From assembly GCF_003025005.1 (NCBI RefSeq), contig NZ_PVSS01000011.1, positions 1 through 64,000 of the forward strand: a DNA stretch of 64,000 bases, given 5' to 3'. Positions 1-64,000 of the stretch are shown here, in pieces. Within the stretch, counting starts at the first letter, position 1; each line of letters opens with the position of its first letter. The stretch comes from Brumimicrobium mesophilum (GTDB lineage Bacteria; Bacteroidota; Bacteroidia; Flavobacteriales_D; Crocinitomicaceae). Position numbers and translations under genes: made by a program. The notes beneath the pieces were generated by a model that saw only the letters and a program-made list of their open reading frames with translations, ran no database searches and had not been told where the DNA came from.

Positions 1-1515
1 AAGAGGTAATCGATGGAACAGATCCTATTGATCCTTGTGATTACTTAGAACCAAGTGTTACTTTACCTCAAACTTCAGCTTGGGAAGCATCAGATTGTGA
101 TGAGGATGGTGTGACAAATGGACAAGAAGTAATTGATGGTACGGATCCAGTTGATCCTTGTGAATTTGTAATTGCAAATCAAACATTAACACCAAGTACA
201 GCATGGAATGGAGCGGACTGTGATGGAGATGGAGTAACAAACGGACAAGAAGTAACGGATGGAACAGATCCGGTTGATCCATGTGATTACTTAGAAACAA
301 GTGTTACTTTACCTCAAACTTCAGCTTGGCAAGCATCAGATTGTGATGAGGATGGTGTGACAAATGGACAAGAAGTAATTGATGGAACAGATCCAGTTGA
401 TCCTTGTGAATTTATAATTGCAAATCAAACATTAACACCAAGTACAGCTTGGAACGGAGGGGATTGTGATGGAGATGGAGTAACAAATGGACAAGAGGTA
501 ATTGATGGAACTGACCCAGCTGATCCTTGTGAATTCGTACTTGCGAACCAAATATTAACACCAAGTACTGCATGGAATGATGCGGATTGTGATGGAGATG
601 GAGTAACAAACGGACAAGAGGTAATCGATGGAACAGATCCGGTTGATCCTTGTGATTACTTAGAATCAAGTGTTACTTTACCTCAAACTGCTGCATGGGA
701 AGCATCAGATTGTGATGAGGATGGTGTGACAAATGGACAAGAAGTAATTGATGGAACAGATCCGGTTGATCCTTGTGAATTCGTACTTGCCAACCAAACA
801 TTAACACCAAGTACGGCATGGAATGATGCGGATTGTGATGGAGATGGAGTAACAAATGGACAAGAGGTTATTGACGGTACGAATCCACTTGATCCATGTG
901 ATTATCTTCAAGGAAGTGTAACTTTAACTCAAGGAGGTGATTGGAATAATGTAGATTGTGATGGTGACGGTGTACTTAACGGAACAGAAGTTTTAGACGG
1001 AACAGATCCAAATGATCCGTGTGATTATTTACTACCTAGTGTAACTACTGTTCAAGGTGGAGATTGGCTATTAGCAGATTGTGATGGTGATGGATCAACA
1101 AATGGACAAGAAGTTATAGATGGAACAGATCCAAATGACCCATGTGATTTTGTTTTAGCAAATCAAACCGTAAACACTAGTACCACTTGGAATGAATCAG
1201 ATTGTGATGGAGACGGAGTAACCAATGGACAAGAAGTAGCAGATGGAACAAGTCCATTGGACCCATGTGATTACATACTTGATAATGTAACTATAGCACA
1301 GACCGGTGCATGGAGTAATTCAGATTGTGATGGAGATGGAGTGACTAATGGTGATGAGATATTAGATGGAACAGATCCATGGGATCCATGTGATTTCATC
1401 TTATCAAGTCAAACATTACCACCATCTCAAGTTTGGAACGATTTGGACTGTGATGGAGATGGTATATCAAATGGTGTTGAAGTATTTGAAGGAACTGATC
1501 CTCAAGACCCATGTG
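1..1515 (+). repeat. Tandem 123-bp coding repeats (41-aa calcium loops)
   Basis: Eleven full units run from 114 to 1466 in steps of 123 bp, with a partial unit at 3-113 and a last half unit from 1467. Two unit types occur in the first seven copies: CEFVxANQxLTPSTAW with DCDGDGV, and CDYLExSVTLPQTxAW with DCDEDGV. They mostly alternate, giving a 246-bp higher-order period. Units 8-12 are more diverged. This is intragenic; it is not a CRISPR array, since there are no unique spacers. Confidence 0.95.
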
Positions 1516-1814
1516 ATCCAAAAATCTGTGGTTTGAATGTTCCAAATGCATTTACACCAGATGGTGATGGAGTAAACGATGGATGGATAATTGAGAATAT
1601 TGATCAATTCCCTGATAATGAATTAGTGATTTTAAATCGATGGGGTAATGTAGTATACTCAACGGAAGGTTACAACAATGAATGGGAAGGAACATCAAAT
1701 AGCAGTTTAAATGTTGGAGGTTCAACATTACCAACAGGTTCGTACTATTATGTCCTAGATACCAAGGATGAAAATATAGGTGTATTGAAAGGCTATGTTT
1801 ACATCCAACGTTAA
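1..1814 (+). CDS. T9SS-secreted calcium-repeat adhesin (5' partial)
   Basis: The reading frame is open to the left edge (first full codon at 3), so the true start and signal peptide lie outside the window. What remains is a chain of 41-residue units built on DCDGDGVTNGQEV..DGTDP.DPCDY, which resemble thrombospondin type-3 acidic calcium-binding loops. It ends in a gliding-motility-associated C-terminal domain from about position 1530 (NAFTPDGDGVND, then NRWGNVVY and a YYYVLD strand), the type B T9SS sorting signal. The family is exported through the outer membrane and displayed or released as adhesins or gliding proteins. The next gene is a PorP/SprF protein, the usual partner for type B cargo. 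Repeats 1-7 are nearly identical in DNA, so the copy number may vary and assembly across them may be unreliable. Exact ligand unknown. Confidence 0.88.
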   Translation, partial: EVIDGTDPIDPCDYLEPSVTLPQTSAWEASDCDEDGVTNGQEVIDGTDPVDPCEFVIANQTLTPSTAWNGADCDGDGVTNGQEVTDGTDPVDPCDYLETSVTLPQTSAWQASDCDEDGVTNGQEVIDGTDPVDPCEFIIANQTLTPSTAWNGGDCDGDGVTNGQEVIDGTDPADPCEFVLANQILTPSTAWNDADCDGDGVTNGQEVIDGTDPVDPCDYLESSVTLPQTAAWEASDCDEDGVTNGQEVIDGTDPVDPCEFVLANQTLTPSTAWNDADCDGDGVTNGQEVIDGTNPLDPCDYLQGSVTLTQGGDWNNVDCDGDGVLNGTEVLDGTDPNDPCDYLLPSVTTVQGGDWLLADCDGDGSTNGQEVIDGTDPNDPCDFVLANQTVNTSTTWNESDCDGDGVTNGQEVADGTSPLDPCDYILDNVTIAQTGAWSNSDCDGDGVTNGDEILDGTDPWDPCDFILSSQTLPPSQVWNDLDCDGDGISNGVEVFEGTDPQDPCDPKICGLNVPNAFTPDGDGVNDGWIIENIDQFPDNELVILNRWGNVVYSTEGYNNEWEGTSNSSLNVGGSTLPTGSYYYVLDTKDENIGVLKGYVYIQR

Positions 1815-1849
1815 GAACAGTAGTTATTAGAATAATAAAAAATACAGAT

Positions 1850-2773
1850 ATGAAAACAATTAAGTTTTTTATAGTTGCAATTACACTAGTATTCATTGTG
1901 AATACTAGTGCGAATGCTCAGCAAGATCCGCATTTCACACAGTATTTCGATAATATGCTATTTGTAAACCCTGCATACGCAGGTAGCAGTGGCATGTTGA
2001 ATGTGACAGGTCTTCACCGTGAACAGTGGGTTGGATTTGAAGGAAGGCCCCGATCATCTACATTTAGCGTACATTCGCCTCTATCATATGAGTCATTAGG
2101 TGTTGGATTGACAGCTGTAAATGATGTAGTTGGCCCTTTGAATCAAACAATGTTTTACGTTGATGCTTCTTATACATTGAAATTTAAAAATCACAGAGGG
2201 AAATTGGCATTTGGATTAAAAGGTGGAATCAATTTAATTAATATTGGGGTTGATGGTTTAAATACGGATGATCCTAATGATCCAAAGTTACTTTCAAATA
2301 TTCGAAACAACATTAATCCTAATTTTGGTTTTGGAATTTACTATCACACACCAAAATTTTTCCTAGGTTTAAGTACTCCAAAGATGCTTGAACAAGCTTA
2401 TGATGGATTAAGCGAAACAAACCTTGAACGTCGCCATTATTTTGGAACAATAGGAGGTGTGTTTAATGTTTCAAATAAATGGAAACTTAGGCCCACAGCA
2501 ATGTTAAAGATGACTCAAAATGCACCATTAAGTTTAGATATTACATTGGCTGGTATTTATAACGAGATCTTTTGGTTGGGTGCTACGTATAGAGTGGAAG
2601 CAGCATTTGGAGCATTTGTTCAGGTTCAAATTTCGCCACAGTTCAAAGTTGGCTTTGCAAGCGATTTTGGTACTCAGGAAATACGAAACTATAACAGTGG
2701 AACTTTTGAACTATTGATGTCTTATGACTTTGTATTTAAGAAAAAAGGAATTGTATCACCTCGTTATTTTTAA
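1850..2773 (+). CDS. PorP/SprF family type IX secretion outer-membrane protein
   Basis: A 307-residue protein with a signal peptide (about residues 1-23, ending ANAQQ) followed by the family's N-terminal block DPHFTQYFDNMLFVNPAYAG and GLHREQWVGFEGRP. The rest is alternating beta-strand sequence ending in LLMSYDFVF, as expected for an outer-membrane barrel of about 300 residues. Members of this family help secrete or anchor proteins with type B T9SS C-terminal domains; SprF serving SprB in Flavobacterium is the known example. It starts 35 bp after the adhesin gene and is followed 20 bp later by a PorE-like gene, so the three genes probably form one operon. Assignment to this cargo is inferred from position. 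Confidence 0.9.
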   Translation: MKTIKFFIVAITLVFIVNTSANAQQDPHFTQYFDNMLFVNPAYAGSSGMLNVTGLHREQWVGFEGRPRSSTFSVHSPLSYESLGVGLTAVNDVVGPLNQTMFYVDASYTLKFKNHRGKLAFGLKGGINLINIGVDGLNTDDPNDPKLLSNIRNNINPNFGFGIYYHTPKFFLGLSTPKMLEQAYDGLSETNLERRHYFGTIGGVFNVSNKWKLRPTAMLKMTQNAPLSLDITLAGIYNEIFWLGATYRVEAAFGAFVQVQISPQFKVGFASDFGTQEIRNYNSGTFELLMSYDFVFKKKGIVSPRYF

Positions 2774-2793
2774 TCATATAATAGACAGTTTAA

Positions 2794-5061
2794 ATGAAAG
2801 CAATATTATTAATATTAGTCGCATGTAGTTTGTCGTTGTCTGTAATTGGACAGTCAGGTAAACTCAAAAAAGCAAATGATTACTTCAATACTTTGTCTTA
2901 CGCTTATGCAGCCGAATTGTATGAAGAACTGATAGGTTCAGAAGTAGATTCTCCTGAATTGAAGAGCAAATTAGCGTATAGTTATCTTAAGATGAATAAT
3001 GTTGATTTGGCAATCAAATACTATTCAGATATGATAGAAAGTAGTGAAGCCAAACCAAAAGATTTTTACAATTATTCTTACGTATTGAAAAAGAATGGTA
3101 AATATGCTGAAAGTGATCATTGGATGAGCAAATACAGCGATTTTGCTACTTCTGATATAAGAGCACAGTTATTTTTAGCAAATCTAGATTACAAAAGTAA
3201 GATAGACAATACGGTTCCTTTTTTCAAGATAGAAAACCTTGAGCTAAATACAGCGTCTACTGATTTTGGTGGTTATTATAATCCGAATATGGATGAATTA
3301 TACTTTATTTCTTCTAGAAGGAATAGAGCGTTCGTCAAAAATGAGTGGTCATGGAACGCCAATCGATTTTTAGATTTATATAAGGCAAAACTAGACTCAA
3401 CCAATAAATTAGGTGAAATTTCATTGGTGTCAAAAGTAAATACAAGATTTCATGAAGGACCACTCGAATACGCTCCTGATGGAAAAGTAGTTTATTTTAC
3501 GAGAAATAATATCTCTAAAGGAAAACAGAGAAAAGATGCAAAGCGCATTCAAAATTTAAAATTATATGTTGCGGATGTTGAAGAAGATGGTTCTTTCACA
3601 AATGAAAGAGAATTTGAATATAATTCAATTGATTATTCAGTAGGTCATCCATCTATTTCTAAAGATGGAAAAGTTATGTATTTGGCTTCTGATAAACCAG
3701 GGGGATTTGGTGGAGCCGATATTTATAAAGTTGATATTTTAGAGAATGGTGAATTTGGAGAAATGATTAACCTTGGGAGTGAAATCAATACTGAGGGTCA
3801 AGAAATGTTTCCTTATATCGATCACGAAAATAAGTTGTTTTTCTCAACAGATGGTCATTCTGGATTAGGAGGATTAGATGTTTTTGTGGCTTTACTTGAA
3901 GAAAGTTCTGTTGGAAAAATTCATAACCTTGCAGCGCCAATAAATTCACGTTTTGATGATTTTGGATTTAATTTGTCAAATGATCAAGCTAACGGATATG
4001 TTTCTTCAAATAGAGAAGGAGGGAAAGGATTAGACGATATTTATTCAGTTGAGTCAACACGTCCAATATCATTTGGTGTAGCAATTGTAGGAATTGCAAA
4101 GGATAAAAAAGACAGTATTGTTCCTTTGGCAAAAATCGATTTAAAGGATGAAAAGGGTAATATTTTAAAAACTGTAACTGCTGACGAAAATGGAGCTTAT
4201 TCTTTTGTAGCAGAATATGAAAAAAACTATCAATTAACAGGTTCAAAAGCTAAATATTTTGATGGAAACAATAAAGCAAGCACTTTTTCAAATGAGTCCA
4301 TCATTTATGCTGATGTGATTTTAGAAAAAAATCCAGGTTTATCATTATATGCTTTGATTACAGATAAAAAAACAGGACTTCCTTTAGACGGAGTTCAAGT
4401 TTTCTTTACAGATAATTTGAATGATTCCACATCAGAAATATTAACACCTGTTACGGGTGATTTTAGAAGAGCCCTTCACGAAAAGAAATTAAATGATAGG
4501 GGAAGTTACAGTATAGTATTGAAGAAAGAGGGTTACTTTTCAAAAATGGTAATTTATAATATCCTATTTGATAAACCGGGTCAATATGATATACATGCTA
4601 AATTAGATTTAGGGATGGACCCAGAAGTTAAAGACCTTTCAGAAATGATTAAAATCAATCCAATTAATTTTGATTTAAATAAGTACAATATTAGACCGGA
4701 TGCAGCATTGGAGTTAGATAAGATTGTTGCAATAATGAATCAGTATCCGAATATGATTATTGAGCTTGGAGCACATACAGATTGTCGTGCATCGAGAGCT
4801 TATAACGAAAAACTATCAGATAGAAGAGCAAAAGCTTCTGCTGAGTATATTAGAAAAAGTATCACAGATCCATCTCGAATTTATGGAAAAGGATATGGAG
4901 AATCCATACTTTTAAATGATTGTGAATGTGAAGGAAATGTGAAGTCTGATTGTTCAGAAGAAGAGCATCAAAAGAATAGAAGAACTGAGTTTAAAGTTAT
5001 CTCTACTGGAAATGATAAAGTAAAAGTGGATAACTCAAGTTCCAATAGTTTTAAGGATTAA
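2794..5061 (+). CDS. PorE-like OmpA-family protein (TPR, beta-propeller, OmpA_C)
   Basis: A 755-residue envelope protein. In order it shows a signal peptide (1-19), helical TPR-like repeats (about 20-130), a PD40/WD40-type propeller (about 150-420, with YFISSRR, VYFTRNN and FFSTDGHSGLGGLDVF blades), a carboxypeptidase-regulatory-like domain (about 425-505), and a C-terminal OmpA domain (about 610-740). The peptidoglycan-binding core is ELGAHTDCRASRAYNEKLSDRRA. This is the architecture of PorE of the type IX secretion system, which ties the outer-membrane machinery to peptidoglycan. It is the last gene of the adhesin/PorP operon and is followed by strong terminator hairpins. Many Bacteroidota have several paralogues, so it may be cassette-specific rather than the core PorE. 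Confidence 0.87.
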   Translation: MKAILLILVACSLSLSVIGQSGKLKKANDYFNTLSYAYAAELYEELIGSEVDSPELKSKLAYSYLKMNNVDLAIKYYSDMIESSEAKPKDFYNYSYVLKKNGKYAESDHWMSKYSDFATSDIRAQLFLANLDYKSKIDNTVPFFKIENLELNTASTDFGGYYNPNMDELYFISSRRNRAFVKNEWSWNANRFLDLYKAKLDSTNKLGEISLVSKVNTRFHEGPLEYAPDGKVVYFTRNNISKGKQRKDAKRIQNLKLYVADVEEDGSFTNEREFEYNSIDYSVGHPSISKDGKVMYLASDKPGGFGGADIYKVDILENGEFGEMINLGSEINTEGQEMFPYIDHENKLFFSTDGHSGLGGLDVFVALLEESSVGKIHNLAAPINSRFDDFGFNLSNDQANGYVSSNREGGKGLDDIYSVESTRPISFGVAIVGIAKDKKDSIVPLAKIDLKDEKGNILKTVTADENGAYSFVAEYEKNYQLTGSKAKYFDGNNKASTFSNESIIYADVILEKNPGLSLYALITDKKTGLPLDGVQVFFTDNLNDSTSEILTPVTGDFRRALHEKKLNDRGSYSIVLKKEGYFSKMVIYNILFDKPGQYDIHAKLDLGMDPEVKDLSEMIKINPINFDLNKYNIRPDAALELDKIVAIMNQYPNMIIELGAHTDCRASRAYNEKLSDRRAKASAEYIRKSITDPSRIYGKGYGESILLNDCECEGNVKSDCSEEEHQKNRRTEFKVISTGNDKVKVDNSSSNSFKD

Positions 5062-5084
5062 AAACAGAATGATTACCAAACAAT

Positions 5085-5119
5085 AAAAGCCCGGAAGATT
5101 TACTCTTTTGGGCTTTTTT
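5085..5119 (+). terminator. Rho-independent terminator of the T9SS operon
   Basis: The arms AAAAGCCC (5085-5092) and GGGCTTTT (5110-5117) are perfectly complementary and followed by a T run. It lies 24 bp after the stop codon of the PorE-like gene. Confidence 0.85.
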
Positions 5120-5144
5120 CTTGCTCACAAAATTAATTTCATGA

Positions 5145-5176
5145 AAAAAGCGACTTTCTTTCGAGAGTCGCTTTTT
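5145..5176. terminator. Bidirectional hairpin between convergent genes
   Basis: An 11-bp perfect inverted repeat, AAAAAGCGACT (5145-5155) and AGTCGCTTTTT (5166-5176), has a T tract on either strand. It lies between the OmpA-family gene (plus strand) and paaZ (minus strand), so it can terminate both. Confidence 0.8.
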
Positions 5177-5274
5177 GGTTTTATTTGATTTTCAATTTGT
5201 TCAGAGGTAGGGAGTCGTTTTTATCTTAAAACTCGCACTCACCCAGCCGATTTTATCGGTATTCTCTTCCTTCT

Positions 5275-7344
5275 CTATTGCTCTTTGAGCTTCACCATCG
5301 TTAGAATCGTTGCAAAACCAACCAATGGCTCTTCTGCATCTTCGTCCAACATTTCCACAAACCATTTTACGATTCCACGCTTTATTAAGGTTTTTGGATC
5401 ATCTTCTTTTGGTGTTGTGTCATTCGGAACCATTTCTTTACACGTAAATCGAATGTGCATTTTAGACCCAGCATAAACTGGTTTTGTAAAACGTAAATTG
5501 TCAATTCCGTAGTTCAAAAGAACTGGATTCATTTCGTAACTATCAACAAATAATCCTGCTGATGCACTCATTAAGAAATAACCGTGAGCAACTTGTTCAT
5601 CGAACATTGTTCCTTCGAAATTTGTATCTCTTTTATGCGCATAAAAATTATCACCTGATAAAGCAGCAAATTGATCGATATCGTCTGCTGTAATTTCACG
5701 TGCTTCAGTAATCAATTGATCACCAACGTTTAATTCTTCGTAATATTTTTTGAAAGGATGTTCTTCAATTTCGGTTCCTTTTGCACCTTGTTGATAAACC
5801 TGCGTAATCGCTGTTATCGTTGTTGGGTGACCTTGAATTGCAGTACGTTGTAAATAGTGCATAATTCCACGTTTACCACCCATTTCTTCACCACCTCCGG
5901 CACGTCCAGGACCACCGTGAGTTAATAAAGGCAATGGAGAACCGTGACCTGTACTTTCTCTAGCACATTCTTCGTTCAACACCAAAATACGACCATGCAT
6001 ACTCGCTGCGCCAAGTACATATTGTGTTGCTTCATCGTTGCAAGGAGTTACAATTGAGGAAACCAAAGAACCTTTCCCCATTTTAGTTAATTCAATGGCG
6101 TCTTCCAAGGTTTTATATGGCATAATTGTCGAAACTGGACCAAATGCCTCGATAGAATGCACGTCAATTTTTTCAAAAGGAACATCATTTCTAAATAGAA
6201 TAGGAGGGAAGAACGCACCGATGTTTTTATCTGCACCAGTCACATCAAATTCATCCATGTCACCATAAACGATTTTTTGTGATTTGGAAAGTTCTTCAAC
6301 TTTCTCACGTACTTCTTTCACTTGATCAGGAGAAGCCAAAGATCCCATTCTCACACCTTCAGCAGAAGGATCACCCATTATCGTTTTAGATAATCTGTCT
6401 GAAATAGCTGATTGAACTTCATCCATCAATTCTTCTGGAGCGAAAATACGACGAATCGCAGTACATTTCTGTCCTGCTTTTGTTGTCATTTCACGTACAA
6501 CTTCTTTTACGAAAATTGCAAATTCCGGAGTGTCTGGAGTAGCTTTCTTTCCTAAAACAATGGCATTTAATGAATCTGCTTCTAAATTAAACGGAACATT
6601 ATTGTTTGTAATAACAGGGTTTGATTTCAATTTCAAACCTGTACTCGCACTTCCTGTAAATGTCACAATATCAGAAGATGTAACATGGTTAATTAATTCT
6701 CTTGCAGAACCCAAAACAAGCTGTAAAGAACCTTCAGGTAATATTTTCGAAGCAATAATATCTTCAACAACTGCTTGCGTTAAATAACTGGTAACACTTG
6801 ACGGTTTAACCACAGCAGGAACACCCGCCATTAAATTCACCGCTACTTTTTCCAACATTCCCCAAACAGGAAAGTTGAAGGCGTTAATGTGAATTGCAAC
6901 ACCTTCTTTTGGTACCATAATGTGGTGACCAATGAAAGTTCCATTCTTAGAAAGTGGAGCTGCTTCACCGTCTACATAATACGGTAAATCTGGGAATTGT
7001 CTTCTTAAAGAGGCATTGGCAAATAAATTTCCAATACCACCTTCGATATCAACCCACGAATCTCCTTTTGTAGCACCTGTCCAAGCACTTACTTCGTAAT
7101 ATTTCTTTTTGTTGTCTAACAAATAAAGTGCAAGTGCTTTCAACATTCGACCACGCTCATGGAAAGTCATTTTTCTTAATTTCTCTCCACCAGTTGTGCG
7201 ACCGTAATCTAAAATTTCAGCAAAATCAAATCCTTTACTTGAAACACTTCCAATTTTCTCACCTGTGATGGCGTTGTGTAGCTCTGTTTCAGAACCTTCT
7301 CCACTTTTCCACTCACCACAAACGTAACTTTTTATTTCTTGCAT
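5275..7344 (-). CDS. paaZ: Bifunctional PaaZ: aldehyde dehydrogenase / enoyl-CoA hydratase
   Basis: A 689-residue fusion with a full-length PaaZ plan. Residues 1-520 are an aldehyde dehydrogenase with Glu255 (NLEADS) and catalytic Cys294 (KAGQKCTAIRRIF), matching the positions known in E. coli PaaZ. From about 525 on is a MaoC-type hydratase with the SGDNFYAH motif (Asp565, His570). The known enzyme opens the oxepin-CoA ring of phenylacetate degradation and oxidises the resulting semialdehyde. No other paa genes (paaABCDE, G, K) are in the window, so here it stands alone. It is convergent with the T9SS operon and lies 78 bp downstream of polA in the same direction. Function in phenylacetate breakdown is family-based; an orphan copy may serve another CoA-thioester route. 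Confidence 0.9.
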   Translation of the reverse strand: MQEIKSYVCGEWKSGEGSETELHNAITGEKIGSVSSKGFDFAEILDYGRTTGGEKLRKMTFHERGRMLKALALYLLDNKKKYYEVSAWTGATKGDSWVDIEGGIGNLFANASLRRQFPDLPYYVDGEAAPLSKNGTFIGHHIMVPKEGVAIHINAFNFPVWGMLEKVAVNLMAGVPAVVKPSSVTSYLTQAVVEDIIASKILPEGSLQLVLGSARELINHVTSSDIVTFTGSASTGLKLKSNPVITNNNVPFNLEADSLNAIVLGKKATPDTPEFAIFVKEVVREMTTKAGQKCTAIRRIFAPEELMDEVQSAISDRLSKTIMGDPSAEGVRMGSLASPDQVKEVREKVEELSKSQKIVYGDMDEFDVTGADKNIGAFFPPILFRNDVPFEKIDVHSIEAFGPVSTIMPYKTLEDAIELTKMGKGSLVSSIVTPCNDEATQYVLGAASMHGRILVLNEECARESTGHGSPLPLLTHGGPGRAGGGEEMGGKRGIMHYLQRTAIQGHPTTITAITQVYQQGAKGTEIEEHPFKKYYEELNVGDQLITEAREITADDIDQFAALSGDNFYAHKRDTNFEGTMFDEQVAHGYFLMSASAGLFVDSYEMNPVLLNYGIDNLRFTKPVYAGSKMHIRFTCKEMVPNDTTPKEDDPKTLIKRGIVKWFVEMLDEDAEEPLVGFATILTMVKLKEQ

Positions 7345-7422
7345 AACATTAATCTCTTTTGAACTCTAAATATAACTTTCTTTTAGTGATTTTAAGGGGG
7401 GATTGGGTAAAAAACGCCCCTA

Positions 7423-10242
7423 CTAATGCGCCTCCAACCAATTCGTCGCGAATTCCATTTCAATATCCAATGGAACGACCAACTTTACAGCGCCTTCCAT
7501 TTCTTCTTTTACTATTTTTGAAACGATGTCTTTTTCTGATTTTAATACATCAAAAACCAATTCATCATGCACTTGAAGTAACATTCTTGAAGTTAGGTTT
7601 TGTTCACGCATTTTATTGTAAATATTGATCATCGCTACTTTAATAATATCGGCAGCACTTCCTTGAATTGGAGCGTTGATGGCATTTCGTTCTGCGAATC
7701 CTCTCACAATTGCATTCGAGGAATGAATGTCTGGCAAATAACGACGACGTTTCATTATCGTTTCAACATATCCGTGTTCTTTGGCTTCTTCCTTCGCTTT
7801 GTCCATGTAGGATTTTATCGTAGGATATTGCTCAAAATAACTGTCAATAATTGATTTTGCTTCTCTTCTTGAAATACCCAAATTTTGAGATAATCCAAAT
7901 GCCGATTGACCATAGATAATTCCAAAGTTCACCGCTTTTGCGTTGCTTCTTTGCTCTCTCGTTACTTCATCAATTTCAATTCCATAAACTTTCGCTGCTG
8001 TTGCGGCGTGAATATCCAATTTGTTTTGGAAAGCTTCAATCATGTTTTTATCACCACTCAATGCCGCGATAATACGCAATTCTATCTGTGAATAATCGGC
8101 TGCCATCAGGTAATGATCATCATTCTTCGCTACAAATGCTTTTCTAATTTCACGACCTTTTGGTGTTCGAATTGGAATATTCTGCAAGTTCGGATTTGTA
8201 GAACTTAATCGACCTGTTGCGGCCACAGTTTGCATGTAATGTGTGTGCAACCTTCCATCTTGTTCATCCACAAGCGTTGGCAATGGATCAACATAAGTGC
8301 TTTTTAATTTTCGCAATGAACGATAATCCAAAATCAAAGGAATTATTTCATGGTCATTTACATGTTTTTGAAGCGTATCTTCTGAGGTCGAATACTGACC
8401 TGTTTTGGTCTTTTTTGGTTTTTTAGAAATTTCTAAAGTTTCGAATAAAACTTCACCCAATTGTTTCGGAGAGTCCAAATTAAATTCAACTCCAGCTAAT
8501 TCTAGAACCTTTTCTGTAATTTCATTAAGGGTGATTTCTAATTCTTCAGAGAAAGCCTTTAAACTTTCAATATCTAACTGAATTCCTACCTGTTCCATTG
8601 CTTTTAACACAGAAGTTAATGGCATTTCCATGTTATAGAACAATTCCTTTAAGTGATCTTTCTGAATTTCTGGTTCAAAAAGTTCTTTCAACTGCCAAGT
8701 GATGTCTGCATCTTCACAAGCATAATCAACAATGTCTTTTTGTTCTAAATCACGCATTGATTTTTGATTCTTCCCTTTTTTACCAATCAAATTTTCAATT
8801 GGAACGGTCGTATAATTTAGATAATAAGTTGCCAAATCATCCATACCGTGTCTGCTGTCAGGTGAAAGCAAATAATGAGCAATCATTGTATCAAAACGAG
8901 GTCCTTTAATTTTTATACCGTATCGGTTGATGACCTGTTCGTCGTATTTTATATTATGTGCAACTTTCTCAATTTTCTCTGAAGTAAAGAAAGGAGCGAA
9001 TTTTTCTAATAAGGATTTAGCCTTTTCGAATTCTTCTGGAAATGGAACATAATAAGCTTCTTTGGCTTTAAAAGAAAATGCGATTCCAACTAAATCTGCG
9101 TTTCTGGCCTCTAAACTTGATGTTTCTGTGTCAAAACACACAGATTTTTGTTCTAAAAGTGTTGAAATGAGCTTTTGTTGTTCTTCTTCTGTTTCTACAA
9201 AATGATAATTCGCCTTTTCCGTTTCCAAAGATTTCATTTCTTCCGCTGGAACTTCTGCTGGACTATCTTGAGATGAATTAGCCGCTGTTCCAAATAAATC
9301 TAATTGTCCGTTATCGTTTGAAACTCCAGCATTGGATGCAGTAATCACCAATTCTTCACCTAAAACACGTTTTGCAATTCCTCTAAATTCAAGTTCGGTG
9401 AAAATCTCACGGATTTTATCATCATCGTGCGGACAAATTTCTAAATCATCGGCATCAAAAACAACATCTACGTCCGTGATAATCGTCGCTAATTTTTTGG
9501 ATAATTCACCTTGTTCTTTAAAGTTGATGACGTTCTCTTTTTGTTTCCCTTTGAGTTGATCAACATTTTCAAAAAGTCCTTCCATTGAACCATAAGCCTT
9601 AACGAGCTTTTTGGCGGTTTTCTCGCCTATTCCTGGAATTCCCGGGATATTATCTGAAGCATCACCCCACATTCCAAGAATATCAATTACTTGCAAAGGA
9701 TCTTCAACTTCAAATTTCTCTTGAATTTCGGGAACTCCCCAAACCTCAGCTGGTTTTTTACCACGACCAGGTTTATACATAAAAATATGCTCAGAAACCA
9801 ACTGACCAAAATCTTTATCAGGCGTCATCATATAAGTTGTGAATCCTTCTTTTTCTGCCATTTTTGCCAAGGTTCCAATTACATCATCCGCTTCAAAGCC
9901 CATTTTCATTAAAATCGGTATTTTAAAAGCTTCTATAATGCGTTTAATAGGCTCAATCATGCTGCGGATATCCTCCGGCATTTGTTCACGTTGCGCCTTA
10001 TATTCAGAAAATTCTTCGATACGATTTGTTGCACCACCTGGAGGATCAAAAACTACTGCAATATGTGTTGGTTCCTCCTTTTTAATAACATCCAACATTG
10101 CATTTGTGAATCCAAAAGCAGCAGAAGTATTTTCTCCTTTAGAATTAATTCTCGGGTTTTTGAAAAATGCAAAATATGACCTGTAGATTAGGGCGAATGC
10201 ATCGAGTAAGAAAAGTTTTTTATCCGTTTTTGGAGTTAACAT
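7423..10242 (-). CDS. polA: DNA polymerase I
   Basis: A 939-residue protein with all three classic domains. The 5'-3' exonuclease occupies about residues 1-290 (KLFLLDAFALIYRSYFAF, FEADDVIGTLA, DKDFGQL, GDASDNIPGIPGIGEKTA). The 3'-5' proofreading exonuclease covers about 350-530 and retains its acidic motifs (FDTETS, HNIKYD, ACEDAD), so proofreading looks active. The polymerase domain carries DYSQIELR near 710, the O-helix region (NFGIIYGQSAFGLS) and QVHDELVFD near 889. It fills gaps and removes primers in replication and repair. A good -7 box (CAAAGATA at 10260-10267, read on the minus strand as TATCTTTG) precedes it, but the -33 spacing is not canonical. Confidence 0.96.
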   Translation of the reverse strand: MLTPKTDKKLFLLDAFALIYRSYFAFFKNPRINSKGENTSAAFGFTNAMLDVIKKEEPTHIAVVFDPPGGATNRIEEFSEYKAQREQMPEDIRSMIEPIKRIIEAFKIPILMKMGFEADDVIGTLAKMAEKEGFTTYMMTPDKDFGQLVSEHIFMYKPGRGKKPAEVWGVPEIQEKFEVEDPLQVIDILGMWGDASDNIPGIPGIGEKTAKKLVKAYGSMEGLFENVDQLKGKQKENVINFKEQGELSKKLATIITDVDVVFDADDLEICPHDDDKIREIFTELEFRGIAKRVLGEELVITASNAGVSNDNGQLDLFGTAANSSQDSPAEVPAEEMKSLETEKANYHFVETEEEQQKLISTLLEQKSVCFDTETSSLEARNADLVGIAFSFKAKEAYYVPFPEEFEKAKSLLEKFAPFFTSEKIEKVAHNIKYDEQVINRYGIKIKGPRFDTMIAHYLLSPDSRHGMDDLATYYLNYTTVPIENLIGKKGKNQKSMRDLEQKDIVDYACEDADITWQLKELFEPEIQKDHLKELFYNMEMPLTSVLKAMEQVGIQLDIESLKAFSEELEITLNEITEKVLELAGVEFNLDSPKQLGEVLFETLEISKKPKKTKTGQYSTSEDTLQKHVNDHEIIPLILDYRSLRKLKSTYVDPLPTLVDEQDGRLHTHYMQTVAATGRLSSTNPNLQNIPIRTPKGREIRKAFVAKNDDHYLMAADYSQIELRIIAALSGDKNMIEAFQNKLDIHAATAAKVYGIEIDEVTREQRSNAKAVNFGIIYGQSAFGLSQNLGISRREAKSIIDSYFEQYPTIKSYMDKAKEEAKEHGYVETIMKRRRYLPDIHSSNAIVRGFAERNAINAPIQGSAADIIKVAMINIYNKMREQNLTSRMLLQVHDELVFDVLKSEKDIVSKIVKEEMEGAVKLVVPLDIEMEFATNWLEAH

Positions 10243-10323
10243 AATGTAAAAATTTGATTCAAAGATAAGTTTTTTATTTAGACAAAGACGTGACTATTGC
10301 AGCTTAAAGTAGGGTGGGTGGTT

Positions 10324-10370
10324 TGCGCAATGGAACGCGGATGACGCGGATGCAAGCAGCGCGGATTTTC
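10324..10370 (-). repeat. GC-rich dispersed repeat, copy 1
   Basis: Contains GGAACGCGGATGACGCGGAT and then GCAAGCAGCGCGGATTTT. Its reverse complement matches 10606-10652, parts of 57340-57450, and 63505-63552. It stands out in base composition from the AT-rich surroundings and is non-coding. Confidence 0.7.
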
Positions 10371-10605
10371 ACGGATTTTTCAAAATGTAAGAAAACCTTT
10401 TTCGATGTTTATAAAGAATTAGGAATTGTTTTGATTTAAGGTTTTATAAATGGAAAATTTTTAATTACGAATTACGAATGATGGAATTGAAATTGTAGGG
10501 ACGTTTTGTATACTTAGCGAAGCGATCTCACGACCAACGGGAGTAAACGTCCGTATTGCAATGGCTTTTCAAAATGATGTTTTAGGGCTTGCAGCATCAA
10601 TTGTA

Positions 10606-10652
10606 AATCCGCGTTCGTAGATCCGCGTCATCCGCGTTCCATTACAGCGCAA
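10606..10652 (+). repeat. GC-rich dispersed repeat, copy 2
   Basis: Contains ATCCGCGTCATCCGCGTTCC followed by ATTACAGCGCAA, the inverted partner of copy 1. It ends 10 bp before the stop codon of the following minus-strand gene, so it may form part of that gene's 3' end structure. Confidence 0.7.
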
Positions 10653-10662
10653 CAATTCGTAA

Positions 10663-11736
10663 TTATTTCCCGTCTTTATATTTCTCATACATACTCCCAA
10701 AATGTGATTCCATAAATAAGGTGAGATCAATTTCTTCTTGCTTAATGAATCCTTTGTTTTTCAGTTTGCCTTCTGAAACTAAATCCACAACTGCTGAAAT
10801 ACTACAAGCTGTTGTCCAGCTAATTGCTCTCCAATCTTTCCCTTCGATTTCAATATTTCTGTAGGATTCACTGAATTCTTTTCGTCTTAATTGACCATCG
10901 ATTTTTCCTTCTACGGCAGCGTAAACCAAAACGATATCATCATCAACTAGTGGTAAGGCATTCGTTAAAATTTCTTTGGCTGTTTTTCTGTCGTTCTTTA
11001 ATCCTAGGTCGTAAAGTAAAAGTTTCATTCCATCTCGGTGACCCGGATAGCGCATCGTTTTGTAGTTTAAAGTATCTACTTTTCCATCCAAAGTTGCGCA
11101 CATTGTGCCTAAACCACCGGAAGTAGAAAAAGCTTCATATTGTCTTCCGTTGATGTTGATAATTTCCACATCATCAAGTGAACTCACCATTTTACGTTTG
11201 CCATTGTGAATCACTTCTGCGTCGTTGATGTATTCGTTGATTACGCCGTCGGCACTCCAAGTAAAACTATAACCCAATTGTCCCATCGGGTGAAGAGGCA
11301 AAGCACCAACTCTTAATTTAACCGCTCGAATTTCAGAAAATTGGTTATACAATCCTGCGCCTAAAATCCCAATAAATCCTGGGGCTAATCCACATTGTGG
11401 TGCCATGACAGCTTTACTATTTTTTGCCATTTCTTGAATAGCATTCAAAGTCGGTACATCTTCCGTTAAATCGAAATAATGAACGCCCATATCGGCCGCT
11501 GTTTGCGCAATCTTAATATTCAAAAAGTAAGGTAAACAAGAAACAATAGCTTCTTTATCTTTAAGAAAATCGCGAATAGTTTCGTCCTTTGAAACATCAC
11601 CAATTTTAACTTCAAAAGAAAATTCCTCGTCAGATTTTGCCTGATCCATTCCTTCAACTTCATATTTGGAGCTCAATAAGGTTGCTACAAGGCTACCTAC
11701 TTTTCCCAATCCTAAAACACCTATTTTCTTAATCAT
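10663..11736 (-). CDS. Saccharopine dehydrogenase family oxidoreductase
   Basis: A 357-residue protein starting with a Rossmann motif (GVLGLGKVGSLVA) and followed by a saccharopine-dehydrogenase-type catalytic domain (APQCGLAPGFIGILG at about 120, then PLHPMGQLGYSFTWSADGVINEY). The length and order match the bacterial saccharopine dehydrogenase/Lys9-like group, which interconvert saccharopine and aminoadipate semialdehyde or act on related amino-acid adducts such as carboxynorspermidine. The substrate cannot be decided from sequence alone. It stands alone between a repeat-filled gap and the WG-repeat gene, all on the minus strand. Confidence 0.8.
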   Translation of the reverse strand: MIKKIGVLGLGKVGSLVATLLSSKYEVEGMDQAKSDEEFSFEVKIGDVSKDETIRDFLKDKEAIVSCLPYFLNIKIAQTAADMGVHYFDLTEDVPTLNAIQEMAKNSKAVMAPQCGLAPGFIGILGAGLYNQFSEIRAVKLRVGALPLHPMGQLGYSFTWSADGVINEYINDAEVIHNGKRKMVSSLDDVEIININGRQYEAFSTSGGLGTMCATLDGKVDTLNYKTMRYPGHRDGMKLLLYDLGLKNDRKTAKEILTNALPLVDDDIVLVYAAVEGKIDGQLRRKEFSESYRNIEIEGKDWRAISWTTACSISAVVDLVSEGKLKNKGFIKQEEIDLTLFMESHFGSMYEKYKDGK

Positions 11737-11874
11737 TTTTTTAATTGTTAATTATCAATGTTTAATTATTAACGTGATAGTGATATTTCATTTTAATAAA
11801 TTGTATCGAAATTTACAAGTAATATTTGAGATTTAAGAACGGTAACTTGGATTATAGATTTATAATCCAAGTTT

Positions 11875-13809
11875 TTAATAATAGGAGTACGGATCTCGAA
11901 GGTTTTTGGCTCGGTAAAAAAGTCCAATTGGTAACTCATTACAAAACTGTCCCGGATTTATACTTCCTTCATATTCATTGCTGTAGATGGTTTTCCCTTC
12001 TTTTGAATCAATTGGTTCACCGCTTTTTACAAACTTTATTTTCAAACGCAATTTTGTTTTGAATGAACCAACATACGCAGGTGCTTTAAGTTCCCAATAG
12101 CTTTTAGATGTTAAAGTTTTATCACGGAAACCATTTCCGCAACGTGCAGTGTTGACTATACTAATGTCTCTCCAAATACCATCTTCGTCTAAAGCTTGAG
12201 TGTATGCAAATAACCTCCCATCATAGACTTTAACTTCAACATCTTCCTTCGTGTTATTCGCTAATACTACAGAATAAAACAAATAGCTGTTTGAAGGATT
12301 ATCAGATTCAAATCGTAATGTATCCAATTTGTTTGTATTTACTTTAAAGTTCAAGACATCCTTTTTCAATTCATTCTCAATTAAACTGAAGTCTTTTTCT
12401 TCATCATCCGCATAGAAATACGAATAGTTGATATAATCAATATTGTAATCTAAAACAGGATAATCTTCCTTCGTTTTCCATAAAATTTTGCCCTTTTTAT
12501 TGATATAGCTTAATTCACCATTGATATCAACGGCAAAAACACCATTTCTGTAATAATGGATGTTATCAAATATAGGTTCTGTTATATAAGTGTCGTCAAT
12601 TCTTGCTAAGCCATACAATGTTCTACCGTCGATTTCTTCATTTGCATAAAAGAAAAAACCTTCATCCATTCCTTGGATTTTTATGTCTTCAAATTTAGGT
12701 GGAATTTTATAAACTCCATTCGTGTCAATTAAACCCCATTTATCCTCTGATTTTACAGAAGCATAATCATTTTCATAAAAACTACTTGACATTATTAAAT
12801 CAAAAGAATGACTCCCAACTTTTTCCATTTGAGTGTTAATCATGTAGAGTTTATCATCATCTTTTCTTTTAACAAAGGCACGATGATTATAAAAATTAGA
12901 AACACTTTTAATTAATGTATCATTTAAAACAATTTCTCCTTTAAGATTGATGTAACCTTTATGTGTATTGTTATGGTCTTTATCCTCTATGATTTCATCG
13001 AATCTATTTCGCTTGTTACTAATAGTTATTGGAGCTAAGCCATTTTGAAAATATCCATTGAAGTTTTCATTTTCTGCGAGCATAATCTTGAAAAAATATT
13101 TTCCATTAGTATCAACAGGACCCGAGTAATCAGAGTAAAATACATCTGCTTCGCAACTCTTATTTATTGTAATTGCAACCCCGTTATGGAATTCTAAAAA
13201 GTTGCAGAAGGAATCAAAAGGAATGAGTACGTTTCCAGCTGTGTCAATTAAAGAGTAGTTGATTCCCCATTGAAAACCATCTGTAATTTTTCCATCTAAA
13301 TTAAAAACAACATAAGTTCCTTCATGGTAATCGGCTATACCATCATAAATTGTATCAATAATAAGTTGCTCTGTGATTGGATTCCAAATACCCGCTTTAC
13401 CCGATGCACTTTCGATTATATAATTTTCGTCGGTAGATCTGTATAGTGAAAAAATTTTCGATTCAATGGTTTTAATTTCCCCATTGCTTTTATAAATGTA
13501 AATCGATTTGTTTTTGATTTTTGCGTTAGCAATTCCATTAAGAAATCCAGAAGCAAAATCAAATTGAGGTTTAATAACATATTCACCTTTTAAATCGATA
13601 AAACCATACAGTCCGTTTTCTCTAACTGCAGCAAGCCCTTCAGAAAATTCTCCACCAACAATAAATTTGGGCTCAATAACAACTGCCCCTTCACTATTTA
13701 TATAACCAACGTTCCCTTTTTCGATAATTCTAAACAACGTTTCTTCTTGACCAAAGGAGACCATTGATACAAGTAAAAGTTGAATTATAAGAATGAATTT
13801 TAGTTTCAT
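11875..13809 (-). CDS. Secreted WG-repeat protein
   Basis: A 644-residue protein with a signal peptide (about 1-20, ending VSFGQ) and many WG (KWG-type) repeats of the form G..GYIN..G..VI.PKF, for example NVGYINSEGAVVIEPKF and LYGFIDLKGEYVIKPQF. The repeats cover roughly residues 25-470, with diverged units in the middle. The last 170 residues (KVNTNKLDTLRFESDNPSNS onward, with CGNGFRDKTL) form a separate domain I do not recognise. WG repeats are beta-rich and common in exported Bacteroidota proteins, usually of unknown role. No T9SS sorting domain is seen, so a periplasmic or surface location is inferred only from the signal peptide. Confidence 0.8.
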   Translation of the reverse strand: MKLKFILIIQLLLVSMVSFGQEETLFRIIEKGNVGYINSEGAVVIEPKFIVGGEFSEGLAAVRENGLYGFIDLKGEYVIKPQFDFASGFLNGIANAKIKNKSIYIYKSNGEIKTIESKIFSLYRSTDENYIIESASGKAGIWNPITEQLIIDTIYDGIADYHEGTYVVFNLDGKITDGFQWGINYSLIDTAGNVLIPFDSFCNFLEFHNGVAITINKSCEADVFYSDYSGPVDTNGKYFFKIMLAENENFNGYFQNGLAPITISNKRNRFDEIIEDKDHNNTHKGYINLKGEIVLNDTLIKSVSNFYNHRAFVKRKDDDKLYMINTQMEKVGSHSFDLIMSSSFYENDYASVKSEDKWGLIDTNGVYKIPPKFEDIKIQGMDEGFFFYANEEIDGRTLYGLARIDDTYITEPIFDNIHYYRNGVFAVDINGELSYINKKGKILWKTKEDYPVLDYNIDYINYSYFYADDEEKDFSLIENELKKDVLNFKVNTNKLDTLRFESDNPSNSYLFYSVVLANNTKEDVEVKVYDGRLFAYTQALDEDGIWRDISIVNTARCGNGFRDKTLTSKSYWELKAPAYVGSFKTKLRLKIKFVKSGEPIDSKEGKTIYSNEYEGSINPGQFCNELPIGLFYRAKNLRDPYSYY

Positions 13810-13968
13810 ATTTATTACATGTTGCTATAATATAACCTATATCAATAAATTGGTTACTACTTCGATAAAACATCAATTCTTCATTGATAAATCTCAACTA
13901 TCCAAAACTTATTAATTAAAGCAGTTAGCACAAAATTCGTAATTCATAATTCTCCCATTCGTAATTCA

Positions 13969-13999
13969 AAAAATTCAATTCTTAAAGAATTGAATTTTT
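13969..13999 (-). terminator. Palindromic terminator overlapping the kynU stop
   Basis: Two perfect 15-bp arms, AAAAATTCAATTCTT (13969-13983) and AAGAATTGAATTTTT (13985-13999), are separated by one base. The kynU stop codon (13982-13984) sits at the centre, so the last codons of the gene form one arm. An A/T-rich hairpin with a T run on the minus strand suggests a terminator. Confidence 0.6.
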
Positions 14000-15259
14000 C
14001 AAAATTTCCCCAAATCGATAAACATCTTCAAACGAATTATACAAAGGAACTGGAGCAATACGAATTACGTTGGGTTCACGCCAATCTGCTACAACACCTT
14101 CTTTAGACATCGCATCGAATAAACTTTTTCCTTGTCCGTGGGCTAAAATACTCAATTGAGAACCTCTTTCTGCTGGGTCTTTTGGTGTTATAATTTCGAA
14201 ATTTGCATTTTCAGATTCTTTTGAAACCTCCCCAATCACAAACTCCAAATACGCTGTTAAATCATTTCGTTTTTTACTGATTGCTGACATTCCAACTTCA
14301 TTGAAAATATCTAACGAAGCCATGTGAGCTGCCATTCCTAAAACAGGAGCATTACTTAATTGCCAAGATTCAGCACTTTGAATCGGTTGAAACTCAGGTT
14401 GCATTTTAAAACGTGTTTCCTTGTCATGTCCCCACCAACCTGCAAAACGAGTTAGTTCATCATTTGAAACGTGTTTTTCGTGAACGAACATTCCTGAAAC
14501 ACCACCTGGACTAGAATTCAAATATTTATATGTACACCATGCTGCGAAATCTACGTTCCAATCGTGTAAAGAAAGTTTAACGTTTCCTGCTGCGTGTGCT
14601 AAGTCAAAACCAACTTTTGCACCGACTTTATGACCTGCTTCTGTGATCGATTTCATGTCGAAAAGTTGACCAGTGTAATAATTCATTCCACCAATCATGA
14701 CCATTGCTAGTTCATCACCTAATTCGTTGATTTTAGCAATAACATCTTCATTTCTGATTAAATGTTCTCCCTCTCTAGGAAATAATTCAACAATCGCTTC
14801 GTCAATAGAATAACCATGAAATTTCACTTGTGATTGCAACGCATATTGGTCAGATGGAAAAGCTTTTCCTTCACAAAGAATTTTGATTCGTTTTCCTTCT
14901 GGTTTGTAAAACGAAACCATCAATAAATGCAAGTTTGTAGTTAAAGAGTGTGTGATTACAACTTCTTTATTTGTTGCTCCTACAATTTTAGCTGCTTTTT
15001 CTGTCAATAATTCATGGTAAGAAAACCAAGGGTTTTTAGCATCAAAATGACCTTCAACACCCCATTTTGCCCAATCATTTAATTCTTGTTGAATATATTC
15101 TTGCGTTCGCTTTGGTTGTAATCCTAAAGAATTTCCGGTGAAATAAACCACAGGTTTTTCGTGAAAATCAGGAATAAAAAATTCATCTCTCCATTTTCTC
15201 AATGGATCATTTTGGTCTTTTTCTTGAGCGAAAGCAAGTGTGTTTTTATATTCTGACAT
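13982..15259 (-). CDS. kynU: Kynureninase
   Basis: A 425-residue PLP enzyme that cleaves kynurenine to anthranilate (or 3-hydroxykynurenine to 3-hydroxyanthranilate) plus alanine, in tryptophan breakdown or de novo NAD synthesis. Family signatures are [13 protein letters not shown] near residue 40, the Asp-containing [10 protein letters not shown] block, and [12 protein letters not shown] with the PLP-binding lysine. The length is normal for the family. No other kynurenine-pathway gene (tryptophan dioxygenase, formamidase, monooxygenase) is nearby. The gene is monocistronic on the minus strand, divergent from hemL across a 285-bp gap. Confidence 0.95.
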
Positions 15260-15523
15260 TTTGGAGTGTTTTAATTTTAGAATCCGAAAATATAAAATTA
15301 TACAGTAGTGTTCTATAAAAAGAGAAGAAAATGTAGATAAGGTTCAGTAGTGCTTATCGATCTAAAAACAGAGTTAAATTCAAATATAAAAAGCTATAAG
15401 TGTAATTATGTACTAGAAACCATCAGGTAAATACAAATGTAAAAATCGGTACTTGTACTTATCTTAACCAAATCATTCCAATATTATTCAATTGGAAATC
15501 TCACGAATCTGCCAAGTAATCCT

Positions 15524-15531
15524 TAAGTTTG
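15524..15531 (+). promoter_or_regulatory. Candidate -7 box for hemL
   Basis: TAAGTTTG matches the Bacteroidota TAnnTTTG element and lies 13 bp before the first hemL ATG. No TTG is found at the ideal 19-bp distance, so the assignment is tentative. Confidence 0.35.
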
Positions 15532-15544
15532 CAGCAAATAAAAA

Positions 15545-16843
15545 ATGTTGTCAATGAAACGTTCGAATTCTGAAAAATTATACGAAAAAGCGCTTAACTA
15601 TTTCCCTGGAGGAGTAAATTCTCCGGTACGTGCTTTTAAAGCAGTTGAAGGTGCTCCATTATTCATTAAAAAAGGAAAAGGTCCTTACATTTGGGATGAA
15701 GATGAAAATCAATTTATTGACTTCTGTTGTAGTTTTGGTCCGCATATTTTAGGTCATAATTACCCAGATGTTCACCAAAATATCGTTGATAATTTAGCGA
15801 ATGGAACAAGTTTCGGTGCGCCAACAAAATTAGAAAATGAATTGGCGGAAATCATTATTTCTCGTAATCCATATATTGATAAAATTAGATTTGTAAGTTC
15901 TGGAACAGAAGCGGTAATGTCGGCAATTCGTTTGGCTCGAGGATATACAGGAAGAAATAAAATCATCAAATTTGAAGGTTGTTACCACGGACATGCAGAT
16001 GCATTGTTGGTAAAAGCGGGTTCAGGTTTGGTTACAACTGGACTAAGTTCAAGTGCAGGTGTTCCAGAAAATGTTGTGGCAGACACTATCGTAATTCCAT
16101 TGAATGACGAAGCTGCATTGGAAGCTGCTTTTGAAAAATATGCGCATGAATTAGCATGTGTAATCATTGAACCAATTCCAGCAAATAACGGATTGTTGTT
16201 GCAAGAGCGTTCTTTCTTATTGAAATTACGTGAGATTTGTACAGCGCACAATGTTTTATTGTTCTTTGATGAGGTAATTTCAGGATTCCGTGTTGCTTTT
16301 TCAGGAGCTGCAGAATATTATGATATTACTCCAGATATCGTTTCTTACGGGAAAATCATCGGTGGTGGATTGCCTGTTGGGGCTTACGGAGCAAAAAATC
16401 ACATTATGCAAAGTGTTGCGCCTGAAGGACCAGTTTATCAAGCAGGAACTTTGAGCGGGAATCCAGTGGCTATGTCAGCGGGTATAGCACAATTAACTGT
16501 GTGTAGTCAACCTGGTTTTTACGAAGACCAAGAAGAACGTACGCAAGTATTTGTGAATAGTGTAAATGCTCACGCAAAAGAGAAAGGCTATGATTTCGCA
16601 TTGGTTACAATCGGATCAATTTTCTGGATTGCTTTTTCTGATCAAACAACAATTAGAAGTGCTTCACAAATTGATGCAGACATGTCGCCATTTACAAAGT
16701 TACATAAAGCGCTATTGGAAAGAAATATTTATGTTGGACCAAGTGGATATGAAGTTGGATTTGTTTCTTACGTTCATACAAAAGAGATTCTTGAAAACGC
16801 AGCACAGCAATTTAAGAATGCGTTGGATGCGGTATTTTCTTGA
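15545..16843 (+). CDS. hemL: Glutamate-1-semialdehyde 2,1-aminomutase
   Basis: A 432-residue class-III aminotransferase-fold enzyme that converts glutamate-1-semialdehyde to 5-aminolevulinate, the C5 entry to haem and other tetrapyrroles. It shows FPGGVNSPVRAF at the N-terminus, SSGTEAVMSAIRLARG for cofactor phosphate binding, FDEVISGFR, and the PLP lysine Lys270 in SYGKIIGGGLPVGAYG, followed by GTLSGNPVAM. The start at 15545 (MLSMKRS) could instead be the ATG at 15554 (MKRS). Convergent with the HAD phosphatase gene; both share a long palindromic terminator. Other haem genes are not adjacent. Confidence 0.96.
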   Translation: MLSMKRSNSEKLYEKALNYFPGGVNSPVRAFKAVEGAPLFIKKGKGPYIWDEDENQFIDFCCSFGPHILGHNYPDVHQNIVDNLANGTSFGAPTKLENELAEIIISRNPYIDKIRFVSSGTEAVMSAIRLARGYTGRNKIIKFEGCYHGHADALLVKAGSGLVTTGLSSSAGVPENVVADTIVIPLNDEAALEAAFEKYAHELACVIIEPIPANNGLLLQERSFLLKLREICTAHNVLLFFDEVISGFRVAFSGAAEYYDITPDIVSYGKIIGGGLPVGAYGAKNHIMQSVAPEGPVYQAGTLSGNPVAMSAGIAQLTVCSQPGFYEDQEERTQVFVNSVNAHAKEKGYDFALVTIGSIFWIAFSDQTTIRSASQIDADMSPFTKLHKALLERNIYVGPSGYEVGFVSYVHTKEILENAAQQFKNALDAVFS

Positions 16844-16847
16844 TGAA

Positions 16848-16901
16848 TTTTTTTAACCATGTAGAGGTGCAATGCATTGCGCCTCTACATGGTTAAAAAA
16901 A
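16848..16901. terminator. 54-bp palindromic repeat at hemL/HAD convergent ends
   Basis: Nearly perfect palindrome centred on ATGCAT: TTTTTTTAACCATGTAGAGG on the left is mirrored on the right, with a single T/G pair (16868/16881). It begins 5 bp after hemL's stop and overlaps the last codons and stop of the HAD gene, so it ends both transcripts. The GTAGAGGYGCAATGCATTGC core looks like a dispersed repeat family rather than a simple local hairpin. Confidence 0.85.
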
Positions 16902-17550
16902 CATCTAACAATTCATTTAAATTATCCACCCGTAAATCTGCGACCTTTAATTGCTCCGAAATTTCATGTGTTCCATCTGGAACTGCTACAACATTCATTT
17001 TCGCTGCTTTTCCAGCGATTGCTCCGTTTAAAGAATCTTCGATAACCAAACAGTTCTGAGGTTCGCTATTCAATAGTTTTGCTACTTCAATATAAACTTC
17101 TGGATGAGGTTTTCCATAAGTGCAATTCTGAGCAGAAAGTGTTGCATCGAAAAAATGAGCGATTCCTATTTTCTCTAAACTTGTGTCAATTAAAATTTGA
17201 TACGAAGAACTCGCTAAACCGATTTTCATTCCTTTAGACTTAAAGAATTCTAAGAGTTCAACAACACCTTTCATAGGCTGACCATTGGCTTTAATTCCGT
17301 TGACCATTTCCAACATGATTTCATCAACGACTTCTACTTGCGTTTTGTTCTTCCATGGATATAGCGCATGCCAGTAATCAACAACTTCGTCAATTCTTAA
17401 TCCGACCGTTTTTTCTCCGCCTACTTTGATGAAATCAATTCCGATAGTTGCAAAAACCTTAATTTCTGCTGCTTTCCATAGAGGTTCAGAGTCAATTAAA
17501 ACTCCATCCATGTCAAAAATAACTGTATCGATATTTTTATAATCTATCAT
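16885..17550 (-). CDS. HAD-superfamily sugar phosphatase (beta-PGM/HxpB-like)
   Basis: A 221-residue HAD subfamily IA phosphatase with motif I IFDMDGVLIDSE (Asp nucleophile near residue 11), motif II in GLASSS, a motif III lysine in YGKPHPEVY, and motif IV in VIEDSLNGAIAGKAA. The helical cap and length fit the hexitol phosphatase/2-deoxyglucose-6-phosphatase or beta-phosphoglucomutase group, so it likely dephosphorylates a small phosphosugar. Its start overlaps the stop of the upstream secreted propeller gene by 4 bp (ATGA), so translation is probably coupled. The last residues (FLTM) and stop are encoded inside the palindromic repeat shared with hemL. Confidence 0.9.
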   Translation of the reverse strand: MIDYKNIDTVIFDMDGVLIDSEPLWKAAEIKVFATIGIDFIKVGGEKTVGLRIDEVVDYWHALYPWKNKTQVEVVDEIMLEMVNGIKANGQPMKGVVELLEFFKSKGMKIGLASSSYQILIDTSLEKIGIAHFFDATLSAQNCTYGKPHPEVYIEVAKLLNSEPQNCLVIEDSLNGAIAGKAAKMNVVAVPDGTHEISEQLKVADLRVDNLNELLDVFLTM

Positions 17551-18377
17551 TTCTTTAATTTGTAAAGGTAGTTTCCAGTGAAAAATCCAGAAGCGTTTTC
17601 ATCCGTTAAATAAATGAATTTATCATCCACAGTAATTCCCTCTTTTTGTGTCCAAGAATCGTGTTTGTATTCTTTTTTCTGCACCCAAGAACTATTCTCC
17701 CAAACCAGCTGATAAACTTTCGCATAAGTGAGAATAAACAATTCACCGTCAAAATAAGTAGCGTCTGTAATACTTTCTTCTCTCCAGTTAGTTGGAGGTA
17801 ATTTCAAATCATTTTGCAGCTTAGCTTGATAAGTTCCTGGCTCCGTTGGTAAGGTATAAACCTTTGAAATTCCATCGAAAGGAACAGTTCTGTTTTTCGT
17901 AAATACAATTAGTTGATTGTCCTTCAAAATTAACCCTTCTGCATCAAAGTATAATTCAGATTTTTGAGGTGGAAATTGATTTTGATCAGGATAATTAAAG
18001 AATATCTTTTCGGCATCGACACTTTCATTTTTTAATACATCTTCCATTTTAACTTTGTAAATAACTAAGTCTTTACGCTTGTTTGCATTGTTTCCAAAAT
18101 CACCAACATACAAGTATTCTTCACCATCATAAGCCAATGCTTCCCAATCTACATTTGTTGCATTTTTTAATACGCAAGTATGTTTAATTTTCCCTCTTTT
18201 ATTGAAAACATAGATTTTCTCTTCGTTTCCAGAATCGTTGATAGTTAAAAATGAACATTTATATTTGATTAAAGCCGAAGTTTCAACCAAAACTGGAGGC
18301 AAGACAGTAACTTTATTTTGTGCGTGATTTAAGGTGTTGATTAGAAGAAATAGAAATGATATCAAAAATTTATACAT
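17547..18377 (-). CDS. Secreted beta-propeller-like hypothetical protein
   Basis: A 276-residue protein with a signal peptide (about 1-19, ending HAQ). The remainder has repeated strand patterns such as NVDWEALAYDGEEYLYVGDFGNN, YFDAEGLILKDNQLIVFTKNR, SITDATYFDGELFILTYAKVYQL and EGITVDDKFIYLTDENASG, as in SdiA-regulated/NHL-like propellers. No catalytic motif can be named. It forms a two-gene operon with the HAD phosphatase (4-bp overlap), which hints at a shared sugar or phosphate ester theme but does not prove it. Confidence 0.7.
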   Translation of the reverse strand: MYKFLISFLFLLINTLNHAQNKVTVLPPVLVETSALIKYKCSFLTINDSGNEEKIYVFNKRGKIKHTCVLKNATNVDWEALAYDGEEYLYVGDFGNNANKRKDLVIYKVKMEDVLKNESVDAEKIFFNYPDQNQFPPQKSELYFDAEGLILKDNQLIVFTKNRTVPFDGISKVYTLPTEPGTYQAKLQNDLKLPPTNWREESITDATYFDGELFILTYAKVYQLVWENSSWVQKKEYKHDSWTQKEGITVDDKFIYLTDENASGFFTGNYLYKLKK

Positions 18378-18513
18378 TGAAAACTATTTATATGTTGTGA
18401 TTACATACAATGATAAGTAAATTAAGAGGGCAAAAAAAAATTTTATTTTATCAAACTGTTAATTAACACGATAATTCTATACTTTTATCTCTAAAATTTA
18501 GAATTTTGCCAAA

Positions 18514-19761
18514 ATGATGCAACCGGGTGCTAAAAATTGGATTGATAAATATTTTTCATTGATTGATGAAAAGGTGATTGATTTAGAGTCTGTTGTTCAG
18601 CCTTCGTATATCTCTAAAGCCTCATTTTTACGAAATGTATTTTTTAATTCTGGAATTGTATTTGGATTTCCTAGTGAGTTTTTATTCTTTAAAAATGAGG
18701 CGTCTTCCAAATGGACTTCTGACGAGAAAACAACTTTTCTTTTATTTGAATGCTTGCTATTAGTTTATCGTACAGAAAAAGAGATTGTTGTAAAAGATGA
18801 GTTTATTTCGTCCTTATTGGAGTTTTATGAACAATACAACAACAAAAGTTCGATTAACGTCCTAAAACTTTTATTTAAAGAGAAGGATGGAATAAAACTC
18901 GAAAGTATTCTTAAAAAACGAGTTCATTTAAAGAAAACAATGGGGAATCAGTTGTGGGTCAACTATTTGAATAATAGTTTGGTTTACCTTGATGTATTAG
19001 GTTTTCGTTCCTTCTTGATTAACCAAAAACAACTCAAAGAAAGTTATGATTCTTTTGTTTTAGGCGCACTAAACACTATAGGGGTTCTGTCACGCGTGGA
19101 TCATAAAACTGTAGAAATTGAAGATCAAATTTTATCAGTTTACCTCGCATCCGCAAACATGGATGATCAAGCACGAAAGGATTTTAAACAGAAATTGGCG
19201 GACGATTCTTTAACTATCGAGGATATCGTTTTACCTGATCAAAATGATGATTTGTATAAATTCTATCTTTTGGATATGGCAGTGCTTACTGTGCAATCGG
19301 ACTTATCTGAAATGAGTGAAGAGACATATTATCTCAATAAATTATGTGCGTATTTGGGTGTCAAAAAGAAACATATGGATCGTTCAATTATTATGATTGA
19401 AAGATTTGTTATGGAGAATAATCATCAAATTACCTTTTTACAAGAAAAGTCTTCTTACGAACAATTATATGGAAACTTTTCCAAACGGTGGATTAAGATT
19501 TTGGGGAGGAACAAGGATAAATTTATTGAAGAACTAAGAGAAAGTAAAGAACTCATTTTTTTAGTGAATAAATCTTTCACGCACGAACTGAGCATTGAAG
19601 AAAAAGAAAAAGTGAAATCACAATTTAAAGACTTAGCGAAATCTCTACCTGCATTGGCTATATTTATGTTGCCAGGAGGGTTGATACTATTACCGCTAAT
19701 TTTGAAAATAATACCAGATTTAATTCCTTCTGCTTTTAAGGAGAATGAGGTGGAGAAATGA
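18514..19761 (+). CDS. LETM1-related biofilm-associated-type protein
   Basis: A 415-residue protein, largely helical, without a signal peptide. The C-terminus (about 375-410) carries the LETM1 hallmark LPALAIFMLPGGLILLPLILK followed by IPDLIPSAF, a hydrophobic segment that may enter the membrane. Bacteroidota have a family annotated as LETM1-related biofilm-associated proteins with this layout. In mitochondria LETM1 is linked to cation/proton exchange, but the bacterial role is not established. It is monocistronic and is followed by palindromic repeats. Confidence 0.75.
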   Translation: MMQPGAKNWIDKYFSLIDEKVIDLESVVQPSYISKASFLRNVFFNSGIVFGFPSEFLFFKNEASSKWTSDEKTTFLLFECLLLVYRTEKEIVVKDEFISSLLEFYEQYNNKSSINVLKLLFKEKDGIKLESILKKRVHLKKTMGNQLWVNYLNNSLVYLDVLGFRSFLINQKQLKESYDSFVLGALNTIGVLSRVDHKTVEIEDQILSVYLASANMDDQARKDFKQKLADDSLTIEDIVLPDQNDDLYKFYLLDMAVLTVQSDLSEMSEETYYLNKLCAYLGVKKKHMDRSIIMIERFVMENNHQITFLQEKSSYEQLYGNFSKRWIKILGRNKDKFIEELRESKELIFLVNKSFTHELSIEEKEKVKSQFKDLAKSLPALAIFMLPGGLILLPLILKIIPDLIPSAFKENEVEK

Positions 19762-19812
19762 TAGTTGTTCTAATCTAAAGCCTTTTCATTAAAGCGATAT
19801 TATGGAATTATA

Positions 19813-19847
19813 TCGTCTCCCCCTTTGGAGGAGGCGGTGGGAGGATT
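19813..19847 (+). repeat. GC-rich palindromic repeat (family P), unit a
   Basis: CGTCTCCCCCTTTGGAGGAG is followed by a GGGAGGA block; the core CCCCCTTTGGAGG can fold on itself. Same family as 30264-30300. Confidence 0.75.
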
Positions 19848-19932
19848 TTTAAATTTATTATTACATCTTATTTTCAGGACGAGGCTTAATGTTCTTGCGT
19901 TTCACTGTTAAATGATGAGTTTGATTATTAGG

Positions 19933-19968
19933 GTCCTCCCCCTTTATCCCCCTCCAAAGGGGGAAACG
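19933..19968 (-). repeat. GC-rich palindromic repeat (family P), unit b, inverted
   Basis: TCCTCCCCCTTTATCCCCCT then CCAAAGGGGGAAA is the reverse complement of the family-P unit. It is followed by a GCTTCG motif, as at the copies near 30.2, 30.8 and 31.2 kb. Confidence 0.75.
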
Positions 19969-20054
19969 CTTCGAACTAAGACTGTAAGGCAGAAAAAAAT
20001 CTCTTTCTATAGGTTGTAACAGTTTACATTGCTAACATAAAAGCCGGAAAAGTA

Positions 20055-20090
20055 TCGTCTCCACCTTTGAAGAAGGCGAGGGGAGGACTT
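20055..20090 (+). repeat. GC-rich palindromic repeat (family P), unit c, decayed
   Basis: CGTCTCCACCTTTGAAGAAG followed by GCGAGGGGAGGA; a diverged copy in the same orientation as unit a. Confidence 0.65.
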
Positions 20091-20100
20091 TTTGAATTTA

Positions 20101-20592
20101 CTAATTATCATGGATTGAAATATATTCTCCTTCCCAATTGTCAAATTTCTTCAATAAAAATTCTAATTCGACAATTCGATCCCCATATTTAGCACTAAAC
20201 TCTTTACCGTAATAATTCAAAGTGCGATTTTTAGAGTTAAATCTTAACATTGGATTTTGATCTATGGGAGCTTTGACAGTTCTTCCGTCATTTGTTTTTA
20301 GCTCATTCTCACTTATGATACCTCCCAATAAAAAGATTTTTCCGTTCTCTCGAACTTTATATTTGCCAGTGAAAGTGATTTTACCAAAAACAGCTAAGGT
20401 GTCATTTCCACCGAAAATGAAGAGGTGAGCAGTAGATGTTGAGTCAATTGGGTTTAGTTTTAAGAAAATCGTTTCTTCGCTGTTTACTTCGAATTTATTC
20501 CATTGATAATTAATTGATTCTAATGTTTTATTGCTGATTGTTCCGCAACTTGAAATTGCAATAATTAAGAAAAAGACATAGAATATTTTCAT
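20101..20592 (-). CDS. Small lipoprotein, unknown function
   Basis: A 163-residue protein with a lipoprotein signal (MKIFYVFFLIIAISSCG, lipobox cysteine at residue 16). The mature part is beta-rich (FIFGGNDTLAVFGKITFTGKYKV) with no motif I recognise. It lies 47 bp downstream of another lipoprotein gene on the same strand, so the two may be cotranscribed. The localisation signal is clear; the role is unknown. Confidence 0.7.
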   Translation of the reverse strand: MKIFYVFFLIIAISSCGTISNKTLESINYQWNKFEVNSEETIFLKLNPIDSTSTAHLFIFGGNDTLAVFGKITFTGKYKVRENGKIFLLGGIISENELKTNDGRTVKAPIDQNPMLRFNSKNRTLNYYGKEFSAKYGDRIVELEFLLKKFDNWEGEYISIHDN

Positions 20593-20639
20593 CGGAATTT
20601 GCCTTTATGAAGAAGATTGGATATCTATCTCCTATCGCG

Positions 20640-21182
20640 TTATTCATTAATAATTGCCTCCACGCTTTTCACAGCAACAATTGCATCTTTCACGCCTTCT
20701 TCAGATAGTCCTTGATCACTAGATTCAAATATGTAATTTATTCCATCAATTTCATGTTGAGCAGCAGTGTGATAAGTTACTTTACTTGTTCCTTTGGTTA
20801 GTTTATAAACGGTGAAATTCTTTTCTTTTTCAATGAATTCAACCTTTTCGGATTGTTTATCAAGTTCTTCTAAATACCTTTTAAATCCATCTATCATTCC
20901 CCAATCTTGAATCTTAAGGAAAGTTTGTTTTCCCTTAATAAGATCCCAAGTATAAGTGTCTAACTCATGTTTAATTAATGTTCTGTCCTCTTTTGGAACC
21001 ATTAGTGAAGCCTTTAATTCATAGGGTCTCAAATCAAATTCAACAAAATCACTATAATCTTTATTTGAAATCTCCGTTCCATCTGAATTTTGATTCTCAA
21101 CGTTTTCACCTGAATCGGTTTTGCAACTCGAAAGGGATAGGGCAATAGCGATAAAACCTAGTAGAAAATATTTGCTCTTCAT
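20640..21182 (-). CDS. Lipoprotein, unknown function
   Basis: A 180-residue lipoprotein: MKSKYFLLGFIAIALSLSSC has its lipobox cysteine at residue 20, followed by an acidic, low-complexity linker (about 21-45). The folded part includes VEFDLRPYELKASLMVP and VTYHTAAQHEIDGINYIFES. No family recognised. It is probably the first gene of a two-lipoprotein unit and is divergent from the MerR regulator, with a 197-bp gap between them. Confidence 0.7.
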   Translation of the reverse strand: MKSKYFLLGFIAIALSLSSCKTDSGENVENQNSDGTEISNKDYSDFVEFDLRPYELKASLMVPKEDRTLIKHELDTYTWDLIKGKQTFLKIQDWGMIDGFKRYLEELDKQSEKVEFIEKEKNFTVYKLTKGTSKVTYHTAAQHEIDGINYIFESSDQGLSEEGVKDAIVAVKSVEAIINE

Positions 21183-21331
21183 TTTGACTTCTTTTTGGAA
21201 TCCGAAAGTAAGAATTTTTTAACTAAGATCTCTATTGTTCATTTTGTCCATATGGAAGAGATTATTAGAAATGAGGTTTACAGATTATAGTTAAAATATA
21301 GATTTTGTCACTTTTCTTACATTGTTTAAAC

Positions 21332-21339
21332 TATCTTTG
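21332..21339 (+). promoter_or_regulatory. Candidate -7 box of the MerR regulator gene
   Basis: TATCTTTG matches TAnnTTTG and lies 40 bp before the ATG. The nearest upstream TTTG (21304-21307) is 24 bp away instead of about 19, so only the -7 element is well supported. Confidence 0.45.
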
Positions 21340-21379
21340 TTAACATTGAACCAAAACCGAATCGAACTGTTTATGAATT

Positions 21380-22231
21380 ATGGCAGAATACAAAATTAAA
21401 GATTTAGAAACTTTAACAGGTATTAAAGCTCATACCTTGAGAATATGGGAAAAACGCTATAACTTGTTGTCTCCTAATCGTACTGAAACCAAAATAAGAA
21501 CCTATTCTGACAAAGATTTAGTGAAATTACTCAACGTAGCGATACTGTATGATAGTGGAGTGAAAATTTCGAAAATAGCCGAATTTTCTTCCAATCAAAT
21601 TCAACAAAAAGTAACAGATTTGTATGATCACAAGTATTCTTATAGTGCTGTTGTAAGTTTGTTGGTTCAGTCAATGATTGTGATAGATTGTGAAACATTT
21701 GAGCGTGTTTTGAAAAATACCATTCAGAAAGAGGGGTTGGAAACCGTTTACAAAAACTACTTGGTTTCTTTTTTAAATCGAATTGGAGTTCTTTGGATGG
21801 TAGGAACTATAACTCCAGTGCAAGAACATTTTGTTTCGAATCTAATTCGTCAGACAATTATTGTGGAAACTGATAAACTGCCTATTGTTGTAAAAAGAAG
21901 GATTGATGCCGTTTTGTTTACACCTGAAGGAGAATTCCATGAAATTAGCTTGCTCTTTTATAATTATATCTTAAGAAAAAGGAATTTCAGAACACTTTAC
22001 CTTGGAGCTAATCTTCCAATAGTTGATTTAAAATCTACACTATCCACCATTAACCCTAAAAATCTTATTGTTTCTATCATCGCGGGTGTTAGTGAAGAGT
22101 CGTATTCAGATTTTATGAAGTTTCTCACTGATGAAGTGAGGCTTCCTGTTTTTCTGGGTGGTGCAATGGTGGATAATTATGGGCTACCAAAATCAGAAAT
22201 AATATTTCCTATTCAAGACTGGATTGAGTAA
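21380..22231 (+). CDS. CarH/LitR-like MerR regulator with B12-binding-type domain
   Basis: A 283-residue regulator. The N-terminal MerR winged helix (residues 3-75) has IKDLETLTGIKAHTLRIWEKRY. A helical-bundle segment (about 85-165) carries the CarH/LitR light-sensing motif W-x9-EH as Trp139, Glu149 and His150. The C-terminal cobalamin-binding-like domain (about 175-283) keeps His187 in EGEFHEIS, the position of the lower cobalt ligand, plus LYLGANLP and LGGAM. The residue after Trp139 is Met where Thermus CarH has the His132 ligand, and the usual motif glycine is Ser190. It lies directly upstream of a sigma factor and carotenoid genes. CarH/LitR proteins repress such genes in the dark and release DNA when light cleaves adenosylcobalamin; light sensing here is inferred. 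Confidence 0.85.
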   Translation: MAEYKIKDLETLTGIKAHTLRIWEKRYNLLSPNRTETKIRTYSDKDLVKLLNVAILYDSGVKISKIAEFSSNQIQQKVTDLYDHKYSYSAVVSLLVQSMIVIDCETFERVLKNTIQKEGLETVYKNYLVSFLNRIGVLWMVGTITPVQEHFVSNLIRQTIIVETDKLPIVVKRRIDAVLFTPEGEFHEISLLFYNYILRKRNFRTLYLGANLPIVDLKSTLSTINPKNLIVSIIAGVSEESYSDFMKFLTDEVRLPVFLGGAMVDNYGLPKSEIIFPIQDWIE

Positions 22232-22247
22232 TAAAAAACACAATTGT

Positions 22248-22265
22248 TGTGTATTAATTTACACA
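22248..22265. promoter_or_regulatory. Candidate operator dyad TGTGTA-N6-TACACA
   Basis: A perfect 6-bp inverted repeat with a 6-bp spacer lies in the gap between the MerR gene and the sigma-factor gene, about 80 bp upstream of the sigma promoter. It has the size and symmetry of a MerR-type dimer site. Binding by the neighbouring regulator is inferred only. Confidence 0.4.
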
Positions 22266-22343
22266 CTTTAAATAATTCAGGTTATTTGTTTACTTTGTCT
22301 CCAATAAGTTTGTCGTTTTAATGACCTGATTTTCCTCACTTTC

Positions 22344-22373
22344 TTGCACTTCTTATAAATATACATATATTTG
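22344..22373 (+). promoter_or_regulatory. Promoter of the sigma/carotenoid operon
   Basis: TTG (22344-22346), 19 bp, then TATATTTG (22366-22373) fits the Bacteroidota primary sigma consensus exactly. Predicted start is near 22380, leaving a leader of about 40 nt before the ATG at 22421. Confidence 0.65.
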
Positions 22374-22420
22374 GCACAATTCTGTTTAATCTTAAGTTAA
22401 CAAAATTAAACAATCATAAA

Positions 22421-22933
22421 ATGTCAACATTAGAATTTAATAATATACTTATATCGATGGAGTCCTATTTATTGGCTTTTGCGATGAATTACACGAAGAA
22501 TCTTGAAGATGCTAAAGATTTAACGCAGGAAACTATGTTAAAAGCAATTCGCTATAAGGATTACTACAAACCTAAAACGAATTTCAAAGCATGGATTTTC
22601 ACGATCATGAAAAACACTTTTATTAATCAATATAGAAGAAAAGTGAGGTCAAAAACTATTTTTGATAACTCAACTGACTTATATTTACTAAATAATTCTT
22701 CAGAAGACAGAGATTCTCCTTATAATTACATTGCAGATGGCGAGGTAAATGCTCAATTAGAAACTTTAAGTCCAGAGTATAAAGAGCCGTTTGAAATGCA
22801 TTACAATGGTTATAAGTATAAAGAAATTGCCGATAAATTGGATATTCCTTTAGGAACTGTGAAAAGTAGAATTTTTATTGCCAGAAAGAAATTAATGGAC
22901 CTTCTTCCTGAATATAAGTACAACAATAATTAA
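22421..22933 (+). CDS. ECF-type RNA polymerase sigma factor
   Basis: A 170-residue sigma-70 family factor with region 2 (FAMNYTKNLEDAKDLTQETML, then FKAWIFTIMKNTFINQYRR) and region 4 (YKYKEIADKLDIPLGTVKSR, then IFIARKKL). No anti-sigma gene is adjacent; control is more likely at transcription by the upstream MerR-type regulator, as in the LitR/LitS pair of Streptomyces. It overlaps crtI by one base and heads the carotenoid operon, so it may amplify expression of these genes or of photoprotection genes elsewhere. Targets are not visible from the sequence. Confidence 0.9.
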   Translation: MSTLEFNNILISMESYLLAFAMNYTKNLEDAKDLTQETMLKAIRYKDYYKPKTNFKAWIFTIMKNTFINQYRRKVRSKTIFDNSTDLYLLNNSSEDRDSPYNYIADGEVNAQLETLSPEYKEPFEMHYNGYKYKEIADKLDIPLGTVKSRIFIARKKLMDLLPEYKYNNN

Positions 22934-24420
22934 TGATAAAAAAGAAAATAACAGTTATAGGAAGTGGTGTAGCAGGGTTGTCAGCAGCTAGTTATTTAGC
23001 TAAGTCTGGTCACGATGTAACGCTTATTGAAAAAAATAAGGGCATTGGAGGTCGAGCTCGAAAATTCGAAGTTGATGGTTTTGTGTTTGATATGGGTCCT
23101 AGCTGGTATTGGATGCCAGATGTGTTTGAACAATTTTATAATGCTTTTGGGTACACAACGAAAGATTTTTATCAGTTAGAAAGGCTTGATCCTAGTTATC
23201 GTGTGTTTTGGAAAGATCAAAGCCAAGATGATGTTCCGGCAAATATTGATGAATTTTATGCGTGGTTTGAAAAACTTGAACCTGGTTCGACTAAGAATTT
23301 AGATAAATTTTTAGCGGAGGCAGCATACAAGTACGAAGTGGGTATGAATGATTTGGTTCACAAACCAAGTTTGAGGTTTACCGAGTTTGCTGACATGAGA
23401 ATTGTTAAAGGAACATTGAAATTACACTTATTTTCATCATTTTCTAAATATATTAAAACATATTTTTCCCATCCTAAAATTATAGAGTTACTTGAGTTTC
23501 CTATATTGTTTTTAGGAGCAATGCCAAAAGATACTCCAGCATTATATTCTTTGATGAATTATGCTGATATTAAGTTGGGAACGTGGTATCCGATGGGTGG
23601 AATGCATAAAATCATTGAAGCTTTTGAGCAAATTGCAATTGCTCAAGGTGTGAAAATAATAACGGATTGTGAAGCCAAAAACTTCAACTACAAAGAGGGG
23701 TTGATCTATGAGGTAAATACTCAAAATAATGGAAGTTATCTTTCAGATATTGTAGTTTCTGGAGCGGATTACAACCATACAGATAAAGTCTTGGCAGGTG
23801 AGAATTCCAATTATTCAGAAGATTATTGGGACAAGCGTTTGATGGCGCCTTCATCCTTGTTATTTTATTTAGGGTTAGATAAAAAAATTGATAATTTACT
23901 TCATCATAATTTATTTTTTGATACAGATTTTAAAATTCATGCAGAAGAAATTTATAAAGAACCGCAATGGCCATCTCAACCGTTGTTCTATGCGTGTTGT
24001 CCTTCTAAGACCGATGATTCCGTAGCTCCAGAAGGAAAAGAAAATTTGTTTTTATTAATTCCAATTGCTCCAGATTTAGAAGATACGGAAGAATTACGAG
24101 AGAAATATTTCGATATTATCATGGAAAGATTAGAACAAAAAACGGGATCAGAAATTAAATCACATATCGAATATAAAAGAAGTTTTTGCCTCAAAGATTT
24201 TAAATCAGATTATCATGCATATAAAGGAAATGCCTATGGATTAGCCAATACCCTAAAACAAACAGCGTTTTTCAAACCGAAAATCGTCAACAAAAAGGTG
24301 AAAAATTTATTTTATACAGGACAGCTAACTACTCCTGGACCTGGGGTTCCACCGAGCATTATTTCTGGTAAAGTCGTTGCTGAAGAAATTAATAAACGTA
24401 TTAACGCAAACAAAATATAA
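22933..24420 (+). CDS. crtI: Phytoene desaturase
   Basis: A 495-residue FAD-dependent enzyme that introduces double bonds into phytoene, yielding lycopene or a related polyene. The N-terminus has the dinucleotide-binding fold (VIGSGVAGLSAASYLAKSGH) and IGGRARKFEVDGFVFDMGPS; the C-terminus has the family signature YTGQLTTPGPGVPPSIISGK. The length is standard for CrtI. It begins one base before the end of the sigma gene and abuts crtB (stop codon immediately followed by ATG), so translation is probably coupled. No cyclase, hydroxylase or ketolase gene follows in the window, so the end pigment cannot be stated. Confidence 0.95.
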   Translation: MIKKKITVIGSGVAGLSAASYLAKSGHDVTLIEKNKGIGGRARKFEVDGFVFDMGPSWYWMPDVFEQFYNAFGYTTKDFYQLERLDPSYRVFWKDQSQDDVPANIDEFYAWFEKLEPGSTKNLDKFLAEAAYKYEVGMNDLVHKPSLRFTEFADMRIVKGTLKLHLFSSFSKYIKTYFSHPKIIELLEFPILFLGAMPKDTPALYSLMNYADIKLGTWYPMGGMHKIIEAFEQIAIAQGVKIITDCEAKNFNYKEGLIYEVNTQNNGSYLSDIVVSGADYNHTDKVLAGENSNYSEDYWDKRLMAPSSLLFYLGLDKKIDNLLHHNLFFDTDFKIHAEEIYKEPQWPSQPLFYACCPSKTDDSVAPEGKENLFLLIPIAPDLEDTEELREKYFDIIMERLEQKTGSEIKSHIEYKRSFCLKDFKSDYHAYKGNAYGLANTLKQTAFFKPKIVNKKVKNLFYTGQLTTPGPGVPPSIISGKVVAEEINKRINANKI

Positions 24421-25257
24421 ATGAAACTACTCTATGATAATCTTTCGAAGGATGTTAGCAAGCGTCTTACACGTGCCTACAGTACTAGTTTCTCATTGGG
24501 GATAAGATTCTTAAGTAAGGAAATACAACAACCTATTTATAATATTTATGGTTTTGTGCGTTTGGCCGATGAAATTGTAGATTCTTTTCATGATTTTGAA
24601 AAGGAAGAACTACTGAATGAATTTAGAGCAAGTACTAAACTTGCAATAGATAGAAAAATAGCGTTAAATCCTATCTTAAATTCTTTTCAAGAAACGGTTC
24701 ATCGTTATAATATTACTCAAGATCTGATTGACTGTTTTTTGGACAGTATGGAAATGGATTTGAAAAAGTGCGAATACAATCAAAATGATTATGAAAAATA
24801 CATTTTGGGTTCTGCAGAAGTAGTAGGACTAATGTGCTTAAAGGTTTTTTTAAATGGTGATGAAAAAGAGTATCAAAGATTAAAGCCAGATGCCATGAGT
24901 TTAGGCTCAGCTTTTCAAAAGATTAATTTTTTACGCGATTTACAAGCAGATTTTAATGAATTAGATAGAACATATTTCCCAAATGTGGATATGTCAAAAT
25001 TTAATGATGAAATCAAAAAGGAAATTGAAAAAGACATCGAAAAAGATTTTAAAAAAGGATTAGAAGGGATAAAAAAATTACCTAAAAAAGCACGTTTTGG
25101 TACTTATATGGCTTATATTTATTACTATAAACTTTTTGTAAAAATTAAAAATACAAAGGCAGAATCAATTCTCGTGGAACGCGTGAGAATACCAAATAAC
25201 AAAAAATATATGTTGTTCTGTTCTTCATTTTTACGTCACAAATTGAATTTAATTTAA
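24421..25257 (+). CDS. crtB: Phytoene synthase
   Basis: A 278-residue squalene/phytoene synthase that condenses two geranylgeranyl diphosphates to phytoene. Both aspartate-rich metal-binding motifs are present: DEIVD in YGFVRLADEIVDSF near residue 46, and DLQAD in NFLRDLQADFNELDRTYFP near 180. The length is close to other Bacteroidota CrtB proteins. It lies between crtI and idi with no spacing (ATG right after the crtI stop; 1-bp overlap with idi), and so is clearly part of the same transcript. Confidence 0.95.
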   Translation: MKLLYDNLSKDVSKRLTRAYSTSFSLGIRFLSKEIQQPIYNIYGFVRLADEIVDSFHDFEKEELLNEFRASTKLAIDRKIALNPILNSFQETVHRYNITQDLIDCFLDSMEMDLKKCEYNQNDYEKYILGSAEVVGLMCLKVFLNGDEKEYQRLKPDAMSLGSAFQKINFLRDLQADFNELDRTYFPNVDMSKFNDEIKKEIEKDIEKDFKKGLEGIKKLPKKARFGTYMAYIYYYKLFVKIKNTKAESILVERVRIPNNKKYMLFCSSFLRHKLNLI

Positions 25258-25790
25258 TGGAAGATACAGGAACTAAAAATGTTGTACTCGTTGATGAGAC
25301 CGATCAGGTTCTTGGAACAATGGAAAAGATGCAAGCGCACCAAGAAGGTCGATTGCATCGTGCATTTTCTGTGATTATTTTTAATGATAAAAACGAAATG
25401 CTAATTCATCAAAGAGCTAAAAATAAATACCATTGTGGAGGAATGTGGACAAATGCATGTTGTTCACACCCAAGGTTTAACGAAGATTCTAAAGATGCTG
25501 CAGTTCGAAGAATGCAAGAAGAAATGGGGTTTACAACTGATCTGGATTATGTTGGACAATTTATTTACAGAACGGAATTTGATAATGGATTGATTGAAAA
25601 TGAATTGGATCACCTTTTTATAGGGAAATTCAATGGCACTCCAATCCCAAATCCAGAAGAAGTTGAAGATTTCAAGTACATTGGAATCAATGAACTAAAA
25701 TTAGATATTGAAAAGGCACCACATAATTACACAGTATGGTTTAAAAAAATTGTGGAAAATTATTTAACGGAATTGATTACAAATGGTTAA
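25257..25790 (+). CDS. idi: Isopentenyl-diphosphate isomerase (type 1)
   Basis: A 177-residue Nudix-fold isomerase that interconverts isopentenyl and dimethylallyl diphosphate. The catalytic cysteine lies in WTNACCSHPRF and the catalytic glutamate in the Nudix-like helix AAVRRMQEEMGF; the substrate loop includes LIHQRAKNKYH. It overlaps crtB by 1 bp and the pterin gene by 8 bp. It balances the precursor pool for carotenoid synthesis, with Dxr (encoded at 55.8 kb) feeding the same pathway. Confidence 0.95.
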   Translation: MEDTGTKNVVLVDETDQVLGTMEKMQAHQEGRLHRAFSVIIFNDKNEMLIHQRAKNKYHCGGMWTNACCSHPRFNEDSKDAAVRRMQEEMGFTTDLDYVGQFIYRTEFDNGLIENELDHLFIGKFNGTPIPNPEEVEDFKYIGINELKLDIEKAPHNYTVWFKKIVENYLTELITNG

Positions 25791-26217
25791 AATTGGAAGA
25801 AGAACAACTTTTAATGCAGCACACAGATTGCATAATGACAATTGGTCGCAAGAAAAAAACATTGCAGTTTTTGGAAAATGCAATTCACCAAATTACCATG
25901 GTCATAATTACGTTTTAGAAACTTGGGTTGAAGGCGAAATTGATCCTGAAACTGGGTTTGTTATAAGTTTGACCGAACTAAAAAATATTATCAAAGAGGA
26001 AATTGAAGAAGAATTCGATCATAGAAATTTAAATTTGGATGTTGCTGCTTTTGAAAATCTGAATCCAACAGCTGAAAACATAGCTAAAGTGATTTATGAA
26101 AAGTTAAAACCGAGGTTAGCAAATAATAAATTAACAATTAGACTCTACGAAACGCAAAATAATATGGTGGAATACACAGGGAAAGAATTACGAATTACGA
26201 ATGAGACTAATACGTAA
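25783..26217 (+). CDS. 6-pyruvoyl-tetrahydropterin synthase family protein
   Basis: A 144-residue T-fold enzyme. Zinc ligands are visible as NAAHRL and HGHNY, the catalytic cysteine as FGKCNSPNYHGHNY, and the pterin-anchoring glutamate as LYETQNN. The CNSPNYHGH spacing resembles the biopterin-type synthase (CNNPNGHGH in animals) more than bacterial QueD, so it may make a tetrahydrobiopterin-like pterin rather than a queuosine precursor. The gene overlaps idi by 8 bp, tying a pterin enzyme to the carotenoid operon. A role in making a chromophore or cofactor for the nearby photolyase or for pigment hydroxylation is conjecture. Confidence 0.88.
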   Translation: MVKIGRRTTFNAAHRLHNDNWSQEKNIAVFGKCNSPNYHGHNYVLETWVEGEIDPETGFVISLTELKNIIKEEIEEEFDHRNLNLDVAAFENLNPTAENIAKVIYEKLKPRLANNKLTIRLYETQNNMVEYTGKELRITNETNT

Positions 26218-26243
26218 TATTAAATTCGTAATTCATAATTAAT
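26185..26243. repeat. AT-rich TTCGTAATT repeat cluster
   Basis: Contains GAATTACGAATTACGAATGA and then ATTCGTAATTCATAATTAAT, i.e. inverted copies of TTCGTAATT. It overlaps the last codons of the pterin gene (RITNET is encoded by the repeat) and fills the 29-bp gap to the flavin reductase gene. Similar motifs occur near 10465, 13930 and 55710. Confidence 0.6.
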
Positions 26244-26246
26244 TAT

Positions 26247-26885
26247 ATGAAAATATTCAGTTTAGAGGAAATAAATAAGCTCGATAAACGCTACCGAACA
26301 AATTTAATCAACTGTTTGAGCGGATTAAAAGGGTTGAATTTGATTGGAACTAGAAATAAAGCGGGACAAACGAATCTTGCGATTTTTAATTCAGTCATTC
26401 ACTTGGGTGCTCACCCTCCGTTGATGGGGTTTATTCAACGCCCAAATTCTGTGGATAGACATACGCTCGAAAACATTCAAGAAACTTCATTTTTTACAAT
26501 AAATTCTGTAACAGAAGAAATTCACAAACAAGCGCACCAAACTGCAGCACGTTATGAAAGGTCAGAAAGTGAATTCGGTGAAACTTCACTAGAAAGCGTT
26601 TCTTTGGATGATTTCCATGCGCCATTTGTTGCTAAATCTCCGCTAAAAATCGGATTAGAATGTGTTGATATTATTCCAATTCCAGCAAATGGAACGCAGC
26701 TCGTTGTGGGTGAAGTAAAACTCATTCAATTGGATGAAAAATTCCTTAAAGAGGACGGATTTCTTTCATTACACGATCAAAATATTGTTGGAGGAACAGG
26801 AATAGACAGTTATCTTTCCACAAAGGAAATTGCAAGATACAGTTATGCAAAACCAGATTCACCAATTGAAATAATTACGAATTAG
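26247..26885 (+). CDS. Flavin reductase-like (FMN-binding split barrel) protein
   Basis: A 212-residue protein of the flavin reductase/DIM6 family: LNLIGTRNKAGQTNLAIFNSVIHLGAHPP near the N-terminus and FFTINSVTEEIHKQAHQTA in the middle are typical of this FMN-binding split-barrel fold. It would reduce or bind flavin using NAD(P)H. It is separated from the pterin gene by 29 bp of repeat DNA, so cotranscription with the carotenoid operon is likely but not certain. Its position between pterin and photolyase genes suggests supply of reduced flavin to the repair enzyme, an inference. Confidence 0.8.
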   Translation: MKIFSLEEINKLDKRYRTNLINCLSGLKGLNLIGTRNKAGQTNLAIFNSVIHLGAHPPLMGFIQRPNSVDRHTLENIQETSFFTINSVTEEIHKQAHQTAARYERSESEFGETSLESVSLDDFHAPFVAKSPLKIGLECVDIIPIPANGTQLVVGEVKLIQLDEKFLKEDGFLSLHDQNIVGGTGIDSYLSTKEIARYSYAKPDSPIEIITN

Positions 26886-26910
26886 GCTTGCGATAAAGCG
26901 CAATTCGGAG

Positions 26911-26970
26911 CGTCTCTCCCTTTGGAGAGCCCGTAGCGATAATAATTGGTAGGAATCAAGAGGGAGGAAA
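26911..26970 (+). repeat. Decayed family-P palindromic repeat
   Basis: CGTCTCTCCCTTTGGAGAGC is followed, after a spacer, by AGAGGGAGGAAAG. It keeps both halves of the GC-rich unit found near the DUF559 gene, separated by extra sequence. Confidence 0.45.
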
Positions 26971-27036
26971 GAATTTATTTCAGAGAATCATAAACAATCA
27001 ATTCGGTGGGAAACTTGATAATTAAACATTAAAAAA

Positions 27037-28335
27037 ATGAACATTTTTTGGCACAGAAGAGATTTAAGAACCAACGATAATGCTGGACTTTTTGCTGCTT
27101 TGAGAAAGGGAAATAACGTGCAACCGATATTTATTTTTGATGAAAATATTTTGGAGGATCTAAAAGAAAACGATCAACGTGTCTTATATATTTATCAGCA
27201 TATTACAGCGCTTAAAGAAGCATACGTAAAAGAGGGAAGTGATTTGTGGGTTTTTTATGGAGATCCAAAAACTATATTCAAAAATTTGATAAAGGAACAC
27301 AATATTAATTCAGTTTTTACCAATCGTGATTATGAACCTTATGCTAAAACGCGAGATAAAGAAATCGAAAAACTTCTTGAAAAAGAAGAAATCAAATTTC
27401 GAACACTTAAAGATCATGTAATTTTTGAACGCAATGAAGTTTTAAAAGGCGATGGAACACCTTACCGTGTTTTCACGCCTTACATGAAAGTTTGGAAAAA
27501 TGAATTAACTCCTTTTCACTTGAAATCTTATCCAACAGAAAAATATTTTAAGAACCTGAATAAACCTGAGGAGATTTCGAAACTTATTTCCTTGAAAGAA
27601 ATGGGTTTTTCAGAGGAACAAACACAAGATTTTCCGCCAATTGAAGCAAGCGATAAGATTATAAAAGATTACGAAAAAACAAGAGACATTCCTTCATTAA
27701 AAGGAACAACAAGAATGAGTTTGCATTTGCGTTTTGGAACTATTTCAATTCGAGAATTATGTCGTCAAGGTCAGAAAAACGAGAAGTATTTCAATGAATT
27801 AATTTGGAGAGATTTCTATCAGATGATACTCGACCATTTTCCGCATACAGCAGACAAATCATTTAAACCTCAGTACGACAATATCCCATGGGAAAACGAT
27901 GAAAATCATTTCAAAGCGTGGATGGAAGGAAAAACTGGTTATCCAATTGTGGATGCAGGTATGCGGGAACTCAATGAAACAGGATTTATGCATAATCGAG
28001 TGAGAATGATTGTTGCAAGTTTTCTCACCAAACATTTGTTAACAGATTGGCGTTACGGAGAGGCTTATTTCGCTGAAAAACTCCTCGATTACGAAATGGC
28101 AAGTAATGTTGGGGGATGGCAATGGGCAGCCTCTTCAGGAGTAGATGCGCAACCCTATTTTCGTGTTTTTAATCCTACTAGTCAACAAGATAAGTTTGAT
28201 CCCGATGACAAATACATCAAAAAATGGGTGCCCGAATATGGAACGAATGAATATCCAAAACCAATTGTCGAGCACAAAAATGCAAGGGAAAAAGCGATAT
28301 CCGTTTATAAGGACGCGGTAAATAATGATGAATGA
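27037..28335 (+). CDS. phr: Deoxyribodipyrimidine photolyase
   Basis: A 432-residue cryptochrome/photolyase family enzyme that repairs UV-induced pyrimidine dimers using light. An N-terminal antenna-binding Rossmann domain (FWHRRDLRTNDNAGLFAAL) is followed by the helical FAD domain with LIWRDFYQMILDHFP, MRELNETGFMHNRVRMIVASF and the TDWRYGEAYFAEKLLDYEMA / NVGGWQWAASSG / VFNP signature. The length is that of class I CPD photolyases. It lies 151 bp after the flavin reductase gene and within the carotenoid/light island. The antenna chromophore (folate, flavin or another pterin) is not determinable here. Confidence 0.94.
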   Translation: MNIFWHRRDLRTNDNAGLFAALRKGNNVQPIFIFDENILEDLKENDQRVLYIYQHITALKEAYVKEGSDLWVFYGDPKTIFKNLIKEHNINSVFTNRDYEPYAKTRDKEIEKLLEKEEIKFRTLKDHVIFERNEVLKGDGTPYRVFTPYMKVWKNELTPFHLKSYPTEKYFKNLNKPEEISKLISLKEMGFSEEQTQDFPPIEASDKIIKDYEKTRDIPSLKGTTRMSLHLRFGTISIRELCRQGQKNEKYFNELIWRDFYQMILDHFPHTADKSFKPQYDNIPWENDENHFKAWMEGKTGYPIVDAGMRELNETGFMHNRVRMIVASFLTKHLLTDWRYGEAYFAEKLLDYEMASNVGGWQWAASSGVDAQPYFRVFNPTSQQDKFDPDDKYIKKWVPEYGTNEYPKPIVEHKNAREKAISVYKDAVNNDE

Positions 28336-28518
28336 TGAACGATGAATTCCCGGAATTTCGGCTTAGGGACGTTTTTAAGTTCATCTATGCATATCCTCAA
28401 TGTTAAAAAAGAGCACGTTTTTTCATGGTGTTGAAAGCTGATTGGGAGCGCCACACCATTTGAAGGAGGATTAAATAGATAGTTAAAGGAGGATAGAATG
28501 GGTTAAAAAAATTTAAAA

Positions 28519-28977
28519 ATGAAAACAATACAAAAAGGGGATCAATGTCCATCATTTACATTGAACGATCAAGAGGGGAAAACATTCAATAGTTCCGATT
28601 TTATTGGAAAAGAAAACCTTGTGATTTATTTCTATCCAAAGGATGAAACAGCAGGATGCACAAAACAAGCTTGTTCTTTTAGAGACGCATATGAAGATTT
28701 TATCGAAGCAGGAGCAAGGGTTATTGGGATATCAAGCGACAGTGAAGAAAGTCACAAGAAATTTGTAGAAAAAAACAGATTACCTTTTACTTTATTGGCG
28801 GATTCAGATAAAAAAGTAAGAAAAGCTTTTGGCGTACCCACAAATCTATTGGGTTTAATTCCTGGTCGCGTAACTTACGTTATCGATAAAAAAGGAATCG
28901 TTCAAGGAGTGTTTAATTCACAAATGAAATTCGACCAACACGTTCCAGAGGCATTGAAAATTATTAATGGTTTGTAA
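28519..28977 (+). CDS. bcp: Thioredoxin-dependent thiol peroxidase (Bcp/PrxQ)
   Basis: A 152-residue peroxiredoxin of the BCP/PrxQ type that reduces hydrogen peroxide and organic hydroperoxides. The peroxidatic cysteine is in YPKDETAGCTKQACSFRD and the resolving cysteine follows at C-x4-C. The length is normal and there is no signal peptide, so it is cytoplasmic. It lies 183 bp downstream of the photolyase gene and fits an oxidative/light-stress neighbourhood, though it is probably a separate transcription unit. Confidence 0.94.
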   Translation: MKTIQKGDQCPSFTLNDQEGKTFNSSDFIGKENLVIYFYPKDETAGCTKQACSFRDAYEDFIEAGARVIGISSDSEESHKKFVEKNRLPFTLLADSDKKVRKAFGVPTNLLGLIPGRVTYVIDKKGIVQGVFNSQMKFDQHVPEALKIINGL

Positions 28978-28991
28978 TGTTGGCACGCCCG

Positions 28992-29028
28992 AAATGTTGG
29001 CATGCCCTATTAGGGCAAGCCTACATTT
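28992..29028. terminator. Hairpin repeat after bcp
   Basis: AAATGTTGGCATGCCCTAT and TAGGGCAAGCCTACATTT form an interrupted stem (ATGT, GGC and GCCCTA segments pair). The first half is preceded by a 15-bp direct copy (ATGTTGGCACGCCCG at 28978). It can serve as a terminator for bcp, with T-rich sequence on its 3' side. Confidence 0.55.
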
Positions 29029-29093
29029 TTGGGGCCACCAACCAAAACCATTTAAAATAATTATTTTAGCCATTCACAAACGGGAAACACATT

Positions 29094-30107
29094 ATGATTT
29101 TTGTAGAAAACCAAGGAATCACAGACCCAAGATTAAATCTTGCATTAGAAGAATATATCGTTCGAAAGTTTAGCCCCGAAAACGATTATTTATTGTTTTA
29201 CATCAATGAACCTTCTATTATTATTGGTAAAAATCAAATTACGATTGAGGAAGTAAACCAGGATTATATCGACAATCACAATATTCATGTCGTGAGAAGA
29301 GTGAGTGGTGGTGGTGCAGTTTATCATGATTTTGGGAACCTAAACTTTAGTTTCATTACCAATCACGACATAAAACAATTACATAACTTCAAAAAGTTTA
29401 CCGAGCCCGTAATTAAAGTGCTGAATGATCTAGGAATAGAAGCTGAACTCAAAGGAAGAAACGATATTTTAGTAGGTGACAAGAAGATTTCTGGAACAGC
29501 TCAATTTTCTACAGGTCGCCGCATGATTAGTCACGGGACCTTATTGTACAACACAGATTTAGGTGAAGTAGCGAATGCATTAAATGTAAAACCAAGTAAA
29601 TTAGAATCTAAAGGACACAAATCTGTAAGAAGTCGTGTGGCAAACATCAGTGAGTTTATTGAAAACCCGCTAGAAATCGAAGAATTTAGGGCGTTATTGC
29701 TGAAAGGACTTTTCTCTGAATCTGAAGATTTTGAAACCTATAAATTGACCGAGGAAGAATGGAAAGCTGTTCATGCGCTGAAAGATGAAAAATATGATGC
29801 TTGGAAATGGAATTACGGAAGAGCACCAAAATTCAATGTTCAGCATAATAAACGATTCACTGTTGGAGAATTAGACGTCCGTATTTTTGTAGAAAAAGGA
29901 CTGATTCAAGAAGCTAATATCTTTGGAGATTTCTTTGGAAGAGATGCCGTAGAAGACATTGAAAAATTATTGATTGATATACCCTACGACAAGCCTTCCA
30001 TTACAGAAGCTTTAGAGAACATTGATGTAACGAATTACTTTGGAGCAATCGAAAAAGAGGCGTTTTTAGACTTTTTGGTAGGGAAAAACAGTTTAGAGCA
30101 TGAGTAA
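29094..30107 (+). CDS. lplA: Lipoate--protein ligase
   Basis: A 337-residue ligase that activates free lipoate and attaches it to lipoyl domains of 2-oxoacid dehydrogenases and glycine cleavage H protein. It contains the signature RRVSGGGAVYHDFGNLNFSF (near residue 70), GRNDILVGDKKISGTAQ with the catalytic lysine, and a C-terminal accessory domain (about 245-337) as in full-length LplA. Start at MIFVENQG is supported by homology of the first strand. Downstream begins the palindromic-repeat/DUF559 region, whose first repeat starts some 45 bp after the stop. Confidence 0.93.
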   Translation: MIFVENQGITDPRLNLALEEYIVRKFSPENDYLLFYINEPSIIIGKNQITIEEVNQDYIDNHNIHVVRRVSGGGAVYHDFGNLNFSFITNHDIKQLHNFKKFTEPVIKVLNDLGIEAELKGRNDILVGDKKISGTAQFSTGRRMISHGTLLYNTDLGEVANALNVKPSKLESKGHKSVRSRVANISEFIENPLEIEEFRALLLKGLFSESEDFETYKLTEEEWKAVHALKDEKYDAWKWNYGRAPKFNVQHNKRFTVGELDVRIFVEKGLIQEANIFGDFFGRDAVEDIEKLLIDIPYDKPSITEALENIDVTNYFGAIEKEAFLDFLVGKNSLEHE

Positions 30108-30152
30108 CGAGTTTTGAGGCGTTTCAAACTGATTGATTTCCTTCCACTGGAT

Positions 30153-30300
30153 TATCCTCCCCATGTATCGCCCTCCAAAGGGGGAAGTAGGGCTTCGCAA
30201 TCTTGCTTTTTTGCTTTAATTAAAAAAAGATAGTCCATTCTAAAAATTTTGGATTTAGTTGGTTTCGTCTCCCCCTTTGGAGGGGGGCAGGGGGGAGGAA
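30153..30300. repeat. Outward-facing family-P palindrome pair, module 1
   Basis: An inverted unit (30153-30187, with CCCTCCAAAGGGGGAA) and a direct unit (30264-30300, CGTCTCCCCCTTTGGAGGGG then CAGGGGGGAGGAA) are separated by a spacer with GGCTTCGCAA and TTGCTTTTTTGCTTTAAT. The same order and spacer recur at 30775-30920 and 31210-31375. It lies just upstream of the DUF559 gene. Confidence 0.85.
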
Positions 30301-30376
30301 ATCGTAGGAAAAACTATTTTCAAATATTCATTGAATTACCCCGTTTTTTAACTATCTTCAATTAAAACCACCACTT

Positions 30377-30754
30377 ATGAATAATCATTACAACCCTAAT
30401 TTAAAGAAAAACGCCAATGATTTAAGAAACATGACTGTTTCACGAGCAGAAAAATACTTGTGGAAAGCAGGTTTACGAAATAACCAACTCGGAGTTAAAT
30501 TCAAACGTCAACGGCCGATAACGAATTTCATTGTAGATTTTTTCAGTGCAGAAATAGGATTAATAATAGAAGTAGATGGTAGCTCCAATGATGCGAAAGG
30601 TTCGTATGATCGATACAGACAAGATAAATTAGAGTCTCTTGGCTATACCATAATTCGATTTCAAGAAGGAGAAGTGATTCATCGCTATCCTGATGTGGAA
30701 GATAAAATTATAAGAGCGATTGAAGTGTTGAAAAGTAGAAAAAGAGTAGATTGA
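30377..30754 (+). CDS. DUF559 endonuclease-like protein
   Basis: A 125-residue DUF559 protein related to the Vsr-like branch of PD-(D/E)XK nucleases. Visible features are SRAEKYLWKAGLRNNQLGVKFKRQRPI at 22-48, then FIVDFFSAEIGLIIEVDGSS with core Asp and Glu, DRYRQDKLESLGYTIIRFQE and a C-terminal helix. Family members are probable DNA endonucleases, and related domains act as homing endonucleases. Both sides are flanked by the same GC-rich palindrome pair, and a tandem truncated copy follows. This resembles repeat/enzyme cassettes such as REP/RAYT. Nuclease activity and any action on the repeats are inferred. Confidence 0.85.
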   Translation: MNNHYNPNLKKNANDLRNMTVSRAEKYLWKAGLRNNQLGVKFKRQRPITNFIVDFFSAEIGLIIEVDGSSNDAKGSYDRYRQDKLESLGYTIIRFQEGEVIHRYPDVEDKIIRAIEVLKSRKRVD

Positions 30755-30774
30755 GAATTCCTTTCACTGGATTG

Positions 30775-30920
30775 TCCTCCCCCTTTATCCCCCTCCAAAG
30801 GGGGAAATTGCGCTACGCAACTAAACTTTTCTATTTTAATAAATAAGATAATTCTAATCTTTAATCAATAAGACCAGATTGATTTCGTCTCCCCCTTCGG
30901 AGGGGGGCAGGGGGGAGGAT
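30775..30920. repeat. Outward-facing family-P palindrome pair, module 2
   Basis: An inverted unit at 30775-30806 and a direct unit at 30885-30920 (CCCCCTTCGGAGGGGGGCAG), with a spacer containing GCGCTACGCAA. It lies between the intact DUF559 gene and its truncated copy, 21 bp after the intact gene's stop. Confidence 0.85.
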
Positions 30921-30973
30921 ATCAAAGGAAGCACTATTTTTAAATGAATACTGAAAATCATTGAATTACCCTA

Positions 30974-31190
30974 TTTTTTCAGTGCAGAAATAGGATTAAT
31001 AATAGAAGTAGATGGTAGCTCACATGACGCGAAAGGTTTATATAATCGATACAGACAAGATAAATTAGAATCATTAGGCTGCACGGTTATTCGTTTTCAA
31101 GAAGGAGAAGTAATTCACCGCTACCCTGATGTAGAAAACACAATCATAAAAGCAATTGAAGTTTTGAAAAGTAGAAAAGGAGTAGATTGA
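30974..31190 (+). pseudogene. Truncated second copy of the DUF559 gene
   Basis: From the T run at 30974 to the TGA at 31188-31190 the frame encodes FFSAEIGLIIEVDGSSHDAK and on to KSRKGVD, matching residues 56-125 of the intact gene with scattered substitutions. No in-frame ATG precedes it. The upstream leader (ATTGAATTACCC) matches the intact gene's leader, so the missing 194 bp (start codon and N-terminal half) were lost between two TTTTTT runs. The remaining frame is intact, indicating recent decay. Confidence 0.88.
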
Positions 31191-31209
31191 GAATTCCTTC
31201 CACTGGATT

Positions 31210-31375
31210 ATCCTCCCCCTTTATCCCCCTCCAAAGGGGGAATTAGGGCTTCGCAACCTTGCTTTTTTGCTTTAATAAAAAAGCTAATTCCATTCTTATT
31301 CATCAAAACCAGATTGTTTTCATCTCCCCCTTTGGAGGGGGCTGGGGGGAGGAATGGGGGGAGGATTCTCCCAAC
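31210..31375. repeat. Outward-facing family-P palindrome pair, module 3
   Basis: An inverted unit at 31210-31243 and a direct unit at 31322-31353 with an extra GGGGGGAGGA tail to about 31365. The spacer contains GGCTTCGCAACCTTGC. It ends within a few bases of the stop codon of the convergent PKD-domain gene and may act as terminator for both sides. Confidence 0.85.
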
Positions 31376-31381
31376 TAAAAC

Positions 31382-34300
31382 TTAAATCTTCACAAACTCA
31401 ACTGCCTCAACATTCCCATCTCCTTCATAAACTATCCTGTAATTTCCATTCGCCCAGCTGCTTGTTTCCAATACAAAAACGGTCAAGCCTTTATCTAATG
31501 CTTGTTTATCTGAAATTACATGGATTATTTTTCCAAGGTTGTTATACACTTTTAATGTAACCGCTCCTTTTTTAGGCATTACAAGCTTAATCGTTAATTG
31601 GTCTTTTACAGGATTAGGATAAGGATTGATGATTACCGCTTGATTTTCAGTCATTGTTTTACACACCTCGTTATTCGTCAAATCTTCCTCAATAAACTGC
31701 ACTGGTTGAATAATCTCTCCATTCACACATAAATAGTTTTGAATGGTGTCTTCTGCTGGTATTTGAGCGCTTGGAGATGCTGAGAAAATGTAAATTTCTT
31801 CCTCGTTGGCCTGTAACATTCCAGACCAAGTTTCTTTGATGGATCCAGTGTTTGGACTCTGAGAAATTAAATCAACTTCTGTAATTGGAGTCGTCCCTTT
31901 GTTTTTTAATCGAACTGCTATCGTTAGGAATCCATTGATTTCCTGACTAAACAATTGAGAAATTTCTAAATCTGTTCTTTGATCTAAAACTGGTAATTCT
32001 ATACGCATACTATCTACACAGTTCCATTCGTTTTCTACTTTCAACTGCACAATTTGGGTCGTTCCAATCTGACTTTCTTCAAACACTATACTTGTGTCTG
32101 CTTGTTGAGAAGTCGCGAAATTTCCAAAACTCCACAAATATTCGTTGGCTCCTGAGCCTGTACTTTCAAAAACAATTGGATAATCTGTGATAAATGCTCC
32201 AGGTGTAAAAGTGAAATCAGCATTTAAAAAAGGGTTAATCGTAACATCTGAAACATTAGCATTAATGCATCCAAAACTAGAGGTCACTTCATGCTCCAAT
32301 TCATAAATACCACTATTGGAAAAGTTATTGGTGATATTAAATCCATTTAAAGGTGCTTGGTTATCAAATCTCCAACTCACTTGTGCAACACTCCCATTCG
32401 GAACAAATGATGCGTCTATAAATGAAGTTTCTAATCCTGCACAATTCTGATCAACAGAATGTTGAACTTGAGGAGTGGCGTGTATTTTTACAGTTTGTGT
32501 GATACTATTACTACAGCCATTATCTGAATTAACCAGTAATTCAACATCGTAAATTCCATGCGAACTGTAAGGTTTTTGAGGATTGTTTTGAGTTGACGCT
32601 GTTCCATCTCCAAAATCCCACAGCTTTCCAGTTATTACAGCTGGAGCTACGATTGTAGAAGTATTTTGGAAGTTTACGATACTGCCTTCACATACTTCAT
32701 CGAAAATGAAATCAGCAGTAGGTGCAGGAACGATATTTATGGTTTGAATTAATGAATCTACACAGCCAAAAACATCTGTTCCGACCAACAATACATCAAA
32801 ATCTCCGTCATCATTAAAAGTATGAGATGTATTTTGACCATTTGCAGTGTTCTCAATTCCGCTTGAAGGATCTGCAAAATTCCAATCCCAACTTGAAATA
32901 GTTGTTGGACTAATTTGACCTCCACTAAATAAAATACCTTCAAATTGACATTGGTTGGTAGTTGCAAAAGTCAACATCGGGTTTTCTTTCACCTCGATTG
33001 TTTGCGTTAGTTTGTTGAAACAACCCGAAGACGTTTCTATGATTAAATCTATGTCGTACATTCCACTATTTGAATAAGCATGATTACCTGTGGCAACAGT
33101 TGAACTGTCTCCATCTCCAAACGCCCATGTCCAACCAATTATTGTTGAGCCGTCTGTGGTAGAGGAAAGGTCTGAGAAGTTTATCGGAGCGTTTACGCAA
33201 GCATTGCTTGGAATTTGCATTTGAACGATTGGTGCATCACCTGTTATGATCACGTCAATAGTGTCTTTTGCTTCGCAACCGTTTGCATTTTGAACGATTA
33301 CACTATAAGTTCCTGAGGTATTAATCTCCAATTGAGGAGTTGTTTCTGCTGTGTTCCAAAGGTAACTTGTTGCGCTACTTGCTCCAGAACTTAGAACAAT
33401 ATCATTTCCTGAGCACATTGTGGTGTCTGGACCTAATGTTGCTGTGGTTGCAAATATATCTTCAGTGAAATTTAATGTATCTGATGCGAATATACAACCG
33501 TTGGTGTCTGTGACTACAACATGTACATCTCCAGGAGAATCGATGATCAAAGTATCACCAGTTGAAAAGTCCGACCAGAGGTAGGAATAATTTAGGCCTA
33601 AGTTGGTGTTCCAAATTATTGAATCGTTGGAGCAGTATTGGTTGGAAAGAGGGTAGTTTAATTGACCCAAGTTTACTTTAATAGTATCTCTTGAAATGAA
33701 ACCAAAAACATCTTCAACTTCAACCCAATATGTTCCTGAAGAATTAACAACTAAACTATCTGCAATGGATCCATCTGACCACAAATAGGACTCAAATCTT
33801 TCACCAGCGTAAATAGTGGTGTCGCAAAAACCGTATTTGGAGATATTTGCACCTAGGTTGGTTGGTGGTGCATATTTATGACGAAGATATTCATGTGTTA
33901 ACTCACGCAACGAATCGGAAAGTTTAACATTAAAAAGAATTATTTCTCCTATTTCGCCATCCATGAAATGACTTCCTGTGGAACGGCCTAAAAACACTGT
34001 TGTATTGAAAGACGGTGCACCAACAGCGGTAGAGAAAAATGAATCACTGTTTATTCTAAAATCGAAAGTAGATCCAGAGTTAATATTTAAGATGTGAGGC
34101 TTTTTTAAGTCGATGGAATTAGAAATATCACCTATTGTGAATCGTGTAGCTCTTCCAAAACCAGAATAAACAACATTATTATTGTAAGGATAATGATCTT
34201 GAGAGGCAGATGTTCCAAAAGACCACAAGCCACTTGTTGAAGCAGAAGTTGCAGGAGTATTTTTGAGTTTAATTAATGAAAAAATTTCAGCATTAGCTAG

Positions 34301-34876
34301 GCTGGAAAAGTCAATCGGCTGAAAGAAGTTTGGGCCACTTGGTTGAAATTCAACCATGTTATGGTTATTTATACTGTTTTGAGCAGGTAGCAAATAAGGT
34401 TGGTTACTAGGTGATGATTGTAAATAACTATTTGAATTTCCGGATAAATCATTCCATTCGGCAATTCTATTTCCTGAAACTGTTTGAACACTATCTGCTT
34501 TTAACCACATTTCCAATTGGCTAAACCCTGTGAAATCTACAATTCTAAATGAACGTACTTCCGACCAGGAACTGTTGTTAGCCTTACTTCTCCAATAAAA
34601 CTGAGTGTTACTTGGAAGTTGAGAGGATGTGAAATTTGTGAGGGTTAAGGAAGTAGCGTTTTCTACTAACGTACTGAAATTAGCACTTGTTGAAATCTGA
34701 AAATCGTAACTAGAAGCATTTGGAACAGAGTTCCATTCAAAATAAATTGTAGTACTATCAAAAACATAGTTTGCTTTAGGGAAAACTAAACCAGGTTGTG
34801 CAAAAGTTGCTAAGCTAGAAAGCAATATTACTAACGGTATTATTATTAGATTTTTGAACATAATTAAGTTATTCAA
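31382..34876 (-). CDS. Large secreted PKD/LamG-like protein with T9SS type A sorting domain
   Basis: An 1164-residue secreted protein. The ATG at 34861 (MFKNLIIIPLVILL) may be the better start because it gives a cleaner signal peptide ending TFAQ. Next come a fibronectin-III-like strand set (about 25-110), a concanavalin/LamG-like domain (about 118-340, FMDGEIGEIILFN), Ig-like segments with paired cysteines (about 345-550), and four PKD domains (WAFGDGDSS, WNFADPSSG, LWDFGDGTAS, SWRFDNQAP; about 555-890). It ends in a type A T9SS sorting domain (NPYPNPVKDQLTIKL ... NGNYRIVYEGDG) over the last 80 residues. It is probably a surface adhesin or matrix protein; no enzymatic motif was seen. Confidence 0.88.
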   Translation of the reverse strand: MNNLIMFKNLIIIPLVILLSSLATFAQPGLVFPKANYVFDSTTIYFEWNSVPNASSYDFQISTSANFSTLVENATSLTLTNFTSSQLPSNTQFYWRSKANNSSWSEVRSFRIVDFTGFSQLEMWLKADSVQTVSGNRIAEWNDLSGNSNSYLQSSPSNQPYLLPAQNSINNHNMVEFQPSGPNFFQPIDFSSLANAEIFSLIKLKNTPATSASTSGLWSFGTSASQDHYPYNNNVVYSGFGRATRFTIGDISNSIDLKKPHILNINSGSTFDFRINSDSFFSTAVGAPSFNTTVFLGRSTGSHFMDGEIGEIILFNVKLSDSLRELTHEYLRHKYAPPTNLGANISKYGFCDTTIYAGERFESYLWSDGSIADSLVVNSSGTYWVEVEDVFGFISRDTIKVNLGQLNYPLSNQYCSNDSIIWNTNLGLNYSYLWSDFSTGDTLIIDSPGDVHVVVTDTNGCIFASDTLNFTEDIFATTATLGPDTTMCSGNDIVLSSGASSATSYLWNTAETTPQLEINTSGTYSVIVQNANGCEAKDTIDVIITGDAPIVQMQIPSNACVNAPINFSDLSSTTDGSTIIGWTWAFGDGDSSTVATGNHAYSNSGMYDIDLIIETSSGCFNKLTQTIEVKENPMLTFATTNQCQFEGILFSGGQISPTTISSWDWNFADPSSGIENTANGQNTSHTFNDDGDFDVLLVGTDVFGCVDSLIQTINIVPAPTADFIFDEVCEGSIVNFQNTSTIVAPAVITGKLWDFGDGTASTQNNPQKPYSSHGIYDVELLVNSDNGCSNSITQTVKIHATPQVQHSVDQNCAGLETSFIDASFVPNGSVAQVSWRFDNQAPLNGFNITNNFSNSGIYELEHEVTSSFGCINANVSDVTINPFLNADFTFTPGAFITDYPIVFESTGSGANEYLWSFGNFATSQQADTSIVFEESQIGTTQIVQLKVENEWNCVDSMRIELPVLDQRTDLEISQLFSQEINGFLTIAVRLKNKGTTPITEVDLISQSPNTGSIKETWSGMLQANEEEIYIFSASPSAQIPAEDTIQNYLCVNGEIIQPVQFIEEDLTNNEVCKTMTENQAVIINPYPNPVKDQLTIKLVMPKKGAVTLKVYNNLGKIIHVISDKQALDKGLTVFVLETSSWANGNYRIVYEGDGNVEAVEFVKI

Positions 34877-35092
34877 TTCAAATAGCAGGTTTATATTTTT
34901 AGAAAAAAACTGAACTGAAACGTAAATTTACGTAGAACCATTCAAATTAACCAAAAAAATAGCTACTTCCAACTCATTAATTCAAAAAACAATTTGATAA
35001 GAATAGGATTGCTTGAGTTATAATTACAAAAACTTGAATAATAGTTAGTAATTTAGCAGCGCTAACTAGATGAATAACTTAATACAAAGTCT

Positions 35093-36283
35093 TTGATTAC
35101 CACTGAAAATGCGATAACAATCTCGAACCTTTCCAAATCTTATCTAATTGGTAAGAAAAAGGACTCCTCACTTAGGCAGTCTTTAACTGGAATGCTTAAG
35201 AAAAAGGAAAGCTCAACGGAATCTTTTTTTGCATTAGAAAATGTTTCCTTCGAAATAAATGAGGGTGAAGTAATTGGAATTATAGGTAAAAATGGCGCAG
35301 GAAAATCGACATTACTAAAAATACTTTCCAAAATAACTCAACCTACTAAAGGGAGGATAGAAATAAATGGGAGAGTTGCATCTCTGTTAGAGGTGGGTAC
35401 TGGATTTCACCCTGAACTTACTGGAAGAGAAAATATTTATTTGAATGGAACTCTTCTTGGAATGTCTCGAAAAGAAGTTTCAGCCAAACTAGATGAAATT
35501 ATTCAGTTCTCAGGTGTAAAGAAATTTATTGACACTCCAGTGAAACATTATTCTTCAGGGATGTACGTTAGACTTGCATTTTCTGTTGCGGCGCATTTGG
35601 AACCAGAGATTTTGATTATTGATGAGGTACTTGCAGTAGGAGATGCTGAATTTCAAAAGAAATGTTTGGGGAAAATGAAAGATGTGGCAGGTGAAGGTAG
35701 AACAGTTATCTTTGTAAGTCATGACTTAGCAGCAGTTAGAAAACTTTGTACTAAGGGAATTCTTTTAGAACATGGAAAGATTATAAAGCAAGGAGAAATT
35801 AGTGAAGTTATCCAGGCTTATATTAAATCAGGAAAATTAAGTTATCAATATAAACCTGAAATCGTTAAACCTGATATTCCAGTTGCTTTTAAATCAATTG
35901 AATTATTTAATGGAGATGGTGAAAACTCTAATGAATTTACTTGTGAAGATGAAATATTATTAAAATTTTCTTTTGAAGTTAGGAAAGAAAACCACCCTTA
36001 TTCACTCTTTGTGATCTTCAAGGATAAATATGGTTCTCCGATTTTTTCAGTTGAAAAAGCAATCGACAACGAGGTTTTAGTCCTAAAACTAGATAAAATG
36101 TTCTTAACCCGAGGGCAATACGATATAACAACATTTATTCATATACCTAAAGTTGAACAAATAGATGTTGCTAATGATGTTTGTGGATTTTCAATTTATG
36201 ATGCAACTTCTCCATTAGCAATTCATGGAAGTTATGAATATGGAAATGTTTTTGGAAACTATAAATGGCAAAGTAATATTTAG
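35093..36283 (+). CDS. Polysaccharide ABC exporter ATPase (Wzt-type)
   Basis: A 396-residue ATPase of the polysaccharide/polyol-phosphate export family. It has Walker A GKNGAGKST (about 65-73), signature YSSGMYVRLAFSVA, Walker B ILIIDEVLAVGD and the H-loop SHDLAAV. After about residue 250 there is a Wzt-type C-terminal domain (FKSIELFNGDGENSNEFTCE onward), which in known Wzt proteins binds the glycan end. The only workable start is TTG at 35093, because an in-frame stop lies at 35075 and no ATG precedes the first strand. The matching permease is at 42460, six genes downstream. It exports the glycan made by this locus, probably O-antigen or capsule. Confidence 0.9.
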   Translation: MITTENAITISNLSKSYLIGKKKDSSLRQSLTGMLKKKESSTESFFALENVSFEINEGEVIGIIGKNGAGKSTLLKILSKITQPTKGRIEINGRVASLLEVGTGFHPELTGRENIYLNGTLLGMSRKEVSAKLDEIIQFSGVKKFIDTPVKHYSSGMYVRLAFSVAAHLEPEILIIDEVLAVGDAEFQKKCLGKMKDVAGEGRTVIFVSHDLAAVRKLCTKGILLEHGKIIKQGEISEVIQAYIKSGKLSYQYKPEIVKPDIPVAFKSIELFNGDGENSNEFTCEDEILLKFSFEVRKENHPYSLFVIFKDKYGSPIFSVEKAIDNEVLVLKLDKMFLTRGQYDITTFIHIPKVEQIDVANDVCGFSIYDATSPLAIHGSYEYGNVFGNYKWQSNI

Positions 36284-36289
36284 ACAATA

Positions 36290-37030
36290 ATGATAAAAAA
36301 AATAAAAGATTATTATAATTGGGGTGGTCGTTTCTTAACAGATCCATTTCACATTAAAGTTGCAGATTTAAATAAAAAGGAAGCTGACAAAACTCCTTTA
36401 CGTTCAGATATTATCAATTTTTTATTGCAAAAACTAAATAGAGACACCACCTATTTGGAAATTGGAGTAAGGAATCCCGCAATTAATTATGATAAAATTA
36501 TATCAACCACTAAATACAGTGTTGATCCTGGTTTAGAATTTAAGGAAAACCCTGTTGATTTTAAACTGACAAGTGATGAATTCTTTAGTCAATTGAGAAC
36601 CAACAAAGTTCTAAGCAAGGATTTAAAATTCGATGTTATTTTTATTGATGGCCTACATTTAGCAGACCAAGTTAATAGAGATATAGAAAATGCATTAGAA
36701 TTTATTAAAGAAGATGGCTTCATCATTTTACATGATTGTAATCCCCCATCAGAATGGCATGCAAGAGAAGAACATGGATACCGAATTTCTCCCGCTGGAA
36801 ATAATTGGAACGGTACAACTTGGAAGGCTTTCGTGAAATGGCGCCAAAACAAAGATTTATTTTCGTGCTGTGTTGATACAGATTGGGGGGTAGGAATTAT
36901 TTCTAAAACTCACAAAATCGGAAGTGCAAGTTCAATAAAAAATCCATTTTTTGAATATGGTGTTATGAATGAAAATAGAAAAGAATCCATGAACTTAATT
37001 TCTTTTGAAGATTTGAAATCGCTATTGTAA
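36290..37030 (+). CDS. SAM-dependent methyltransferase (class I)
   Basis: A 246-residue methyltransferase-like protein with motif I YLEIGVRNPAINYDKI, a motif II acidic strand (KYSVDPGLEF) and DVIFIDGLHLADQVNRDIENAL, as in the Methyltransf_24 group. HDCNPPSEWHA follows. It lies 6 bp after the exporter ATPase, in the polysaccharide operon. By analogy with Wzt-exported O-antigens, it might methylate a sugar or the non-reducing end recognised by the Wzt C-terminal domain; that is inference. Confidence 0.78.
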   Translation: MIKKIKDYYNWGGRFLTDPFHIKVADLNKKEADKTPLRSDIINFLLQKLNRDTTYLEIGVRNPAINYDKIISTTKYSVDPGLEFKENPVDFKLTSDEFFSQLRTNKVLSKDLKFDVIFIDGLHLADQVNRDIENALEFIKEDGFIILHDCNPPSEWHAREEHGYRISPAGNNWNGTTWKAFVKWRQNKDLFSCCVDTDWGVGIISKTHKIGSASSIKNPFFEYGVMNENRKESMNLISFEDLKSLL

Positions 37031-37076
37031 CGTTGGCCTTTAACACTTTTAATTTATTAATGAACTAGACTCACTG

Positions 37077-38258
37077 TTGAGAATTCTGCAAAATATCTCT
37101 TTATTTTTTACGATTTTTATTTATCGTTCTAAAAGTTTGTTCGTAGTAAAGAAAGCAAATAGACATCCTAAATCCATACTTTTTTTACCTGCTTTTTTTC
37201 CGGAAAATGCTGGTTATCATTGGCGCGTTAAATTGTGGGCAGAAGAATTAGAAAAAGCCGGGTATAAAGTTGATATTTTATCGGCTATTGAAAAAAATGA
37301 ATTCTATAACTTGCTTAAAAATAATAGAACTAAGTTCTTTATTACTTTTTTGAAAAGAAGATTTAAGCATGTCTTAATGGCGCGTAAGTTTGAAACTGTT
37401 ATTGTAAGAAGAGAATTGTTATTGTATAACGATTATGGTAATTTGTTTTTAGATAAATTGCTATTAAAGATTCATGACAATGTAATTCTCGATTTTGATG
37501 ATGATATCGCTGCAGCTAAAAATCAACCCAAAAAAATCACCAATCGGTATGGGAAAATAATGGGCGAAGAAGGGAATAAGTTTAATGACACATTACGATT
37601 ATATAAAAAGTTTATCGTTGCCAGTAATTATTTAAAAGACAAAGTTTCGAAAGAAAATATACACCTTAGTTCCGATAATATTTTAGTTATTCCCACTTGT
37701 GTAGATTATAATAACTATACAGCTAAACAGTATCCTTCAGAAATTAAAAAGTTGGCTTTTGGTTGGATTGGCGGAGATCACAATTACTTTTTGTTGGACA
37801 CTCTGTTGCCAACGCTCAACAAACTTTCGAAAACTTATAATTTTAAACTCATTGTTATTGGGGGCGAAAAATATAGCAGAGATACAGATTTTGAAATTGA
37901 ATTTATTCAGTGGTCTTTAGAAACAGAAATAGAAAATTTGTATAAAATTGATGTTGGTTTAATGCCACTTTTAGAAGATGAAAGATCTAAAGGGAAAGGT
38001 GGATTTAAACTCATTCAATACATGGGATTGGGTATTGTGAGCGTTGCTAGTGCAATAACCATTAATAGAGAAATCGTTGAGGATGGAATAAGTTCATTTT
38101 TGATTTATAATTCTCAAGATTGGGAAGACACTTTGATTCAACTTTTGAAAGGAGAGATAGACTTTGAAACTGTTGGAAAGAAAGCCAATAAAAACATAAT
38201 TAATAACTATACTTTTAAGGCTAACTTTAATCGGTATGAAAATTTTATAAAAAAATGA
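37077..38258 (+). CDS. Glycosyltransferase family 4-like
   Basis: A 393-residue GT-B glycosyltransferase: an N-terminal acceptor domain (SILFLPAFFPENAGYHWRVKLW, DFDDD) and a C-terminal donor domain with FGWIGGDHN, LKLIVIGGEKY-type strand, VGLMPLLEDERSKGKGGFKL and a late acidic EIVEDG site. No ATG is available at the N-terminus; TTG at 37077 is the most likely start (the frame is closed upstream at 37050). It overlaps the next glycosyltransferase by 4 bp. Sugar specificity unknown. Confidence 0.82.
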   Translation: MRILQNISLFFTIFIYRSKSLFVVKKANRHPKSILFLPAFFPENAGYHWRVKLWAEELEKAGYKVDILSAIEKNEFYNLLKNNRTKFFITFLKRRFKHVLMARKFETVIVRRELLLYNDYGNLFLDKLLLKIHDNVILDFDDDIAAAKNQPKKITNRYGKIMGEEGNKFNDTLRLYKKFIVASNYLKDKVSKENIHLSSDNILVIPTCVDYNNYTAKQYPSEIKKLAFGWIGGDHNYFLLDTLLPTLNKLSKTYNFKLIVIGGEKYSRDTDFEIEFIQWSLETEIENLYKIDVGLMPLLEDERSKGKGGFKLIQYMGLGIVSVASAITINREIVEDGISSFLIYNSQDWEDTLIQLLKGEIDFETVGKKANKNIINNYTFKANFNRYENFIKK

Positions 38259-39424
38259 AGAAGATTTGCATTCTCTTAAATGGCCCCATAAAAAATGACC
38301 CTAGAGTTATAAAAATAGCACGTACAATTTCAAAGAATAATTTTGTAGACATCTTCTATATTAATGGAAGTCCGGACGATCAATTGTTATTTAATGATAA
38401 TGTACAGTTATATCATACGGTTAAGAAAGTAGGTTTTAAAACAAAGATAATTCGTCATACATTTTTCTATAATGAGTACAGTTTTCTCTCGCATCAAGTA
38501 TTAAAAACGAATAAAGAATACGATTATATTTACGCAAATGATTTACCATGTTTAAAGCCAGCCTTATTGATTAAGGCTAAGAAAAGCACCAAGGTGATTT
38601 ATGATTCTCACGAAATTTATATTGAAACTTTAAATCAATTTCTGCCAACAAAAGCAAAAGGATTAAAAGGACTTTTTTATAAATTCAACCTCAAGTTCTT
38701 AAAATACGTAGGAGAAGCAGCTGAAAAAAAGTACCTAAAAAGTGTGGATAAATTTATTACAGTTGGACAAGGGGTAAAAGAATATTTTGAAAAAAAATAT
38801 GATTACAAAGGGATTCATGTGGTAATGAATTGTCCGGAATTTAAAGAGAATTTAAAAACAATTGATTTACATTCTAAGTTAGGGTTGACACCTTCTACTA
38901 AAATTGTACTATATCAAGGTATGTTGAACAACGGTAGAGGATTGGATTTGTTAATTAGATCCTTTCCATTAGTTGACAAAGAATGTGTTTTATTTATTTT
39001 AGGAAATGGACCATTAAAAGATCACTTAATTAAACTAACGAAAGATTTAAAACTTGAAAATCGAGTGTTTTTTGAAAAGGCAGTTCCATTCGATGATTTA
39101 CCTAGTTATACTTCAGCGGCTTTTTGTGGAATTAATTTACTTGAGAATTTTAATTTAAGTAAATCCTTAGCGGCACCAAATAAACTATTTGAGTACATAC
39201 ATTCATCAATTCCAGTTATTGCAAGTTATTCTTTTGAAAACAATATTGTTTTTAATAAATTTAAAATCGGAATACAAACTAATAATAATATTGATGAGAT
39301 CTCTTCTTCGATAAATGAACTTATTGCGTTAGATACGCATCCTTTCAAAGAGAATTGTAGAGAAGCAGCATTGATTTACAGCTGGAATCAGCAGGAACGT
39401 ATTTTACTAAATGTAATTCAATGA
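38255..39424 (+). CDS. Glycosyltransferase (GT-B, family 4/1 type)
   Basis: A 389-residue glycosyltransferase. The N-terminal half has ILLNGPIKNDPRVIKIARTI and VIYDSHEIYIETLNQF; the C-terminal half has IVLYQGMLNNGRGLDLLIRS, LFILGNGPLKD and PNKLFEYIHSSIPVIAS, a typical donor-binding EX7E-like region. The ATGA overlap with the preceding gene and a 4-bp overlap with the following one indicate tight coupling. It builds part of the exported glycan; donor and linkage cannot be read from sequence. Confidence 0.85.
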   Translation: MKKICILLNGPIKNDPRVIKIARTISKNNFVDIFYINGSPDDQLLFNDNVQLYHTVKKVGFKTKIIRHTFFYNEYSFLSHQVLKTNKEYDYIYANDLPCLKPALLIKAKKSTKVIYDSHEIYIETLNQFLPTKAKGLKGLFYKFNLKFLKYVGEAAEKKYLKSVDKFITVGQGVKEYFEKKYDYKGIHVVMNCPEFKENLKTIDLHSKLGLTPSTKIVLYQGMLNNGRGLDLLIRSFPLVDKECVLFILGNGPLKDHLIKLTKDLKLENRVFFEKAVPFDDLPSYTSAAFCGINLLENFNLSKSLAAPNKLFEYIHSSIPVIASYSFENNIVFNKFKIGIQTNNNIDEISSSINELIALDTHPFKENCREAALIYSWNQQERILLNVIQ

Positions 39425-40224
39425 GAGTAAACTTACCTAAAATAAATCGTGCTTTTAGAATAGGTATTTTAAGACTGTTAAACCTATCAGACGAAAGAAT
39501 ATATAGAAGTATTCATAGGCTCAAAAAAAAGCATCCAGAGGTATTAGGGATAAAAGAAACTTTAAACGAATTAATACACACGGATAAATCGATTTCTAGA
39601 TTTGGTGATGGTGAATATTCTTTATGTTTGGGAAGAGGAATCGGTTTTCAAGAAGTTAGTAAGACCTTGAGTAATAGAATGAGGGAAATCTTAATCAAAG
39701 GAAGCACCGAAAATTGTATTGTTTCAATATTGAATTTCCCAAATGATAAATTGAGTGATTATTCTAAAATGTTTTGGTATGAAAATGTAGTCAGTATTTG
39801 TAGACTCTTAGATTTAGGTAAAACATATTTTAATTCAAATATTACGAGGAGTTTAAGTAAAGAACAATTTCTATTAATGAAACAAATATGGGACAAACGA
39901 AATGTTATTTTCGTCTCAGGAAAAGGTTCTCGACTAAACGAAGAACATTTTTTATTTGATAATATGTTAACTAAACACATGGTTTATTCTCAGCCAGTAA
40001 ATGCTTGGCAAGCATATAACCAAACAATTGAAGAAGTTCTTGAAGTTTCAAATAAAGTCGAGAACCCAATTGTGATTTGTTCATTAGGTCCTACTGCATC
40101 AGTTTTAGCCTATGATTTGAGTAAATTAAATATAAGAACATTAGATTTAGGTCATTTTACTAACTCTTACGACAACTTGGTACTTAATTTTCCAAAACCT
40201 GAAAATTTACCTTATTCTAAATAA
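39421..40224 (+). CDS. GT-D fold glycosyltransferase (DUF1792-like)
   Basis: A 267-residue protein with the pattern ISRFGDGEYSLCLGRGIGFQ near residue 60, an FVSGKGSRLNE segment, and CSLGPTASVLAYDL near the C-terminus. This matches the DUF1792/SP_1767 group of GT-D glycosyltransferases described for serine-rich-protein and capsule glycosylation. Overlap with the previous gene is 4 bp. It probably adds one sugar in the same glycan pathway. Family assignment is from motif memory and moderately certain. Confidence 0.72.
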   Translation: MRVNLPKINRAFRIGILRLLNLSDERIYRSIHRLKKKHPEVLGIKETLNELIHTDKSISRFGDGEYSLCLGRGIGFQEVSKTLSNRMREILIKGSTENCIVSILNFPNDKLSDYSKMFWYENVVSICRLLDLGKTYFNSNITRSLSKEQFLLMKQIWDKRNVIFVSGKGSRLNEEHFLFDNMLTKHMVYSQPVNAWQAYNQTIEEVLEVSNKVENPIVICSLGPTASVLAYDLSKLNIRTLDLGHFTNSYDNLVLNFPKPENLPYSK

Positions 40225-40231
40225 TAAATTT

Positions 40232-41095
40232 ATGAATGAATCACCGAAGACATCATTATATTTCTTTAATAAAAACAGTAATTTTGGAGATCAATTAAAC
40301 ATTGCAATATTGCAAAAAATATTGAATGTTGAACCTGTTTTTGAATCTGTATATAAATGTCAATTGGTTGCAATTGGAAGTCTTCTAGAATCTTTTTTAC
40401 ATGGGAGTGGAAAGATAAAACTAGCGGTTAAGAAACTAACATTGCCACAATTAAATATTTGGGGATCTGGTTTTATCGCACCTCCCGAAACCAGAATTAT
40501 CAACCCTAAGTTAAAACAAGAATCATTTTTTAGAAAAGTAAATATTCATGCTTTAAGAGGCCAGTCAAGCAAGCAACGTGTGGAACAAATGTTCGATAGA
40601 CCTTTTGATATTGCTTTAGGTGATCCAGGGTTATTGGCTTCAAAACTCATTAATACCGATAAAACCATAAAGAAATACCGATATGGAATTGTTCCACATT
40701 ATGTTGATAAGGATAATCCATTAGTTAGCGATTTACAGAAGAATTTGAATGAATCTATAATTCTAGATATCATGGATGATCCTATTACCTTTTTAACAAA
40801 AGTATCGGAATGTGAAAATATTATTTCAAGTGCTATGCATGGACTTATTGCAGCTGACAGTTTAGGAATTCCGAATGTTCGAGCTGTTTTTTCTGATAAA
40901 ATAGCTGGCGGTAATTATAAATTTAACGACTATTATTCTGTTTTTGGGTTGAAGGATTTAGCATTTTTTAAACCAGAAAAATCCAGTGAATTTCAAAGTG
41001 AAATTAATGCTCTGATTGATGATTATTCCATTTCCCGAGATACGATTTCCGAAATTCAAAGTAACTTATTGAATTCCTTTCCCAAATTTAAGTAG
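40232..41095 (+). CDS. Polysaccharide pyruvyltransferase family protein
   Basis: A 287-residue protein with FNKNSNFGDQLNIAILQKIL at the start, NIWGSGFIAPPE, ALRGQSSKQRVE, ALGDPGLLA and SAMHGLIAADSLGIPN. These are the hallmarks of the CsaB/WcaK-type pyruvyltransferase family, which ketalise sugars with phosphoenolpyruvate. It follows the GT-D gene by 7 bp. A pyruvylated sugar in the exported glycan would add negative charge, useful for surface protein or cation binding. Some members of the family have other activities, so the exact reaction is not certain. Confidence 0.82.
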   Translation: MNESPKTSLYFFNKNSNFGDQLNIAILQKILNVEPVFESVYKCQLVAIGSLLESFLHGSGKIKLAVKKLTLPQLNIWGSGFIAPPETRIINPKLKQESFFRKVNIHALRGQSSKQRVEQMFDRPFDIALGDPGLLASKLINTDKTIKKYRYGIVPHYVDKDNPLVSDLQKNLNESIILDIMDDPITFLTKVSECENIISSAMHGLIAADSLGIPNVRAVFSDKIAGGNYKFNDYYSVFGLKDLAFFKPEKSSEFQSEINALIDDYSISRDTISEIQSNLLNSFPKFK

Positions 41096-41165
41096 TTAGG
41101 ATACCAGAATTATGATTTAGATATCAATTAAACTTATAATCATTATTTTTTAGAATAAAACCGAA

Positions 41166-42452
41166 ATGAAAAAAATACTGATCCTTTCTTATTTTTTCCC
41201 TCCAGCGAACTTTGTTGGGGCACAACGAACGGCTGCATGGGCAAATTATTTACATGAATTTGGATATTTTCCTATTGTCATTACACGTAAATGGAATGAG
41301 GGACAAACAGATTTAATTGATAAGCAGGGAAATAATCAATTGGAGGTTGAAGAACTTAAAACTCACGAAGTTCATCGCTTACCCTACAAGAGAAGTATTC
41401 GCGATCGACTTTCTAATTACCCTAAATTAAAACCCATTCAAAAAGCACTTACTCTTCAAGAATTGGTTTTTTCAAATTACTTTTTGAGCAGTCTACCATT
41501 CTCTAATTTTTACGATTATTCAAAGGAATTAATTAAGAATGATCCAAGTATAAGAATTGTAATTGTTAGTGGCCGACCATTTCAAGCTTTTTCTATTGGA
41601 TATCAATTAAAGAAAGATTTCCCAGGGATACTTTGGATTCCTGACTATAGAGATAAATGGTCAAATAATGAAGGGGTTACTCCAAATAATGCACTTGAGA
41701 AAGTAATTTATAATCTTGAAAAGAAAAGCGAGAAAAAATGGACATCAAATTGCTCTTCATTCATTACTGTTTCAAAAAGTTGGAAGAATGATATTTCCAA
41801 ACTTATATCTAAAAACGGTATTGTTAGTGCAAATGGTTTTGATAAAGAGATTTCGGTTTCTGATGAAGAAAACTTAAAGCAGAATAAAAAGATAAGGCTT
41901 CTTTATATGGGCTCTTTATATGGAGAACAAAACTTTTCAATTTTGTTTAAGGCTATAAATGAGATTAATAAAAATGAGCAGGAAGCAAAAATTCATCTTA
42001 GTTTTTTGGGTTCATATTCTAACGAAGAAGGAAAAAAGGCATTGGAAAGTAAAACTAAGATTTTAGGTCCGAATGTGACTTTAATGGATAAGGTGCAACA
42101 CAAAGAGGTTACAAATTACCTAGCCAACTCAGATGTTGTAGTTTTAACGAGTATTCAAAATCTTACAGGGATTTTACCCGTAAAAATTTACGATTATTAC
42201 AATTCAGGTAAGCCAATTTTACTTTGCCCATCTGACAATGATTTGATGGAAAATTTTATCGAAGAAACAGAATCGGGATATATCGCAAATACTCAGGATG
42301 AATGTAAGATTATTCTTGAGAGTTTAGTTGAGAAGAAAAAAAATGGTCAAGCATTAATCGGTCCTAGAAATACAAAAAATGCTTACTTTTACACGAGAAA
42401 GTACCAAACTAAATTGCTTGCAGAAGCCTTAGATCGATTGTTAGAAAAGTAA
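41166..42452 (+). CDS. Glycosyltransferase family 4-like
   Basis: A 428-residue GT-B enzyme opening with ILILSYFFPPANFVGAQRTA, a common start for GT4 proteins of Bacteroidota polysaccharide loci, followed by WIPDYRDKW and, in the donor domain, RLLYMGSLYGEQNFSILFKA, HLSFLGSYSNEEG, and VTLMDKVQHKEV / LPVKIYDYYNSGKPILL. A 70-bp gap separates it from the pyruvyltransferase-like gene, and 7 bp separate it from the exporter permease. It is likely one of the late sugar transferases of the glycan. Confidence 0.85.
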   Translation: MKKILILSYFFPPANFVGAQRTAAWANYLHEFGYFPIVITRKWNEGQTDLIDKQGNNQLEVEELKTHEVHRLPYKRSIRDRLSNYPKLKPIQKALTLQELVFSNYFLSSLPFSNFYDYSKELIKNDPSIRIVIVSGRPFQAFSIGYQLKKDFPGILWIPDYRDKWSNNEGVTPNNALEKVIYNLEKKSEKKWTSNCSSFITVSKSWKNDISKLISKNGIVSANGFDKEISVSDEENLKQNKKIRLLYMGSLYGEQNFSILFKAINEINKNEQEAKIHLSFLGSYSNEEGKKALESKTKILGPNVTLMDKVQHKEVTNYLANSDVVVLTSIQNLTGILPVKIYDYYNSGKPILLCPSDNDLMENFIEETESGYIANTQDECKIILESLVEKKKNGQALIGPRNTKNAYFYTRKYQTKLLAEALDRLLEK

Positions 42453-42459
42453 CTTATTC

Positions 42460-43296
42460 ATGAATAAACCAGTCCACAAAACTATAATAGACGCCAGTAA
42501 GAAGTCTATCATTCCAGATTTTAAAGAGTTGTATCAGTACAAAGATTTATTTGTCACTTTAGCATGGCGTGATTTTAGAGTTCGTTATGCACAAACATCG
42601 ATAGGGTTCTTATGGGCAATTCTTCAGCCTGTGATCACCTTGTTAATTCTATCATTAGTATTTGGTCGATTTGTAGGAGTTGAAACAGAAGTGCCACATA
42701 TTTTGTTCACTGTAGCCGGGATGAGCGTTTGGAGTTATTTTTCTTATGTAATGACCAATTCAGGAAGTTCTATTATTGCAAGCCAGAACATGATCAAGAA
42801 AATTTACTTTCCCCGTTTAATTATTCCGCTATCAAAAGCCGTTGTAGGTTTTATCGATTTTGGGGTTGCATTGTTGATTATGATAGTTTTAATGTTTTAC
42901 TTTCAAGTTCCTCCTTCAGAATATATTTGGATGGCTCCAATATTTATTTTAGTAGGGGTTGTTGCTGCTTTGGCTGTTGGAATTTGGTTGAGTGCTTTAA
43001 CTGTTCGTTACCGAGATTTCCAACATGTTGTCCCTTTTATGGTGCAAATTGGGTTATATATTACACCTGTTGCTTATCCTGCAGAATTTGCCGTTAAACA
43101 ATTACCCGAATGGGCAAGTACAATTTATTACCTTAATCCAATGGCAGGTGTGGTACAAGGTTTCCGTTGGTCGATGTTTGGTGGAGATGCTCCAGGTCCA
43201 TTAATGTGGGTTTCTATCTTAATGATACTTGTAATCTTCATTTCCGGACTATTTTACTTTAGAAAAGTAGAAGGTGATATGGCGGATTATGTTTAG
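42460..43296 (+). CDS. Polysaccharide ABC exporter permease (Wzm-type)
   Basis: A 278-residue ABC-2 permease with about six membrane segments. The N-terminal cytoplasmic helix (YKDLFVTLAWRDFRVRYAQT) and ILQPVITLLILSLVFGRFVG, then WSYFSYVMTNSGSSIIASQNMIKKIYFPRLIIPLS and YYLNPMAGVVQGFRW are typical of O-antigen/teichoic acid-type export permeases. Partner of the Wzt-type ATPase at 35093. Permease and ATPase genes are usually adjacent; here they bracket six biosynthetic genes. Confidence 0.92.
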   Translation: MNKPVHKTIIDASKKSIIPDFKELYQYKDLFVTLAWRDFRVRYAQTSIGFLWAILQPVITLLILSLVFGRFVGVETEVPHILFTVAGMSVWSYFSYVMTNSGSSIIASQNMIKKIYFPRLIIPLSKAVVGFIDFGVALLIMIVLMFYFQVPPSEYIWMAPIFILVGVVAALAVGIWLSALTVRYRDFQHVVPFMVQIGLYITPVAYPAEFAVKQLPEWASTIYYLNPMAGVVQGFRWSMFGGDAPGPLMWVSILMILVIFISGLFYFRKVEGDMADYV

Positions 43297-43506
43297 CAGA
43301 ATCAGTAGCCATTTTTGAAATCGGAGAATTGAGGGGAATTCATGTATTAATAAATGGGTTTGGTTTCCTATTATAATTTGTAAGTCGTTTAAGTTTTCTC
43401 ATTCCAAGATATGGCTAAAAACCCTTGTTGGCTTTCAAATAGTAAGAGGGATTGAAGTCAGCATTTAATTCACCTTATTTACTATACAATCGATAAGTCT
43501 GAATAA

Positions 43507-44454
43507 TTACAAATTATTCAACTTCTTATAAATTTCAGATTTAATGACCTTTTTGATGCCTTCTTCAAGTGGTAAAAAATCTCTATTTAATAATCCTTTG
43601 ATGTTACTAGAATTCGGTTGTCTTCTGGTCATGTCACCTTCTTTTAAAGGAGGTAAGAATACGATTTTTGATTTTGATTCTGTAATTTGGATGATTATTC
43701 TTGCCAGTTCAAGAATAGAGGTTTCTTTATCGTTTCCAATGTTAATTACATCATTCACGAATTTATTTTCATTCAAAGTTTTAACAGTCGCTTCAATATT
43801 ATCATCGATATAGCAAAATGTACGCGTTTGAGCACCATCACCATAAATTGTAATATCTTGATTATTTAAAGCCTGCTTAATGAATTTACTCATCACGAAA
43901 TCAGGACTTTGTTTAGGTCCGTATGTATTGAAGAATCGAAAAATTGTGTATTTCAATCCGTATTCATGTGTATACGAGCGACAATAAGCTTCGCCAAGAT
44001 TTTTTACAATAGCGTAAGGTAATTTAGAGTTCAAAGGTGTTGTTTTTTCACTTTGTGGCATTTCAACGGGTTCACCATAAACTTCGGAAGAAGAAGAGAA
44101 AAATATACGTTTAACCTTTCTTTCGGCACTTAATTTGAAAATGTTATTTAAACCATCAACATCTTTTAATACAGATATTGGAGAGTCCGTTGTTCTTTTT
44201 ACCCCAACTACGGCAGCATAATGAAAAACAAAATCAAAAGTGTAGGCATCAAAAATGGCTTCCATTTGTTGATAATTGTTGCAATCTCCCTCTATAAATT
44301 GATAGTTATCGAATTCACTCTTAGAAATTTTAGCCGGACTTCCAGTTAAGAAGTTATCTACAGCTATAACTTTATTATTCGGGTCTTTCAACAGCTCATC
44401 TGCTAAGCAACTTGGTATAAAGCCCGCTCCTCCAGTGATTAAAATTTTGATCAT
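43507..44454 (-). CDS. NAD-dependent sugar epimerase/dehydratase (extended SDR)
   Basis: A 315-residue extended short-chain dehydrogenase acting on a nucleotide sugar (UDP-glucose epimerase or UDP-glucuronate decarboxylase type). It has the Rossmann start ILITGGAGFIPS, FHYAAVVGVKRT, the catalytic SSSSEVYGEP and YAIVK, RFFNTYGPKQ and GDGAQTRTFCYIDD. The third glycine of the TGxxGxxG NAD motif is a proline (CCA at 44413-44415 read on the minus strand), an unusual change. It converges on the polysaccharide operon and is likely to supply an activated sugar to it. The specific sugar is not decidable. Confidence 0.85.
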   Translation of the reverse strand: MIKILITGGAGFIPSCLADELLKDPNNKVIAVDNFLTGSPAKISKSEFDNYQFIEGDCNNYQQMEAIFDAYTFDFVFHYAAVVGVKRTTDSPISVLKDVDGLNNIFKLSAERKVKRIFFSSSSEVYGEPVEMPQSEKTTPLNSKLPYAIVKNLGEAYCRSYTHEYGLKYTIFRFFNTYGPKQSPDFVMSKFIKQALNNQDITIYGDGAQTRTFCYIDDNIEATVKTLNENKFVNDVINIGNDKETSILELARIIIQITESKSKIVFLPPLKEGDMTRRQPNSSNIKGLLNRDFLPLEEGIKKVIKSEIYKKLNNL

Positions 44455-44567
44455 TATGTATTGCGATTTGGGATAAAGGTAAAAAAACTACCACACGAAA
44501 GCAGTTGTGTGGTAGTTATTTTTATGTAAAGGTTTTTATTTTAATCGTACTGATGGTCAGATAAAAC

Positions 44568-45878
44568 TTATTTTTTAATAAATCTGTTTACTGTATTCAA
44601 TCCATTTGAGTTTAAAATCTTAACGATGTAAACGCCTGGTGTTAAATTGCTTACATTTATTTTGGCCGCGGCGTTATTTTGCTCTGTTTGCATTAGTGTT
44701 TGACCGTGCATATTCAAAATTTCAACTGTTTTTATTTGTCCGTTATCCAATTGAATATTTAATTCATTTGTTGTTGGATTTGGATAAATTGAAGCATTTA
44801 GAACATTTTTGGATACAGAAGCAGGGTTGTTATACACCAAATCGTATCGTTGGTTTTCTAAAACACCTTTCATTAAAGCAACTTGACCTTTTGTGAAAGA
44901 GTTCTGACATGATTCATCCGAATAATCCATGTAGTTTTCGACCATATCTGGCAAATCAATTCCGTTAATGTCATCTACACAAGTATTTGCAGTTGTATCA
45001 CATTCTCCTGATTGTTCAATTGCATTTGGCGTATCATCAATTCCATCTTGTTGATTACAACCACCATCAGCCCAAATATGACGTAAACCTAAATAATGCC
45101 CCACTTCATGGGTTGCTGTTCTTCCAAGCACCTCATGCGCTGCACCACCTAAAAGTAAATCATTTGGGTTGTTTGAACCTACCGCTTGAAATTGAAGAAC
45201 AACTCCGTCATTCAAATTACCTGTACTACCAGCAGGCCAATTTGGTAAATTTGTTGGAGGCGTAGCATATCCTAACAAAGGTGTGAATCCTAAGATGTCG
45301 ATATTACAAATCCAAATGTTTAAGTAACGACTTTGATCCCAAGGGTCAATTCCACCTTCGCTCGAATTTTTCACAGCTTCAGCCGCACTTAAATCTCCAG
45401 AAGTCAAGATCGCTAAATCACCGAAAGTACTTACAGAAGTTTCGGTTCTTGTAATTCCCGTAGTTGGATTTCCATTAGGGTCAATAGATGCCAATCCGAA
45501 AAGGATTTTAGGACTTCCAGCAATTTCTTCAAAATCACTTCTCATATTAATTGTATCTTCATTCCAACGGTTATAATCGTCGTTTAGAATATCGATTTGA
45601 TTCAAAATGATACTGTCATGAATATTTTGTTCAGGGGCACCAGAAAAATGAACTACATGAACAACCACAGGGATTTTATATTCCCAAGTTGATTTTGTTA
45701 ATGGGCTATTCTTAGCGATTTCAAATTGTTCATTCACATGTTGAATGAATCCAGGAGTTTGTTGATCTTGATATTCAATGAATTTATGTGAATAACAGCG
45801 TTCCATTTCTAGAACGTCTTGCTGAGCAAAACTAATTCCTGCGAAAAGTGTGAATCCAAAAAGTAATTTTTTTTTCAT
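44568..45878 (-). CDS. Secreted M43 (pappalysin-type) zinc metalloprotease, T9SS
   Basis: A 436-residue protease with a signal peptide (about 1-18, ending SFAQ). The propeptide-like N-terminus includes KIPVVVHVVHF. The zinc site is HEVGHYLGLRHIW (around residues 255-267), with the extra histidine of metzincins, and the Met-turn is NYMDYSDESC. The C-terminal 75 residues (SIYPNPTTNELNIQLDNG ... GVYIVKI) are a type A T9SS sorting domain, so the enzyme is exported across the outer membrane. It probably degrades environmental or host protein. Monocistronic and convergent to nothing close; a 395-bp gap lies upstream. Confidence 0.93.
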   Translation of the reverse strand: MKKKLLFGFTLFAGISFAQQDVLEMERCYSHKFIEYQDQQTPGFIQHVNEQFEIAKNSPLTKSTWEYKIPVVVHVVHFSGAPEQNIHDSIILNQIDILNDDYNRWNEDTINMRSDFEEIAGSPKILFGLASIDPNGNPTTGITRTETSVSTFGDLAILTSGDLSAAEAVKNSSEGGIDPWDQSRYLNIWICNIDILGFTPLLGYATPPTNLPNWPAGSTGNLNDGVVLQFQAVGSNNPNDLLLGGAAHEVLGRTATHEVGHYLGLRHIWADGGCNQQDGIDDTPNAIEQSGECDTTANTCVDDINGIDLPDMVENYMDYSDESCQNSFTKGQVALMKGVLENQRYDLVYNNPASVSKNVLNASIYPNPTTNELNIQLDNGQIKTVEILNMHGQTLMQTEQNNAAAKINVSNLTPGVYIVKILNSNGLNTVNRFIKK

Positions 45879-46273
45879 ATTGTTTAATTTATCTGTATTT
45901 CAGAAAGATACGATTATATGTTTAATATTAAACGTTTTTTTTTATAGGAGCAAATATACAATAAAGGTTAATTTTAAATATGGTTATTTTTTAAATGGTG
46001 TGAATGGTTTTTTAATGGTGGATCGGGTAATTGATAATTGACAATTTTCCGAAACAGTGTTCCGGTTTGATTGGTTAGACAGAATGCCTGATGAGGGTAT
46101 TGTACTTATCAAAAATGAACTTTATCCCGAACATTACTTAACGTTATTGATTTGTTGAGTTTTTGCACTTCCAAAACGCTAATATAAGAATACGGAACAT
46201 TACTTAAGATATGTGGTATCCAGTTGTGGAGGGATTTTTTCAAAAGAGGAAAATAGACAATCTACTATAAAGT
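45879..46273. other. Gene-free gap, no clear structure
   Basis: Gap between the divergently placed ends of the M43 protease start and the lspA stop. It is AT-rich with no convincing ORF, repeat family member or terminator hairpin that I could identify. The protease promoter must lie near 45890-45950 (a GAAAGATA block at 45903-45910 is one base from the -7 consensus on the minus strand). Confidence 0.5.
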
Positions 46274-46924
46274 TTATTTGAAGTAAACTTTTTGTCTAAG
46301 TAGGACCAGGATCATTCCGCATGAAATAGCAAAATCAGCAACATTCCAAATCGCGGGAAAGACTTGTCCGCCTCCTAAATAAGGAACCCAAGAAGGCCAA
46401 ATCACATTGAATTGAAACATATCGACAACATTTCCGAAGAGAAAACCACGGTGCCTCACTTCTACCATTTCGGTGTATCCAAAGTAAGAACATTCTGCAT
46501 AGACTCCTGAGCCATTAACTTGATTATATGAAATGCAAGGGTCAAAATAATCTCTAAAAATAAAGTCATAAAACATTGAGTCGAAGAGATTTCCTGCTGC
46601 ACCAGCAAGCACAAGTCCTGCAACAATAAAGAACTCTGTTTTAACTTCTGGTTTTTTAATTTGTTTGAAAATGTAAATAATTATTGCGGCTATGGCTACT
46701 ATCCGGAAAAGGGAAAGGGTTAATTTCCCCCACATACCTCCACCAAGTTGTGTTCCGAATGCCATTCCTTGATTTTCGACAAAGTTTAAATGCAACCAGT
46801 CTCCAAGAATAGGAATGCTCGGGTCATCATAGGCAAAGTTCATTTTGATCCAAAATTTTATCACTTGATCAACAATCAAAATCAAAAGAACCGTGCCGAA
46901 TGTAATTAAATAGCGTTTTCTCAA
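46274..46924 (-). CDS. lspA: Lipoprotein signal peptidase II
   Basis: A 216-residue inner-membrane aspartyl protease that removes lipoprotein signal peptides. Conserved blocks include IVDQVIKFWI, NQGMAFG, the first catalytic aspartate in AGNLFDSMFYD and the second in NVADFAISCG. Between them is an insert of roughly 50 residues (FRDYFDPCISYNQVNGSG onward, with two cysteines), so it is longer than the 160-170 residues of proteobacterial LspA. The long form occurs in Bacteroidota. It follows the DksA-like gene by 13 bp and shares its promoter. Confidence 0.95.
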   Translation of the reverse strand: MRKRYLITFGTVLLILIVDQVIKFWIKMNFAYDDPSIPILGDWLHLNFVENQGMAFGTQLGGGMWGKLTLSLFRIVAIAAIIIYIFKQIKKPEVKTEFFIVAGLVLAGAAGNLFDSMFYDFIFRDYFDPCISYNQVNGSGVYAECSYFGYTEMVEVRHRGFLFGNVVDMFQFNVIWPSWVPYLGGGQVFPAIWNVADFAISCGMILVLLRQKVYFK

Positions 46925-46937
46925 ACCTTAAATCAAT

Positions 46938-47321
46938 TTAGGAATCTTGTGCATTTTTTGCTTCAATGCTTAAAGTAGCATGAGGAACTAATCTTAAACG
47001 TTCTTTGCGGATCAATTTTCCTGTTGACCTACAAAGTCCGTATGTTTTGTTTTCGATACGAACCAAGGCATTTTTCAACGCTTGAATGAACTTTTCTTGA
47101 CGCAATGCCAATTGAGCCATTTCTTCACGCGATAGTGTGTCTGAACCGTCTTCCATCATATTGAAAGAACGACCGGTGTCATCTGTTCCATGGTCATCTT
47201 TGTAAGAAAGCGTGTTTTTTAAGATTTTCAAATCTTCTGCTGCTTCAACTAATTTGCCATCAATTATTTCTTTGAACTCTAAAAGTTCGTCGTCTGAGAA
47301 TCTGTTTTTTTCGTTTGCCAT
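46938..47321 (-). CDS. TraR/DksA family protein
   Basis: A 127-residue protein starting at MANEKNRFSDDE. A longer ORF opens at 47384, but the promoter (-33 at 47386-47388, -7 at 47359-47366) overlaps that segment, so the start at 47321 is right. It has the coiled-coil region with DDTGRSFNMMEDGSDTLSREE and the C-terminal DksA fold, YGLCRSTGKLIRKERLRLVPHATLSIEAK. Only one of the four zinc-finger cysteines remains, as is usual in Bacteroidota members. DksA-type proteins bind RNA polymerase and modulate stringent-response transcription; here that is by family. Cotranscribed with lspA. Confidence 0.88.
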   Translation of the reverse strand: MANEKNRFSDDELLEFKEIIDGKLVEAAEDLKILKNTLSYKDDHGTDDTGRSFNMMEDGSDTLSREEMAQLALRQEKFIQALKNALVRIENKTYGLCRSTGKLIRKERLRLVPHATLSIEAKNAQDS

Positions 47322-47358
47322 TTTATGTAATAGTTTAGATATTAAAAATGATAAGGAA

Positions 47359-47388
47359 CAAATATAATCGAATTTCGATTCCAATCAA
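47359..47388 (-). promoter_or_regulatory. Promoter of the dksA-like/lspA operon
   Basis: On the minus strand TTG (47388-47386), 19 bp, then TATATTTG (47366-47359) fits the Bacteroidota consensus exactly. The predicted start near 47352 gives a leader of about 30 nt to the ATG at 47321 and rules out the longer ORF start. Confidence 0.7.
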
Positions 47389-47412
47389 GGGCTTTTTTCA
47401 AATGTGAAAAAG

Positions 47413-47420
47413 TATTTTTG
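47413..47420 (+). promoter_or_regulatory. Candidate -7 box for the nitroreductase gene
   Basis: TATTTTTG matches TAnnTTTG, 26 bp before the ATG at 47447. No TTG is found at ideal spacing. Confidence 0.35.
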
Positions 47421-47446
47421 TATTTTAGAAAAAAACACAAGATAAA

Positions 47447-48079
47447 ATGGACATTATAGAGGCTTTGAAATGGAGGTACGCAGTGAAAAAATTCGATGCT
47501 TCAAGGAAATTGACGGATGAAAAAATAAATAAAGTTAAAAAAGCACTGCAGTTAACGCCCACTTCAATGGGGTTGCAACTGATGAAGTTTGTAATGGTTG
47601 AATCTGATGAAATCAAAAAGAAAATAACCCCAATTGCATATAATCAACCTCAAATTGAGGATGCTTCTCATCTAATTATTATGTGTCGTAAAACAGATGT
47701 TCAATCGACTGATATAGATTCTTTTATTGAAACTGCAGCTTTAACCAATGAATTAGAGGTTTCCCATGAATCAATGCAAGATTATGACAAATCTTTGCGC
47801 GTGAGTTTATCTATTCCTGAGGAACAACAAAAGATATGGATGGATAATCAAGTGTATATTGCTTTAGGAAATTTAATGACAGTTTGTGCAGTTGAGGAAA
47901 TTGATGCATGTCCAATGGAGGGGTTCAACCGCAAGAAGTTAAATGAAGATTTAGGTTTTACCAATCAAAATCTGGATGCAGTTGTGATTTTTGCATTGGG
48001 TTATCGTTCTGAAGAAGATTATCGCTTGAAATTCAAAAAAGTTCGTCGTCCTATGAAGGATTTGTTTTCCACAATTTGA
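47447..48079 (+). CDS. NAD(P)H-dependent nitroreductase-family oxidoreductase
   Basis: A 210-residue FMN-dependent oxidoreductase of the NfsB/nitroreductase family. It opens with IIEALKWRYAVKKFD, has LQLTPTSMGLQLMKFVMVES, QVYIALGNLMTVCAVEEIDACPMEGFN, and the family C-terminus VVIFALGYRSEEDYRLKFKKVRRP. Its role is two-electron reduction of quinones, nitroaromatics or flavins; the natural substrate is unknown. Divergent from the dksA-like/lspA operon across a 62-bp gap between the dksA -7 side and this gene. Followed by a long non-coding repeat region. Confidence 0.92.
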   Translation: MDIIEALKWRYAVKKFDASRKLTDEKINKVKKALQLTPTSMGLQLMKFVMVESDEIKKKITPIAYNQPQIEDASHLIIMCRKTDVQSTDIDSFIETAALTNELEVSHESMQDYDKSLRVSLSIPEEQQKIWMDNQVYIALGNLMTVCAVEEIDACPMEGFNRKKLNEDLGFTNQNLDAVVIFALGYRSEEDYRLKFKKVRRPMKDLFSTI

Positions 48080-48256
48080 GTTTGAAGAATTAGATGTAAA
48101 ATCCTACGTTATACCCTATTTTGAATTTCAGTTATTTATAAAGATAAACGCTTGAGAATTAAAAATAAGCCAAGCCTTGTCTTTTACATCTAATTATTCA
48201 AACCAGTTTAGTAGGGATAATTAGTTGTCAAATCCTGGGTTGTGTGCGTTAGCATT

Positions 48257-48437
48257 AAAAAAAAGATTCCTCAGTCGTTGACACTTCATCGGAATGACGA
48301 TGTTTGGGGTGTTTTTGGGTAGAAATTTCCTCAAGCTCCGCTTGAGGAAATTTCTACCTCCCCTTCAAACGAAAGCGCGTCATTCCGACAAAGTTTTAAT
48401 TTTCGAAGAAGATTAAAATACCGAGGAATCCCTTTTT
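48257..48437. repeat. MITE-like hairpin element, copy 1
   Basis: Ends are AAAAAGATTCCTC and GAGGAATCCCTTTTT (imperfect inverted repeats). Nested inside are CATCGGAATGACG / CGTCATTCCGACA and a central palindrome of 17-bp perfect arms, TAGAAATTTCCTCAAGC (48320-48336) with loop TCC. The whole element could fold as one long cruciform. Non-coding. Confidence 0.82.
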
Positions 48438-48542
48438 CGCCAGTCAAATAGAATTATGCTTGTCGTTATATGGAAAGGGAATGCCGAGCATTCGAATGAC
48501 TTATAAACAACCTCTAAATATTCGAATAATTTTTTAGCATTT

Positions 48543-48724
48543 AAAAAAAAGATTCCTCAGTCGTTGGCACTTCATCGGAATGACGATGTTCAGGGGTGTT
48601 TTTGGGTAGAAATTTGCTCAAGCGGAGCTTGAACAAATTTCTACCACCCTTCAAACGAAAGCGCGTCATTCCGACGAAGTTTTAATTTTCGAAGAAGATT
48701 AAAACGCCGAGGAATCCTTTTTTT
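48543..48724. repeat. MITE-like hairpin element, copy 2
   Basis: Same ends and order as copy 1, including the preceding TTAGCATT and the following GCCARTCA flanks. The central arms are TAGAAATTTGCTCAAGC (48607-48623) with loop GGA, the reverse complement of copy 1's loop; one arm pair shows a C-to-G/G-to-C double change relative to copy 1. Confidence 0.82.
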
Positions 48725-48998
48725 GCCAATCAGAAAGTACGACGCTATAAATTTTGAACTTTTTAAAATTCGTAATTGGCTTTATCTCCACGGGGTGCAA
48801 TACATTGTGTTGCGGACAACTGCGGTTCCTTATTAGGGATAGATTATTTAATTGAAATCTCTTCGTATATTTTAACAAATCAAGAGCACTAATTTCGTTA
48901 ACTTCGAGAACATAATTATAACAATACTGTTAAACTCAATTGCAATCCAAACAAATGAAGGATTTGCATTTCATGAAAATAGATAAAACGAAAGTAAA

Positions 48999-50159
48999 AT
49001 GAACAACTTCGAATATTATAATCCAACAAAAGTAATTTTCGGTAAAGATATTTATGATCAAATACCGACTAAAATAAAGTCTGCCACTGCGGGAAATCGA
49101 ATAATGATCACTTATGGAGGTGGAAGCATCAAGAATAATGGTGTTTATGATGCCGTAATGAAATCCCTTTCAGATTATGAAGTGGTTGAGTTTTCAGGTA
49201 TCGAAGCTAATCCAGAGTATGACACCTTAATGAAAGCGGTTGAGCAAATCAAAGATAACCCAGTAGATTTTGTATTAGCTATTGGTGGAGGTTCTGTTAT
49301 TGATGGAACAAAATTCATTGTTTCGGCGGCGAAATACGATGGAAATCCTTGGGATGTTTTAACAATGAAAAAAGGTTGTAAATTTGAATATGCAGTTCCG
49401 TTTGGAACAGTTTTAACATTGCCTGCAACAGGTTCTGAAATGAATTCAGGAGCTGTAATTTCAAACAGTAGATTGAAAGAAAAGAGAACGATGGGAGGAG
49501 TACAAGGTTTTCCTAAATTTTCATTTTTGGACCCTACTGTGGTTAAAACATTGCCGCAAAAGCAAATTGCTAACGGAATTGTTGATGCTTATATGCATAC
49601 TTTGGAGCAATACATGACTTATCCATCTGATAATTTATTGCAAGAAAGAATAGCCGAAGGAATTTTATCAACTTTGATTGAGATTGGACCAAAAGTTATG
49701 GCAGATCCTGGAGATTATAAAGCAGCAAGTAACTTAATGTGGTGTGCAACTATGGCGTTGAATGGAACCTTAAGAGCTGGTGTAGCTTATGATTGGTCAA
49801 CACACATGATAGGACATGAGTTAACAGCTTTACATGGAATTGATCATGCACGAACGTTAGCCATTATTGCTCCAAATTTATTCACCATGAAATTTGAAAA
49901 TAAAAAAGCAAAACTAATCCAATATGGTCAGCGCATATTTGGACTCGAAGGTTCGTGTGGCGAGGAAGCAATTCACAGAACAAAGACTTTCTTTGAGTCA
50001 TTAGGAATTAAAACTAAACTTTCTGATTACACAGATGATTATCAATCAACTTCTGAAACGATAAGAAAACGTTTTGAAGATAGAGGATGGGAAGGTATTG
50101 GAGAACGAAAAGATTTGACACCAAAAGAAGCTGAAAAAATTGTTGAAATGAGTATTTAA
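48999..50159 (+). CDS. NADPH-dependent iron-containing alcohol dehydrogenase (YqhD/BdhA-type)
   Basis: A 386-residue group III alcohol dehydrogenase. It has YYNPTKVIFGKD at the start, the nucleotide-binding AIGGGSVIDGTKF, ATGSEMNSGAVIS, and metal ligands in NGIVDAYMHTLEQY (Asp, His) and HELTALHGIDHARTLAI (His, His). YqhD and BdhA reduce toxic aldehydes or butyraldehyde with NADPH, so a role in aldehyde detoxification or fermentation is likely. It has its own terminator, so it is a single-gene unit. Confidence 0.93.
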   Translation: MNNFEYYNPTKVIFGKDIYDQIPTKIKSATAGNRIMITYGGGSIKNNGVYDAVMKSLSDYEVVEFSGIEANPEYDTLMKAVEQIKDNPVDFVLAIGGGSVIDGTKFIVSAAKYDGNPWDVLTMKKGCKFEYAVPFGTVLTLPATGSEMNSGAVISNSRLKEKRTMGGVQGFPKFSFLDPTVVKTLPQKQIANGIVDAYMHTLEQYMTYPSDNLLQERIAEGILSTLIEIGPKVMADPGDYKAASNLMWCATMALNGTLRAGVAYDWSTHMIGHELTALHGIDHARTLAIIAPNLFTMKFENKKAKLIQYGQRIFGLEGSCGEEAIHRTKTFFESLGIKTKLSDYTDDYQSTSETIRKRFEDRGWEGIGERKDLTPKEAEKIVEMSI

Positions 50160-50171
50160 TTTTAATATTGG

Positions 50172-50212
50172 ACTCCTCATCTCAATGATCAAATCGGGAT
50201 GAGGAGTTTTTA
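50172..50212 (+). terminator. Rho-independent terminator after the alcohol dehydrogenase
   Basis: ACTCCTCATC (50172-50181) pairs with GATGAGGAGT (50198-50207), followed by a T run. It ends 22 bp before the next gene on the same strand. Confidence 0.85.
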
Positions 50213-50233
50213 TATTATTTAACCTATATAAGT

Positions 50234-51262
50234 ATGCAAGTAAAGCCTCCATTTGTATTGCGTGAAAGTTATAATGACGACGTTCTCGACTTGCTGAAAT
50301 CCGTAACATTGGGTTCGAATGGCGCACGTTATCAACATCAACGATTGGAGCAACGTATCAATCAAGTTTACCGCCCGCTGTTCATGAATTTGGAACGTAA
50401 CGGTAAGGTTTTAGGAAACATTACTTTCTGTCGCCGACCTAAAAATTGGTACGTACGTTATTTCGCTTTTAATTTGGGAATGCAAGCCACGGGTAATCAG
50501 CCTAGATCAAAAGCGGAGAATTCAGGACTGAAAACAAGGATTGGTGGTTTTTTTGAAAGCGTCTTTATGTTGGAAGAAGATAACCCTGATTTGTTTTATG
50601 CATACATAGATCCTAGGAATGAGCGCTCCTTGTGGATGAGTGAGAACTTTGAATTTTATACTGCTGCAAAAATAGCAACGCAAAGTTTTAGTCGGGTAAA
50701 ACCGAAGAAACAAGAAGAAGTTGAAGCGGTAAAAGTCAATGATTTTATACGCGAAAAAGTTCAAGAAAAGTATAGTAAATATCCATTGTTTTTCACGCAT
50801 CATACTTTTAATGATGATCCATTTTATACCTTAACTTTGAACGGTGAGATTGTTGCTTTGGCAAAATCACATAGAGCGGAATGGAAAATTACGAGATTGC
50901 CAGGTAAAAATGGAGGATTGATGAGAAATATTATTCCTTTTGTACCGGGGTTAAGAAAAGTAATTCGTCCAAATTCTCATATTTTCACTGTTGTAGATTC
51001 TGTTTGGAGTAAAGAAAGTAAACCAGAATATTTAGAAAAATTGTTCCATGGAATCCTATTCCAAGAGAAAACCAATACTATAATTTGGTGGGTTGATGAA
51101 AAAGAGCCGCTTTATAAAAGTAACAAAGACAAAGTGAATTGGGGGTTGTTGAATAAAGTGAACGGAGTACAAGAGGTGGATTTAGTTATTAGAACTCAAA
51201 AAGGAAAAGCCAAGAAATCCTTTGAAACTCCGACGTACGTGACAGGATTTGATTTTATTTGA
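50234..51262 (+). CDS. Conserved hypothetical protein, possibly GNAT-like
   Basis: A 342-residue cytoplasmic protein without signal peptide or membrane segments. PLFMNLERNGKVLGNITFCRRP and the following strands are reminiscent of an acetyltransferase fold, but no clear acetyl-CoA loop is visible. Other recognisable stretches are YAYIDPRNERSLWMSENFEFY and NTIIWWVDEKEPLY. I do not recognise the family with confidence. It begins 22 bp after a terminator, so it has its own promoter or reads through. Homologues seem plausible in relatives given the clean full-length frame. Confidence 0.65.
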   Translation: MQVKPPFVLRESYNDDVLDLLKSVTLGSNGARYQHQRLEQRINQVYRPLFMNLERNGKVLGNITFCRRPKNWYVRYFAFNLGMQATGNQPRSKAENSGLKTRIGGFFESVFMLEEDNPDLFYAYIDPRNERSLWMSENFEFYTAAKIATQSFSRVKPKKQEEVEAVKVNDFIREKVQEKYSKYPLFFTHHTFNDDPFYTLTLNGEIVALAKSHRAEWKITRLPGKNGGLMRNIIPFVPGLRKVIRPNSHIFTVVDSVWSKESKPEYLEKLFHGILFQEKTNTIIWWVDEKEPLYKSNKDKVNWGLLNKVNGVQEVDLVIRTQKGKAKKSFETPTYVTGFDFI

Positions 51263-51325
51263 GGTAGTTATCAAGTGGTCAAGTTTGTTAGTTATCAAGT
51301 TTCCAAACTATTTCGAACTTTATAA

Positions 51326-51361
51326 CTATCTAACTACATCAAACTATCTAACTACATCAAA
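51326..51361 (+). repeat. 18-bp tandem duplication
   Basis: CTATCTAACTACATCAAA occurs twice in a row in the gap between convergent genes, with further partial copies (AACTAT, TAACTAAC) on both sides. Non-coding, low complexity. Confidence 0.7.
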
Positions 51362-51387
51362 CTTTAAAACTTAATAACTAACTAAAA

Positions 51388-51984
51388 CTACTCATCAAAT
51401 TCCTCAACTTCATTTATTTCCTCTTCTGGAATCTCAGGCATATATATTTTGTCCTCTAAAACCAAAGCAGCAGGAAATTCTGAAATGATGGTAGCACGAA
51501 ATTTCTCAGCTTCTAATTGTGTTCGATAATCACCATGTAATAAAAAGTAATTTGGAGCTTTGTATTCAATATATGTTCTTGATTTATCATCTAGACCTAA
51601 CATTGTAGTTCTGGCTTTATCAACAGCACTTCTATCTTGATCAAAAAACAGTTGAATTCTATATCCATCCATTAAAGGTCCCATATTAGGAGGGATAGTT
51701 GCGGATTTAAATTTTATTATTTTATCGACCGCAGAACTTTTAACTATGTTAATTTTTCCAGGACTTATATTTTTAGGTTCTGCGATACTATCTTCAACCC
51801 ATTCTTGGTTGTTGTGTTTTTCAACTTCCAATGGAGTTGCTTCTTCAACCTTTTCAGGAATTTGTTCAACCTCTTCCTCGGTTTTTGTTTCAGTTTCAGA
51901 ACTCTTTCCAATTCTCCACCATTCATTTTGCGAAATTGAAACAGGCACAATAGCCATTATAAAAAGTACAGCGATTAATTTCAT
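51388..51984 (-). CDS. SPOR-domain protein
   Basis: A 198-residue exported protein with a signal peptide (about 1-18, ending VSISQ), an acidic low-complexity linker (about 28-60, TETKTEEEVEQIPEKVEEAT) and a C-terminal SPOR-like domain (about 105-180: MDGYRIQLFFDQDRSAVDKAR, YFLLHGDYRTQLEAEKFRATI). SPOR domains bind denuded septal peptidoglycan, so a cell-envelope or division role is likely. A -7 box candidate (CAAAAGTA, 52002-52009, minus strand) lies just upstream. Its last residues are acidic (EEEINEVEEFDE). Confidence 0.82.
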   Translation of the reverse strand: MKLIAVLFIMAIVPVSISQNEWWRIGKSSETETKTEEEVEQIPEKVEEATPLEVEKHNNQEWVEDSIAEPKNISPGKINIVKSSAVDKIIKFKSATIPPNMGPLMDGYRIQLFFDQDRSAVDKARTTMLGLDDKSRTYIEYKAPNYFLLHGDYRTQLEAEKFRATIISEFPAALVLEDKIYMPEIPEEEINEVEEFDE

Positions 51985-52199
51985 CAGTTAAATATTTAAT
52001 GCAAAAGTAAAGAATAATCTTCTATAAAAAGAAATTCTATTTCTACTTCATTTTGCACATTTTATGCCAACTGTTAAATACCAATAATTTAATATAGTAA
52101 TGTTCATATAAATCATTCAAATCTACCGTCTCAAACAAATACAGAATTTAAAATTGACAATTTATATTTATCTATTTTCATTTGCTTAATTTTGTTTTA

Positions 52200-52739
52200 A
52201 TGAAAAACCGTATTCCAATATTATTTATTCTGGCGCTTACCTTGCCTTTTGTTGGGATTTATGGTTGGTTGAAATTTGAAAAAGCTGCAATTCAAAAAAC
52301 AGTTAAGCGACAATTGATGGAAGGAATTCCAAAAGAAGAATTGATACAATTTACTTTCGCCTTGAGTGACACATCAACAATTTTGGATTGGAAACATGGT
52401 AAAGAATTCGAATTGAATGGTGAAATGTATGATGTCGTGACGCGATATTATTCTACTGACTCTGTGAAATATGACCTGTGGTGGGATCATGAAGAAACAG
52501 AATTAAATAGAAAACTAGCTAAACTAACCAATAGCCTAATCAATCAAAATTCTGAAGAAAGTTCAAAAAATGGATTTATATCATTCGTGTTGAAATCTAT
52601 TTATTATGATGATAATCAGGTGGTTTTGAGTTCTCCTTTTGAAAATAGCAATAACGTTTTGAATTATGATAACGTAAATAATTCTCTCATTTCTCGAGAT
52701 GTAAAACCCATTTCCCCGCCTCCTCAATTTAGCGTTTAA
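52200..52739 (+). CDS. Hypothetical membrane-anchored protein
   Basis: A 179-residue protein starting at ATG 52200 (MKNRIPILFILALTLPFVGI), whose first 25 residues form a membrane anchor or signal. An in-frame TTG at 52182 is less likely because a promoter-like TAATTTTG (52187-52194) falls in that stretch. The remainder (VDVVTRYYSTDSVKYDLWWDHEETELN in part) is not recognised. It lies upstream of, and on the same strand as, the TonB receptor gene with 157 bp between. Function unknown. Confidence 0.65.
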   Translation: MKNRIPILFILALTLPFVGIYGWLKFEKAAIQKTVKRQLMEGIPKEELIQFTFALSDTSTILDWKHGKEFELNGEMYDVVTRYYSTDSVKYDLWWDHEETELNRKLAKLTNSLINQNSEESSKNGFISFVLKSIYYDDNQVVLSSPFENSNNVLNYDNVNNSLISRDVKPISPPPQFSV

Positions 52740-52806
52740 AAATATTCCAACTTGTAGTTGAATCCTTCTAGATTTTAGAAAGGATAAATTTGCTTTGGAA
52801 TTATAT

Positions 52807-52842
52807 TTGTTGGTTTTTTCAAATTATGAATTGAACCAACAA
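52807..52842. promoter_or_regulatory. Inverted repeat upstream of the TonB receptor gene
   Basis: TTGTTGGTT (52807-52815) and AACCAACAA (52834-52842) are perfect 9-bp arms around an 18-bp centre. The left arm overlaps a TATATTTG -7 box (52802-52809). It could be an operator or a leader hairpin; the metal or haem status response usual for such receptors is a guess. Confidence 0.4.
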
Positions 52843-52896
52843 ATTAATAGTCGTTTTATTTCGCTGAAAAGCGAAGGAATTAATAAAATATTATAA

Positions 52897-55299
52897 ATGA
52901 GATTAATAATACTCGTGGGAATGCTATTCAGTATTTCCATATCAATGGCGCAACAAATTACTGTCATTGATGAAACAACAAAAGAACCTATTGAATTTGT
53001 TCAAATTGGGAGCAAAGGTTCAATAAAAATGTTGATTACAAATGGACAAGGTCAAGCTGATATTACCGAATTTTATGGGTTGAATGATATCAATTTCAGG
53101 TTGTACGGATATGAACCTAAGGAATTTGATTACACAGAGATAGAAAATCTCAATTTTAAAATCGAGATGACAGCGAGTGTATTCATGATGAATGAAGTAG
53201 TAATTTCGGCAAATAAGTGGAGTCAGATTTCTTCTGATGTTCCTTACAAAGTGAGTCGTTTGACTGCGAAAGATATCGCGCTACAGAATCCTCAAACAGC
53301 TGCCGATTTATTGAGTGTTTCTGGAGATGTATTCATCCAAAAAAGCCAGCAAGGTGGTGGAAGTCCAATGATACGTGGATTCTCTACAAATCGATTATTG
53401 TACACAATTGATGGAGTAAGAATGAATAACGCAATTTTTAGAGGTGGAAACCTTCAAAACGTTATTTCCTTGGATCCATTAGCGATGGAAAGTGCAGAGG
53501 TTTTGTTTGGGTCGAGTTCTACAATTTATGGTAGTGACGCGATAGGAGGGGTAATGAGTTTTCAAACTTTGAAACCAGAATTTTCTTTGGATGATCAACC
53601 CTTTGTGAAAGGTAAAGCGATGATGCGTTATTCTTCGGCAAACAACGAAAATACAGGTCATTTCAATGTAAATGTAGGTTGGAAGAAGTGGGCCATTTTG
53701 ACAAGCGTTTCTGCAAATAAATTTGGCGATTTACGCCAGGGAAGCAATGGTCCGGAAGAATATTTGAAACCCTACAATGTTCAACGAATTGACAGTATGG
53801 ATGTAGTTGTAAATCAGGAGGATGAGTTGTTGCAATCACCAAGTGCGTATAGTCAAATGAATTTGATGCAAAAAGTGAGATACTCTCCTAATGAAAACTG
53901 GGACATGGAGTATGCTTTTCATTATTCTGAGACGAGTTCATACGGGCGTTATGACCGTCATCTTGAAATGAAAGGTGATGAACCAAAGTATGCAGAATGG
54001 GGATATGGTCCGCAAAAATGGATGATGAATCAACTTTCCATAAATAACTATTCTTCCAATTTCCTTTACGATCAAATGAGTATAAAAATTGCTCATCAAA
54101 ATTTTGGGGAGAGCAGAATTGATAGAAAATTCAATAATTTAAACAGAAGAACACGAGTGGAAGAGGTAAATGCTTATTCAGCGAATGTTGATTTTTCTAA
54201 GCGACTGAGTGCCAAAAATAACTTGTTTTACGGTGTTGAATACGTGATTAATGATGTTGTGTCCACTGGAATTGAAGAAAATATCAATACAGGAGTGACC
54301 GATGCAGCTGCGGCGCGCTATCCACAATCTCAATGGCAATCGATGGGTGTTTATTTGAATGATGAACATAAAATTACTGATAAATTGACCGTTCAAGGAG
54401 GGCTGCGTTACACACATTATTTGTTGGATGCGCAATTCGATAACACTTTCTATTCATTCCCGTTTCAAGAAGCTAATTTGAATAATGGAGCTTTGACAGG
54501 AGGAATTGGTGCGGTATATAGTTTAGATGCTAAAACAGTTTTCCGTTTTAATGCTTCAACAGCTTTCCGTTCGCCAAACGTAGATGATATCGGAAAAGTT
54601 TTTGATTCTGAACCAGGAACAGTTGTGATTCCAAATCCCGATTTAAGCGCAGAGTATGCTTATAACGTTGATTTAGGGTTAACAAGAGTATTTGGTAATG
54701 TGTTGAAATTGGATTTAACTGCATATTATACTTTGTTGGATAATGCATTAGTTCGCCGTGATTTTCAATTAAACGGAATGGACAGCATTATTTATGATGG
54801 AACAATGAGTCAAGTTCAAGCGATTCAAAATGCTGCAACAGCTGATGTTTATGGAATTCAAGCAGGAATTGAAATCAATTTGACGAAAGGATTTATGCTG
54901 AGTTCGAAATTCAATTACCAAATGGGGCAAGAAGAAATGGACGATGGTTCTTTGAGTACTTCTCGCCATGCTGCTCCATGGTTTGGTGTAACACGTTTTA
55001 GCTATACTTACCGAAAATTGAAACTTGAAGTTAATGCACAATATCAAGGTGAACGAGCTCACGAAGATTTGGCCGTGACCGAGCAAGGGAAAAGTGACAT
55101 TTACGCGATTGATGACAATGGAAACACTTACGCTCCAAGTTGGTACACTGTGAATTTAAAAGCGATGTATCAATTCCACGATAATTTCACAATGAGTGGA
55201 GGATTAGAAAATATCACCGACCAAAGATACCGTACGTACAGTTCTGGACTTTCTGGAGCTGGACGAAACTTTGTTTTGTCGTTGATTGCTAATTTTTAA
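52897..55299 (+). CDS. TonB-dependent outer-membrane receptor (possibly haem type)
   Basis: An 800-residue receptor with signal peptide (about 1-19, ending SMAQQ), a carboxypeptidase-regulatory-like domain (about 20-90), a plug (about 115-225: GGGSPMIRGFSTNRLLYTIDGVRMNNAIFR, FGSSSTIYGSDAIGGVMSF) and a barrel ending in GAGRNFVLSLIANF with a terminal aromatic residue. The AFRSPNVDDIGKV ... NPDLSAEY stretch resembles the FRAP/NPNL region of haem/haemoglobin receptors, but vitamin B12 or siderophore transport cannot be excluded. No partner lipoprotein or haem-degradation gene is adjacent. It is followed by a clear terminator. Confidence 0.9.
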   Translation: MRLIILVGMLFSISISMAQQITVIDETTKEPIEFVQIGSKGSIKMLITNGQGQADITEFYGLNDINFRLYGYEPKEFDYTEIENLNFKIEMTASVFMMNEVVISANKWSQISSDVPYKVSRLTAKDIALQNPQTAADLLSVSGDVFIQKSQQGGGSPMIRGFSTNRLLYTIDGVRMNNAIFRGGNLQNVISLDPLAMESAEVLFGSSSTIYGSDAIGGVMSFQTLKPEFSLDDQPFVKGKAMMRYSSANNENTGHFNVNVGWKKWAILTSVSANKFGDLRQGSNGPEEYLKPYNVQRIDSMDVVVNQEDELLQSPSAYSQMNLMQKVRYSPNENWDMEYAFHYSETSSYGRYDRHLEMKGDEPKYAEWGYGPQKWMMNQLSINNYSSNFLYDQMSIKIAHQNFGESRIDRKFNNLNRRTRVEEVNAYSANVDFSKRLSAKNNLFYGVEYVINDVVSTGIEENINTGVTDAAAARYPQSQWQSMGVYLNDEHKITDKLTVQGGLRYTHYLLDAQFDNTFYSFPFQEANLNNGALTGGIGAVYSLDAKTVFRFNASTAFRSPNVDDIGKVFDSEPGTVVIPNPDLSAEYAYNVDLGLTRVFGNVLKLDLTAYYTLLDNALVRRDFQLNGMDSIIYDGTMSQVQAIQNAATADVYGIQAGIEINLTKGFMLSSKFNYQMGQEEMDDGSLSTSRHAAPWFGVTRFSYTYRKLKLEVNAQYQGERAHEDLAVTEQGKSDIYAIDDNGNTYAPSWYTVNLKAMYQFHDNFTMSGGLENITDQRYRTYSSGLSGAGRNFVLSLIANF

Positions 55300-55322
55300 A
55301 AAGCATAAAAGTTGATTTTAGG

Positions 55323-55351
55323 AAGGACTGTCGGTGGGCAGTCCTTTTTTT
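55323..55351 (+). terminator. Rho-independent terminator of the TonB receptor gene
   Basis: AAGGACTG (55323-55330) pairs with CAGTCCTT (55339-55346), followed by a T run; 24 bp after the stop codon. Confidence 0.85.
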
Positions 55352-55465
55352 GGTAAAAGTTCCTTCGTAATAATCCTTTTCAACAAGTTGATAAAGAATT
55401 ATTTCTTCAGGATGATAATTTGGACTGTTTCTAAACCAGTTTTTGCCCTTAATCCCCATGTGATT

Positions 55466-55516
55466 GTCATCCTGATAATCGTTAAAATCTGTGATTTTGA
55501 GATTGAAGGATCTTTT
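55466..55516. repeat. GTCATCC hairpin element, copy 1
   Basis: GTCATCCTGA, then TTAAAATCTGTGATTTTGA, then AAGGATCTTTT. Matches 57120-57174 in sequence and order; the AAAATC-TGT-GATTTT core is a perfect short hairpin. Confidence 0.7.
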
Positions 55517-55579
55517 ATTCGATTCTGCTTTTTAATAATGAACGGCATTTTTACGAGAAAATCTTGAAAAGATTTTAAT

Positions 55580-55614
55580 TTCTCCCTTGGGAGGGAGATA
55601 AAGAGGGAGGACAC
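55580..55614 (+). repeat. Decayed family-P palindromic repeat
   Basis: TTCTCCCTTGGGAGGGAGAT followed by AAAGAGGGAGGACA keeps the spacing of family P but has lost part of the C and G runs. Confidence 0.55.
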
Positions 55615-55800
55615 CTTTCATTTATGTTCAACATATTTAATTCTCCCTTTCGATATATCGGCTCGAAATTAACTAAGTTATGGGACTTCGACGACTGGAT
55701 TTATTTCATTCGTAATTCGTAATTAAATCATCCGTAATTGATTATTTTCGCAATTAAATCATTCGTAATTGATTAAATTCGTCCACTAAACTATTTTACC

Positions 55801-56988
55801 GTGATTACAGGAGCTCAACAAGAAGAAAAAAAGACAAAAGGAATCGCCATATTAGGATGTACTGGATCTATTGGAACACAAGCATTAGAAGTGATTGAGG
55901 CTTATCCGGATTTATTCGATTTGGAAGTCATCACTGCAAATAACAATGCTGATTTGTTGATTGAACAAGCGATAAAATTCCAACCCAATACTGTTGTAAT
56001 TGTCAATACTGATTTGCTTGAGAAAGTAAAAACAGCGCTTGAAGACCACGATATTCACGTTTACGGAGGGAAAGATTCACTTTGCCAAGTGGTAGAATTT
56101 GCAGATGTTGATATCGTTCTAACTGCTTTGGTTGGTTATGCAGGACTAAAACCAACAATGCATGCCATCGAAGCGAAAAAAGCCATTGCTTTGGCCAATA
56201 AAGAAACATTGGTTGTGGCAGGTGAGATGATCACAAAAATGGCCCGAGAAAACGGAGTGAATATTTATCCTGTAGACTCTGAACATTCAGCTATTTTCCA
56301 ATGTTTGGTTGGAGAATTCCATAATAAAATTGAAAAAATCTACTTGACAGCTTCAGGCGGACCATTCCGTGGTTGGACAACAGAAGAATTAAAAACAGTA
56401 AAACCAGAACAAGCATTAAAACATCCCAACTGGGAAATGGGTGCAAAAATCACAATTGATTCTGCTACTTTAATGAATAAGGGATTGGAAGTGATTGAGG
56501 CGAAATGGCTTTTTGCTTTAAAACCAGATCAAATTGATGTCATTGTTCATCCTCAATCGATTGTACATTCTTTGGTGCAATTTGAGGACGGAAGTATGAA
56601 AGCACAAATGGGATTGCCAGATATGAAATTGCCAATTCAATATGCGTTGACTTATCCAGAGCGTTTGAAAACAGATTTCCCAAGATTCAACTTTATGGAC
56701 TACCCAAATCTAACTTTCGAACAACCGAACAGAGAAGTTTTTAGAAACTTGGATACGGCATACAAAGCGATGGAAATGGAAGGAACAGCAGCATGTGCCT
56801 TAAATGCAGCCAATGAAATCACTGTTCAAGCTTTCTTAGATAAGAAAATCGGATTCTTAGATATCGCTATCATCAATGAGAAAACGATGTTGGGAGTAGC
56901 ACATATCGCTAAACCAAAATACGAAGATTACGTTTCTGTGGATAGTGCGGCAAGAGATTTTGCAGAGGGATTGATAGAGGGCAATTGA
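55801..56988 (+). CDS. dxr: 1-deoxy-D-xylulose 5-phosphate reductoisomerase
   Basis: A 395-residue NADPH-dependent enzyme, the committed step of the MEP isoprenoid pathway, forming MEP from DXP. It begins at GTG (55801) with IAILGCTGSIGTQALEVIEAYP for NADPH binding, then GYAGLKPTMHAIEAKKAIALANKETLVVAGE, PVDSEHSAIFQC with the metal-binding acidic residues, TASGGPFRGW and KITIDSATLMNKGLEVIEAKWLF. The length is standard. It supplies precursors for the carotenoid operon at 22-26 kb, though the genes are far apart. Preceded by a cluster of AT-rich repeats. Confidence 0.96.
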   Translation: MITGAQQEEKKTKGIAILGCTGSIGTQALEVIEAYPDLFDLEVITANNNADLLIEQAIKFQPNTVVIVNTDLLEKVKTALEDHDIHVYGGKDSLCQVVEFADVDIVLTALVGYAGLKPTMHAIEAKKAIALANKETLVVAGEMITKMARENGVNIYPVDSEHSAIFQCLVGEFHNKIEKIYLTASGGPFRGWTTEELKTVKPEQALKHPNWEMGAKITIDSATLMNKGLEVIEAKWLFALKPDQIDVIVHPQSIVHSLVQFEDGSMKAQMGLPDMKLPIQYALTYPERLKTDFPRFNFMDYPNLTFEQPNREVFRNLDTAYKAMEMEGTAACALNAANEITVQAFLDKKIGFLDIAIINEKTMLGVAHIAKPKYEDYVSVDSAARDFAEGLIEGN

Positions 56989-57039
56989 TAATTATTTAAG
57001 AGCGCTATTCCAATTGATTTTATCGTTTTTTATTAAGAA

Positions 57040-57174
57040 AAAAGAGATCCGATAAATATAGGATCCTCATCGCTATACTAATTTTTCTCCCCTTTTTTTG
57101 ACTTTAAACCCACCCCACTGTCATCCCGAACATTTCTTAAAATCTGTGATTTTAGGAATGGAGGGATCTCTTTT
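57040..57174. repeat. 135-bp element with 11-bp terminal inverted repeats
   Basis: AAAAGAGATCC (57040-57050) and GGATCTCTTTT (57164-57174) are perfect inverted ends. The right half (57120-57174) contains TTAAAATCTGTGATTTTAGG and matches 55466-55516. MITE-like, without a coding region. Confidence 0.72.
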
Positions 57175-57339
57175 AAACAATTTCAGCTGTCTATTGATTA
57201 GGTTTAAAGGAAACGTCTAGGTACTCCTACTTAGTTAAGATTTTATAAACTAAAAAAAGCGTTATGTAATTAAACACAACGCTCTTATATAATGTCTGCA
57301 ATCAATGCTATTTCAAAATCGGTAATAACCCTAAATCAT

Positions 57340-57446
57340 ACAGGTGAAGAAATCCGCGCGTATCCGCGTTGCTTGCATCCGTTTTTGCGGTGACTGCGGT
57401 TACTGAGCTTGCCGAATGTGAGCTCGTAGAAGGCCCACGTTCCATC
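57340..57446. repeat. GC-rich dispersed repeat, diverged copy
   Basis: Contains AAATCCGCGCGTATCCGCG, then TTGCTTGCATCCG and CGTTCCATCACA, in the order of the copy at 10606-10652 (and reverse complement of 10324-10370), with inserted GACTGCGGTTACTGAG. Confidence 0.6.
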
Positions 57447-57451
57447 ACAAA

Positions 57452-57766
57452 CTAAAGCGTTTTCAACTCTTTCTCCTGCTCTTTCTTAAAGATCTTCGCA
57501 TCAGCCACGAAAGTTCCGAAAGGAATAAGTGAAGCTAAATACGCCCAAAAGTTTGTCATTAGTGACCATTTTTTCTCTTGATTTACAACAAAAACCATAA
57601 TACAATAAGAGATAAATAAGAATCCATGTGCCATTCCTACAATTTTGTTCGGCATTGGCATTTCATACATATATTTCAATGGCATCGTTAAACCTAAAGC
57701 AAGGTAAGAAATTCCTTCTACCAAAGCCAAAATGCGGAGTATTCCTAAACTAGTTGAAAAATTCAT
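57452..57766 (-). CDS. DUF3817 small membrane protein
   Basis: A 104-residue integral membrane protein with about three hydrophobic segments (LGILRILALVEGISYLALGL, VGMAHGFLFISYCIMVFVV, LMTNFWAYLASLIPFGTFVA). The pattern IVGMAHGFLF...IPFGTFVADAKI is typical of DUF3817, whose function is unknown. A lone gene downstream of the sigma/membrane-protein operon on the same strand, with 101 bp between. Confidence 0.83.
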   Translation of the reverse strand: MNFSTSLGILRILALVEGISYLALGLTMPLKYMYEMPMPNKIVGMAHGFLFISYCIMVFVVNQEKKWSLMTNFWAYLASLIPFGTFVADAKIFKKEQEKELKTL

Positions 57767-57821
57767 GTTTTTTTTTCGGTGAAGATAAGGATTTTAGGGA
57801 GTTGAAAGGGTTATTGACTTG

Positions 57822-57864
57822 TTAAAAATAGGCTGTCGTATTTATAAAAACTAAATCTATTCTA
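57822..57864. repeat. Half copy of the AGGCT...CTATTCTAA element
   Basis: TTAAAAATAGGCTGTCGTAT followed by TTATAAAAACTAAATCTATTCTAA matches both flanks of the palindrome at 59884-59941 without its central insert. Confidence 0.6.
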
Positions 57865-57867
57865 AGT

Positions 57868-58545
57868 TTACTCTATCTGTGTATAATAATGAAATACTTG
57901 ATCTTCGACATTACAATTAGAACCTAAAGTAGCATCGTAATCTGTAGCACTAATTGCAATTTCAGCATCACTGATAATCTGCTTAAGTTCATCAGGGTTA
58001 ATTGCTAAATTATTTTCTGTTTTAGTGTATTGATTTATAGCGGGAGGTTCAATATTCTTAATTGGTTTATCGACTTCAACCAGAATTTCTTCTTTTTCAA
58101 TTTTTGAATTTCGTTCAATTTGATCGTTCTCAATCGAATCTTCTTTTAATTTTTCTACAAGCTCTTCTTTTGTCTCTTGTGCTTCATTTTCAACGATTAA
58201 TTGATGCTCTGTTTTTGGAGTTGAATTGAAAAATTGACTATAAACCAAAAATAAGAGTGCCAATATTGCTGCAGCAGAAGAAATGTAAATCGACCAATTA
58301 ATTAGAACAGGTTTTTTTGAAGAATTTAATTTAACAAGAAGTGCGTTATTGATTTTCTGTTGAGGCTGGATTCCGAATTTATCAATACCAATTATTGGTG
58401 AATTTATTAACGTAATCGCTCTGATTTTATCGAATTCTTCAGGTGACATTTGACTTAGTACAATTCGTTTTTGAGATTCGTTCAAACATGAAAAATCTCC
58501 CAATTCAATTAACTCTTCAATTGTATAGTTGTCCGTTTTTCCCAT
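57868..58545 (-). CDS. Single-pass membrane protein downstream of an ECF sigma (putative anti-sigma)
   Basis: A 225-residue protein with an N-terminal cytoplasmic part (LIELGDFSCLNESQKRIVLSQMSPEEFDKIRA), one membrane segment (about 80-102, INWSIYISSAAAILALLFLV) and an acidic Lys/Glu-rich outer part. Placed 53 bp after an ECF sigma gene on the same strand, it has the topology of an anti-sigma factor, but no zinc-binding HxxxCxxC motif is present. Function therefore inferred from position and topology. Confidence 0.62.
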   Translation of the reverse strand: MGKTDNYTIEELIELGDFSCLNESQKRIVLSQMSPEEFDKIRAITLINSPIIGIDKFGIQPQQKINNALLVKLNSSKKPVLINWSIYISSAAAILALLFLVYSQFFNSTPKTEHQLIVENEAQETKEELVEKLKEDSIENDQIERNSKIEKEEILVEVDKPIKNIEPPAINQYTKTENNLAINPDELKQIISDAEIAISATDYDATLGSNCNVEDQVFHYYTQIE

Positions 58546-58598
58546 GACCTTATTTTCTATTATTCATTTTCATTTCTTAACCTTGACTTGAAGCTACT

Positions 58599-59165
58599 TT
58601 ATTCGTTAAATACTTTTAATTCTATGCAAAGCTTTTTGATCGTATAAAATAATTTCGACTTTACAGTTCCTTCTGGACAACCTATAATTTCACTTATTTC
58701 AGGAACAGTTAGCCCATCCTGATGTTTCAATAAAAAAATCATTCTATTGTCATCAGACATTTTAGAAAGTTCCTTTTGTAAAGAAGTCGTGAAAAGTTCT
58801 TTGTCTATTGAAGAAGATAAGTTTTCGATTGCGTTAATATCTATCAATTGTGTCCAGTCAAAATTTTGATCCTTTGTCCAACTTCTTTCATTTTTGCGGT
58901 ATTTATTTTTACACATATTTGAAGCTATAGCATAAATCCAAGATAGAAAACGTTGATTTGTATCAAAAGTATTGAGTTTGTCTAACACTTTTATAAATAG
59001 ATCTTGCAAACAATCTTGTGCGATTTGTTCGTCTTGGTTAAGCCGTGTGTAAAAGAAGAACAACATACGTTTTGCATAACGTTGATACAGTTCGTTAAAG
59101 GCATTGTCGTTTCCTTTTCGCACCAAAAGCACGAGTTCCTCATCGGAATCGTGCTTATTGATCAT
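58599..59165 (-). CDS. ECF RNA polymerase sigma factor
   Basis: A 188-residue sigma factor (start at MINKHDSDEELV; a longer frame to 59186 adds seven residues without support). Region 2 is AFNELYQRYAKRMLFFFYTRL ... AQDCLQDLFIKV and FLSWIYAIASNMCKNKYR; region 4 is IFLLKHQDGLTVPEISEIIG, then CPEGTVKSKL. It follows the secreted-protein gene by 37 bp and precedes the putative anti-sigma gene, so the three genes are likely one operon responding to an envelope signal. Confidence 0.88.
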   Translation of the reverse strand: MINKHDSDEELVLLVRKGNDNAFNELYQRYAKRMLFFFYTRLNQDEQIAQDCLQDLFIKVLDKLNTFDTNQRFLSWIYAIASNMCKNKYRKNERSWTKDQNFDWTQLIDINAIENLSSSIDKELFTTSLQKELSKMSDDNRMIFLLKHQDGLTVPEISEIIGCPEGTVKSKLFYTIKKLCIELKVFNE

Positions 59166-59202
59166 TTTATGTCGCTTTTTAAACAAGATTTACTTGTGCT
59201 AA

Positions 59203-59781
59203 TTAATCTTCGAAACTTGTGTTCTGAGGAGCCGTAATTTTCTTTACAGTAGTTGTAGTTTGAGATTTTTCTACAATTTCAAAAGTTATGTCATCTAACC
59301 ACACAGAGCCTGTTCCAGCCAGAAGAACACCATAAGCAAGATTTACCGCTTCTTTATCAACGTCTAAAACAATTTCGTACTTTTCCCATGAGGTATTTCC
59401 TGTGATTTTGCGATCATTCATATTGTCGAAAGCAAGCGTTTTTCTGTTTTTTCCGTCTTTTTCTGGTGCGCCATCAACTCGCATCCATAAGCCAGTCCAA
59501 TCCTTAACATCTTTTGTTTTAATGTAAGCGGTTAATTTTACGCGTTTGTCTAAATATTTTTCTGGAATGAATCCTTGCATTATTGTGCCAAATCCTTTCG
59601 TTTTCGGATTAGTAGATTTGATAAAACCCACCTTCCCATTTCTATCTGCGTCGTTTTCGACACCTATTTCATAGGATTCAGGTTCGCTTCCTGCTAAAAC
59701 CCATCCTTCGACGTTGGTTAGTGGCTCTAAAGTAAATGAGAGTAAAACAATTGCAGAGAATAAAAACAATACCTTTTTCAT
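59203..59781 (-). CDS. Secreted galactose-binding-like domain protein
   Basis: A 192-residue exported protein: signal peptide (about 1-17), then a beta-sandwich resembling carbohydrate-binding or galactose-binding-like domains (KVGFIKSTNPKTKGFGTIMQ, RVKLTAYIKTKDVKDWTGLW, SWEKYEIVLDVDKEAVNLAY, GSVWLDDITFEIV). The C-terminal tail (QTTTTVKKITAPQNTSFED) is unstructured. First gene of the sigma/membrane-protein operon, so it may be a sensor or target of that system. A -7 box (CAAAAATA 59814-59821, minus strand) lies just upstream. No specific ligand can be named. Confidence 0.7.
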   Translation of the reverse strand: MKKVLFLFSAIVLLSFTLEPLTNVEGWVLAGSEPESYEIGVENDADRNGKVGFIKSTNPKTKGFGTIMQGFIPEKYLDKRVKLTAYIKTKDVKDWTGLWMRVDGAPEKDGKNRKTLAFDNMNDRKITGNTSWEKYEIVLDVDKEAVNLAYGVLLAGTGSVWLDDITFEIVEKSQTTTTVKKITAPQNTSFED

Positions 59782-59883
59782 AATTCAATTTTTAAGTTCG
59801 AAGCTATCTACACCAAAAATAGAATATCGTTCAATCAAATTCTAAAAAACTTTATATAGATTATTTAAAAATAGGCTACCGTG

Positions 59884-59941
59884 AGTTTTTATTAAGTACA
59901 ACCACGAGTTTAAAACTCGTGGTAGCGTATTAATAAAAACT
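59884..59941. repeat. Nested palindrome upstream of leuS
   Basis: Outer arms AGTTTTTATTA (59884-59894) and TAATAAAAACT (59931-59941) enclose a perfect inner palindrome, ACCACGAGTTT-A-AAACTCGTGGT (59901-59923). It lies between the divergent leuS and secreted-protein genes. Confidence 0.75.
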
Positions 59942-59987
59942 AAACCTATTCTAAAGCTTTCTTTACAATTACCAACTTAAAAAAAAT

Positions 59988-59995
59988 TATCTTTG
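59988..59995 (+). promoter_or_regulatory. Candidate -7 box of leuS
   Basis: TATCTTTG matches TAnnTTTG and lies 28 bp before the leuS ATG. The -33 position reads TTTAC rather than TTTG, so the match is partial. Confidence 0.45.
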
Positions 59996-60023
59996 CCTTT
60001 TCAAAAACGAAACAGTAAAAAGC

Positions 60024-62837
60024 ATGGAATACGAATTTAACGCGATAGAGAATAAGTGGAGAAAGTATTGGCAAGAAAACAATACTTACGTAGCCAAAAT
60101 GGACTCAGAAAAACCAAAATATTATGGTTTATCGATGTTTCCTTATCCTTCTGGGGCAGGACTACACGTTGGACACCCACTGGGATACATCGCTTCGGAC
60201 ATTTATGCGCGTTACAAAAGATTGAAAGGATTCAACGTTTTGCATCCAATGGGATATGATTCTTTCGGTTTGCCAGCTGAACAATATGCGATTCAAACAG
60301 GTCAACATCCTGCTGTAACGACAGATGAAAATTTGAAACGTTACCGTTCGCAATTGGATAAAATTGGTTTTTCTTTCGATTGGTCAAGAGAAGTGAGAAC
60401 TTCTGATCCGCAATATTACAAGTGGACGCAATGGATTTTTAAACAATTATTTGCAGCTTACTATTGTAAAGATGCAGATAAAGCTATGTCAATTGAAAAC
60501 CTTATTTCTGTTTTTGAAAAAGAAGGAAATACAAACGTAAATGCTGTTACTGCTTGCGAAATTGAATTTTCTGCAGAGGAATGGAATGCATTTGATGCGA
60601 AGCAAAAAGATGCTGTTTTGATGGATTACCGTTTGACGTATTTAGCAGATTCATGGGTAAACTGGTGTCCTGCTTTGGGAACTGTTTTGGCCAATGATGA
60701 AATCGTAAATGGCGTTTCAGAACGTGGTGGACATCCTGTTGAGCAAAAATTAATGCGTCAATGGTCAATGCGAATTACAGCTTATGCTGAACGTTTATTG
60801 AAAGGTTTAGACAAATTAGATTGGTCGGATGCTGTAAAAGATATTCAACGCAATTGGATTGGAAAATCTGTTGGTGCTTCTGTCAACTTCAAAGTTGATA
60901 ATCATGATGAGGAAATCCAAGTTTTCACCACTCGTCCTGATACAATTTATGGTGTTTCATTTATGGTTTTAGCACCAGAACACGAATTGGTAGCTAAAAT
61001 TACAACAGACGAATACAAAGATGAGGTGAGTGCTTATCAGCAAAAAGCTGGATTGAAGTCGGAGCGAGACCGTATGGCGGACACAAAAACAATCTCGGGA
61101 CAATTCACAGGAGCTTATGCTGTTCATCCTTTAAGTGGAGAAAAAATTCAAATTTGGATTGGAGATTACGTTTTGGCTTCCTACGGAACAGGTGCTGTAA
61201 TGGCGGTTCCATGTGGAGATCAACGTGATTATGATTTCGCGAAACACTTCGAAATTCCGATTAAAAACATTTTCGCTGACGTTTCAATTGAAGAAGAAGC
61301 CTACACTGAGAAAAAAGGAAAAATCGCTAATTCTGACTTCCTTGATGGATTAGAAGTTGCAGAAGCGATTCAAAAAGCAATTAAAGTTTTAGAAGAGAAG
61401 AAAATTGGGAAAGCAAAAACGAATTACCGTTTGCGTGATGCTGTTTTCTCTCGTCAACGTTATTGGGGAGAGCCATTTCCAGTATATTATGACAATGGAA
61501 TTGCGAAGACAATCGAAGACCAATATTTACCAATCGAATTACCAGAAGTAGACAAATATTTACCAACTCCAGATGGGAAACCACCTTTAGGAAATGCTAC
61601 AGAGTGGTTTTGGGATACTGAAAAGAATGAATTAACGAGTAAAGATAGAGCAGACGAAGAGAATGTTCATCCAATGGAATTGAACACGATGCCAGGTTGG
61701 GCAGGTAGTTCATGGTATTTCTTGCGTTATATGGATCCATCAAATGATGGTGCATTCGTTGCCAAAGAAAAAGCAGAATATTGGAATAACGTAGATTTAT
61801 ACATTGGTGGTGCAGAACACGCAACTGGACACTTATTGTACTCTCGTTTTTGGTCAATGTTCTTGCATGATTTCGACTTTATTCCTTTCGAAGAGCCTTT
61901 CCAAAAAATGATTAACCAAGGAATGATCTTGGGAAGAAGTAGTTTTGTTTACCGTGATAAAGAAAGTGGTAAATTCATCAGTTTCGGAAAACGCAAGAAA
62001 TATAAAGTTGCAAGACTTCACGTTGACATTAACATTGTTGACAACGATAAATTAGATACTGAAGCTTTCAAGGCATCTCGAGAAGAATATGCAAACGCAG
62101 AATTTATCGTAGAAGATGACGGAACATATATTTGCGGAAGTGAAGTTGAAAAGATGTCAAAATCGAAATTCAACGTTCAAAATCCAGATGATTTAGTAGA
62201 GAAATACGGAGCGGATACTTTAAGAATGTATGAAATGTTCTTGGGTCCAATTGAGCAAGCAAAACCATGGGACACGAAAGGAATCAACGGAGTAAATAAC
62301 TTCTTACGTAAAGTGTGGAGATTGTTCCATGACCAAGAAGGGAATGTAGTTCTTTCTGATGACAAAGCAGATGCAAAAGCATTAAAAACGATGCACAAAA
62401 CCATCAAGAAAGCGCAAGACGATATGGACCGTTATGTGTTCAATACAACGGTTTCAGCATTGATGATTTGTGTGAATGAATTGACAGAACAAAAATGCAA
62501 CAACAAAACTATTTTACAAGATTTAGTTGTTTTATTGACTCCATACGCACCTCATATTGCTGAAGAATTATGGGTGATTTTAGGAAATGAAGCAGGAACA
62601 GTGAGTGATGCGACATACCCGATTTGCAACGAAGAATACTTAGTGGAAGATGCATTTGAATATCCAGTAAGTTTCAATGGTAAAATGCGTTTCAAGGTAG
62701 AATTACCAAACAATTTATCGAAAGACGAAATTGAAAAAGAAGTGCTTGCAATGGAGAAATCACAACATTATTTGGATGGTAAAACACCGAAAAAGATCAT
62801 TGTTGTTCCTGGAAGAATTGTAAATATTGTGGTTTAG
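60024..62837 (+). CDS. leuS: Leucyl-tRNA synthetase
   Basis: A 937-residue class I aminoacyl-tRNA synthetase charging tRNA-Leu. The ATP site is PYPSGAGLHVGHPLGY (HVGH at 48-51) and VEKMSKSKF (KMSKS at 709-713). The editing (CP1) domain is intact, with VFTTRPDTIYGVSFMVLAPEH and GTGAVMAVPCGDQRDYDFA. The C-terminal anticodon-binding helices and a short zeta-like tail follow. Compared with E. coli LeuRS (860) it is longer, with an extra insert near 145-200 that is common in Bacteroidota. Shares a long palindromic terminator with convergent bioY. Confidence 0.97.
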   Translation: MEYEFNAIENKWRKYWQENNTYVAKMDSEKPKYYGLSMFPYPSGAGLHVGHPLGYIASDIYARYKRLKGFNVLHPMGYDSFGLPAEQYAIQTGQHPAVTTDENLKRYRSQLDKIGFSFDWSREVRTSDPQYYKWTQWIFKQLFAAYYCKDADKAMSIENLISVFEKEGNTNVNAVTACEIEFSAEEWNAFDAKQKDAVLMDYRLTYLADSWVNWCPALGTVLANDEIVNGVSERGGHPVEQKLMRQWSMRITAYAERLLKGLDKLDWSDAVKDIQRNWIGKSVGASVNFKVDNHDEEIQVFTTRPDTIYGVSFMVLAPEHELVAKITTDEYKDEVSAYQQKAGLKSERDRMADTKTISGQFTGAYAVHPLSGEKIQIWIGDYVLASYGTGAVMAVPCGDQRDYDFAKHFEIPIKNIFADVSIEEEAYTEKKGKIANSDFLDGLEVAEAIQKAIKVLEEKKIGKAKTNYRLRDAVFSRQRYWGEPFPVYYDNGIAKTIEDQYLPIELPEVDKYLPTPDGKPPLGNATEWFWDTEKNELTSKDRADEENVHPMELNTMPGWAGSSWYFLRYMDPSNDGAFVAKEKAEYWNNVDLYIGGAEHATGHLLYSRFWSMFLHDFDFIPFEEPFQKMINQGMILGRSSFVYRDKESGKFISFGKRKKYKVARLHVDINIVDNDKLDTEAFKASREEYANAEFIVEDDGTYICGSEVEKMSKSKFNVQNPDDLVEKYGADTLRMYEMFLGPIEQAKPWDTKGINGVNNFLRKVWRLFHDQEGNVVLSDDKADAKALKTMHKTIKKAQDDMDRYVFNTTVSALMICVNELTEQKCNNKTILQDLVVLLTPYAPHIAEELWVILGNEAGTVSDATYPICNEEYLVEDAFEYPVSFNGKMRFKVELPNNLSKDEIEKEVLAMEKSQHYLDGKTPKKIIVVPGRIVNIVV

Positions 62838-62841
62838 ATTT

Positions 62842-62897
62842 TTTTTTCACACCTTGCAGAGACGCACGGCCGCGCATCTCTGCAAGGTGTGAAAAAA
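62842..62897. terminator. 56-bp palindromic repeat at leuS/bioY convergent ends
   Basis: A palindrome centred on CGGCCG: TTTTTTCACACCTTGCAGAG mirrored by CTCTGCAAGGTGTGAAAAAA, 26 of 28 pairs matching. It fills the space between the two stop codons and carries T runs in both directions, so it can terminate both genes. The GCAGAGACGCACGGCCG core looks like a repeat family. Confidence 0.85.
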
Positions 62898-62902
62898 TCC
62901 TA

Positions 62903-63457
62903 TTAATCGGCATTGTTTACGGAGACTGCGTTTACCGAAATTCTGTTGACTACTTTCTTAATCAGCCACCCCAATAATCCACCAATCAGTATTTTTACAA
63001 TGCCACCCAAAACAAATGGATTAAAACCATAAGTTACAGCATCTGAAATTCCTAAATTAAAGGCCAATCTGGTCACACCAAACAGTAAAATTACACAGGT
63101 TCCAGAGAAAGCAGCCAATAAAGAATTGACAAAAGTATTTCTGAATCTCTCGGAAAGAAACCCAGTCAAAATCCCACCAAAAAGAAAGCCAATTAAATAA
63201 CCGCCACTATTTCCGGTGAAAGCAGAAATTCCGTTTCCACCATCTGCGAAAACTGGAAGTCCAACTAATCCAATGATGAGGTAGAGTAAAATTGTGATCG
63301 TTCCCTCTTTCAAACCTAAAACATAAGCCACCAGCAAAACAGCTAAAGTCTGTCCAGTTACGGGAATATTCACCTCCAAAAGATTCAATTCTATTTGAAA
63401 TTGCGTAAAGAGAACCAATACAATCAATCCTACTAAAATTCGTAAACTCATTTTCAT
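62903..63457 (-). CDS. bioY: BioY biotin transporter
   Basis: A 184-residue membrane protein with about six hydrophobic segments and the BioY signature NIPVTGQTLAVLLVAYVLGLKEG, GLPVFADGGNGISAFTGNSGGYLIGFLFGG. BioY is the substrate-binding component of biotin ECF transport and can work alone or with an energising module (BioMN), which is not seen here. The ATG two codons in (63451) is an equally good start. The last residues (RISVNAVSVNNAD) are repetitive, encoded by CCGTAAAC-type sequence. Convergent with leuS. Confidence 0.9.
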   Translation of the reverse strand: MKMSLRILVGLIVLVLFTQFQIELNLLEVNIPVTGQTLAVLLVAYVLGLKEGTITILLYLIIGLVGLPVFADGGNGISAFTGNSGGYLIGFLFGGILTGFLSERFRNTFVNSLLAAFSGTCVILLFGVTRLAFNLGISDAVTYGFNPFVLGGIVKILIGGLLGWLIKKVVNRISVNAVSVNNAD

Positions 63458-63504
63458 GGTATAAATGTATAAAAATTCACCAACGGTGAAAAAATCCTTG
63501 AAAA

Positions 63505-63552
63505 CCCGCGTTTGAAAATCCGCGTCATCCGTGTTCCATCACAGCGCAAATG
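63505..63552 (+). repeat. GC-rich dispersed repeat, copy 4
   Basis: CCCGCGTTTGAAAATCCGCG followed by TCATCCGTGTTCCATCACAG and CGCAAATGCGG; same order as 10606-10652. It lies in the short gap between bioY and the GT39 gene. Confidence 0.68.
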
Positions 63553-63605
63553 CGGTTAATTTTCAGTAATTTCGCATCTATCATTAAATTGTAATTCCGT
63601 CACGT

Positions 63606-64000
63606 ATGAAACAACGCTCAAATCAATGGATTCTCATCATCATTTTGGTGATTTCTGTTGTTTTAAGAATGTTTAATTTTTCCGAAATTCCGTTTACGCA
63701 TGATGAATTTAGCGCCTTAGATCGCCTCGATTTTGACAGTTTTTCTGCTTTAATAAACGAAGGAGTTAAAATCGATGGACATCCAGCAGGAGTTCAAGTT
63801 TTTCTCTTTTATTGGTCTAAAATCTTTGGACTTTCAGAACAAGCAATCAAATTCCCATTCATCGTTTTTGGAGTGCTGGCCGTTTATTTTACTTATCTTA
63901 TTGGTAAGCGTTGGTTCAATGAAACCGTGGGGCTATTAACAGCAGCAGTCGTTTCTTCCTTGCAATATACAGTGATGTTTAGTCAAATTGCCCGACCGTA
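63606..64000 (+). CDS. GT39/PMT_2-type glycosyltransferase (3' partial)
   Basis: The frame opens at ATG 63606 and runs to the right edge (131 full codons). It starts MKQRSNQWILIIILVISVVLR with a first membrane helix, followed by FTHDEFSALDRLD, where the Asp-Glu pair after the first helix is the catalytic-type motif of GT39/ArnT-like enzymes, then IDGHPAGVQVFLFYWSKIFG and further membrane helices (VFGVLAVYFTYLIGKRWF, LLTAAVVSSLQYTVMFS). Such enzymes transfer a sugar from a polyprenyl-phosphate donor. The C-terminal part is outside the window, so specificity is unknown. Confidence 0.82.
   Translation, partial: MKQRSNQWILIIILVISVVLRMFNFSEIPFTHDEFSALDRLDFDSFSALINEGVKIDGHPAGVQVFLFYWSKIFGLSEQAIKFPFIVFGVLAVYFTYLIGKRWFNETVGLLTAAVVSSLQYTVMFSQIARP

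Follow-up and report, generated by a model that had tools for sequence, protein, structure and literature searches.

DUF559 nucleases and class II intrastrand triplex motifs as a candidate REP/RAYT-like mobile partnership in bacteria

Homing endonucleases of the Vsr type spread selfishly by cutting DNA, and the homing endonuclease I-Bth0305I is set in an intron. Palindromic elements of Rickettsia are inserted in frame in coding genes; to our knowledge they encode no nuclease. REP/REPIN repeats and their RAYT enzymes, which serve as a comparison below, are treated in PMC6006769 and PMC3733652. Another class of repeats, described in E. coli since the 1990s as BoxC, PIT or triplex motifs (TM_ECO), has no known function according to the E. 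coli study (PMC4666352). The same study states that E. coli sequences of this class form a stable triplex in vitro and that in vivo footprinting gave no stable triplex, and it reports no mobility genes near the E. coli sites (PMC4666352).

The window analyzed here is the whole stretch of 64,000 nucleotides from Brumimicrobium mesophilum, whose genome (G000) is 3.88 Mb long. It contains a stand-alone DUF559 gene (Table 1), which matched the PF04480 profile with an E value of 1.2e-26 and 93.1 bits against a curated cut-off of 20.6. Two DUF559 matches were found genome-wide, both at this locus. Three inverted palindrome pairs (30155-30299, 30775-30919 and 31211-31353) are arranged around the gene, and a 300-nt direct repeat, 86% identical, encloses a truncated DUF559 copy. 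The first-pass annotation had described such a module of inverted palindrome pairs, a DUF559 gene and a truncated second copy, and all of its parts were found in place. The spacer sequence that it gave, CTTCGCAA, occurs unchanged in spacers 1 and 3, but in spacer 2 it reads CTACGCAA. Likewise, the palindrome pairs that it took for the repeat are real, but the repeated unit is larger and includes a G-rich 3′ tail in mirror symmetry with the purine arm; it is a triplex motif (TM).

Table 1. DUF559 genes and TM units in the window
Feature	Position	Strand	Basis
Stand-alone DUF559 (PF04480) nuclease gene, 125 aa	30377..30754	+	profile match, alignment
Second DUF559 copy, 5′-truncated, no start; keeps H (SSHD)	about 30975..31190	+	sequence comparison
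TM unit, pair 1 left, decayed	30155..30185	-	sequence reading, 16-mer search
TM unit, pair 1 right, tail facing gene	30270..30299	+	reading + triplex scan
TM unit, pair 2 left, tail facing gene, second loop TAA	30775..30805	-	reading + triplex scan
TM unit, pair 2 right	30890..30919	+	reading + triplex scan
TM unit, pair 3 left, second loop TAA	31211..31241	-	reading + triplex scan
TM unit, pair 3 right, second loop CTG	31325..31353	+	reading + triplex scan
TM unit remote from DUF559 gene	19936..19964	-	16-mer search + triplex scan

When up to two mismatches are allowed, a 16-mer from the window matches at 8 places in the 64 kb (0.01 expected). Scanning the window for triplex motifs revealed 7 units, 5 of them at the DUF559 locus; none of 20 dinucleotide shuffles contained any. 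The scan misses the left unit of pair 1, whose palindrome carries one mismatch. The palindrome CCCCCTTYGGAGGGGG is found at 13 exact places in the genome, including 6 in the window, 5 of which are at the DUF559 locus. The arms of the window units are CCCCCT/AGGGGG. Degenerate plus-strand units near 19819 and 20058 adjoin the remote unit, and a further perfect TM-like unit, TCTCCCT-TGGG-AGGGAGA-TAA-AGAGGGA, lies at 55581-55608, far from the DUF559 gene.

The unit is composed, in this order, of a pyrimidine arm, a loop, a purine arm, a short second loop (often 3 nt) and a purine tail. A purine-motif triplex requires a mirror repeat of purines (PMC4666352). In a set of 130 distinct purine-tailed units from 46 genomes, the tail tends to mirror the purine arm: AGGAGGGA goes with AGGGAGGT, AGGGGAGA with AGAGGGGT and AGGGAGGA with AGGAGGGT, and, more rarely, AAGAGGGA (2 units) with AGGGAGAT and AGGGAAGA (1 unit) with AGAAGGGT. 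Mirror and direct tails can be told apart by asymmetric arms only, and a direct-repeat tail model also scores at 49/58 loci, on symmetric arms. Among 102 units with asymmetric arms, 50 fit better as a mirror, 15 better as a direct repeat and 37 are ties; nine of the 15 direct-fitting units have AAGGGGGA arms, and their tails depart from the mirror by T over A, which is permitted in the purine-motif type of triplex. In the mirror register, changes in the purine arm are matched by changes in the tail: column pairs from 105 units, which are sequence counts rather than independent events, are G/G 492, A/A 155, A/G 17, G/A 27, A/T 2 and G/T 2, with an odds ratio of 166 compared to 1.8 in the direct register.

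By its sequence, the repeat belongs to the class II intrastrand triplex motifs, which in E. coli go by the names BoxC, PIT or TM_ECO, and it appears capable of forming a triple helix. The window units do not fit the TM_ECO consensus CCCTCNCCC N3-6 GGGNGAGGG N3 GGGNGAGGG, as given in PMC4666352. In inverted pairs of the E. coli motif, according to the same source, one unit has a TTA second loop (type A) and the other a CCG second loop (type B). The second loops of 28 inverted pairs analyzed here are varied, the commonest combinations being TTA with TCG (3), TTA with CCG (2) and CCG with CTA (2). By eye, some TM tails possibly resemble the 16S rRNA 3′ end.

A structure model of the window protein with 11 of 12 relatives (pLDDT 83.7) was compared with known structures. 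It matched the DUF559-type protein 3HRL with Z 17.1, the homing endonuclease I-Bth0305I (PDB 3r3p) with Z 13.6 (rmsd 2.7 over 94 residues) and Vsr with Z of about 10. The predicted DUF559 fold is that of Vsr and I-Bth0305I, in agreement with the initial assignment of DUF559 to the Vsr/PD-(D/E)XK nuclease group with homing relatives. Residues E65, D67, D78 and R81 are near-invariant in the aligned DUF559 proteins, and the window gene has E65 and D67. Among the 53 aligned rows, one of which is the window protein, 51 have the near-invariant H at residue 71; the window protein has N. We take E65, D67 and H71 to be the catalytic residues. With N in place of H71 the window gene copy may be inactive, and with one such gene and one truncated gene the DUF559/TM copy of the window looks decayed.

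Profile search found DUF559 in 66 of the 150 genomes of the family. Of 96 matches, 91 were scanned for TMs: 58 stand-alone (frames of 110-200 aa), 22 long, 8 truncated and 3 with stops. The five left out were a duplicate fragment in G014, the truncated copy of the window, the second half of a fragment in G024, a weak long match in G109 and a 124-aa frame in G023; palindromes lie 83 bp from the latter. With distances counted from the domain edges, a TM was present within 400 bp of 53/58 stand-alone genes, five having no nearby TM. A simple count of C4..G4 palindromes gave 44/58, and a triplex scan from the ORF edges 51/58; scanner settings vary among scans, with a minimum arm of 7, not 6, in the scans of other Bacteroidota and of the plasmid collection. 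TM density around stand-alone genes was 5.2 per kb at 0-200 bp and 0.019 per kb at 1.5-2.5 kb. The nearest upstream unit was in plus orientation, with its tail toward the gene, in 40/47 cases, and the nearest downstream unit was in minus orientation in 40/45, so that the gene is flanked by inverted units with tails inward. Among the remaining frames of the family, a TM was found within 400 bp of 5/8 truncated, 2/3 stop-containing and 4/22 long ones.

As controls, three other gene families from the same 150 genomes were scanned with the same scanner, mostly at best-scoring loci rather than random draws. No TM was found within 400 bp of PF13366 nuclease genes (0/30), PF05635 genes (0/30) or Y1_Tnp/RAYT genes (0/20), in total 0/80 (Fisher p 8e-33 for the comparison with DUF559, ignoring relatedness). 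These families replaced long-frame DUF559 genes, which were rejected as a negative control (TM near 4/22 in the family and 11/11 in other Bacteroidota) because of the in-frame cassettes within other genes. The first-pass annotation had suggested checking whether DUF559 genes are nearer to the repeat than other small genes, which they are (53/58 versus 0/80), and its proposal of a nuclease-repeat partnership with a REP/RAYT-like layout is strongly supported by these numbers and by the repeats being commoner in genomes with DUF559.

The Y1_Tnp loci bear on another reading, in which the repeats would be the REPs of a Y1 transposase, with DUF559 as a bystander. Y1_Tnp matches are indeed present in 97/150 genomes of the family, but the 20 loci scanned were all free of TMs within 400 bp, and several carry their own hairpins. 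This reading is largely refuted and retains hardly any probability. Within 600 bp, four of the 20 loci have C4..G4 hairpins of a different sort. Loci L193, L202, L203 and L194 have their own hairpin families, e.g. CGACTCC..GGAGTCG. A palindrome of G086 located 2.7 kb from a Y1 gene was considered as a RAYT link and rejected, since it lies inside leuS.

The DUF559-TM link recurs in other Bacteroidota, Proteobacteria, Cyanobacteria and Deinococcus. In other families of Bacteroidota, a TM lies no more than 400 bp from the domain in 28 of 39 stand-alone genes (19 best-scoring and 20 hand-chosen) and is lacking at this distance in 11; for long frames, taken from best-scoring loci, the count is 11/11. 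A plasmid collection yielded 32 records with a DUF559 match, of which 23 were examined and one, a long frame, was excluded. Outside Bacteroidota, a TM lies within 400 bp in 17 of these 22 plasmid-collection records, namely those of Neisseria, Synechocystis (2), Pseudanabaena, Azospirillum (3), Sphingomonas (2), Qipengyuania, Deinococcus (4), Photobacterium, E. coli and Shinella (weak). No TM was found within this distance in five: Picosynechococcus (2), Sinorhizobium, Novosphingobium and Methylobacterium. The TM background is higher in the plasmid set, at 0.1-0.5 per kb beyond 400 bp versus 4.3 at 0-200 bp. Cyanobacterial plasmid genes (L257, L258, L259, L260 and L262) are located near BREX-, DUF1156- or DUF499-type genes; two of them, from Picosynechococcus, are without TMs.

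In E. coli K-12, the DUF559 gene ycjD (1351407-1351760) lies about 168 bp from TM_ECO no. 9 (1351204-1351239). K-12 has 18 TM sites in its 4.64 Mb, so that a TM would lie this close (within 200 bp) by chance in about 0.3% of cases. In E. coli KE47, TMs are present at two places beside ycjD. The PF04480 profile search gave no match in the E. coli control genome, and two records of a phage collection match the DUF559 protein.

Next, the type of TM was compared with the phylogeny of 53 DUF559 proteins that have a TM nearby. Mapped on the protein tree, the GAGGGGG-type label requires 5 changes, compared to 17.1 in shuffles, and none of 500 shuffles was as low. A clade of 29 proteins (support 99/97) contains 28 other-type loci, and 21 of the remaining 24 rows are GAGGGGG-type loci. 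Seven genomes hold two or three such genes. Three of these, G059, G117 and G074, have one gene in each protein group and two TM types, each gene with its own type; G079, G066 and G010 have a single clade only; and in G149 both TM types are found within one clade, its GAGGGGG-type locus falling in the other protein clade. Across genera, proteins that are more alike tend to have TMs that are more alike (rho 0.28, p 0.001). Different arm types coexist within some loci, and the match between left and right TMs is modest (0.82 versus 0.747 in shuffles, the largest shuffle giving 0.827). TM type thus follows protein clade, imperfectly, a correspondence beyond what the first-pass annotation foresaw. 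Given this match of nuclease type and repeat type and the adjacency of the two, nuclease and repeat probably spread together.

The same results count against a methylation-linked repair role of Vsr kind, in which DUF559 would repair T:G mismatches and TMs would be incidental substrates. Such a role has been proposed for the DUF559-domain protein VsrA of Caulobacter (PMC12907096), but it predicts neither adjacency nor orientation nor a match between TM type and protein clade, and we consider it very improbable.

DUF559 genes interrupt operons, being found between sufB and sufC and inside hpa and paa clusters. In long frames, the DUF559 domain lies in frame within host genes, with TM or TM-like flanks. 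The hosts, named by eye from sequence, are metH (L029, L228, L234), leuS (L030, L208, L211), hsdR-like and methylase-like genes, and the metH and leuS inserts occupy linkers of methionine synthase and leucyl-tRNA synthetase. At the metH locus L029 no unit passed the TM scan. Solo TMs without DUF559 are present in frame in leuS of G094 and G086 (2/13 genomes), where the interval between NWIGKS and TTRPDT is 43 residues long, compared to 31-34 in the 11 others. A solo TM also lies in frame in ileS of G102 and G094 (2/8), replacing a variable linker with a net difference of about 3 residues relative to G000, and another lies in a methylase-like gene of G006 (L115/L309), encoding PPLEGGRGED. Because relatives are without the unit, insertion or replacement is the simplest reading. 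No target-site duplication was found at TM or cassette insertions.

These locations also bear on a house-keeping role, in which DUF559 would be a repair nuclease resolving stalled TM structures and the TMs near its gene would be regulatory sites. The predicted Vsr-like fold is consistent with repair, and VsrA has been linked to DNA damage in Caulobacter (PMC12907096), but DUF559 is patchily distributed (66/150 genomes), and regulation fails to explain in-frame cassettes in leuS, metH and hsdR-like genes or a gene between sufB and sufC. We regard such a role as improbable.

The palindrome CCCCCTNNNNAGGGGG was found in 48/53 genomes with a short DUF559 frame, in 7/13 with a longer frame only and in 32/84 without a DUF559 match (counts uncorrected for phylogeny); its total of 742 compares to 17 for a reversed control pattern. 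Five or more palindromes are kept by 16 of the 84 DUF559-free genomes, with 23 copies in G067 and 20 in G088; completeness is 99-100% for 10 of the 16. The repeats therefore outlive the gene or can do without it in the same genome. As to whether repeats are equally abundant in genomes lacking DUF559, a point raised at the outset, they are commoner with the gene (48/53 versus 32/84), but they also occur without it, and the 16 gene-free genomes with five or more copies speak against the partnership. At L103 and L104 of G067 (99% complete, no DUF559 match), tandem TM copies lie 64 bp apart. Locus L106 of G094 has three palindrome pairs, 5/6 units of which pass the TM scan, adjoining a PKD-type gene that by eye resembles the gene at 31382-34876 of the window; tblastn found no DUF559 remnant between these palindrome pairs.

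The presence of TMs without a DUF559 match in several 99-100% complete genomes would be expected by the main rival explanation, that TMs are spread by errors of host replication or repair and that DUF559 genes land or persist at TMs because these are breakage-prone sites. TMs have been linked to instability in E. coli (PMC4666352). However, similar-sized small genes of the same genome set were at TMs in 0/80 loci, the inward orientation of tails is mostly constant, and TM type goes with protein clade, in three cases even between two genes of the same genome. We consider this explanation unlikely, though less so than the other three.

The best reading of the data is a mobile partnership of REP/RAYT kind, made from an unrelated nuclease and an unrelated repeat. 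Specifically, we propose, with a probability of roughly 0.65, that stand-alone DUF559 proteins are Vsr/homing-type PD-(D/E)XK nucleases that act as partners of class II intrastrand TMs in a selfish or mobile system. Adjacency, orientation, mirror covariation, the match between TM type and clade, occurrence in several phyla and presence inside conserved genes were all observed directly; cutting and copying are the parts that we infer. The autonomous unit would be a DUF559 gene between inverted TMs, and scattered single TMs and inverted TM pairs would be its non-autonomous progeny. A single-stranded TM, e.g. at a replication fork, would fold into a hairpin plus third strand. The cognate nuclease would recognize this fold or its foot and break DNA there or at new targets, and repair that copies the TM, or the whole TM-gene-TM cassette, would spread it.

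A broader proposal, to which we would give even odds, is that DUF559 and TMs make up one widespread mobile repeat class, present in at least Bacteroidota, Proteobacteria, Cyanobacteria and Deinococcota, and that E. coli BoxC/PIT are non-autonomous offspring of YcjD-type nucleases, which recognize the folded triplex and cause it to be copied, essential genes being among the places it enters. The partnership gives the BoxC/PIT/triplex-motif family a partner enzyme and hence a testable origin, and the large DUF559 nuclease family a candidate function. It also presents a possible natural example of DNA-triplex recognition by a protein, and co-spread of nuclease and TM could explain an E. coli repeat family without a known role.

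No paper treating DUF559 and triplex together was found in the open-licence PMC literature, nor did any of the titles listed there for DUF559 or for ycjD/boxC concern the DUF559-TM pairing. The DUF559 proteins share the modelled fold of I-Bth0305I; their genes here either stand alone between repeats or form in-frame fusions with host genes. Like Rickettsia palindromic elements, TMs are palindromic elements found in frame in coding genes, but their sequence is different. The likeness to BoxC/PIT/TM_ECO extends to the class II order, the frequent 3-nt second loop (TTA and CCG among others), the inverted pairs and the often intergenic location, whereas the arm sequences differ in Bacteroidota, and the E. 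coli paper gave no partner gene (PMC4666352). As in REP/REPIN with RAYT (TnpA-REP, REPtron), a gene for a single-domain DNA enzyme is flanked by inverted short structured repeats, the repeats are scattered as singles and inverted pairs, and repeat type goes with enzyme clade. In contrast to REP/RAYT, the enzyme is a PD-(D/E)XK nuclease of Vsr type, as modelled, and not a Y1 HUH transposase, and the repeat is a mirror-symmetric triplex motif, with the GT[AG]G foot absent from the window units by reading. Such a partnership, built from an unrelated enzyme and an unrelated repeat, suggests that REP/RAYT-like partnerships evolved at least twice in bacteria.
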